40,319 nucleotides of DNA from an uncultured Clostridia bacterium (GTDB taxonomy: Bacteria; Bacillota; Clostridia; Christensenellales; UBA1242), in the NCBI GenBank assembly GCA_947584415.1, contig CANPWN010000007.1:1-40319 (forward strand), read 5' to 3'. Below the pieces are notes generated by a model, which saw nothing but the letters and a program-made list of their open reading frames with translations, had not been told where the DNA came from and did not search any database. The translations under genes and the position numbers were made by a program. Shown in pieces: positions 1 to 40,319 of this stretch. Each line of letters opens with the position of its first letter. The stretch's first letter is position 1.

Positions 1-2
1 AC

Positions 3-137
3 CGCGAAACAAAAGACATCTATATTGTCGCAGATGTGCTGGGTCATAAAGATGTCAACACCACCAAGCGCCATTACGCTGCAATCAGCGAAGATATGCG
101 AAAGGATGTTGCAAACAAAGTTAAAATTGGAGAGTAA
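3..137 (+). CDS. Tyrosine recombinase/integrase, C-terminal fragment (5' end outside window)
   Basis: Frame 3 reads RETKDIYIVADVLGHKDVNTTKRHYAAISEDMRKDVANKVKIGE*, containing the LGHxxxxTTxxHYA C-terminal catalytic motif of phage-integrase-family recombinases. Confidence 0.85.
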   Translation, partial: RETKDIYIVADVLGHKDVNTTKRHYAAISEDMRKDVANKVKIGE

Positions 138-456
138 CCGCGGGGACAACTAGAATTTTTGATGTATTCGGGGCCCCAAAAAATGCTTGACATTTTTTGG
201 GAGAGGAGCAGCCAAGTGAGGCCGTAAGCGATTGCGTTAGCAATCCGTCAACCGAATGCAGGCTGCGACGATGTTTTCCCCGCGTAACCCCTTTTCACAC
301 CACTGCAAGGCTTGATACCTGCGCCTTGCGACGTGGTATAAGTGTTCGCCTCATTTTCTCGCCGGGCAAAGCCCTTCCCCTCGAAAAAGAGTCTCCAAAT
401 TATAAATATCGCGGGGCAATTTGAAATTTTCTTCACAAAGATAAGACCCAAAATTA

Positions 457-484
457 AAAACCTCTGCCGATTGGCAGAGGTTTT
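457..484 (-). terminator. Rho-independent terminator of the left surface-protein gene
   Basis: AAAACCTCTGCC-AATC-GGCAGAGGTTTTT on the minus strand, directly after the stop codon (483-485). Confidence 0.85.
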
Positions 485-3251
485 ATATTGCGCTTGATGT
501 TGCTTTAAAATTTTTGTTTGTTAAATATGTTTCAACAGAAGTGGTTGTGACATTGCTGCTAGCCCACAAAAACCATTGGAGTATTGGCAGCCCTCCATTT
601 ATAGCGTCACCACATATCCATTCAGACCCTGTAAAACCAGTGTAATATGTGCTTGATCCCGAAGTTTTGATATATACCCCTGATATTTTTCTTGCAGCAC
701 CTGAACCAATGCATGTCCCAGTGATGGTTTCTCCAACTCTAATAAAATCACCAATAAAATAGGAATCAAAAATATCCAAAGTGCCTGAGTTTATAGCAAC
801 AAAAGCTGCTTGTGTGATATAGAAATCAATACCTTCCGGATGTTTTGTGCAGTCTATTGCGCAAGCACGGACAGTTAATGTTGAATTTGGTGCGACTTCA
901 CTTATTAGACCTGAAGCAACCTCAGCCTTTGTGCTTCCGCTTCTGTATATATTACTTAGCGTCACCACACCCACGCTTCTTCCAAACAACGAAGCATATG
1001 TTCTGTCTGAAATATTGAAATCAAAGAACATGATATCATGAATTGTGGCGTCTGTTATTTCATCAATAAAATAAGTTCCGGCGCTTTCCCCTTCTAGTTC
1101 AAGATTATACAAAATATAGCCTTGCCCATCAAACGTTCCGGTGAAGGTTTTAATTGTGTGAAGAACTTGGCCAGTGCAATCAATGTTGTTGTCTAAGAAG
1201 ATTTTGTCGGTTGAATTGAAAAGGCCATTGGCATTGGTGAAGTCCGACATAGCTTTTAATCCTGTGAAGTCTGTGATGTGATATGTTTCATCCGAAGCCT
1301 TGTAAATACCGGAAGAGGATGAAACAAAATTGTCAAATGTTATAATTGAACAAGTGTCATATTTTAAAGTTATGCACGGGCGAATGCCAATGTAATCAAC
1401 ATCATATGAAAAAGCCACTTGGAAATCTCCGCTCGCTTCAATAATATATGGCAAATCAAACTCTTCATAAGTTGAATTAAGATAATATTCACTATGTTTA
1501 TTTTTATACACCATAAGACGATTGGCTATAGCAAAATCTGACCCCTTCGACATTCTCACAGAATCATCAGTATATTTTGCAAACACACCTGAAGTCATGT
1601 CTTCATAAGTTGGAACATGAGCTTCTGTGACTTGGTCTGGATTAGCAGCAGTTAAATATTTTAAAAATGTTGATATCCAAGTTAATTGACAATTAGATGC
1701 TAAAATTAAGTCAGAAATAACCTTCGCTTCATTTGGCGGCACAGAAGTGTCCATCAAATACCATTTGATTGGTTCAACTCTAAACCATGTTTTTTGACCT
1801 GTGACCGCAGCTGCGCCATTACTATAAATTGAATCACTATCTACAGCATCTGCATTTCCTGAAACATATTTCTCCCCTTTAGAATTACTATATTCTGTCC
1901 AAATGTTATCACCAAATGTATATACTTTGCCAGTGGCTGCCATGGCAGCCGTGCTTATTCCTGAAGCATATGTCTGCGGATATTCCCCAAAATACGTATA
2001 ATGCAACTCATGTCCATTAACTTTTTCTGAATACCATGTAACTGATGTCTGCTCTGGTTCTGTTATTGTGACTTTGTAATTAAGTGTCAAACATGGACGA
2101 ATAGATATAGAAGAAGCAGTATCATCCACATATCCTACTTCGATAGGTCCCATAAAGCAACACCCATATAGTGTCGCTCCTGTCCCACTTATCTCTATTT
2201 CTTTTGTTATAAGCGAACGCGACATACAATTGGTTACTCCATTTCTATAGTCCGAAATACAATTTAGAAGCATTCCATGATTCGAAAGTGTAAAATCACT
2301 TGGTGAAGCCATCATTGAAGATTGTTGGGTTATATCATCATCACTAACATCAGCACTACCTTTATCTACTCCAGTTGCCCTATGTGAACGTAGATAATAA
2401 AGTCCAGAAGGGTCTGCATTTACACTATATTTATTGCGTTCATCATATGATAAAAGGTAAGCATAGTCAGATGTGTTTGTTCCACTTCCGTCTGATATAT
2501 TGCTATATGTATTGTTTTTGACTGTTTCATTTTTTATGACACTGTCTTTATATGATGAAAGTCCAGAGTCAGTAAGAAATGTGCCATTTAACCAAGTGCG
2601 AACATTGGAGCTACTCCATGAAGCATTTGTTCCAACGTGAGTTTTATTAAACGGAACATTGCTTGCAAGAGCAACATCTGAAATGACTTTTATTTCTTTT
2701 GAAGAAGTTAGGCTATTAGGATTTGTCCCATCAATTATCCACCACTTGATTGGTTCAACCTTAAACCATCTTTCTGTTCCATCTGAACCAACCATTGTCC
2801 CATCTTTAAATGTGTAATTAGAGTTAAATTTAGTTTGTTTTCCTGAAACATATTTTTGTCCGGAAAGACTATATTCTGTCCATATTGTGCTTCCCACGGT
2901 GTAAGTTTTTCCTGTTTTAGACATAGATGCCGTTGAACCAGAATAATATGTCTGAGGATAAGTGCCAAGTTCGGTGTAATAATATGTATTGCCGTTTAAA
3001 GTTTCACTTTTCCATGTTATGTTTGATGTGGTTGCCGCCTCACCAACATCTGAGATTGTGGACGGAGCGGAAGCCGTTGAAAAAAGATTTGAAATGTTTG
3101 GGAAGCAAAACATGGACAAAACAAAAGCCAAGGCGGATGAAAAAAAGATTTTCAAAAGCCCTGGCTGTTTTTGAAAATGTGGATAATTTTTAGTTAGGCA
3201 GTAAGGCTGCCCCCCCCCCCGGTGATATTTTGTTACAAAAAGTTTTTTCAT
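483..3251 (-). CDS. Large secreted surface protein: signal peptide, two DUF6273-like modules, beta-helix/GLUG-like C-terminal region
   Basis: 922-aa ORF; hydrophobic segment FFSSALAFVLSMFCFPNISNLFSTASA; two copies of the WY/KSExxNGxxxxYxxxGxYPQTY...WFKVEPIKWW module; FDGQGYILYNL beta-helix-like motif. Paralogous to 38134-40319. An N-terminal extension includes a G11 tract. Confidence 0.8.
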   Translation of the reverse strand: MKKLFVTKYHRGGGQPYCLTKNYPHFQKQPGLLKIFFSSALAFVLSMFCFPNISNLFSTASAPSTISDVGEAATTSNITWKSETLNGNTYYYTELGTYPQTYYSGSTASMSKTGKTYTVGSTIWTEYSLSGQKYVSGKQTKFNSNYTFKDGTMVGSDGTERWFKVEPIKWWIIDGTNPNSLTSSKEIKVISDVALASNVPFNKTHVGTNASWSSSNVRTWLNGTFLTDSGLSSYKDSVIKNETVKNNTYSNISDGSGTNTSDYAYLLSYDERNKYSVNADPSGLYYLRSHRATGVDKGSADVSDDDITQQSSMMASPSDFTLSNHGMLLNCISDYRNGVTNCMSRSLITKEIEISGTGATLYGCCFMGPIEVGYVDDTASSISIRPCLTLNYKVTITEPEQTSVTWYSEKVNGHELHYTYFGEYPQTYASGISTAAMAATGKVYTFGDNIWTEYSNSKGEKYVSGNADAVDSDSIYSNGAAAVTGQKTWFRVEPIKWYLMDTSVPPNEAKVISDLILASNCQLTWISTFLKYLTAANPDQVTEAHVPTYEDMTSGVFAKYTDDSVRMSKGSDFAIANRLMVYKNKHSEYYLNSTYEEFDLPYIIEASGDFQVAFSYDVDYIGIRPCITLKYDTCSIITFDNFVSSSSGIYKASDETYHITDFTGLKAMSDFTNANGLFNSTDKIFLDNNIDCTGQVLHTIKTFTGTFDGQGYILYNLELEGESAGTYFIDEITDATIHDIMFFDFNISDRTYASLFGRSVGVVTLSNIYRSGSTKAEVASGLISEVAPNSTLTVRACAIDCTKHPEGIDFYITQAAFVAINSGTLDIFDSYFIGDFIRVGETITGTCIGSGAARKISGVYIKTSGSSTYYTGFTGSEWICGDAINGGLPILQWFLWASSNVTTTSVETYLTNKNFKATSSAI
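3203..3220 (-). repeat. Homopolymeric G11 tract (C11 on + strand) in the 5' coding region; putative phase-variation tract
   Basis: + strand ...ggctgCCCCCCCCCCCggtga...; reads CAC CGG GGG GGG GGG CAG in frame on the minus strand. Confidence 0.85.
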
Positions 3252-3549
3252 TTTTCATTTTTCCTTTTTGTGGATAAATTACTTATTATTAGTATAATCG
3301 AAAGTTATAGAAAAGCAAAATAAAATGATATAAAACTACAAAAAAATGCATGCATTTTGCCAGGGCATCCCAAAAATGCCCACATTTCGGGAAGAGGTTT
3401 TTTAATTGTGAAAACAATCGTTGCCAAGTGAGATTGACAATAAAAAGAAAAAGGGCAGTCTGATGATTGTCCTTTTCCTTTTATTGTGAAGCATATCTCC
3501 TTCACAACTTTAATATGTGCGTTATTTAAAGTTTTATGCAAAATATTTT

Positions 3550-4749
3550 TTAAGTCATCCAATCACTATAAACCCCGTATCCTTTGCTTGGGTCAGACAT
3601 GAAAACATGGGTCACTGCGCCAACAAGTTTGCCGTTTTGGATGATTGGGCTGCCGCTCATCCCTTGCACAATGCCGCCTGTCAATTCCTTTAGGCGCTTG
3701 TCTTTGACACGGAACACAATACTTTTGTCGTCCGCCTTGGCTTGATATGAGGCCTTTATGATTTCAATTTCATACTCCTCTCTTATTCCGCTGACGCTTG
3801 AAACAATATAGGCTTTGCCCGGCGTTACCGACAACCTGCCGCCAAGTTTAATTGTCAAATTTGGGTCAATAAGCCCTTCCATGTCCGTAAGCGTTCCAAA
3901 CACGCCAAACTGCGTGCTTTTTTCAATTTGACCCTTTGGCGTGTCGCTCGTTAAAAAAGTGCATCTTAGTTGCCCTGGGCTATTGCGCTCGCTTTTCTCT
4001 ACGCCCAAAAGTTGACAATCAAAAACTTTGCCTTCGTCTGCCTCAACATTATTTTCGCCATCGGTTATTGCGTGGCCAAGCGCCGCAAAATAGCCGTTAT
4101 CTTTGCGGGCATATGTCAAAGTCCCCACGCCATTGACTTCATCTCGCACCCAAAGTCCAAGTTTATATTTTTGAGTGGATGCGTCTTTTTCACCTTTTAT
4201 TATCGCCTTATGCGGCTTGTTTGCCCTTAGATATGTCACCTCAAACTCGCCGTTATCACTCTCCTCAACAATTTGCTGCAAGTTTTCAAGAGAGTTAACC
4301 TTTATTCCGTTAACTTCGGTAAGCATGTCACCTTCGCGAAATTCAACATCCTTTTGCGTCCACTTTAAACCATCCTCAGTTTCAACCATCTTTTCGCTCA
4401 TCACAATTGCGCCTTTAGACGAAAGCGAAATGCCAATTGGCACGCCACCGAGATAAACCTGCTCTTCGTTCGAGCAAGTGACACGCATTTTTCTGATGGG
4501 AATAAGGCCAAAGAGTTTGAACTCTATTGTTCCCTCGCCCTTTTCACCCACCGAAACCTGTTCGGTGGTGTTCATCTTCGCTGTTACAAAACTGCCAAAA
4601 ACATGTTTTTGATTGGCAGATTCAATTTCATCATAGGTTGCAAGAAACCCCTCAGGCAAAGAAAAAATTTGCTTAAAACCAATATTTCCCACAAAAAGCA
4701 CTGCCACAAGCAGCGAAATTGTCAAAAGATAAAGCACCTTTTTTTTCAT
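3550..4749 (-). CDS. spoIVB: SpoIVB sporulation serine peptidase (PDZ + S55)
   Basis: ALGHAITDGE and VQGMSGSPIIQNGKLVGAVTHVF motifs, PDZ region, N-terminal TM; downstream of recN. ATG at 4749 (MKKKVLYL) has a GGAGG RBS and is preferred over the ORF-track start at 4785. Confidence 0.93.
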   Translation of the reverse strand: MKKKVLYLLTISLLVAVLFVGNIGFKQIFSLPEGFLATYDEIESANQKHVFGSFVTAKMNTTEQVSVGEKGEGTIEFKLFGLIPIRKMRVTCSNEEQVYLGGVPIGISLSSKGAIVMSEKMVETEDGLKWTQKDVEFREGDMLTEVNGIKVNSLENLQQIVEESDNGEFEVTYLRANKPHKAIIKGEKDASTQKYKLGLWVRDEVNGVGTLTYARKDNGYFAALGHAITDGENNVEADEGKVFDCQLLGVEKSERNSPGQLRCTFLTSDTPKGQIEKSTQFGVFGTLTDMEGLIDPNLTIKLGGRLSVTPGKAYIVSSVSGIREEYEIEIIKASYQAKADDKSIVFRVKDKRLKELTGGIVQGMSGSPIIQNGKLVGAVTHVFMSDPSKGYGVYSDWMT

Positions 4750-4794
4750 TTTGCCTCCAAAGATTAGTTTCTTTGCTTTTGGCAAAATTATTCT

Positions 4795-4817
4795 AAAAAA
4801 AGCACCTTATGGGTGCT
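4795..4817 (-). terminator. Terminator hairpin overlapping the recN stop codon
   Basis: Minus strand AGCACC-cataa-GGTGCTTTTTTT. Confidence 0.7.
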
Positions 4818-6456
4818 TTCTATCATAAAGTTCTTTGGCGTTTTTAAGCATGGTTTCAGAGATGTTATTTCCACCAATGATATGCGCAATTTCTTTGATA
4901 ATGTCGCCACCTTTAACCTCTTTAATTTCACTGAACGTGGCGTTTTCTCTGGTTGTTTTTTCAACTTTATAAAACATATCTCCAGCCGCGGCAACCTGAG
5001 GAAGATGTGTGATTGCAAGCACTTGGTCAAAACGCGAGATGTTTTTAAGTTTTTCCGCCATCATGTTGCCAACCTCACCGCTTATGCCAGCGTCTATTTC
5101 ATCAAAAAGCAGGGTTTTTTCGTCATTTTCACGAGCAAACATGTTTTTCATGGCAAGCATAATTCTGCTGCTTTCACCACCTGACGCAGTTTTGGACAAA
5201 TCTTTTAAAGCCTCGCCTTTATTGGCAGAAAAAATGAGTTTGACATCATCAAAGCCATCAAAAGAAACTTCTTTTTTCTTAAATTCGACCTCAAAGCGCG
5301 CGTTTTTCATGCCTAGGTCTAAAACCTGTCTTTCAAGACCCTCAGATATAACTTTGGCAGCCTTTTCGCGTTTGTCATGAATCTTTTGGCAGACATCTTC
5401 CGCCTTTTTCTCCAGCGAAAGAAGTTCTCCGTTAAACCTTTGAAGCATGTTTTCGCTGTCAGCAAGAAAATCAACTTCCTCTTTATATGTCTTAAGCGTA
5501 TTTAAGACTTCTTCAATGCTGCCACCAAATTTGCGTTTTAACTCGCGAATTTTATCCCGCCTTTCAGACAGCCTTTCAAGTTCTATTGGGTCTGCATCAG
5601 CATCAGCAAGAACATCCTTAACCGAACTTAAAATATCCTCCATCTCAAGTCTGGCGCTTGTCAAACGCTCATGAAGTTCGCTGACAGCGTCTATGTCGCT
5701 CAGTCTTGAAAGTTGTCTTTCGCCAGCGAGCATATTTGAAAGCACCCCGCCATTTCCATCAGTTAGCCTTACAAATTCGCCAAGTTCGTTTGTAATTCTT
5801 TCGCTTGCCTCCAAAATTTTGAGCCTTTCTTCAATTTCCTCTTCTTCGCCCTGTTTTAAGTCCGCCTTTTCTATTTCTGAAATTTGAAATTCAAGATAGT
5901 CGCGGCGGCTTTGCCTTTCTCTTTCGCTGCCACCAACGGAACTAATCTTTGACTTAATTTGTTTTATCTCATCCAAAATTTCCTTTAAATCAATCTTTTC
6001 TTGGGATATGTCACAGAACTTGTCTAGATATGAAAGATGATTTTTACTTTTAAGAATTTCCATGTTTTCATGCTGCATAAAACTGTCAACAAGCCCTTCC
6101 GCCAAACGCTTGATTGTGGTCTGCGGACACATAACCCCATTGACACGCGAAGTTGAACGCCCGTCTGATTGAAGAGTGCGAGAAATGATAAGGCTTTCAT
6201 CATCAGCCTCAATTTCATTTAAAATTTCATGCACTAAATTTGAAACCGGCTCAAATTCAGCGTCAACACGCATGCTTTGTTCGCCACTTCTTATGAGCAT
6301 CTTGTCAGTTTTCAAAGATAAAACAAATTCAAGAGCATTAAAAACAAGGCTCTTACCTGCACCAGTTTCACCCAAAATTATATTTAAGCCTTTTGAAAAT
6401 TCAATGTCTTGACTTTTGATTAAAGCCAAATTTTTTATAGATAAAGATTTGAGCAT
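4807..6456 (-). CDS. recN: DNA repair protein RecN
   Basis: 549 aa; MLKSLSIKNLALIKSQDIEFSKGLNIILGETGAGKS Walker A, TASGGESSRIMLAMK signature, LLFDEIDAGISGEVG Walker B. Confidence 0.96.
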   Translation of the reverse strand: MLKSLSIKNLALIKSQDIEFSKGLNIILGETGAGKSLVFNALEFVLSLKTDKMLIRSGEQSMRVDAEFEPVSNLVHEILNEIEADDESLIISRTLQSDGRSTSRVNGVMCPQTTIKRLAEGLVDSFMQHENMEILKSKNHLSYLDKFCDISQEKIDLKEILDEIKQIKSKISSVGGSERERQSRRDYLEFQISEIEKADLKQGEEEEIEERLKILEASERITNELGEFVRLTDGNGGVLSNMLAGERQLSRLSDIDAVSELHERLTSARLEMEDILSSVKDVLADADADPIELERLSERRDKIRELKRKFGGSIEEVLNTLKTYKEEVDFLADSENMLQRFNGELLSLEKKAEDVCQKIHDKREKAAKVISEGLERQVLDLGMKNARFEVEFKKKEVSFDGFDDVKLIFSANKGEALKDLSKTASGGESSRIMLAMKNMFARENDEKTLLFDEIDAGISGEVGNMMAEKLKNISRFDQVLAITHLPQVAAAGDMFYKVEKTTRENATFSEIKEVKGGDIIKEIAHIIGGNNISETMLKNAKELYDRKHP

Positions 6457-6464
6457 CTTTCACC

Positions 6465-6917
6465 TTAACTTAACATGTCATTTAATGAATTAACCGCCTC
6501 TGAAGCAATGACAGCGGTTGGGAAAATCAACATAAGTGTGTCGTCACCATTGACAGCGCCAGCAAGTTCAGTGATGTTAAGTTTGTCAATAAAACTTGCA
6601 AGACCTGATGCCATGCCTTTTAGCGTTTTGACAACGACCAAATTTAAAACAGCCTTAACAGAAATAACCGCCTCACGGAAGATGGATATGTATTTATTAG
6701 AAATCTGCTGCTCGTCTGAACCGACAATGGCATACTTATACTTTCCAGAAGATGTTAAGATTTTGGTAAGACCAAGTTCTTTTATATCCCTGGAAATGGT
6801 TGCCTGTGTGATTTCAAAATTGGCATTTTTAAGTTCTCTTGCAAGTTCATCTTGGGTTTCAATCTCTTTGGTTGAAATAAGTTCCAAGATTTTTGATTGT
6901 CTCGCACTCCTTGCCAT
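6465..6917 (-). CDS. argR: Arginine repressor ArgR/AhrC
   Basis: 150 aa; N-terminal wHTH (ARSARQSKILELISTKEIETQDELARELKN...TQATISRDIKELGLTKI) and C-terminal TLMLIFP domain; next to recN. Confidence 0.95.
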   Translation of the reverse strand: MARSARQSKILELISTKEIETQDELARELKNANFEITQATISRDIKELGLTKILTSSGKYKYAIVGSDEQQISNKYISIFREAVISVKAVLNLVVVKTLKGMASGLASFIDKLNITELAGAVNGDDTLMLIFPTAVIASEAVNSLNDMLS

Positions 6918-6970
6918 CTCTCCTCCGTGAAACGCTATATCCCTTTATTTTAAAGGGGAATAGGCGTTTG

Positions 6971-7062
6971 TGCATAATTATAAATTTATATTTATAACTG
7001 CATTTTTGATTATTATACAACATGATTTATAATTATGCAAGTGATTTTTGCATATTTATTCA
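6971..7062. promoter_or_regulatory. ARG-box-like operator cluster upstream of argR
   Basis: TGCATAATTATAAA (6971-6984), its exact reverse complement TTTATAATTATGCA (7026-7039), and TGCATATTTATTCA (7049-7062); all resemble the TGAATWWWTATTCA-type ARG box. Confidence 0.6.
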
Positions 7063-7201
7063 CACAATTTTTATAACAATTTGATTTTATGCAAAAATAT
7101 AAATTTGAAATTTATAAATATAAACGCTTATGCAAAGCCAAAATTGACTCGCCCGCATCAAAATTTTGGAAGCCTACTCTTTCGCCTCTACCCTAGGCAA
7201 T

Positions 7202-7225
7202 AAAAAAACCGCCAAGGTAGGCGGT
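7202..7225 (-). terminator. Rho-independent terminator after thiI
   Basis: Minus strand ACCGCC-taccTT-GGCGGTTTTTTT. Confidence 0.8.
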
Positions 7226-7243
7226 GGAATTTTATATTGTTCG

Positions 7244-8392
7244 TTATCTTTTAATTTCAACCACTTCTTCACTGGCAAGTGCCAAGCTTATAAGTGCGTC
7301 AAGGTCAAGTTGACGCTCCTCCCTTTCGGCCCTTTCAAGTTTTGGCTTGATGACGGGGTTCTTTGGCAAGAACACTGTGCAGCAGTCCTCATAAGGCAAA
7401 ATTGATGTTTCAAAAGTGTCAATATGTTTGGCGACAGAAACTATTTCCTCTTTGTCCATGGCAATACATGGTCTGAACACCGGAAGTGTTTTCACAACAT
7501 TTTCCGTGACTGTCATGCTTTGCATTGTTTGGCTTGCGACTTGTCCAAGGCTTTCACCTGTGACAATTGCGCCAAGACCTTCACGCTTTGCAATTATTTC
7601 GGCAATTCGCATCATGATGCGGCGCATGATTGTTATCATAAATTCTGGTGCGCATTTTGAGTGTATTTCTTCTTGAACCTTCGTGAAAGACACAACATGC
7701 AATTTCACTTCATTTGTGTATTCACACAACTTTTTTGCCAAGGTTTCAACTTTTTGCTTGGCCTCAAGAGAGGTGTATGGATAACTGTGAAAATGCAGTG
7801 CTTCAAGCCTTAACCCTCGTTTCGCCATAAGATAGCCGGCAACGGGGCTGTCAATTCCCCCAGACAATAGAAGTAATGCTCCGCCAGCCGTTCCAAGTGG
7901 CAGCCCGCCCTGGCATTTGATGGACTTATCAAAAAGATAGGCTTTTCCATTTTGACGGATATCCACCATAAAAACATGTTCAGGGTTATATAGGTCAACA
8001 CTTGCATTTTTATTATTGTCCAAAATAATCCCGCCCAGTTCAGCAGCGACTTGCATTGATGTCAATGGAAAACGCTTGTCACCTCTTGTGACATTGACCT
8101 TAAAACTGCCATCACATTTTATGGTTGAAAAATGTTTTTCAATTTCGCCCATGTCGGCGTCAACCTCTTCTGCCACGCTCAAAGAGGTCAAGCCAAACAC
8201 TTTGCAAAGTCTTTCAACCACTTGTTCTTCATCATCAAACCCACCAACGACAAGCCTGCCCTGCGTTTTTGTCAAAGTGAATTTCAGTCCTTCCAAACTT
8301 TTTCTTATATTATTATAAAGGGCGTTTTCAAAAATATATCTGTTTTCGCCTTTCAAAAAAAGTTCGCCAACTCTTAGCAGTATTACTTTCAT
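7244..8392 (-). CDS. thiI: tRNA 4-thiouridine synthetase ThiI
   Basis: 382 aa; THUMP-like N-terminus and PP-loop LLLLSGGIDSPVAGYLMAKRG; adjacent to a cysteine desulfurase. Confidence 0.94.
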   Translation of the reverse strand: MKVILLRVGELFLKGENRYIFENALYNNIRKSLEGLKFTLTKTQGRLVVGGFDDEEQVVERLCKVFGLTSLSVAEEVDADMGEIEKHFSTIKCDGSFKVNVTRGDKRFPLTSMQVAAELGGIILDNNKNASVDLYNPEHVFMVDIRQNGKAYLFDKSIKCQGGLPLGTAGGALLLLSGGIDSPVAGYLMAKRGLRLEALHFHSYPYTSLEAKQKVETLAKKLCEYTNEVKLHVVSFTKVQEEIHSKCAPEFMITIMRRIMMRIAEIIAKREGLGAIVTGESLGQVASQTMQSMTVTENVVKTLPVFRPCIAMDKEEIVSVAKHIDTFETSILPYEDCCTVFLPKNPVIKPKLERAEREERQLDLDALISLALASEEVVEIKR

Positions 8393-9507
8393 TTTGTCCT
8401 CTCATATAACTCTAAATATTTCTCTTTGATTATCTTTGCGGCAGACTCAACTTCTTTGAGCGTGCTTATATCACTGAAACTAACTCTGAGTGCACCTTTG
8501 ACTTGCTCGCGGCTGTATCCCATAGCCTCCAGAACAGAGTTGCCCGCTTTTTTTGATGAACAAGCACTCCCTCTGCCCACAACAACATCATTTTCTAGCA
8601 TCCTAACAAGAGTTTCACTGTTAACACCTGCAAACAAAAGGCAAAGGATATATGGGCTGCCATCAGGACAGACAACACTGATGCCTTTTTCGTTTTCAAT
8701 CTCATGCAAAAATGCGTCATGAAGTTGTTTTACATGCCTAAACGCCTTTTCTGTGTCAATCTCCTCTGCGGCTTTGACCATCGCCATAATTCCGGCAACA
8801 TTTTCAGTCCCCGACCTTATGCCAAATTCTTGTCCTCCGCCAAAAATAATGTTTTTAAGTTGCGTTTTATTTTTAACATATAACGCGCCAACACCTTTTG
8901 GCCCATGAAATTTGTGAGCGGAAATTGACAACAAGTCAATATCAAGCGCATTGACTGAAAAATTTAGTTTTTTAAAAGCCTGCACGCCATCAACATGCAA
9001 AACCGCTTGTGGCGACAAACTTTTGACAAGTTGCGAAACCCTTTTTATGTCATTTATTGCGCCCGTCACATTATTGACAAGCATCACGCTGACAAGCCGC
9101 GTTTTTTTATTTAAAACTTTTTCAAGAAAAGAGTAATCAATCTCTCCATTTTTAGTCAGCGGAATATAATGGACAACCCTTCCTTTTTTTTCCATAGACT
9201 TTGCAACTTCCAAGACGGATGGATGCTCGCCAATGGAGACAACATATTCCCATTTCCCCTCTCTCTCGCTGCCTTTTAAAGAAAGGTTGTTTGACTCAGT
9301 TGCACCGCCGGTGAAGATTATCTCTCCGCCTTTAGCACCCAACATTTTTTTTAATTTTTCTCTTGCCTCATCCAATTTTAATCTGACTTTATTTGCCTCC
9401 GCATAACTTGCAGAGGGATTATAAAAGCAGGCACTTGCGTATTTCCCATACTCCTTCAGTGCATCTTCACTCATGGGGGTTGTTGAACAATTATCAAGAT
9501 ATATCAT
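8389..9507 (-). CDS. Cysteine desulfurase (NifS/IscS family)
   Basis: 372 aa; MIYLDNCSTTPM, SAHKFHGPKGVGALY (PLP lysine), GRGSACSS active-site cysteine; 4-nt overlap with thiI. Confidence 0.94.
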   Translation of the reverse strand: MIYLDNCSTTPMSEDALKEYGKYASACFYNPSASYAEANKVRLKLDEAREKLKKMLGAKGGEIIFTGGATESNNLSLKGSEREGKWEYVVSIGEHPSVLEVAKSMEKKGRVVHYIPLTKNGEIDYSFLEKVLNKKTRLVSVMLVNNVTGAINDIKRVSQLVKSLSPQAVLHVDGVQAFKKLNFSVNALDIDLLSISAHKFHGPKGVGALYVKNKTQLKNIIFGGGQEFGIRSGTENVAGIMAMVKAAEEIDTEKAFRHVKQLHDAFLHEIENEKGISVVCPDGSPYILCLLFAGVNSETLVRMLENDVVVGRGSACSSKKAGNSVLEAMGYSREQVKGALRVSFSDISTLKEVESAAKIIKEKYLELYERTK

Positions 9508-11891
9508 CTTAAACTTGCCCCATATCTGAACTTTAAAGCCTTTATCACTCTTGCCATAACATCAGTCACTTCCTGGTCAGTTAAAGTTTTGTTTTCGTCT
9601 GAAAGTTTGATGTTATATGCCAAACTTTTAACACCTTCGCCAAGGCTTTGACTTCTGTATATATCAAAAAGTTTAACTTCATAAAAGAGTTTTCCGCAAG
9701 CAGATTTTATTGCTGCAATAAGGTCACTGTTTGCAATCTCTTCCTTGACCACAATGGCCAAATCACGCTCAACAATTGGGAATTTTGAAACAGGTTTCAC
9801 CATGAAATGTTTTTCAAGATATGGCAACAACAAATCAAGATTTATTTCACCATACATTGTCTGTTTTGGAAGGTCATAATTTTTTGCAACAAGAGGATGA
9901 ATCTGTCCAAAAGTTGCAACGACATTTTCGTTTTCATCAACAACATCTGCCGACCTGCCAGGGTGAAGATAGGTCTGTTTTGAGCGGAGAAGTGAATATT
10001 TAACGCCCGTTTGTTCAACCGCATTTAAAACTGCACCCTTAAACTCATAAAAGTCCTTTTCCGTTGACGCGAGTCCAATAAAATTAGTTTCTGTTGGAAG
10101 TTCAGTTAAAGGCAGTTGTTTTGGCTGATAAGTTCTGCCCGCCTCAAAGATGCTAAGTTCTTTATTCCCCACGCTTATGTTGTAAGCAATGCTGGTAAGA
10201 AGTGAGTGCGCCATTGTTGAACGAAGATGGCTTATTTCTTCACTGATTGGGTTGGCAATTTTAATCATAAATCTGCGGTTGTCAGTTATATTAAGTTTTT
10301 CACAGATGTCTGGTGGGCAAAGTGAATAATTAAGCACTTCATAATAGCCGCTCGCAACAAGGCTGTTTTTGATTTTGCGTTCAAGTTTTGTCCTGTCATC
10401 AAGTTTTCCCTCTGTCACTACCGAATTTTCAAAAAGTCGGGTTTGAAGTTTATCATAGGCAGAATAGCCGTAAATTCGAATAACCTCCTCTGCCAAATCA
10501 TACTCGTTTTCGAGGTCCTCCCTCATAAAAGGAACATAAGCCCTTATAACTCCATTTTCAAGTTTGCACTCAAGCCCTAACCCTGTGAGAATTTTTAAAA
10601 TATCCATTTGCGGAATTTCAAGACCAAGTATGTCCCAAATTTGCTTGCATGAGCATGAAATTTCCCTCTGCTTTGGCTTTGAAGTATACTCGTCAATCAC
10701 GCCCGAAACAATTGTGCCAAGTTTAAGTTCATAAATAAGGCTCAAAAATCTGTTCATGCCTTGCTCAGCACTCACAAAACAAACACCTTTTTCAAAACGT
10801 GCAGAAGAGTCTGTTCTGACACCTACTCTTCTTGAAGTAAGACGAACACTCTTTAAATCAAACACTGCCGCCTCAATAACAGCATCTTTTGTTGACGCAG
10901 AAATTGCACTGTCCATGCCACCAATAACGCCTGCAATAACCATAGCCTTGTCGCTGTCCGCAATCACCAAATCATCAGACGAAAGTTCATACGAATTGTG
11001 ATTTAAAACCTCAAGCCTTTCGCCTTTATTGGCTTGGCGAACAACAATCTTTCCGCCACCAATTTTGCTTTTGTCAAACGCATGCATAGGCTGACCCATT
11101 TCAATTAACACATAGTTTGTAAGGTCAACAATAGTGTTTATTGCTTTGATACCCACAGCAAACAGCCTTCGCCTTATAAAATCAGGAGATTTTTCAATTT
11201 TAACATCTTTAACAACGGCCGCCATATACCTAAGGCACGCTTCACTTTTTCTTTCAACAGAAAGATAATCCTCAACCTTTTCCGCTGAAGTTTTATAACT
11301 CAAATTTGGAACTTTGAAAGGCTTGCCATAGATGGCACAAACCTCTCTTGCAATGCCCACAACACTCATGCAGTCTGGTCTGTTTGGCGTTATGTTAATG
11401 TCATAAATAACATCATCAAGTCCAAGCGCTTTGTCAATATCCTCGCCAAGAGTGAAGCTTTCTGGCAAAATCAAAATTCCATCAACAGACGCACCATCAA
11501 TATAAGAGTCATCAATTCCAAGTTCTTCGCCAGAGCAGAACATACCCTCGCTGTCAACTCCACGAAGTTTGCTTTTTTGAATTTTAATTCCGTTGACAAG
11601 GTCTGCTCCCGGCAGTGAAACAGGCACAACAGCGCCTTCAAAAACATTTGTTGCCGCCGTGATAATTTGCGCCCTGCTTTCACCCAAATTGACATCACAA
11701 ATTTGCAACTTGTCTGCTGAAGGATGTTTTGTTATTTTTTCAATCCTTCCAACCTTAACATCATGAAGATGCGAGTTTTGATAAATAAGTTCTTCAACCT
11801 CAAAACCTGCCTCTGTCAACCTGTCAGCGAGTTTTTCAGGCGTGTCATCAATATCAACAAAATCTTTCAGCCATTTGTATGTGACTTTCAT
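9504..11891 (-). CDS. pheT: Phenylalanine--tRNA ligase beta subunit
   Basis: MKVTYKWLKDFVDIDDTPEKLADRLTEAGFEVE..., tRNA-binding, B3/B4, B5 and FDX-ACB regions; ATG at 11891 preferred. Confidence 0.97.
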   Translation of the reverse strand: MKVTYKWLKDFVDIDDTPEKLADRLTEAGFEVEELIYQNSHLHDVKVGRIEKITKHPSADKLQICDVNLGESRAQIITAATNVFEGAVVPVSLPGADLVNGIKIQKSKLRGVDSEGMFCSGEELGIDDSYIDGASVDGILILPESFTLGEDIDKALGLDDVIYDINITPNRPDCMSVVGIAREVCAIYGKPFKVPNLSYKTSAEKVEDYLSVERKSEACLRYMAAVVKDVKIEKSPDFIRRRLFAVGIKAINTIVDLTNYVLIEMGQPMHAFDKSKIGGGKIVVRQANKGERLEVLNHNSYELSSDDLVIADSDKAMVIAGVIGGMDSAISASTKDAVIEAAVFDLKSVRLTSRRVGVRTDSSARFEKGVCFVSAEQGMNRFLSLIYELKLGTIVSGVIDEYTSKPKQREISCSCKQIWDILGLEIPQMDILKILTGLGLECKLENGVIRAYVPFMREDLENEYDLAEEVIRIYGYSAYDKLQTRLFENSVVTEGKLDDRTKLERKIKNSLVASGYYEVLNYSLCPPDICEKLNITDNRRFMIKIANPISEEISHLRSTMAHSLLTSIAYNISVGNKELSIFEAGRTYQPKQLPLTELPTETNFIGLASTEKDFYEFKGAVLNAVEQTGVKYSLLRSKQTYLHPGRSADVVDENENVVATFGQIHPLVAKNYDLPKQTMYGEINLDLLLPYLEKHFMVKPVSKFPIVERDLAIVVKEEIANSDLIAAIKSACGKLFYEVKLFDIYRSQSLGEGVKSLAYNIKLSDENKTLTDQEVTDVMARVIKALKFRYGASLR

Positions 11892-11967
11892 TGTTTTTTC
11901 TCCTTTTTTGTTATTAAAACATAACATAATAGTTAAATTTATACTCATTTATGTTATTAAAACATAA

Positions 11968-12987
11968 TCACTTCATCTGCTTTAAGAAACGGATGTCGTT
12001 TCTGAACATAGAGCGAATATCTCCTATTCCATCTTTGACCATGGCAACCCTGTCAACGCCAAAACCAAAGGCAAAGCCGCGGTATTTTTTGCTGTCAATT
12101 CCGCCCATCTCCAAAACCTTTGGATTTACAATGCCCGCGCCCAACAATTCCATAAATCCCGTGCCTTTGCAAATTCTGCAGCCACTTCCATGGCATATTG
12201 GACAGGTCACATCAACTTCAACACTAGGTTCTGTAAATGGGAAAAATGATGGTCTGAATCTTATTTGTGTTTCTTCGCCAAAGGTCTTACGCATAAGTGC
12301 GGTCAACATTGCCTTTAAATCCGCCATAGAAACATTTTCATCTATCACAAGTCCCTCAAGTTGATGGAACACTGGCGAGTGAGTTGAGTCACTGTCATTT
12401 CTGTAAACCCTGCCTGGTGAAATAATCTTAAAAGGCGGCTTCAATTTTTGCATTATTCTTGCCTGAACTGAGGAAGTTTGAGAGCGAAGCAAGATGTTAT
12501 CCGAAACAAAAAAGGTGTCCTGCATATCTCGTGCAGGATGATTTTTCGGCACATTTAACGCTTCAAAGTTGTAATAATCAAGTTCAACCTCTGGGCCATC
12601 TACAACTTGAAAACCAAGTCCAACACAGGTGTCAATCAGTGTTTCATAAACCCTAGACAAAGGATGCAACGCCCCACGCTGTGAATTTTTTGATGGCTCA
12701 GTTATGTCTATTGCGCTTTTGGAAAGTTCTTGTTGCATTTCCAAGTTTTCAAATTTGCTTTCTTCTTCTTTAAACAAAGCCTCAAGACTGTCTCTCACTT
12801 CATTTACAAGCGCCCCAATTTTTGGCCTCATTTCAGGACTAACTTCCCTCATACCTCGCAAAACTTGTGTCAGAAGCCCCGCTTTGCCAAGATATTTGAC
12901 TCGGACTGCATTGAGTTCGGACTTATTTTGGGCAAGACGAATCTCTTTTTCTGCATCTTCCCTAAGTCCGCTTATCTGTTCAATCAT
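11968..12987 (-). CDS. pheS: Phenylalanine--tRNA ligase alpha subunit
   Basis: 339 aa; HPLSRVYETLIDTCVGLGFQVVDGPEVELDYYNFEALNVPKNHPARDMQDTFFV; class II motifs. Confidence 0.97.
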   Translation of the reverse strand: MIEQISGLREDAEKEIRLAQNKSELNAVRVKYLGKAGLLTQVLRGMREVSPEMRPKIGALVNEVRDSLEALFKEEESKFENLEMQQELSKSAIDITEPSKNSQRGALHPLSRVYETLIDTCVGLGFQVVDGPEVELDYYNFEALNVPKNHPARDMQDTFFVSDNILLRSQTSSVQARIMQKLKPPFKIISPGRVYRNDSDSTHSPVFHQLEGLVIDENVSMADLKAMLTALMRKTFGEETQIRFRPSFFPFTEPSVEVDVTCPICHGSGCRICKGTGFMELLGAGIVNPKVLEMGGIDSKKYRGFAFGFGVDRVAMVKDGIGDIRSMFRNDIRFLKQMK

Positions 12988-13044
12988 TTTTTCTCCTTTT
13001 TACTTGTAAATTTTATCATATACTTTCTTTTTTGTCAAAAGTTA

Positions 13045-13053
13045 TGCTATACT
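13045..13053 (+). promoter_or_regulatory. Extended -10 promoter TGcTATACT upstream of the RluA-family gene
   Basis: Extended -10 element whose 3' end is 6 nt from the ATG at 13060; no Shine-Dalgarno in between. Confidence 0.55.
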
Positions 13054-13059
13054 TTTTAA

Positions 13060-13902
13060 ATGAAAATCATTTCGCTTAAAGCCAATAAGGACTATAAAAA
13101 AATCTATTATTTTCTAAAGGATAACGGCTTTTCAGAAAGCCTGATTTCCAATTTAAGAAAGCGCACGGGGGCATTAATAATTGATGGCATTTCAAAAACC
13201 ATGCGTGATGGCATTTCTAATGGCGAAGAACTTTCTGTCACTTTTGTGGACACAAAACCCACGCAACTTGAATTCAATGACCTTCAACTTGACATACTTT
13301 TTGAAAATGATGACCTTCTTGTTGTAAATAAACCCGCCGGAGTGCCAACCATACCTTCAAAAAGCCATTTTTCCGACAATCTTGCTGGATGCGTTGCCAA
13401 ATATATGCAAAAAAGAAATGAGCCTTTTGTTTTTAGAGCAATAGGTCGGCTTGACAGAGAAACATCAGGAATTGTTGTGCTTGCGCTCAACCAATATGCA
13501 GCAGAAAAAACAAAAGTTGAAAAAACCTATTATGCCCTTTGTCATGGCACTTTTGACAAGAAAAATTTTGCAATTGAAAAGCCAATATTAACTGAAAATG
13601 AGGGCGGCATAAATATAAGAAAAAGGCAGATTTCTTCTGATGGAAAACCGGCGACAACCTTTGTGAAAGTGCTTGAAAATAAAGGAGAAAACAGCCTTAT
13701 TGAACTAAAACTTGTCCATGGCAGGACACATCAAATTCGCCTTCATCTTTCGTCAATTGGCCACCCTCTTTGTGGCGACAGGCTTTATGGAACTAAAGAC
13801 AAATTTTCTCGCACTATGCTTCATTGCGGCAAAGCGAAAATCACTCTGCCTGACAATAAAAAAATTGAAGTTAATACACCTTTTCCAAAGGACTTTGAAT
13901 AA
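13060..13902 (+). CDS. RluA-family 23S rRNA pseudouridine synthase
   Basis: 280 aa; AIGRLDRETSGIVVLALN catalytic motif, GRTHQIRLHLSSIGHPLCGDRLYG. Confidence 0.94.
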   Translation: MKIISLKANKDYKKIYYFLKDNGFSESLISNLRKRTGALIIDGISKTMRDGISNGEELSVTFVDTKPTQLEFNDLQLDILFENDDLLVVNKPAGVPTIPSKSHFSDNLAGCVAKYMQKRNEPFVFRAIGRLDRETSGIVVLALNQYAAEKTKVEKTYYALCHGTFDKKNFAIEKPILTENEGGINIRKRQISSDGKPATTFVKVLENKGENSLIELKLVHGRTHQIRLHLSSIGHPLCGDRLYGTKDKFSRTMLHCGKAKITLPDNKKIEVNTPFPKDFE

Positions 13903-14544
13903 TCATTTTTGCACACCAAGATAAACCTGCGGAACTTTGCCATTTATGACAAACTCACAAATCAAAACCTGGGTGATAAAATCAACCTTTTGTGTGGCAA
14001 GTGGCAAAACAACGCTGACAGAGGCAGAAACATCAATATAAATTGACAATAGCGTGCTGTTAATTCCAGCAGATGAAAGTTGACTTGAAAAAGATGTGAT
14101 AATTGACCCTATTGGAACAAGTTGAACATTTACTTTTGGCCCAATACCAGACAGGGCGTTTATACCTGAAAAAGAACCCATTGGCACTTTGATAGTTTTT
14201 GGCATGTCATCAAGCATGATTTGTGCACTTGTTGAAAGTTGACGAGCAAAATAATTGACAGCAACGGGCTTTGCAACCACAGAAGCAACATTGCCATCAG
14301 AGGAATATTTGACATCTAAAAAGTCCTCATAGGTGTAATTATTCTCCTCCATCACCTCATAAATGGCATCACTGACAGCCGTTGTGGCAACTGAGTCGAC
14401 CTGTGCTCTTGAAACAGTGGCAACAAGAGGGCCGACAACAAAATGAAAATATAAAAAAGCAATAAAGATAACCAACAAAAAAATGCCAACAGCAATCAAC
14501 AATTTTGTTTTTATGCTCATTTTCTTTTGGCAAAATTTTCTCAT
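13903..14544 (-). CDS. yunB: Sporulation protein YunB-like
   Basis: 213 aa; N-terminal TM, VDSVATTAVSDAIYEVM, VPMGSFSGINALSGIGPKVNVQLVPIGS typical of YunB/SpoYunB. Confidence 0.85.
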   Translation of the reverse strand: MRKFCQKKMSIKTKLLIAVGIFLLVIFIAFLYFHFVVGPLVATVSRAQVDSVATTAVSDAIYEVMEENNYTYEDFLDVKYSSDGNVASVVAKPVAVNYFARQLSTSAQIMLDDMPKTIKVPMGSFSGINALSGIGPKVNVQLVPIGSIITSFSSQLSSAGINSTLLSIYIDVSASVSVVLPLATQKVDFITQVLICEFVINGKVPQVYLGVQK

Positions 14545-14582
14545 GCTTTTAAATATATGTTTTTGAGATATAAAACTTTACA

Positions 14583-14651
14583 CACAACATATTGTGCGTA
14601 TTATGACATAATATACGGAATATGTGCTGATTAGCGTTAAGTTATCAGCAC
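14583..14651. repeat. Dispersed palindromic element, copy 1 (degenerate), overlapping a second hairpin
   Basis: CACAACATATTGTGCGTATTATG-A-CATAATATACGGAATATGTGCTG plus GTGCTGAT...ATCAGCAC (14624-14651). Confidence 0.65.
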
Positions 14652-14682
14652 GGAAGAGGTGGCATTTATTTTTGAAGATGGG

Positions 14683-15039
14683 CTATTTTGTTTTTGATTT
14701 GAAGATAAGGGAAAACAAAAATGCAAAGCCGACTGCTGCGGCTATTCCGCCGGCGGTTGCTTCCAAGCCGCCTGTGAACGCACCCAAAAGTCCTATGCTT
14801 TTCACCGCGCCCATTGCACCCTTTGCAAGCGAAGCCCCAAAGCCAATAATTGGAACATTTATGCCAGCTTTGGCAAACTGGGAAATTGGCTCAAAAAGTT
14901 CAAAGGCTTGCAGCACAACACCAATCAAAACAAATGTGACAAGTATTCGTGCCGAAGTGATTTTTGTTGTTATTATCAGAATTTGTCCTATCATACAAAC
15001 AAGACCACCAATCAAAAACGCCCATAAAAAATCCATCAT
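14683..15039 (-). CDS. spoVAE: Stage V sporulation protein AE
   Basis: 118-aa membrane protein; FLWAFLIGGLVCMIGQILI...PIIGFGASLAKGAM; downstream of spoVAD. Confidence 0.92.
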   Translation of the reverse strand: MMDFLWAFLIGGLVCMIGQILIITTKITSARILVTFVLIGVVLQAFELFEPISQFAKAGINVPIIGFGASLAKGAMGAVKSIGLLGAFTGGLEATAGGIAAAVGFAFLFSLIFKSKTK

Positions 15040-16034
15040 TTACCTCCCGCCTCAATGACTATTGCATGGCTTATGCCTGGAATTGACTCCCCTTGTTGAG
15101 AGGCTGTTGTGCTCATGAGTGCGCCCGTTGGAACAAACAAAACGCGTTTTAATTCTCTCTTTTTGAGTTTTTTTATTATATAGCCATTTAAAACTGACGC
15201 GCTTGCACCACATCCGCTGCCGCCGCACATTGTGTCCTGCTCACGCGTGAAATATGAGTGGCCGCAATCAGAATAATTTGGGCCCAATTTTATGCCTTTA
15301 TCTTCCAATAAATCAACCAAAATTTCTGCCCCAAGTTTTCCTAAATCACCCGTCACTATAAGGTCATAATCAGTTGGTTTGCGCCCTGTTTCATTGAAAT
15401 GCGTGAAGATTGTTTCCGCCGCCGCCGGCGCCATTGCCGCGCCCATATTGTTGACATCGACAATGCCAAAATCAACAACCTTACCGAAAGTTGCCATTGT
15501 TATTTCTGGGCCTTTCCCTTCAAGCGACAACACGCTTGCCCCAGCCGCAGTCACTGTCCATTGTGAAGTTGGCACTCGTTGATTTCCAAGTTCCAGCGGA
15601 AAGCGGAACTGTCTTTCTGCAGTTGAAAAGTGCGAGCCTGTTGCACATAAAATATTGCCAAAATGCCCGCCATTGACCATCATTGCTCCCACTGCAAGCG
15701 TTTCTGCCATGGTTGAACACGCGCCAAATATGCCAAGATATGGCAGCGAAAAATCTCGTGCCGTGAAGGAAGAGGATATTATTTGATTTAATAAATCACC
15801 AGCAAGCATGAGGTTGATTTGGCTTGCAGTTAATCCTGCACTTTCAATTGCTCCTGTTACAGCCTGCTCAAACATCTTTCTTTCGGCAAGTTCATAGGTC
15901 TTTTCACCGAAGAGGTCATTTTTCATGACATAATCAAAATATGACCCAAAAGGTCCTGCCCCCTCTTTTGGCCCAACAATTGAATAACTGCCAATAATTT
16001 TTGGTCTGTTCCTAAATTCCACCGTTTGATTCAT
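15036..16034 (-). CDS. spoVAD: Stage V sporulation protein AD (thiolase-fold)
   Basis: Start MNQTVEFRNRPKIIGSYSIVGPKEGAGPFGSYFDYV; GACSTMAETLAVGAMMVNGG; DCGHSYFTREQDTMCGGSGCGASA. Confidence 0.95.
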   Translation of the reverse strand: MNQTVEFRNRPKIIGSYSIVGPKEGAGPFGSYFDYVMKNDLFGEKTYELAERKMFEQAVTGAIESAGLTASQINLMLAGDLLNQIISSSFTARDFSLPYLGIFGACSTMAETLAVGAMMVNGGHFGNILCATGSHFSTAERQFRFPLELGNQRVPTSQWTVTAAGASVLSLEGKGPEITMATFGKVVDFGIVDVNNMGAAMAPAAAETIFTHFNETGRKPTDYDLIVTGDLGKLGAEILVDLLEDKGIKLGPNYSDCGHSYFTREQDTMCGGSGCGASASVLNGYIIKKLKKRELKRVLFVPTGALMSTTASQQGESIPGISHAIVIEAGGK

Positions 16035-16489
16035 TAAAATAGCCCCACTATCCAATAAATAATTCCGACAACTATGCTGCTCACAACGCCGACAACAATG
16101 ACCGGCCCTGCAATTGTGAACATCTTTACGCATGTGCCATATATGATACCTTCGTGCTTAAACTCTATTGCTGGCGAGGAAATGGAATTGGAAAAACCGG
16201 TGATTGGCACAATACTTCCGCCGCCGGCAAATTTGCCAATCTTGTCATAAACACCAATGCCAGTGAGAAAAGACGCAAGAAAAATTAACACCACAAGTGT
16301 CCACGCCCATGCCGTTTGTTGGGACATGTATGGGAAAAGATAAAGAATAAGCATATCAATGCCCTGTCCTATCACGCATATCAGTCCTCCAACCCAAAAC
16401 GAATTGAACAGGCTTGGCCACGCTTTCGTTTTTGGAATTCGCGCTTCAACATAGCGGTTATAAGCCTCATTGCGCTTTTCTTGTTTCAT
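16034..16489 (-). CDS. spoVAC: Stage V sporulation protein AC
   Basis: FWVGGLICVIGQGIDMLI...GGGSIVPITGFSNSISSPAIEFKHEG; GGAGG RBS before ATG at 16489. Confidence 0.93.
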   Translation of the reverse strand: MKQEKRNEAYNRYVEARIPKTKAWPSLFNSFWVGGLICVIGQGIDMLILYLFPYMSQQTAWAWTLVVLIFLASFLTGIGVYDKIGKFAGGGSIVPITGFSNSISSPAIEFKHEGIIYGTCVKMFTIAGPVIVVGVVSSIVVGIIYWIVGLF

Positions 16490-16573
16490 ATTTCCTCCGT
16501 TACCCTTATTTTTGGACAAAAATTTAAAGAATAAACCATAAATTATTTGCTCAAACTAACCTGAGGAGGAATT

Positions 16574-17800
16574 ATGAAAAAAACACCTATTATTTTGGGG
16601 CTTGGACTTGCGTTGGTTGTCACACTGGCTGGCTGCAATAATACAACTTACAGCGAAAACGCCGTTGTGGACAAACTTTCGCATGAACTTGACCATGTCA
16701 CAAACACTGTTTCGTCAACTGACGAAACATCCAACAAACTTTCAGTATCCAACATTTCAAAAAAGTTCACCTCTGTTGGCGAAACCTCTTTTACCAAATT
16801 GACAGACGCCTATCAAAAGGCAAAGGAACTTTCCACCAATATTGAGGACAATAGCGAAAGAGTTTTGAGAAAAGCAAAACAGATTAAGCGTGAAGTCGCT
16901 GGCGGAATAAAACTCGGCAGTGAAAATGCAAAGGCTATTTCGGAACTTACCGCATCAATGCAGCGCTACACGACCTCGCTTGGAAAGACCAAGAGCGACT
17001 ACAAAAACACCGTTAAAAGCATAGCCAAACTTGACAGGCTTGACGGAAATGAAATTGACGCAAAAATCACACGACTTGGATGCTGCTTGCAAGCGAGAAA
17101 TTGTTATTTAAACAACATTTTAAACACTTTAAACAATATTGAAACAATTATCTCTTCACTTGAAAATGAGGACAATAATCAAACTGTCGAAACAGAGGAA
17201 ACGACAGATGAAAAGCCTCTTGAAGAGACCATAAACAACGGCTTTAATTTTAACGGAACAAATGGATACGGCTATGGTTATAACAATGGCTACAACGGAT
17301 ACGGCTACAACAACGGATATAACGGATATGGTTACAACAATGGTTACCGCGGCGGCCCTTTCAACCCAAACCGCAACACTGACACTTATGGCCCTGGGGT
17401 CACAAACATAGACACTTACAGAAATGACGGATTTAATCGCCACTTCAATGGCTCAAACGGCGTCAATAATATTGAAAGCAATCCTGAAAATGAAATGAAC
17501 GACCTTATGCTTCCACAAGATGAAACGACCAAAATTGTGACAAAAGAAGAAGAAAATATGCCTGAAACAAAAGAAGAGCAGTCTCTTACAAATGAGTCAA
17601 CTTCTTTAAAAAAGGAAATAAAAGAAGAGAAAAACAAAAGTTCTTCACCTCAACCAATTCCAAGCAAGACTTTACGCAACAAAACAACCACAGTGGATAA
17701 CAAAACAACCACAGTGGATAACAAAGTTAAAGGCCACACTCAAAACGCCATGATTGACATCAACCAAAAGATTGACAAACTAATAAAAAAAGCGGACTAA
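16574..17800 (+). CDS. Repeat-containing lipoprotein, function unknown
   Basis: 408 aa; lipobox VTLAGC; low-complexity NGYGYNNGYNGYGYNNGY tract; GAGGAG RBS. Confidence 0.85.
   Translation: MKKTPIILGLGLALVVTLAGCNNTTYSENAVVDKLSHELDHVTNTVSSTDETSNKLSVSNISKKFTSVGETSFTKLTDAYQKAKELSTNIEDNSERVLRKAKQIKREVAGGIKLGSENAKAISELTASMQRYTTSLGKTKSDYKNTVKSIAKLDRLDGNEIDAKITRLGCCLQARNCYLNNILNTLNNIETIISSLENEDNNQTVETEETTDEKPLEETINNGFNFNGTNGYGYGYNNGYNGYGYNNGYNGYGYNNGYRGGPFNPNRNTDTYGPGVTNIDTYRNDGFNRHFNGSNGVNNIESNPENEMNDLMLPQDETTKIVTKEEENMPETKEEQSLTNESTSLKKEIKEEKNKSSSPQPIPSKTLRNKTTTVDNKTTTVDNKVKGHTQNAMIDINQKIDKLIKKAD
17262..17350 (+). repeat. Gly/Tyr/Asn-rich tandem repeat inside the lipoprotein CDS
   Basis: Repeated aacggatAyggYtacaacaAyggNtat units encoding NGYGYNNGY. 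Confidence 0.8.
17678..17719 (+). repeat. Perfect 21-bp x2 tandem repeat (NKTTTVD)
   Basis: aacaaaacaaccacagtggat at 17678-17698 and 17699-17719. Confidence 0.9.
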
Positions 17801-17816
17801 CCCCGCTTTTTTTAGC
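17788..17816. terminator. Bidirectional terminator between the lipoprotein gene and sigF
   Basis: AAAAAAAGCGG-actaac-CCCGCTTTTTTT. Confidence 0.75.
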
Positions 17817-18534
17817 TTAATTTTTTCTTTAAACCATCCAAAATTTTGTTTTCTAACCTCGACACCTGCACCTGCGAAATGTGGAGCATAGCGGCAATTT
17901 CACTTTGCGTTTTGTCATAAAAATATCGCATTAAAATTATTGTTCTATCCCGCTTTGGCAGAGATGAAAGCATTTGCCTAATTGTTATTTTATTGATGAG
18001 TGCTTCGTCCATTTTGTCACAGTCAACTCGGTCAATCAGCATCAACCCGTCCTCGTCATCATCTTCAAGTGGCGAATATAAGGACACAGGCATGCGAGAA
18101 GAGTCCATTGCCATGACAATGTCGCCCTCGTCAACATTAAAATGCTTGGCAATTGTTTCTATTGATGGTTTAACTTTGTTTTCTGAATAATATGCGTCAA
18201 CAAATTTGTTGACCTTAATATTGAGCGACTTTATTGCTCGAGAGACTTTTATCATCCCATCATCCCTCATAAAGCGCTTAATCTCACCTATCACCATAGG
18301 CACAACATAGGTTGAAAACTTGACATTAAAATCAGCATTAAAGTTTTTTATCGCTTTCACAAACCCCAGACACCCAAGTTGATAAAGGTCATCATACTCA
18401 AGCCCTTTGCCCTGAAAACGCTTTATTATGCTTTTGATAAGCGGAGAATTTTCGGCTATCAGCGCATTTTTTGCCTCTTCATCTCCTTCCTGTGCAAGTT
18501 TGACAAGCCTTCGAACCTCAACACTTGCTAACAT
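17812..18534 (-). CDS. sigF: Forespore sigma factor SigF
   Basis: 240-aa sigma-70 family; EYDDLYQLGCLGFVKAIKNF, GEIKRFMRDDGMIKVSR, QSEIAAMLHISQVQVSRLE; downstream of spoIIAB. Confidence 0.94.
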   Translation of the reverse strand: MLASVEVRRLVKLAQEGDEEAKNALIAENSPLIKSIIKRFQGKGLEYDDLYQLGCLGFVKAIKNFNADFNVKFSTYVVPMVIGEIKRFMRDDGMIKVSRAIKSLNIKVNKFVDAYYSENKVKPSIETIAKHFNVDEGDIVMAMDSSRMPVSLYSPLEDDDEDGLMLIDRVDCDKMDEALINKITIRQMLSSLPKRDRTIILMRYFYDKTQSEIAAMLHISQVQVSRLENKILDGLKKKLS

Positions 18535-18977
18535 ATTTCGGGAGTTTGTGCGCTGCTTCCAAAAACCTTGGTCATCTCCACCTGCAAGCCTTTATCACCA
18601 TTTTTGCTCAATTTAAGTTCATCCATAAACGACTCCATGATGGTAAAGCCCATGCCACTTCGCTCTTCGTTCGGTTTGGTGGTATAAAACGGCTCTCTTG
18701 CCTTTTCCATGTCCTTAATGCCAATTCCTTTGTCGCTTACAATGATTTTAACGGAATTGTTTTCCGCCTCAACACGCAGGCAAACCTCACCATCACCGTT
18801 TGGATAGGCATGCACAACAGCATTTGTCACCGCCTCTGAAACGGCTGTTTTGATGTCATTTATTTCCTCAAGACTTGGGTCATATTGCAAACAAAAGGCG
18901 GCAACCACTGTTCTTGCAAACATTTCATTGATGCCAATTGCTTTAAATTTGATTTCCATGTAATTCTTTTTCATCAC
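18528..18977 (-). CDS. spoIIAB: Anti-sigma F factor SpoIIAB
   Basis: 149 aa; GHKL kinase motifs VSEAVTNAVVHAYP, VSDKGIGI, ERSGMGFTIMESFMD. Confidence 0.95.
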   Translation of the reverse strand: MMKKNYMEIKFKAIGINEMFARTVVAAFCLQYDPSLEEINDIKTAVSEAVTNAVVHAYPNGDGEVCLRVEAENNSVKIIVSDKGIGIKDMEKAREPFYTTKPNEERSGMGFTIMESFMDELKLSKNGDKGLQVEMTKVFGSSAQTPEIC

Positions 18978-18983
18978 TCTCTC

Positions 18984-19292
18984 CTATATTATTTTTGGCA
19001 TAAGTTCATAAAGCCCGGTCATTTTAAATATCTTTTCCGCGTGTGTGGACGGATTGCAAATGTAAATTGGAATGCCACGCTCCTTCATTTTTTTATATCT
19101 CCCAATCAGCACCCCAACCCCTGTCGAGTCCATAAATTCAAGTTCCGAAAGGTCAATTATGATTTGCTTGAATATGCCGCTTGAAAACGCCTTGTCCATC
19201 TCCTCACGGATATGCGTGGCACTATGCTCGTCAAGTTCGCCACACAACAAAACATACATTGTGCCATTATAAAGCCTAGATTTCAGTTTCAC
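18984..19292 (-). CDS. spoIIAA: Anti-anti-sigma F factor SpoIIAA
   Basis: 102-aa STAS domain; LSELEFMDSTGVGVLIGRYK phospho-serine motif. Confidence 0.94.
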   Translation of the reverse strand: MKLKSRLYNGTMYVLLCGELDEHSATHIREEMDKAFSSGIFKQIIIDLSELEFMDSTGVGVLIGRYKKMKERGIPIYICNPSTHAEKIFKMTGLYELMPKII

Positions 19293-19331
19293 TTTTGCCT
19301 CCTTTTCGAAACCATTTTAAATCTCCTGAAC

Positions 19332-19373
19332 ATAAAAAAAACAACCTCTTTTGTTGAAAAAGAAGTTGTTTTG
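19332..19373 (-). terminator. Terminator after the SDR gene
   Basis: Minus strand AACAACttCTTTT-tcaac-AAAAGaGGTTGTTTTTTTT. Confidence 0.65.
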
Positions 19374-19480
19374 TCAGGTGAATAAATATTAAAGACTTTG
19401 GTCTTTGCGTTCTTCACTTTATATTAACTTTTATGAGATGTTATAAATCATCATATCAACATATCAACTTTTTTAATGTT

Positions 19481-20185
19481 TTAAATCACAAGGCCGCCGG
19501 TGACCATGATGTTTTCGCCGGTGATAAAGTCGCATTCTGCAAGCAATTTGACCGCTTGTGCAACATCGTTAGGTGTGCCTAGACGGCCAAGAGGCGTTTG
19601 TGCAATAAGGCGCTGACGCTCCTCTTTGGTAAATTCATCGTTCATCTTGGTGTCTATATAGCCGGGACTAAGACAATTAACCCTGACAGAGAAAGGCGCG
19701 TATTCCTTTGCTAGCGCCTTTGTTAGAGCAATAATTCCTCCCTTTGCTGCCGAATATGACGCCTCGCAACTGCAACCAATTTCGCCCAAGAACGAGGAGA
19801 TGTTGATGATGCAGCCGCCCTTTTTCATGACTGAGAGGACATATTTATTGACATAGATTGTGCCGAGCAGGTCGACTTCAACGAGTTTTTTGATTTCCTC
19901 GTCCGCTTTGTCTATGATAAGCCCCTCTTTTTCAGCAACTCCGGCGGACATGACAACAAGGTCAAATTCCTTTCCCTCTTTTTTAAGACCCTCTATCGCC
20001 GCTTTAACTTCATTTGGGTTTGACACATCAAAACGAAGTTCGCTAAATTTTGTGCAAAGCCTGTCTGTCAAAAATTTGCCATTATGCCCGCATAAAACAA
20101 GTTCATAACCTTCCTTTGATAACACCACGGCAATCTCGCGACCTATATCTCCTGTTGCACCAACAATCAAAGCAGTTTTATTCAT
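19481..20185 (-). CDS. SDR-family oxidoreductase (FabG-like)
   Basis: 234 aa; TALIVGATGDIGREIA, NISSFLGEIG...YSAAKGGI, SPGYIDTKM. Confidence 0.9.
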   Translation of the reverse strand: MNKTALIVGATGDIGREIAVVLSKEGYELVLCGHNGKFLTDRLCTKFSELRFDVSNPNEVKAAIEGLKKEGKEFDLVVMSAGVAEKEGLIIDKADEEIKKLVEVDLLGTIYVNKYVLSVMKKGGCIINISSFLGEIGCSCEASYSAAKGGIIALTKALAKEYAPFSVRVNCLSPGYIDTKMNDEFTKEERQRLIAQTPLGRLGTPNDVAQAVKLLAECDFITGENIMVTGGLVI

Positions 20186-20229
20186 ATTTTCCTCCTTATT
20201 TTTGACTATAATTCAAAAATTCAACTTAT

Positions 20230-20931
20230 CTAATTTATTTGGCTAAGATTTCCTTTTGATAATTTATAAATCTCACCATAATAATGCACGCCATCATCTA
20301 TAGTTATAAAACTGCCATCAGGTAAAAGATAAATGTCATTTTTATAACTATCCGGCACTAACACATCTTCAAACATCCTTGTCCCATCTGAGAAAATTTT
20401 ATTTTTGAAGAGAAGATAGTGTGGAACAATGTTTATATCTGTAAGTCCAATTCCTTTTAAATGCCTTTTAAAATTTTTATCACTTTGCTCGCCTTCATTT
20501 TCTGGGACACAATAAACATCTTTAGCCAAATTCATCGCACCACCACTCGCCCCTAAAATTGTGCCTTTAAAATCTTTTAATAACTCTTTTAAATTTAATT
20601 CGTTGACAAATTGATTACAAGTCGGCAAATGACCACCACATAAATCAACAAAATCTGCCCGTTTCAAAAATTCTTTAATTTGAGATTTATTATTTTCGTC
20701 AACATAAATGTATTCTTCAAAGGCTAGCCCACTTTTTTCAAAACATTGTTTCATATCGTATGTAGGGTCATAACTTCTTATTTTTTTAGGGTTGCCAGAG
20801 ATGATAACACAGCATTTCCTCTTTTTTAAGCGTTCTTTTAGTACACTCAAAAAGCCATTGTTATTGGAAAGAATTATCGGCTTTCCGTGTTCATCCACAA
20901 ATTCCAACGAAGAAGAAAGAATAATGTTCAT
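20230..20931 (-). CDS. Peptidase E-like protein (S51 family)
   Basis: 233 aa; LCGGHLPTCNQFVNELNL and LGASGGAMNLAK (nucleophile-elbow position); VPHY. Confidence 0.75.
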   Translation of the reverse strand: MNIILSSSLEFVDEHGKPIILSNNNGFLSVLKERLKKRKCCVIISGNPKKIRSYDPTYDMKQCFEKSGLAFEEYIYVDENNKSQIKEFLKRADFVDLCGGHLPTCNQFVNELNLKELLKDFKGTILGASGGAMNLAKDVYCVPENEGEQSDKNFKRHLKGIGLTDINIVPHYLLFKNKIFSDGTRMFEDVLVPDSYKNDIYLLPDGSFITIDDGVHYYGEIYKLSKGNLSQIN

Positions 20932-20948
20932 GTAATCTCCTTATTTTT

Positions 20949-21026
20949 TGGTCGGAGTGGTGAGATTTGAACTCACGACCTCTTGGTCCCGAACCAAGCG
21001 CGCTAGCCGAACTGCGCTACACCCCG
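20949..21026 (-). tRNA. tRNA-Pro (anticodon CGG), CCA encoded
   Basis: Minus strand CGGGGTGTAGCGCAGTTCGGCTAGCGCGCTTGGTTCGGGACCAAGAGGTCGTGAGTTCAAATCTCACCACTCCGACCA; acceptor, anticodon and T stems pair; loop TTCGGGA. Confidence 0.95.
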
Positions 21027-21038
21027 AAAATTTGTTTA

Positions 21039-21089
21039 AACACAACATATTCTTTGTATTATGACATAATACAAAGAATATGTTGTGTT
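21039..21089. repeat. Dispersed palindromic element, copy 2 (perfect 25-bp arms, 1-nt spacer)
   Basis: AACACAACATATTCTTTGTATTATG-A-CATAATACAAAGAATATGTTGTGTT, arms 21039-21063 and 21065-21089. Confidence 0.9.
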
Positions 21090-22014
21090 ATAACCCTGGA
21101 ATAAAACTCACCACTATTCCGCTTGCGACACCTAAAACATACAATAATGTGATGATTGAAAGGTTTTCAAGTACCTTCCACTTACCCCTGTTTTTGGTGA
21201 AGAGAATTATAAGTCCAACTCCTGCGCCAACGCACAGACCCGCAAACATTGCCGCAAAGGATATGCCGCCGTTGATGAAAAGTTCAACAAGAAAGACAGA
21301 TGATGCGCAATTCGGAATAAGACCAATGACGCCAGCAAGCAAAATTTGGATGTAAATGTTGCCGCCAAACCAACTTGTCAACCCATCCATTCCAAAATGG
21401 CTTACAAGCACATTTATAAAAAATGTGGCAAAGAAGATATAAAGTGCAATGTTGCATGAGTGATATAGTGCGTCAATGAAGATGTTTTTTTCATCACAAT
21501 GGCCTTGGTGGTCGCCGTGTCCATGGCAAGCACAATGGTCGTGGCCATGCTCAAGTTCATCTGCGTCTATTGGTTGGACTTTTTTGATTTTGCGGTTATG
21601 CCTAAACTTTTCAAAGGCAGTAAGAACGGCGTCAATCAAGTATCCAAACACGAGCGCAAAGGCAATTTTAAGGCCTATCATAATGAGCAGGTCGACTATG
21701 AAATTTGGGCTTGCTATCATGATTGGAATTGCCTCGTCAGAGGTTGAAATGAACACTGCAATAAGTGTGCCAAGCGTGATTGCACGCCTTGAATATAAGT
21801 CTGACATAACAGAAGAAAAGCCGCATTGTGGCACTGCGCCCAAAAATGCTCCAACAAGTGGGCCTGCACGGCGTGACTTGTTCAAGAAGTTTGTGAATTT
21901 TTGGCTTTTTTCGTGCGAGAAATATGCGACTAAAAGATAGGCTAAATACAAAATTGGCAGCACTTTAAGTGTGTCTAAAGCGGCATCAGAAAGTGCTGTT
22001 AAAAACACCTGCAC
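21088..22014 (-). CDS. Putative heavy-metal/manganese permease (ArsP_2-like) with a His-rich cytosolic loop
   Basis: 308-aa polytopic protein; two GAVPQCGFSS / GLIPNCASSV half-repeats; loop ELEHGHDHCACHGHGDHQGHCDE. Confidence 0.75.
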   Translation of the reverse strand: MQVFLTALSDAALDTLKVLPILYLAYLLVAYFSHEKSQKFTNFLNKSRRAGPLVGAFLGAVPQCGFSSVMSDLYSRRAITLGTLIAVFISTSDEAIPIMIASPNFIVDLLIMIGLKIAFALVFGYLIDAVLTAFEKFRHNRKIKKVQPIDADELEHGHDHCACHGHGDHQGHCDEKNIFIDALYHSCNIALYIFFATFFINVLVSHFGMDGLTSWFGGNIYIQILLAGVIGLIPNCASSVFLVELFINGGISFAAMFAGLCVGAGVGLIILFTKNRGKWKVLENLSIITLLYVLGVASGIVVSFIPGL

Positions 22015-22023
22015 TTATTCTCC

Positions 22024-22917
22024 TTACTTTGTTGTTGTCTTTTTTGCTCTTGGCTTTCTGGCTGCTGGCTTTACCTCCGCCTTTTCTTCCTTTTCGCCAA
22101 GATTAAGTTTCATTTGTTCCGGTTCTACGGCGTTTTCTTCTTGTGGCGCTTTCATAAGTTCAGCCTTATTACGCTTGAACTCTTCCCTTCTTCTTTCGCT
22201 TTCGTCTGGGCTATACAAGATAAGCGCGCTTGTTCTCATGGATGAAATTTGGCCTTCCATGTTGGCTGAAATTAGGCTCTGGCCTATCATTTCGGTCACT
22301 TCACCTTTATTGAGAGTTGAAATTTCAGCACGGTCGGCAATAAGTCCAATTTGGCCATTGTTGATTGTGCCAATTTTGGAATCATTTAACGAATATGTGA
22401 TTTTGCCGTTCATCATGCTTGTAAGTTCACTGTTATCCTCAAGACCAATGATTTCGCCGCTGATAAGGGTGACAATTCTTGCTCTGCCACGCACAAACAT
22501 GATTTTGCCATCTGTCATGGTTGCAAGTTCTGCCCTTTCATCAATAAACCTGATAAAACCATTGTTCATTGTTCCAATCTTGGCTTTGCCAGTCACATAG
22601 TCAATGACACAATCGTTGATTGTTGTGATTTTTGCTTTGCCAGAGATTTGACCAATAAAGCCGCTTTTAAAAAGACCAATTTTGGACTTGCCATACATGT
22701 TTTCAATTGAGCCTGCATCAAACATTTGGATGAACGCTTTGCCGCTGATTTCTTTGAAATGTGTGCCAATTGCCTCCAATATTATTGCCTTTCCTGTCAC
22801 GCTGACATTTTTGCAATTACTGAGAATATGCACGCCCATTGATATATTAATGTTTTCCTCTTCATCATGTATGGTTGGGTCAACCACTTTTTCACTTCTG
22901 AATAATTTTAAAGCCAT
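22024..22917 (-). CDS. Tandem 17-residue-repeat protein, predicted beta-solenoid, function unknown
   Basis: 297 aa; eleven contiguous 17-aa repeats (e.g. VTGKAKIGTMNNGFIRF, IADRAEISTLNKGEVTE); basic tail RKPRAKKTTTK; RBS present. Confidence 0.8.
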   Translation of the reverse strand: MALKLFRSEKVVDPTIHDEEENINISMGVHILSNCKNVSVTGKAIILEAIGTHFKEISGKAFIQMFDAGSIENMYGKSKIGLFKSGFIGQISGKAKITTINDCVIDYVTGKAKIGTMNNGFIRFIDERAELATMTDGKIMFVRGRARIVTLISGEIIGLEDNSELTSMMNGKITYSLNDSKIGTINNGQIGLIADRAEISTLNKGEVTEMIGQSLISANMEGQISSMRTSALILYSPDESERRREEFKRNKAELMKAPQEENAVEPEQMKLNLGEKEEKAEVKPAARKPRAKKTTTK

Positions 22918-22993
22918 TTCCTTTCTCCTTTTTTATTACATCCCATTATAGCACACACATAGCAAAAATTAAAAACGATTTTGCCTTAAATGT

Positions 22994-23022
22994 TTGACTA
23001 TTTTTTTGCTAAAGCATATACT
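22994..23022 (+). promoter_or_regulatory. Sigma-A-type promoter TTGACT-17-TATACT
   Basis: -35 at 22994-22999, -10 at 23017-23022; ATG of the ABC gene at 23030. Confidence 0.65.
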
Positions 23023-23029
23023 TTATGAT

Positions 23030-24772
23030 ATGTCAAAAATATTTAAAGCATTTAAACCTTTGGACTGGGTTTTATTATTCTTCGCTTTGTGCCTTTTGGG
23101 GGCACAAGTTTATTGCAACCTCACCTTGCCTGAATATATGGGCGCAATAGTCAAATATCTGCAGATGGGTGCGTATGCCCATGATTTAGGTCTGTTTTGG
23201 AAGGATATCCTCATAAACGGCGGGATTATGCTCTCTTTTGTGGCAGCAATTTATGTGTCAACAATTCTTGTTTCTTATCTTAGCGCAAGAGTAATCACAA
23301 CCGTTATGAGCAGAGTTCGTCACAATGTTTTTGAAAAGGTCAACAATTTTTCCATGAAGGAAATTGGCTCTTTTTCCATTGCTTCGCTCATCACCCGCTC
23401 GACAAATGATGTCACTCAACTTCAAATGGTGCTTATTATGATACTCAATGTTGGACTCACCGCTCCTATCACGGCTGTGTGGGCAATAATTAAGATTTTA
23501 AACCTTTCGTCTGGTCTTTCCATTGTGACCGCTGTGTCCATTGTTGCACTTTTACTTTTGGTGGCAATGATGTTCATCTTTGTTGTGCCTAAATTTAAAA
23601 AAGTGCAGTCCCTTACCGACAAAGTCAACCTTGTAACAAGAGAAAATTTGACCGGCATAAAAGTTGTGCGTGCTTTCGGTGCTGAAAAAATGCAAGAGGA
23701 CAAATTTGACGGCGTCAACACCTCTTTGACAAAAACAAACATCTTTATTCACCGCGTGGCAGGAATTATGAGCCCTGGAATAACACTCATCATGCAGGGC
23801 ACTTCTCTTGCACTCGTTTGGCTTGGGGCATATCTCATCACAAATGGCAGTATTGATTTTTCAACACTCACTGAATTTACTCAATACGCAATGCAGGTCA
23901 TCATGGCATTTATGATGGTTTCCATGCTCATGGTGATGATTCCACGAGGCCTGGTTTCAGGACAAAGAATTAAAGAAGTCCTCTCTTCAACTTCCGCTAT
24001 CACAGACGGCGCGCTTCAGCATCAACCTTCCATGAAAGGCACAATTGAATTTAAAAATGTTTCATTCAAATACCCTGGCGCAGATGACTATGTTTTAAAG
24101 AACATCTCCTTCACTGCAAATAAGGGCGAAACAGTGGCGTTTATTGGCTCAACGGGGTCTGGCAAATCAACTCTTATAAATCTTGTGCCAAGATTTTATG
24201 ACTGCACAGATGGAGAAGTGTTTGTTGATGGCGTCAATGTTAAAGATTACAAACTTCATGACTTGCACAACAAAATTGGCTATGTGCCTCAAAAGGGAAT
24301 TTTGTTTGCTGGGTCAGTCAAAGAAAACATCAAGTATGGCAACGAAAATGCAACAGATGAAGAGATTGAAAAGGCACTGAAAATTTCTCAGTCAAACTTT
24401 GTTTTCTCTATGCCAGAAGGACTTGACTCACATATTGCACAAGGCGGATGAAATGTGTCTGGCGGGCAAAAGCAACGTCTTTCAATCGCCAGAGCCATTG
24501 TCCGAAACCCTGAAATTTTAATTTTTGATGACAGTTTTTCTGCCCTCGACTATAAAACCGACAAGACACTGAGAAAGGCGCTTAAAACTCACACAAAAGG
24601 CGTTACCTGTCTTATTGTTGCCCAGCGAATTGGAACAATTCATAATGCAGACAAAATCATTGTGCTAAATGAAGGCAATATGGTCGGAATTGGCACTCAT
24701 GATGAACTTATGGCCTCCTGCCCTGTTTATCAGCAGATTGCTTTGTCACAATTAAAAAAGGAGGAATTATAA
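23030..24772 (+). pseudogene. ABC exporter half-transporter (TM287-like, degenerate catalytic site) interrupted by an in-frame TGA
   Basis: ORFs 22994-24451 and 24455-24772 are in the same frame, separated only by TGA at 24449-24451: ...SHIAQGG*NVSGGQKQRLSIARA...ILIFDDSFSALD. May instead be recoded or a sequence error. Confidence 0.75.
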
Positions 24773-24773
24773 A

Positions 24774-26564
24774 ATGCCACCATTTGCAAGAACCGCCTCC
24801 GCCGCAAAAAGCAAAGACTTTAAAGCCTCAATGAAGTTTTTATTTAAGAGCCTTAAACCATTTAGACTTCTCGTTGCAATTTCAGTTATTTTGTCAGTTT
24901 TCAGCACCGTCATTTCTATTATGGGACCTTATGTGTTAAACCTCATGATGGAAGAGATTGTTGAACTTCCTTTTGACTTCGGCGAAATTGGAAAATTTGG
25001 ATTCATACTCATTGGCATGTATGTTTTCGCATTCGGCACGGGATATTTTGAGCACTTCATCATGGCAAAGGTTTCTTCCAAAATTTCTGAAGATTTTAGA
25101 CGAAAAATTACTAACAAAATAAACACACTGCCACTTTCCTATTTTGACAGGCACTCTTTTGGTGACCTTTTATCTCGCATGACAAATGACATCGACCTCA
25201 TCGGTCAAACGCTGAATAACTCCCTGCCAAATCTAATCACCTCAGTGACAATGCTTATTGGAATTCCTGTGATGATGTTCACGCTTAGTTGGGAGTTGAC
25301 ACTCTTCTCGCTTATTGAAATTCCGCTTGCAATCGGGCTTATCATGCTCATCGTCAAGATTTCGCAGAAATATTTTATTCGTCAACAAAAATTCTTGGGC
25401 GACATCAACGGACATATTGAGGAAATTTACTCTTCTCACAATGTTGTTAAGGCTTTCAACGGCGAAGAAAAGGCCATCAGGCAATTTGATACCATCAACA
25501 CTAAACTTCGTGATAGCGGAAGAAAAAGCCAATTCCTCTCCTCTCTTATGATGCCAACAATAAACTTCATTGGCAACCTTATCTATGTTGGCGTTGTTGT
25601 GCTGGGAGCATATTTGGCAATCGCACGAAATGACCTTGTATTCATCACCTCAATCATCACTTTCATCACATATATACGCCTGTTCAACCAACCTATTGCT
25701 CAACTTGGCAGCGTCTTTTCTACCCTCCAATCAGCCGCTGCGGCAAGCGAGAGAGTTATGGAATTTTTAAACGAAAAAGACGAAGTCCCAGACACCAACA
25801 GCGTCACCCTTCCAAAAGTGCGTGGCAAAGTTGAATTCAAAAATGTTTCCTTCGGTTATGAAAAAGATAAAACCATTATTCACAATTTTTCATTTACCGC
25901 TCTTCCTGGGCAAAAAATTGCCATTGTCGGCCCAACCGGTGCAGGCAAAACCACCCTCGTCAACCTTTTAATGCGCTTTTATGAGGTCGGCGAAGGCGAA
26001 ATTCTCATTGATGGCGTTTCGACCAAGCAGATGCAGAGAACTTACCTTCGCTCACTCTTTGGCATGGTGTTGCAAGACACCTGGCTTTTTGAAGGCACTA
26101 TCAAAGAAAATTTGAAATACGCCTCACCTCTTGCAAGTGACGAAACAATGATAAAATGCGCAAAAATGGCAAATGTGCATCATTTCATTACCACTTTGCC
26201 TGGAAATTATGATATGATATTAACGGAAGATTCAATGGTTAGCCAGGGTCAAAAACAACTTTTGACCATTGCAAGAGCCATGATTCAAAACTCACCTATG
26301 CTCATTTTGGACGAGGCGACAAGTTCAGTTGACACACGAACAGAGCAACTTATTCAAAGCGCTATGGATAGGCTGACAAAAGGAAGAACAAGTTTCGTCA
26401 TCGCGCATCGTCTTTCAACAATCCGCAACGCCGACCAAATTATAGTGATGAACAACGGCGAAATTGTCGAAATCGGCAATCATGACACGCTGTTAGAAAA
26501 AGGTGGGTTCTATGCAAAACTTTACGCATCGCAGTTTGATGAAAACAATGAAAGTAAGGAGTAA
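24774..26564 (+). CDS. ABC exporter half-transporter (TM288-like, canonical catalytic site)
   Basis: 596 aa; GPTGAGKTTLVNL Walker A, VSQGQKQLLTIARAM signature, MLILDEATSSVD Walker B. Confidence 0.93.
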   Translation: MPPFARTASAAKSKDFKASMKFLFKSLKPFRLLVAISVILSVFSTVISIMGPYVLNLMMEEIVELPFDFGEIGKFGFILIGMYVFAFGTGYFEHFIMAKVSSKISEDFRRKITNKINTLPLSYFDRHSFGDLLSRMTNDIDLIGQTLNNSLPNLITSVTMLIGIPVMMFTLSWELTLFSLIEIPLAIGLIMLIVKISQKYFIRQQKFLGDINGHIEEIYSSHNVVKAFNGEEKAIRQFDTINTKLRDSGRKSQFLSSLMMPTINFIGNLIYVGVVVLGAYLAIARNDLVFITSIITFITYIRLFNQPIAQLGSVFSTLQSAAAASERVMEFLNEKDEVPDTNSVTLPKVRGKVEFKNVSFGYEKDKTIIHNFSFTALPGQKIAIVGPTGAGKTTLVNLLMRFYEVGEGEILIDGVSTKQMQRTYLRSLFGMVLQDTWLFEGTIKENLKYASPLASDETMIKCAKMANVHHFITTLPGNYDMILTEDSMVSQGQKQLLTIARAMIQNSPMLILDEATSSVDTRTEQLIQSAMDRLTKGRTSFVIAHRLSTIRNADQIIVMNNGEIVEIGNHDTLLEKGGFYAKLYASQFDENNESKE

Positions 26565-26567
26565 ACC

Positions 26568-28607
26568 ATGAAGGAACTTGAAATAAAAAATGTTTACAAA
26601 CATTATCCTATTGGCAATAAGGAAAAGTTCACCGCTCTGACAGACATCAATGTTTCGTTTGAAAAAGGCGAACTTGTTTCCATCGTTGGTGAAAGCGGAA
26701 GTGGAAAAAGCACGCTTATGAACCTCATTGGCGGGCTTGATAGCCAATTTGAAGGCGACATTATTGTTGATGGTATGAACCTTCGCGGCCAACCTGACAA
26801 AGTGCTTGATAAATACAGAAAAAATAAGGTCGGCTTTGTTTTTCAATCCTTTAATCTTATTCCTCACCTTTCAATTTTGGACAATGTGACAATTGCGCTG
26901 ACTCTTTCAGGCGTCAGCGACAAAATTAAGCAGGAAAAAGCAACAAAAATTTTGACTAAACTTGGTCTTGGCACTCAACTTAAGAAAAAACCAGACCAAC
27001 TCTCCGGCGGACAAAAACAACGCGTTGCTATTGCAAGAGCGCTGATAAATGACCCAGACATCATACTTGCTGACGAACCAACTGGCGCGCTTGACTCCGG
27101 CACTACGCTGCAAATTCTGGACATCATGAAACAAATTGCTGATGAAGGCAAACTTGTTATCATGGTCACCCACTCCGAAAAAGTGGCATCAATCTCATCA
27201 AGAGTTGTTGAAATTTCTGACGGTAAAATCGTGCGCGACGAAGTTAATAATACATATAAAAAAGGCAAAGTTGAAAAAGAGGATAAAACTGAGCGCGCAG
27301 GCGAAAAGCAAAACTTCCCTCTTTGGTCAGCCATTAGACTTGCCTTTCACAATATGTGGGCAAGCAAGACCAAAAACTTTTTGATGGCATTTGGCGTGGC
27401 AATTTCCATTGTTGCGCTTATCATCATGCTTTCCTTTGGCTCTGGCCTTGATAACTACATAGCCGGCGTGTCCAACAGTTTCACAAATCCAAACATTGTG
27501 ACAATCACAAAAAAGACAACAGACGCTCTCACCTCGCTTTTGCCTATCACTCGTTTTGAGAAAGATGAAAAAGAGCAAATTATTCCTGATTTGAACAACG
27601 CTTTGCAGGACGCAGGCTACGAACCATTTTTGACTGAAGATGACCTTATCCCTGGATACTGCGGAATTTCTCTTGGTGGCTTGAAAGCAAGTTTTATTGT
27701 CCCTGGCTTTGAAGAAGAAAAACCTGCCGAGCTTACTTGCCTTTACTCAACTCCGCCATATTATAACGAGGACAACCTCGTGGAAGGTGAAATGGCTGTC
27801 AATGAAGAGATACAAGAAGGCACTCCTATTGAAATTATGCTCACCCCTGGTGCTTATGCAAGTTTTAGAACCATGACTGGCTCAAGCGAGGCCGTTGGCA
27901 AGACAATCAAACTTACCATTAGCATACAAGGTTTGACCTCTCCTATTGAAGTTGAAGCCATTGTCACTGGCATTGTGGACAGTTCCGTCATCCAAAAAAT
28001 GGTGGTCGCATACATTGATTATGATGTGCTTGAATATTATGCAGCCCTTCACGGTGTGGAAGAATTCCCTGTGACAGCATATTACATTGACACTGATGTT
28101 AAATATGCAAAAGTTCTTAATGATTACATCACAAAAGGCGACCAAGACAAGTATTCTGGTTCAGTTGAGTCGAGTCTGACAGGAATGTTCTCCGAAATGT
28201 CAAGCACGGTGTCAGTGGCTCTGACAATCATCTCCTGCATTTCACTCATCGTTAGCGCCATTATGATTTTGGTTGTGCTTTACATCTCAGTCAGCGAGAG
28301 AACCAAAGAAATTGGCGTGCTTAAATCCATCGGTGCAAGGAGAAAGGACATAAGAAGCATTTTCACTTCCGAAAGTTTGCTTGTGGGAATTTTAAGCGGA
28401 ATTGTGGGAATTGCTCTTTCAATGATTGTTTACGGTATATTTGTGATTACACTCAAATCACTATTAGGCTTTGCCCCACTTTCACTCAAATGGTGGTATT
28501 TCTTCCTTGCAATGGGCGTCAGCGTTGTCATCAGTATGCTCAGTGGTCTTTATCCTTCAGCAAAGGCTGCAAGACTCGACCCTGTGGAATCTCTGCGAAG
28601 AGAATAA
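26568..28607 (+). CDS. MacB-like ABC transporter: ATPase fused to FtsX-type permease
   Basis: 679 aa; GESGSGKSTLMNLIGGLD, LSGGQKQRVAIARALINDPDIILADEPTGALDS, C-terminal FtsX fold ERTKEIGVLKSIGARRKDI. Confidence 0.94.
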   Translation: MKELEIKNVYKHYPIGNKEKFTALTDINVSFEKGELVSIVGESGSGKSTLMNLIGGLDSQFEGDIIVDGMNLRGQPDKVLDKYRKNKVGFVFQSFNLIPHLSILDNVTIALTLSGVSDKIKQEKATKILTKLGLGTQLKKKPDQLSGGQKQRVAIARALINDPDIILADEPTGALDSGTTLQILDIMKQIADEGKLVIMVTHSEKVASISSRVVEISDGKIVRDEVNNTYKKGKVEKEDKTERAGEKQNFPLWSAIRLAFHNMWASKTKNFLMAFGVAISIVALIIMLSFGSGLDNYIAGVSNSFTNPNIVTITKKTTDALTSLLPITRFEKDEKEQIIPDLNNALQDAGYEPFLTEDDLIPGYCGISLGGLKASFIVPGFEEEKPAELTCLYSTPPYYNEDNLVEGEMAVNEEIQEGTPIEIMLTPGAYASFRTMTGSSEAVGKTIKLTISIQGLTSPIEVEAIVTGIVDSSVIQKMVVAYIDYDVLEYYAALHGVEEFPVTAYYIDTDVKYAKVLNDYITKGDQDKYSGSVESSLTGMFSEMSSTVSVALTIISCISLIVSAIMILVVLYISVSERTKEIGVLKSIGARRKDIRSIFTSESLLVGILSGIVGIALSMIVYGIFVITLKSLLGFAPLSLKWWYFFLAMGVSVVISMLSGLYPSAKAARLDPVESLRRE

Positions 28608-28612
28608 ATCTC

Positions 28613-28641
28613 TTTACAAAATCACAATTTTGTGATATAGT
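28613..28641 (+). promoter_or_regulatory. Promoter TTTACA-17-TATAGT with a dyad operator in the spacer
   Basis: -35 at 28613-28618, -10 at 28636-28641; ATCACAA-TT-TTGTGAT at 28621-28636. Confidence 0.6.
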
Positions 28642-28668
28642 CTTTTACGCACAAAAAGTTGAGGAATT

Positions 28669-29457
28669 ATGAAATCTATCATTCTTTGTGCCGGTTTTGG
28701 CACAAGACTAAATCAAATCACCCAGGGCAAATATCCAAAGGCGCTGATTAAAATCGGCGAAAAAACCATCTTGGACCTTTTGACAGACAATTTAAATGAT
28801 ATCCCTGAAATTGACGAAATCGTCATTGTTTCAAATAACAAATATTTTGACCAACTCAAAGAGTATGGGCAGTGTTTGGACACAGACAAAATTGTCACCG
28901 TTATAAATGATGGCACAAACAATAATGATGAAAGAAGAGGTGCTGTCGGCGACATCGACTTCGCTTTGAAGGAGATAAATTATCATGGCGACACAATGGT
29001 TCTTTGTGCTGATAATTGGTTTGACTTTAAACTTTCTTCCCTTTACTCCTTCCATAAAGCACACAATGGTGCGTGCGTTGTATTTGGCAAACAAGAAAAT
29101 GATGAAAAGTTATTGCGTGCTGGCGGCGTTGCTGTTTTAGGCAAAGATAACAAAGTTTTAAGCATGGTTGAAAAACCTAAAGGCGAAATTGAAGGCAATT
29201 TTGCTGTTGGACCATTTTACATTTTTAACTCCAAAGCCACATCCCTTTTTGATGGCTATTGCAAGCGCTATGCCGGTGACCACACAAAGATTGATGCGCC
29301 GGGGAATTATCCAAGTTTTCTTGCGTCTGAAGAAACAAATTGCGAGGTGTATGCTTACGACATTGAAGGTTATCACTGCATAGACATGGGCACACCTGAG
29401 CAATATGAAAAAGCACAAAACATAATAAATCAAACTTTGCAAATTGGAACAAAATGA
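28669..29457 (+). CDS. Sugar-phosphate/choline-type nucleotidyltransferase
   Basis: 262 aa; IILCAGFGTRLNQITQGKYPKALIKIGEKTILD, MVEKPKGE; GAGGA RBS. Confidence 0.88.
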   Translation: MKSIILCAGFGTRLNQITQGKYPKALIKIGEKTILDLLTDNLNDIPEIDEIVIVSNNKYFDQLKEYGQCLDTDKIVTVINDGTNNNDERRGAVGDIDFALKEINYHGDTMVLCADNWFDFKLSSLYSFHKAHNGACVVFGKQENDEKLLRAGGVAVLGKDNKVLSMVEKPKGEIEGNFAVGPFYIFNSKATSLFDGYCKRYAGDHTKIDAPGNYPSFLASEETNCEVYAYDIEGYHCIDMGTPEQYEKAQNIINQTLQIGTK

Positions 29458-29518
29458 AAGTTAAATGTTTGCATGATAGATAACATAAAAACTAAAAAAG
29501 ATAAATAATTGTGAAAAA

Positions 29519-29542
29519 AATGCCAAACGGCATTTTTTTATT
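29519..29542. terminator. Bidirectional terminator
   Basis: AAAAAAATGCC-aaac-GGCATTTTTTT between convergent genes. Confidence 0.8.
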
Positions 29543-30344
29543 GTTTTTTTTCTTTTATTTTTTTTATTGTTTTTTCCTCTTGATGTGATAATTCTTCTAA
29601 AGGCTCTTTTTGTTGTGGCAGTTTTTCTTCTTGTTCTAAAGATGTTTTCTTTTGTTTCCTTGGCTTTTCAAACAATTTGTGTTTGATTGAAAATTCCTTT
29701 TCCATGGAAGAGATTAACAAGTTCTTTTTTGTTAGTTTGCTGATAATGAAATGAAGGAAAAAGAGCGTTGCACCACCCAAATTGCAGCAGATGTCCTCCA
29801 TTGTGTCAGTCACAAGCGGGGCTTTAAAGCCTGTGACAAATTCGCCCTGAAGTCGCGAAGACGTGATAAGGCTCGCCACCCACTCAAAAATTTCCCATAT
29901 ACACTCAATAAACAGCGAAAAACACAGGCAGAAGAATGCTATCATCAAAAAGTGCATTTTGTCCTTTTGCTTCCCTCTGCAGATGATGAAAAGACCAAGC
30001 ATAGCCATAAGATAGCCCATGATGAAGTGAACAACAATATCCAGCCATACAATGTTTGCATAGCCATTAAGTGCTGACCCCCACAGCCCTGCCATAATCA
30101 TATACAAATTGAAAATCAAAAATACCGCATTTGGAAGTTTAGTTCGAAAAATAAGTTCATAGGCAAATGGAATAAGCATGGCAGCAGCAACCACCAAACA
30201 TGCCGAAAATCTGCCGTTTGGGTCTGTGCCTAACTTGTAAGAAATGCTAAGTCCAATCAAAGTCAAAATGATTGCAACATCAAGTGCAATATTTAACCAT
30301 CGAAATATCCACTCGCCGCGGCTTAATTTTTCTCCCTCTCCCAT
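29538..30344 (-). CDS. Polytopic membrane protein with charged C-terminal tail
   Basis: Start MGEGEKLSRGEWIFRW with a GGGAG RBS at 30344; several TM segments; Lys/Glu/Gln-rich tail. The longer ORF-track start overlaps valS. Confidence 0.7.
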   Translation of the reverse strand: MGEGEKLSRGEWIFRWLNIALDVAIILTLIGLSISYKLGTDPNGRFSACLVVAAAMLIPFAYELIFRTKLPNAVFLIFNLYMIMAGLWGSALNGYANIVWLDIVVHFIMGYLMAMLGLFIICRGKQKDKMHFLMIAFFCLCFSLFIECIWEIFEWVASLITSSRLQGEFVTGFKAPLVTDTMEDICCNLGGATLFFLHFIISKLTKKNLLISSMEKEFSIKHKLFEKPRKQKKTSLEQEEKLPQQKEPLEELSHQEEKTIKKIKEKKQ

Positions 30345-30345
30345 T

Positions 30346-32925
30346 TTATTCTCCCAATAAACTTTCCAAAAGTTTTTTGTTTTTTGCAAGTTTTTCTTTT
30401 TCATCCTCAACCAGTTTTGCTGGCGCTTTTGCAACAAAAGATGGGTTGGAAAGCATTTTTGAACTTCGCTCAATTTCAAATTTGAGTTTTTCTATTTCCT
30501 TTTCATGCCTTTCACTTTCCTTCTTTTCATCAACAAGTTCACCCATTGGAAGAAAGGCTGTTGCAAACTCGCACACCGCTTTGACGCATTTTTCACTCGG
30601 TTGCGTGTCGACAGCCTGCGTTTGCGTGCCAAAGCCAAGTTTGTTTATGCCTTCAAGAAGTTCATGGTGGGACTTGCCATCTGCAAATTGGACATATATC
30701 TTGCTGCACTTGTTATCTGGAACTTTGTATTCCGCCCTCGCCGTTCTTATTGCTTTGACAAGATTTATCATGCCTTCAATTTGTTTTGAGCCGCTCACCC
30801 TCGCTTTTGCCACAGGAAAATCAGAGCGCATAATTGTTTTTTCATGCTTTGGCAGTGACAGGTAAACCTCTTCCGTTACAAACGGGATGAAGATGTGGAA
30901 CATTTTAAGCGACTGCGTCAAAACTTCTGATAGAACATTTTGTGTTGCTTGTTTTGCCTCAGCATTTTGGCCGTGAAGGTCAAGTTTTGCAAGTTCAATA
31001 TACCAGTCGCAGAATTTTCCAACAAAGAACTCTTCAAGTTCACTGAGTGCGCCCGAGAGATTGTATTTGTCCATACGCTTATTAAATTCTTTGACAGTTT
31101 TGTTCAAATTAAACAATATCCATTTGTCTTTTTCACCAAGTTTTGCCTCTTTTTCCTTGTATCCCTCAAGCGCAGAGAGAACAAACTTGCTTGCATTGTA
31201 AAGTTTGTTGATGAAAACTTTGGCGTCTTTGAGCCTATCCTCTCCATATTTGATGTCCGTGCCCATGCTCATGCCACTTATAAGCGAAAGCCTGAGTGCA
31301 TCCGCGCCATATTTTTCAATCATCTCAATTGGGTCTATTCCGTTGCCAAGGTGTTTTGACATTTTAACGCCATTTTTATCCCTGACTATGCCGTGAATAA
31401 CGACATCTTTAAACGGCACATCTTTCATAAACTCTATGCCAGAAAACACCATTTTTGACACCCAGAAAGTTATAATATCATAACCAGTCACAAGTACATC
31501 TGTCGGATAATAATATTTTAAATCCTCAGTCTGTTTTGGATAGCCCAGTGTTGAAAATGGCCAGAGCGCTGATGAGAACCAGGTGTCAAGCACATCTTCG
31601 TCCTGCCTAAGATGTTTATATCCACATTTTGGACAAACTTTTGGGTCTTCCTCTTCGCAGATTTGCGCGCCGCATTTGTCACAGTAGAAGACAGGGATTC
31701 TGTGTCCCAACCATATTTGACGCGAAATGCACCAGTCTTTTATATTCCCTAGCCAATTGAGATAGGTTTTTTCATATCTCTTTGGATAGAATTTGACCTT
31801 CCCCGTTTTTACCGCATTAATAGCAGGTTTTGCCAATTCCTTCATTTTGACAAACCACTGCGTTGAAATTTTAGGCTCTGTGAAAGAACCACATCTCTCA
31901 CAAGTGCCAACTTTGTTTTTATATTTTTCAACTTTGACAAGATAGCCGCCCTCTTTGAGCGCTTTTTCAATCAGCGGGCGTGCCTCAATTCTGTCAAGTC
32001 CCGCAAATTTGCCGGCTACCTCTGTAAGTTTTCCGTCATCACCTATGCAAGTTATAACATCAAGGTTGTGTCTTAGGCCGAGTTCATAGTCATTTGGGTC
32101 GTGTGCAGGAGTGATTTTAACTGCGCCCGTTCCAAAGCCAATCTCACTATATTCATCAGCAACAAGTTTGATTTTTCTGTTTGTAAGTGGCAGATATAAC
32201 TCTTTGCCAATCAACCCTTTATACCTTTTATCCTTTGGGTTGACCGCAACCGCTGTGTCGCCAAAAAGCGTTTCAGGTCTGGTGGTGGCAACAACAACTT
32301 CGCCACTGCCATCTACAAATGGATAACGGATGTGCCAAAGATATGTGTTTTGGTCAACATAAACATTTTCATTGTCGGAAATTGTTGTTCTGCAATTTGG
32401 ACAATAGTTAACCGAACGCGTGCCGCGGTAAATGTAACCCTTTTTGTAATATTCAACAAAGGCGTGTCTAACCGCACGACAAAGGTTTTCGTCCATGGTG
32501 AACGCTTCCCTGTCCCAATCTGGAGAGATGCCAATTTTTTCAAACTGGCTTTTGATAAAGCCGCGGTATTTTTTATACCACTCTTCCCCGCGTTTTAAAA
32601 AGGCTTTTCGTCCAATTGTCTGTTTGTCAAGGCCTTCCTCTTTGAGGCGTCTTACCAGCACTTCCTCTGTGGCAAGTGCAGCGTGGTCAGTGCCAGGAAG
32701 ATATAAAGCCTCGTAGCCCTGCATACGCTTTCTGCGAGTTAAAACATCCTGAATTGTAACATCCAAAGCATGCCCAATATGTGCTTTGCCTGTGACATTT
32801 GGTGGTGGCATGACAATGGAAAATTTTTGTTTTCCTTTTGTCGGCTTGGATGCAAAATAGCCCTCTTTCAGCCAATTTGCATAAATTTTTTCTTCAAAAT
32901 TTTTTGGGTCGTAAGTCTTGTCCAT
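30346..32925 (-). CDS. valS: Valine--tRNA ligase
   Basis: PPPNVTGKAHIGHALD (HIGH), KMSKHLGNGIDP (KMSKS), zinc-binding CxxC motifs, C-terminal coiled coil; ATG at 32925 (MDKTYDPKNFEEKIY). Confidence 0.97.
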   Translation of the reverse strand: MDKTYDPKNFEEKIYANWLKEGYFASKPTKGKQKFSIVMPPPNVTGKAHIGHALDVTIQDVLTRRKRMQGYEALYLPGTDHAALATEEVLVRRLKEEGLDKQTIGRKAFLKRGEEWYKKYRGFIKSQFEKIGISPDWDREAFTMDENLCRAVRHAFVEYYKKGYIYRGTRSVNYCPNCRTTISDNENVYVDQNTYLWHIRYPFVDGSGEVVVATTRPETLFGDTAVAVNPKDKRYKGLIGKELYLPLTNRKIKLVADEYSEIGFGTGAVKITPAHDPNDYELGLRHNLDVITCIGDDGKLTEVAGKFAGLDRIEARPLIEKALKEGGYLVKVEKYKNKVGTCERCGSFTEPKISTQWFVKMKELAKPAINAVKTGKVKFYPKRYEKTYLNWLGNIKDWCISRQIWLGHRIPVFYCDKCGAQICEEEDPKVCPKCGYKHLRQDEDVLDTWFSSALWPFSTLGYPKQTEDLKYYYPTDVLVTGYDIITFWVSKMVFSGIEFMKDVPFKDVVIHGIVRDKNGVKMSKHLGNGIDPIEMIEKYGADALRLSLISGMSMGTDIKYGEDRLKDAKVFINKLYNASKFVLSALEGYKEKEAKLGEKDKWILFNLNKTVKEFNKRMDKYNLSGALSELEEFFVGKFCDWYIELAKLDLHGQNAEAKQATQNVLSEVLTQSLKMFHIFIPFVTEEVYLSLPKHEKTIMRSDFPVAKARVSGSKQIEGMINLVKAIRTARAEYKVPDNKCSKIYVQFADGKSHHELLEGINKLGFGTQTQAVDTQPSEKCVKAVCEFATAFLPMGELVDEKKESERHEKEIEKLKFEIERSSKMLSNPSFVAKAPAKLVEDEKEKLAKNKKLLESLLGE

Positions 32926-32965
32926 CTCTTCTCCTAACTTTTTAGTTAGTATATAAAAATTGACA

Positions 32966-32990
32966 AAAAAAAACAAGCAAATTTGCTTGT
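32966..32990 (-). terminator. Terminator after the small membrane-protein gene
   Basis: AAACAAGCAAATTTGCTTGTTT followed by T-run on the minus strand. Confidence 0.65.
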
Positions 32991-33010
32991 TTATGAGTTT
33001 ATACAAAATT

Positions 33011-33262
33011 TTATTGAACAATCATGATGATAAGTGATGCCAATATAACAACAAGTGCAAACGCTTTAAGAATAAGCAAAAGCCTGTCATTTGGCTCAAC
33101 ATTTGCCTTTTTACGAACAAGTTTTGTGATTCTCTTTGCAAAGATGGCGAAGATGATGCCAACAACAAGAAGAACAATTCCTGTGATTACATTTGGTTGT
33201 TTGAGCCTGTCAAGTGGCTGATTGTCAAGAAGCATTGAAATGTTTGATAAAAGTGAAAACAT
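33011..33262 (-). CDS. Small two-TM membrane protein
   Basis: MFSLLSNISMLLD...VITGIVLLVVGIIFAIFAKRITKLVRKK...; GGAGG RBS before ATG at 33262. Confidence 0.65.
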   Translation of the reverse strand: MFSLLSNISMLLDNQPLDRLKQPNVITGIVLLVVGIIFAIFAKRITKLVRKKANVEPNDRLLLILKAFALVVILASLIIMIVQ

Positions 33263-33372
33263 ATTTCCCTCCAAAAGATATCTTATTTTATCATGAAATT
33301 ATCCTCTTGTCAACCCCCATTTTCACATAAAATCAATTTTTTTCATACTATGATTGCTGTAAAGGAGGAATA

Positions 33373-34410
33373 ATGAAAAAACTGAAAATCGCTTTAAGCG
33401 TGTTTGTCAGCGTTGTGGTTGCTCTCACAGGTTTGTTGTTTGTCGGCTGCAAGAAAAAAGACTTCACACATATTGTCTTTAATGAAGTGACACACTCAAT
33501 CTTTTACGCCCCTTTTTATGCTGCCATCAATCTTGGATATTTAAAAGACGAAGGGCTTAGCATAAGTCTGACAAATGGTGGCGGGAGCAATGTTTCCATG
33601 ACAGCACTTCTTTCCGGTTCTGCAGATATGATTCTTGCAGGCCCTGAGACAGTTGTTTACACAAACATGGAAGGCGTCAGCGACCAGCCAAAAGTGTTTG
33701 GCCAATTAACTCAAACTGACGGCTCGTTTGTCGTTTCCAAAAAAGGTGCAGATTTTGATATAAATGACCTCGTTGGCGAAACAATCATTGGCGGAAGAGC
33801 CGGCGGCATGCCTGCAATGACACTCGCTTATGCCATAAAACAATGCGCAGGACTTGAACTTGGCACAGGCGAAGGCAAAGTTAACCTAAGAGATAATGTT
33901 GATTTTAACGCAATAGCATCTGAGTTTGAAAATTCAAACGCCGCATTTTGCACTCTGTTTGAACCTAACGCAACAAATCTTGTTAAGGCACACCCAGACA
34001 AATATCATGTTGTCAAATCCGTTGCAGAACTCGTGAACATGGAAAAGATACCTTACACCTGCTTCATTGCAAAGCAAAGTTATCTAAAAGACCATGGTGA
34101 CATTGCGGAGAAATTTTTAAGGGCTGTCAACAGAGCATATCTATATCTCAAGGATTGCTATGAAAATGACCACCTTGAAGACGCTGCGAAGGCGCTCATC
34201 GCTTCCTTTGATGGCATGACACTGCAAGATTTGGAGATTGCTGTTGAGGCATACTATCGCATTGACGCATTTTCAAGTGACATGGTGATGAGTGAAGAAA
34301 GTTTCCAAACTCTCATCAAAATCACTCAGTTTGCTGGCATGACAAATGGCAACACAAACTACAATGAAATTGTGACAAATGAGATTGCAAATCGCGTTTT
34401 GGCAAATTGA
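33373..34410 (+). CDS. NMT1/SsuA-like ABC substrate-binding lipoprotein
   Basis: 345 aa; lipobox LLFVGC; HSIFYAPFYAAINLGYLKDEGLSISLTNGGGSNVSMTALLSGSADMILAGPE; AAAGGAGG RBS. Confidence 0.88.
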   Translation: MKKLKIALSVFVSVVVALTGLLFVGCKKKDFTHIVFNEVTHSIFYAPFYAAINLGYLKDEGLSISLTNGGGSNVSMTALLSGSADMILAGPETVVYTNMEGVSDQPKVFGQLTQTDGSFVVSKKGADFDINDLVGETIIGGRAGGMPAMTLAYAIKQCAGLELGTGEGKVNLRDNVDFNAIASEFENSNAAFCTLFEPNATNLVKAHPDKYHVVKSVAELVNMEKIPYTCFIAKQSYLKDHGDIAEKFLRAVNRAYLYLKDCYENDHLEDAAKALIASFDGMTLQDLEIAVEAYYRIDAFSSDMVMSEESFQTLIKITQFAGMTNGNTNYNEIVTNEIANRVLAN

Positions 34411-34412
34411 TA

Positions 34413-34439
34413 AAAAAAGCGGATAAAACCGCTTTTTTC
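34413..34439 (+). terminator. Terminator after the substrate-binding protein gene
   Basis: AAAAAAAGCGG-ataaaa-CCGCTTTTTT. Confidence 0.8.
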
Positions 34440-34440
34440 T

Positions 34441-34487
34441 ATATATTCCTTGTATTCTGACATAATAGGCACAAAATGTTGTGCCTA
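34441..34487. repeat. Dispersed palindromic element, copy 3 (diverged), with alternative 9-bp hairpin
   Basis: ATATTCCTTGTATTCTGACATAATAGGCACAAAATGTTGTG aligns to copy 2; TAGGCACAA-AATG-TTGTGCCTA at 34466-34487 includes the recX stop codon. Confidence 0.6.
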
Positions 34488-35108
34488 TTGTTCATTTTCA
34501 TCAAAGAGTGCCTCATTTAAGGCTTTAAGGATGATTGAACTTTCAAACCCTTTTGATGCAAGATGATTGAAGGCTTTTGCCCTCAATTTTTTGTCGACCG
34601 GCTTATTTTTTAGATACTTTTTTAGCATTGTCAAGCAGCAGTCAAAACTTGCATCATCATCCAAAAGTTCATCAAGTTTTTGAGATACCACTTCCCCGTC
34701 AACACCTTTTTGCATGAGTTCAAATTTAAGTTTTTTCTTGCCTTTTTTGTTTTGATAAGTGCGTATGTAACTTTCGGCGAAGAGTTCATCATTTATGTAA
34801 CCATACTCTTTGAGTTTTTCTATCGCTTCGTCTATGCTCTCATCCAAATAGCCCTTTTCTTTCAGATACTCACGAAGTTGTTTTTCTGTTCGCAAAAATT
34901 TTTCAAGATATGATATTGCCTGCGAAAACGCGGCAATTCTCCCATTTTCAAGTTTGATTGATGTGAGACGCTCTTCGCTTATGTCTTCGCCCGTTTTTAG
35001 TTTTTCTTTAACAAGAATTTCCGCTTGAAGTGTGCAGTTAAAAACGCCGTCAACAAATATGGAATATCTTTCGCCTTTCCCTATCTTTTTTATTTCGGTG
35101 ATTATCAA
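34485..35108 (-). CDS. recX: RecX regulatory protein
   Basis: 207 aa; AISYLEKFLRTEKQLREYLKEKGYLDESIDEAIEKLKEYGYINDELFAESYIR. Confidence 0.9.
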   Translation of the reverse strand: MIITEIKKIGKGERYSIFVDGVFNCTLQAEILVKEKLKTGEDISEERLTSIKLENGRIAAFSQAISYLEKFLRTEKQLREYLKEKGYLDESIDEAIEKLKEYGYINDELFAESYIRTYQNKKGKKKLKFELMQKGVDGEVVSQKLDELLDDDASFDCCLTMLKKYLKNKPVDKKLRAKAFNHLASKGFESSIILKALNEALFDENEQ

Positions 35109-35461
35109 TTTTCACCTCCAAGCGCCATGGATGCAGTGCGTGTGTAGGCTCGCACAAGACCGCCCGCGCCAAGTTTTATGCCGCCAAAATATCGAACAAT
35201 TATGACGCCAACATCACTAAGTTTTTTCTTTTTAATAACGCTCAGTATTGGACTTCCGGCAGTGCCACGTGGCTCGCCTGCGTCAGAGCATTTTTCTTCA
35301 AACGGCGAAGAAAAACTATAGGCATAGCAAATGTGGGTTGCCTTTTTGTGATTTTCACTTATCTCTTTCAGCGCCATTTCAAAGTCCAACCTGTTTCCGT
35401 CAATGCGGAAATAATAAAACTTGGACTTATTAACTTCATATAAACCCTGTTTTGTTATCAT
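35105..35461 (-). CDS. YigZ/IMPACT family protein (N-terminal UPF0029 domain only)
   Basis: 118 aa; HKKATHICYAYSF, DAGEPRGTAGSPILSVI, GVIIVRYFGGIKLGAGGLVRAYT. Confidence 0.9.
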   Translation of the reverse strand: MITKQGLYEVNKSKFYYFRIDGNRLDFEMALKEISENHKKATHICYAYSFSSPFEEKCSDAGEPRGTAGSPILSVIKKKKLSDVGVIIVRYFGGIKLGAGGLVRAYTRTASMALGGEN

Positions 35462-36675
35462 TTTGCAATAACTTTTATAAAACTCTTTTTGCCTTTTTTA
35501 ATGAGCGCGCCGCTTTTGACCATAAAGTCAATTGCCGCAACTTTTTCGCCATCAACACTAACGCCGCCGCCCTCAATCAGCCTTCTTGCTTCGCTTTTTG
35601 ATGAGCAGAGATTTGTTTTTACAAGTGCATCACAGATGTTAAGCGGAAATTCACTTTTTGCAATTTCAACAACTGGGGCATCATCACCGCCATGCGTGAA
35701 GAGATTTTCACTCATCTTTTGTGCCTCTATAGCATCAGCCTCGCCGCGGACAAACTTTGTTATCTCATACGCGAGCGCTTTTTTGGCTTTTACAATGTCC
35801 TCTTTTATGCGAGCGCGAACTTCGTTCATGTTGACATCTGTGAAGAGTGCATACATCATTTCAACGCAGTTGTCCGGCGTTTGATATACTCCCTGATAAA
35901 AGTCATAGGCGGAGATTTTGTCGCGGTCAAGCCAAATTGCGCCGCGTTCGGTCTTGCCCATCTTAATCCCCTCGCTTGTCACAAGCAGTGGATTTGTTGC
36001 ACCAATTATGTTTACATCTGTGCCATTTGCAAAATTGAGTTTGCGTTGAAGTTCAACACCTGCCACAATATTTCCCCACTGGTCAGCACCACCATATTGA
36101 AGTGTGCAGCCATATTTTCTGTTCAAATGCACAAAGTCATACGCTTGCATGAGCATGTAGCCCATTTCAAAGAAAGTCAGCCCACCTTCCTCAATACGCT
36201 TTGCGTAAATTTCATTTGAAAGCATTTTATTGACATTAAAATGCACACCAACTTCGCGCATAAAGTCAATGTAATCATACCCCTTAAACCAGTCGGCGTT
36301 ATTGACAATTATTGCTGGGTTGTCACCATCAAAATTCAAGAAAATTTTGAGCGTGTTTTTGATTTTTTCTATGTTTGAAGCAATAACTTCTTTGCTCATT
36401 ATATTTCGCATCTGCGTTTTGCCTGATGGGTCACCTATGCAAGCCGTTGCACCACCCATGAGCAAAATCACCTTATGCCCAGCCTTTTGAAAACGCCTGA
36501 GAATAAGATATGGCAGGCAGTGGCCAATATGCAAACTGTCCATTGTCGGGTCTGTGCCTTCATAAAGTGTGATAGGCTTGCCGGACTCGAGCGCCTTTTT
36601 AAGACCCTCTTCGTCCGTGCATTGATACAAAAGCCCTCTTTCTTTCAGCGTTTTGTAAAGGTTTTTGTCAGTCAT
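35458..36675 (-). CDS. tyrS: Tyrosine--tRNA ligase
   Basis: 405 aa; LYEGTDPTMDSLHIGHCLPYLILRRFQ, GGADQWGNIVAG, KMGKTERGAIWLD, C-terminal S4 domain. Confidence 0.97.
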   Translation of the reverse strand: MTDKNLYKTLKERGLLYQCTDEEGLKKALESGKPITLYEGTDPTMDSLHIGHCLPYLILRRFQKAGHKVILLMGGATACIGDPSGKTQMRNIMSKEVIASNIEKIKNTLKIFLNFDGDNPAIIVNNADWFKGYDYIDFMREVGVHFNVNKMLSNEIYAKRIEEGGLTFFEMGYMLMQAYDFVHLNRKYGCTLQYGGADQWGNIVAGVELQRKLNFANGTDVNIIGATNPLLVTSEGIKMGKTERGAIWLDRDKISAYDFYQGVYQTPDNCVEMMYALFTDVNMNEVRARIKEDIVKAKKALAYEITKFVRGEADAIEAQKMSENLFTHGGDDAPVVEIAKSEFPLNICDALVKTNLCSSKSEARRLIEGGGVSVDGEKVAAIDFMVKSGALIKKGKKSFIKVIAK

Positions 36676-36676
36676 G

Positions 36677-37981
36677 TTAACTCCTTGTTTTTAATGCGTC
36701 TTTGCCTAAGTAAACAGCCTTTTTGCCAAGCTCTTCTTCAATTCGGAGAAGTTGATTGTATTTTGCAACTCTTTCGCTGCGGCATGGCGCTCCAGTCTTG
36801 ATTTGACCACATCCAAGTCCAACAACCAGGTCAGCAATAAAGGTGTCCTCTGTTTCACCACTTCTGTGTGATACAACTGCGCTCATGCCAGCCTTGTTTG
36901 CCATTTTGATGGCGTCAATTGCCTCAGTGAGTGAGCCAATTTGATTTACTTTGACAAGAATTGAGGTTGCAACTTTGTTGTCAATGCCCTTTTTAAGGCG
37001 TTTTGTGTTTGTCACAAACAAATCATCACCAACAAGTTGAATTTTGCCGCCAAGTGTTTTTGTAAGCATCTTCCAGCCTTCCCAATCTTCTTCCGCAAGT
37101 CCGTCCTCAATGGACACAATTGGATATTTTTTAACAAGCGTCTTGTAATAATCCACAAGCTGCTTTGCAGAATAGGTTTCGCCCGTTTTCCAGAAATAAT
37201 AATTTCCCTTTTTGCCAATTTTTTCGGCTTCGTCAAACATCTCTGTTGCCGCAACATCAAGTGCAATTGCAACATCTTTGCCCGCTTTAAAGCCCGCCTT
37301 TGTGATTGCTTCAACAATGAGTTTTAATGCATCTTCATCACTTGAAAGGTTTGGTGCAAAACCACCTTCATCTCCAACCGCAGTTGCAAGTCCTTTGCCT
37401 TTCAGAACACTTTTAAGGCTTTGATAAACAACCGCCGACCACTCAAGTGCCTGTGAGAAGGACTTTGCACCAATTGGCATAATCATAAACTCTTGGCAGT
37501 TGACATTGTTGTCCGCATGCTTGCCACCATTTAAAATATTGAGCATTGGCACAGGTAAAATAGTCTCCTTGCCAAGATATTTGTAAAGACTCTTGCCATC
37601 CGCTTTTGCAGCAGCAACTGCACAAGCAAGACTAACGCCTAAAATTGCATTTGCTCCAAGATGTGCTTTGTTTTCAGTGCCGTCAAGTGCAAGCATGGTC
37701 TTGTCAATGGCCTTTTGGTCATAAACATTCATACCTTGCACTGCTTTGGCAATTTCGCCGTTGACATAGCCAACAGCCTTCAAAACACTCTTGCCATTAA
37801 AATATTTTTTGTCGCCGTCCCTAAGTTCAACCGCCTCAAAAGCGCCTGTTGAAGCCCCTGACGGAACAGATGCACGACCCATAACTCCGTTTTCAAGCGT
37901 AACTTCCACTTCAACCGTTGGAGTTGACCTTGAATCCAAAATTTGTCTTGCATGAATTTTTTTGATTTTAAGTTCCTTCAT
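36677..37981 (-). CDS. eno: Enolase
   Basis: 434 aa; [64 protein letters not shown]. Confidence 0.98.
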
Positions 37982-38057
37982 ATTTTCACCTCACCCACAT
38001 AGTTTAGCAAATTTGCCCGCTAAAACAAAGTGATTTTGAGGTGAAATAAAAATTTGC

Positions 38058-38087
38058 ACAAAAAAACTGCCAAACGGCAGTTTTTTT
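38058..38087. terminator. Bidirectional terminator
   Basis: AAAAAAACTGCC-aaac-GGCAGTTTTTTT downstream of the right surface-protein gene. Confidence 0.8.
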
Positions 38088-38133
38088 ATAAGTCGGATAA
38101 AATCAAATATTTTATACTTGCAAATATTTTTGT

Positions 38134-40319
38134 TTACCACGGGGTTGTCGATTCCGTAAAACCATAATCCTTCAATCTTGCCAAAACTTCTGCAGATGTA
38201 TGCATATTTGGAGCTACCCAACTTTCTATCTTATCTAAATTAGAGATATCTCCAATTTTTGCAACTAACGGATGATATGGAAGACCAAGCATAAAATTAT
38301 CATTATATGCCCATGGCATTGTGCCATTAGTAAAATTCCAATAGACTTTACGTGAATCAACAAAAAATGAAGTAAAACCCTCTTTGTCCGCTACACCCAC
38401 AGGAAATTCACCACCAACTTCACCCGAGTCAATACCAAAAAGATAGGTTTCAACAATATCTCCTTTTATACCACTGTTGCTTGTTGTCATTGGAAGCAAA
38501 GTGTTATAAAAGCCATATGCAAATGAAAACATAATGTTTACAGTTGTATAAACACTTTCAATCGCTCCAATAAACGCAGAACAACCTTTAATATTTGGAA
38601 TTGAACTCATCGCATAAATGTCTGGATTTTTTTCAATAAGTGAGCATCTCATAATAGAAACATTATAATTTGTAGCATCAACAATAAAGCCACTTACTAA
38701 ACCCAAGAAAAGAGCAGAACGTTCACAATAGACATTTGCTAATGTGATTTGAGCATAATACATAGTATTTGTAAACACACATCCGCCTATCAATGCACTT
38801 GGGGCTTCCCATGTGCTTGTTCCTATATATAAATTCAAAAAATTAATGTTACCAAGCGACATTCCGGTTGTTCCCCAAATGAAACACGCCATAGGTGCTG
38901 CCTTATCAAATTCAGCCACAGTGCCTTGATATGCAGGAGCATTGTCAATGCAGTTTAAATTGATGATGGAGTGACCTTGTCCGTCAAAATCTCCGCTGAA
39001 ATATTTGATGGCTCTAAAATCAAATTCTAAAGCAGTGCAGTCAATGTCATTGTCAAGATAAAATGTCATATCATAAAAACAATCTAGGCCGTTATAAGAG
39101 TAAGAATAATCCGACATTGCTACCAGGCCAGTGTAATCAGTGATGTGATACGAGCCGTCAGAGGCTTTGTAAATGCCGGGATAATAGTTAATTCCTCCAT
39201 CAAAAGAGAGCTGTGTTTCTCCTGTTTTAGCTGTATACAATAATGTCATTGCAGGACGAACTCCTTTAGTAGTTAGTATATTACCTTCCGAAGTTATTCC
39301 AGAAGAATTAACAGTCCCTACATAATACTTCCAATTGGAAGAATTGGAAGATGTAAATCCTGCTGAACGCAAACAATAATCGGCTGTCCCTTTTCTATAA
39401 TCCGTAGTATTATCATCAAACAGCCACGAATAGTTTGCAATGGCAAAATCTGAAGGTGATGCTTTTAATGAATCTCTTACTTCGTTCCCGTCTCTAACCG
39501 AATGTGAACGCAAATAATAAATGCCATCAGAATCTGTCGCAGGACAAAATGTTTCTGTTGCTTCTGTATAAGATAAAAACCAAACATAATCTTGCGTTGC
39601 AGTTCCTGTTCCATCTTTATATTGACCTGACACATTATTTTTTAATGTTTCATTTTTTATTATTGTATCATAATAAGTAGACAAATTTGAATTTATAGAA
39701 AAAGTGTCTTGCAACCATGAGCGCATATATGAATTTTTCCATGTATTACCTTTTGAGTAGCTCGAACTATACGGCACGCTATCTGTTAAAATAACATCTG
39801 AAATAACTTTTATTTCTTTTGAACTAGAAACATCGTATGGGTTTGTTCCATCAATTATCCACCACTTTATTGGTTCTACTTTAAACCATCTTGTAACATT
39901 AGTGGTGCCAGTACTTGTTCCATCTTTAAAAGTCGCGCTTGTTCCATGAACATCAGTTCCACCTCTTACATATTTTGCTCCACCATAACTATATTCAGTC
40001 CAACTTCTTATAGAAATTGAACCACCTCCAGTTGTATTATTATATTTTGCTATTTGATAAACTTTACCAGTCGTCTGTGCACTATTGATATTAATCCTAG
40101 AATCAGGAACATATGTTTGTGGATATTCCCCAAGATACGTATAGTAATAAGTGTGACCATTTAAATTTTCACTATACCACTTAATATTGCCTCCTATTGG
40201 CCAACCAACCGCTGAGATTGTTGATGGAGTGGAAGAAGTTGAAAAAAGATTTGAGATGTTTGGAAAACAAAATAGTGACAAAACAAAAGCCAAGGCTAAT
40301 GAAAAAGTTGTTTTCAAAA
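38134..40319 (-). CDS. Large secreted surface protein, paralog of 483-3251 (5' end probably outside window)
   Basis: LKTTFSLALAFVLSLFCFPNISNLFST signal segment, one DUF6273-like module, beta-helix-like C-terminus GIYKASDGSYHITDYTGLVAMSDY...FDGQGHSIINL. The ORF-track start is a TTG at the window edge, with the frame still open. Confidence 0.78.
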   Translation of the reverse strand, partial: LKTTFSLALAFVLSLFCFPNISNLFSTSSTPSTISAVGWPIGGNIKWYSENLNGHTYYYTYLGEYPQTYVPDSRININSAQTTGKVYQIAKYNNTTGGGSISIRSWTEYSYGGAKYVRGGTDVHGTSATFKDGTSTGTTNVTRWFKVEPIKWWIIDGTNPYDVSSSKEIKVISDVILTDSVPYSSSYSKGNTWKNSYMRSWLQDTFSINSNLSTYYDTIIKNETLKNNVSGQYKDGTGTATQDYVWFLSYTEATETFCPATDSDGIYYLRSHSVRDGNEVRDSLKASPSDFAIANYSWLFDDNTTDYRKGTADYCLRSAGFTSSNSSNWKYYVGTVNSSGITSEGNILTTKGVRPAMTLLYTAKTGETQLSFDGGINYYPGIYKASDGSYHITDYTGLVAMSDYSYSYNGLDCFYDMTFYLDNDIDCTALEFDFRAIKYFSGDFDGQGHSIINLNCIDNAPAYQGTVAEFDKAAPMACFIWGTTGMSLGNINFLNLYIGTSTWEAPSALIGGCVFTNTMYYAQITLANVYCERSALFLGLVSGFIVDATNYNVSIMRCSLIEKNPDIYAMSSIPNIKGCSAFIGAIESVYTTVNIMFSFAYGFYNTLLPMTTSNSGIKGDIVETYLFGIDSGEVGGEFPVGVADKEGFTSFFVDSRKVYWNFTNGTMPWAYNDNFMLGLPYHPLVAKIGDISNLDKIESWVAPNMHTSAEVLARLKDYGFTESTTPW

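Follow-up and report, generated by a model that had tools for sequence, protein, structure and literature searches.

A predicted poly-G phase-variation switch in the leaders of a family of secreted, partly DUF6273 proteins in an uncultured Clostridia-class bacterium

The window, the whole stretch of 40,319 nucleotides analysed here, is the entire contig C7 of a genome (G000) of 903,074 bases in 21 contigs, which is 99% complete. Its minus strand carries a gene for a protein of 922 amino acids with an uninterrupted run of 11 G residues between the Shine-Dalgarno (SD) sequence and the signal peptide. Re-reading of the minus strand from ~3260 to 3190 agreed letter by letter with an earlier sequence-only reading of the site, including the G11 tract and two start codons 7 nt apart, ATG-A (3258) and ATG-B (3251). 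The following features were assigned.

3318-3313, minus strand: -35-like TTGCTT, spacer of 16 to the -10-like TATACT
3291..3296, minus strand: -10-like TATACT, position conserved among paralogues (comparison and inspection)
3269..3277, minus strand: first copy of TTATCCACA, between the -10 and the SD
3262..3266, minus strand: Shine-Dalgarno AAGGA, duplex -5.8 kcal/mol
3256..3258, minus strand: ATG-A, out of frame with respect to ATG-B, in this copy only, 2 nt from the SD, probably weak
3249..3251, minus strand: ATG-B, the conserved start of the type-A leaders, 9 nt from the SD, ON at 8/11/14 G
3210..3220, minus strand: G11 tract, the predicted switch (sequence reading and shuffle test)
3190..3196, minus strand: TAACTAA, overlapping-frame stops that terminate both wrong frames just past the tract, kept in nearly all copies
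3178..3186, minus strand: second copy of TTATCCACA, past the tract, read as codons Y-P-H
3153..3155, minus strand: downstream TTG, a possible tract-independent start, SD not consistent across copies
3102..3149, minus strand: hydrophobic region of the signal peptide, LKIFFSSALAFVLSMF (sequence; paralogues similar)
483..3251, minus strand: open reading frame (ORF) of 922 amino acids from ATG-B, ON at 11 G; leader, signal peptide, DUF6273 domain(s) and beta-rich C-terminal part
38134..40317, minus strand: second paralogue in the window, DUF6273 at E 7e-15, separated by the contig end from its leader and presumed tract

A run of this length was not expected by chance. G9 gave 3 overlapping matches in the window compared to 0.12 expected from shuffles, 0 of 100 shuffles reached 3, and no other run of at least 7 G or C was found in the window. 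ATG-B lies 31 nt and ATG-A 38 nt ahead of the tract, which is followed directly by CAGCCTTACTGCCTAACTAA. By frame arithmetic, the open frame is reached from ATG-B with 8/11/14 G and from ATG-A with 10/13 G, while 12 G leaves both starts out of frame; at 11 G translation from ATG-A yields MKNEKTFCNKISPGGGAALLPN before a stop. Recomputation thus returned the same values as the earlier reading for 10, 11 and 12 G, and the stops that it had placed in both wrong frames just past the tract are present in CTGCCTAACTAA. The N-region ahead of the hydrophobic core of the window protein is unusually long (~34 residues).

A search of the genome with the leader, in line with the check proposed in the earlier reading, revealed many paralogous places. 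The genome harbours 14 tracts of at least 9 G, of which 13 are in this leader; all tracts of at least 10 G are within these leaders, and the fourteenth is a G9 at C1:35566 outside the family. Each of the 13 leaders carries an uninterrupted G10-G12 between SD/ATG and signal peptide (five with G10, six with G11, two with G12). The common layout consists of promoter-like boxes, SD, ATG, 22-31 nt, the G10-12 tract, a segment with dual stops and the signal peptide. Two types of pre-tract leader were distinguished, type A (AAAAAGGA..ATGAAAAAACTTTTTGTAACA..CACC) and type B (GCGAGGGAAGTATGCAACATTTTGTTACCCACC), and the post-tract segment reads QPYCLTK-N/S-YPHF.. and then the signal peptide in nearly all copies. 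Three further family bodies are cut by contig ends, at the end of C7 (window 38134-40317), the end of C13 and the start of C16, and an additional leader, on C11, is also cut by a contig end. Counting these pieces, the family comprises about 15 genes. Altogether, contigs C7, C11, C13, C16 and C20 break off in these leaders or signal peptides. The contig ends C11:1-4 and C13:25891 coincide with a G tract or fall within one, which would be expected if tract length were mixed or hard to sequence.

The open frame right after the tract is identical in all 13 leaders, and comparison of the post-tract segments showed that all are open in this one common frame, while the wrong frames terminate soon past the tract. 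The bodies are intact in 12 of the 13 genes (391-977 amino acids), the remaining one being cut by a contig end. Since the species is represented by one genome, tract lengths were compared among paralogues. Translation from the conserved ATG is predicted to be ON in five copies (C6_22947, C9_25372, C10_26002, C14_23444 and C7_3220, the window copy), every one with G11, and OFF in eight (C1_27257, C1_47281, C1_98605, C3_7028, C12_8105, C13_9120, C14_25499 and C20_52). The lengths that give the ON state differ for C13_9120 and C20_52, because their leaders are 1 nt longer and 1 nt shorter, respectively, than the others. At G10-12 in 13 loci the repeat reaches at least the length linked to hypermutation and lies far above chance. 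It is situated in the 5' coding region, where its length modulo 3 is predicted to decide between the full-length protein and an early stop, and it varies between paralogues (10, 11 or 12 G) while the ORF is otherwise intact in 12 cases. Reversible switching accounts better than decay for the intact bodies that follow OFF starts. Furthermore, GGG accounts for 110 of the 654 glycine codons in these ORFs (17%) but for 100% of the glycine codons in the tracts, which argues that the homopolymer is kept and not glycine. In the short segment past the tract, substitutions show a weak codon-position bias (synonymous/nonsynonymous 85/143 in frame 0 compared to 72/117 in frame 1), as also in the comparison against the congener G119 (6/32 codons). 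This weak substitution test was not taken as proof; the coding nature of the leader therefore rests on the open frame, the SD and the start.

The strength of each SD was calculated as hybridisation with the 16S tail, using a generic anti-SD sequence of our choice. Before the leader ATG the values ranged from -5.8 to -8.8 kcal/mol in the family. In the window the SD duplex is spaced 9 nt from ATG-B and 2 nt from ATG-A, so that ATG-A should initiate no more than weakly; among the other type-A leaders, the duplex lies 8-9 nt from the start found 30-31 nt ahead of the tract. The earlier reading had proposed a graded switch with three states, in which 10 G is ON via ATG-A, 11 G ON via ATG-B and 12 G OFF. 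The frame arithmetic behind it is correct, but the survey of start codons showed an upstream ATG out of frame in only one of the 13 leaders, that of the window; the two ATGs of C1_27257 and C20, 6 nt apart, share one frame, and C9 and the type-B leaders have a single ATG. Together with the poor SD spacing of ATG-A, this led us to reject the three-state model as a property of the family, and we consider it improbable. The 7-nt out-of-frame spacing is unique to the window copy, which the earlier reading had not recognised. We favour a switch with two states that uses ATG-B, translation being ON at n = 8/11/14 and OFF at other lengths, with a possible weak contribution of ATG-A at 10 G in the window copy.

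Another proposal, which the earlier reading had named as grounds for refutation, is that translation begins at the downstream TTG (LKIFFSS..), the leader being an untranslated or dispensable relic and the tract having no regulatory effect. Such a start would yield a signal peptide of ordinary length, and C1_27257 and L127 also carry an in-frame ATG just ahead of the signal peptide. However, the SD is missing before the TTG, with energies near zero, in 7 of 11 copies, while that of the leader ATG is strong; the post-tract frame is open in all copies and in G119, and a functionless pure G10-12 would hardly be retained in 13 diverged copies. A start at the TTG is thus very improbable. In the C1_27257 leader (L052) and in L127, an extra segment with TTGCTA-N17-TATACT precedes the signal peptide in both species and is followed by the in-frame ATG; by its sequence, it is possibly a second promoter downstream of the tract.

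It is conceivable that transcriptional slippage or ribosomal frameshifting on the G run yields a low, steady output from OFF copies, the tract setting a level instead of a heritable switch. Long G runs are slippery, and such a process can coexist with slippage in the DNA. Against it, no conserved stimulatory hairpin was found past the tract, as the CAA-type copies do not retain the GGCAG..CUGCC stem seen in the window copy, and the differing DNA lengths of the paralogues argue for slippage in the DNA itself; we regard this explanation, too, as very improbable. The leader might instead serve mainly as a recombination joint, its shared 5' sequence allowing exchange of promoter, leader and body between loci. 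Relationships of leader and body do disagree. The body of C7_3220 is closest to that of C13_9120 (85%), its pre-tract part to that of C1_27257 and its post-tract part to that of C10_26002, and the C10 and C6 leaders are 98% alike pre-tract but not post-tract, a pattern resembling exchange or conversion of leaders between loci. This test of mosaicism is weak with 11 sequences (Mantel, pre-post r 0.21, p 0.16; post-body r -0.07), and a joint explains the shared flanks but neither the pure G run nor the dual stops. As the main role of the leader it is rather unlikely, although recombination and phase variation are not mutually exclusive.

It is most likely, with a probability of about 0.86, that the tract is a translational phase-variation switch through which slipped-strand mispairing switches ~15 secreted, partly DUF6273 proteins independently. 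The slipped-strand mechanism of the earlier reading is thereby strongly supported, as judged from sequence comparison, and extends to 13 leaders. Single Gs would be gained or lost frequently through DNA polymerase slippage. Ribosomes starting at the leader ATG would translate the GGG codons and continue into the signal peptide when n = 8/11/14 (shifted values apply to two copies), and the protein would be exported, whereas at other lengths translation would end soon past the tract. The window copy, at 11 G, is predicted to be ON. With ~15 genes switching independently, each cell would have its own set of secreted DUF6273/beta-rich proteins. The benefit would plausibly be evasion of binding by phages or immune factors, or altered adhesion in the gut.

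The proteins themselves were analysed by profile and structure searches. A profile search found DUF6273 (PF19789) in the 922-amino-acid ORF at residues 200-390 (E 1.2e-9). Both window proteins exceed the DUF6273 cut-off (38.7 and 55.7 bits compared to 23.5), and the genome has 11 matches; the three shorter leader-bearing proteins (391-441 amino acids) and some others showed none. In published work, DUF6273 has been assigned to the C-type-lectin fold (PMC10743442), and in gut phages diversity-generating retroelements target it (PMC10743442, PMC11792537). A model of the domain (pLDDT 79.5, pTM 0.85) matched viral models including DUF6273 proteins in a structure search (best E 1.4e-5). Among PDB structures no entry scored below E 0.7, a variable protein of Treponema (2y3c) being found at E 2.1, and a sequence search of the PDB with the domain profile returned nothing. 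The C-type-lectin fold is thus given here as reported (PMC10743442), the model not confirming it. The model of the whole protein (pLDDT 46) is usable only for the beta-rich residues ~640-775. Visual inspection of the proteins revealed no wall or membrane anchor; the designation 'surface protein' in the earlier reading is reasonable for a secreted protein.

The sequence TTATCCACA, the bacterial DnaA-box consensus, occurs as a direct repeat in the leaders, in the presumed 5' UTR and again past the tract. Of its 36 exact copies in the genome, 21 are in these leaders, about two per leader. One may speculate that the leader, with its promoter, paired TTATCCACA boxes, SD and ATG, G tract, dual stop and signal peptide, forms a mobile switch module that recombination transfers between unrelated bodies, and that DnaA binding at the paired boxes ties expression to the replication state, but we consider this combination unlikely. 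Three TTATCCACA boxes also lie within ~100 bp in an AT-rich intergenic stretch at G000 C10:4299-4402 (L222), a candidate oriC or DnaA-binding cluster.

To our knowledge, most examples of phase variation at many loci through simple repeats come from mycoplasmas and from Gram-negative pathogens adapted to a host. The lic genes of Haemophilus influenzae have CAAT tetramers in the 5' coding region and several possible starts, the alternative starts giving graded levels. The graded multi-start parallel drawn in the earlier reading does not hold for this family, since the second out-of-frame start is found in 1 of 13 copies and is badly spaced. Closer in outline are the opa genes of Neisseria, about a dozen paralogues for surface proteins of the outer membrane, each with a repeat in its 5' leader peptide and switched independently by frameshifting. 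There the repeats are CTCTT pentamers, whereas here poly-G tracts precede DUF6273-type proteins in a MAG lineage of the class Clostridia. In Bifidobacterium breve UCC2003, a gut Gram-positive, coding tracts of G11/G12 separate a signal-sequence ORF from the remaining part of sortase-pilus genes, their length decides the frame, and variation of length in the population has been measured (PMC9187656). Those tracts follow the Sec signal in two pilus operons, whereas the present ones, with predicted variation between cells, lie ahead of the signal peptide in 13 paralogues. In the Gram-positive Listeria, the surface-protein gene inlA has a poly(A) homopolymer close to its 5' end, and reversible frameshifting was measured there with fusions (PMC2831843); it is a single gene, whereas G10-12 occurs here in a multi-gene family. 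The kind of switch is thus known, while the organism and the gene family are new.

In the genus set of 112 genomes, own included, G119, which by its matching contig and leader was judged to be the rabbit-gut MAG Lapin-008 bin38, was the only other genome with a homologous leader (47% identical as protein over ~65 residues, E 1.9e-9); its tract is G9 with the ATG out of frame, and hence OFF. A DNA search for the leader across the genus gave only short, chance-like matches outside G000, a pattern match in G124 was an unrelated G8, and pattern matches across the order were mostly single per genome and chance-like. No match to the leader was found in IMG/VR, which gives no support for viral spread. 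The arrangement of ATG, G10, basic stretch and signal peptide is also present, independently, in L085 (congener, ON) and L067 (G050, another family of the order, OFF); ATG-G10 near a signal peptide was seen in unrelated genes at L067 (G050), L085 and L078.

Independently of this leader, many congeners carry poly-G/C tracts between promoter-like boxes. The pattern TTGAC-N{1,11}-G8-N{1,11}-TATAAT was found in 31 of the 112 genomes and its C8 version in 50, while the control with the pattern reversed matched none of the 112. These tracts (loci L162-L221) have 8-11 G/C inside -35/-10 spacers of mostly 15-20 nt, and many downstream ORFs are lipoprotein- or signal-peptide-like; one lipoprotein (MQKTKSRKIWAV..) has C8-C10 with spacers of 16-17 in four genomes. 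None was found in the window's own genome. The spacers of the congeners probably represent genus-wide promoter phase variation, and they suggest that phase-variable genes are abundant in this genus. A search of the papers covered here for phase variation in Christensenellales found no report.

A gut-type, uncultured Clostridia-class lineage of ~0.9 Mb would thus devote ~15 genes to predicted phase variation, in a genus that uses poly-G/C promoter spacers widely. Large cell-to-cell variation of the surface or secretome is predicted within a species seen as one consensus MAG, and in annotation OFF copies would be called pseudogenes or given wrong starts. Elsewhere in the window, an ABC transporter ORF (22994-24770) has one in-frame TGA (QGG*NVSGGQKQR) near 24449, after which the frame continues. 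The sporulation genes spoIVB, yunB, spoVAD, sigF-like and spoIIAB, at 3550-4785, 13903-14544, 15036-16133 and 17812-18977, were also observed in this 0.9-Mb genome.
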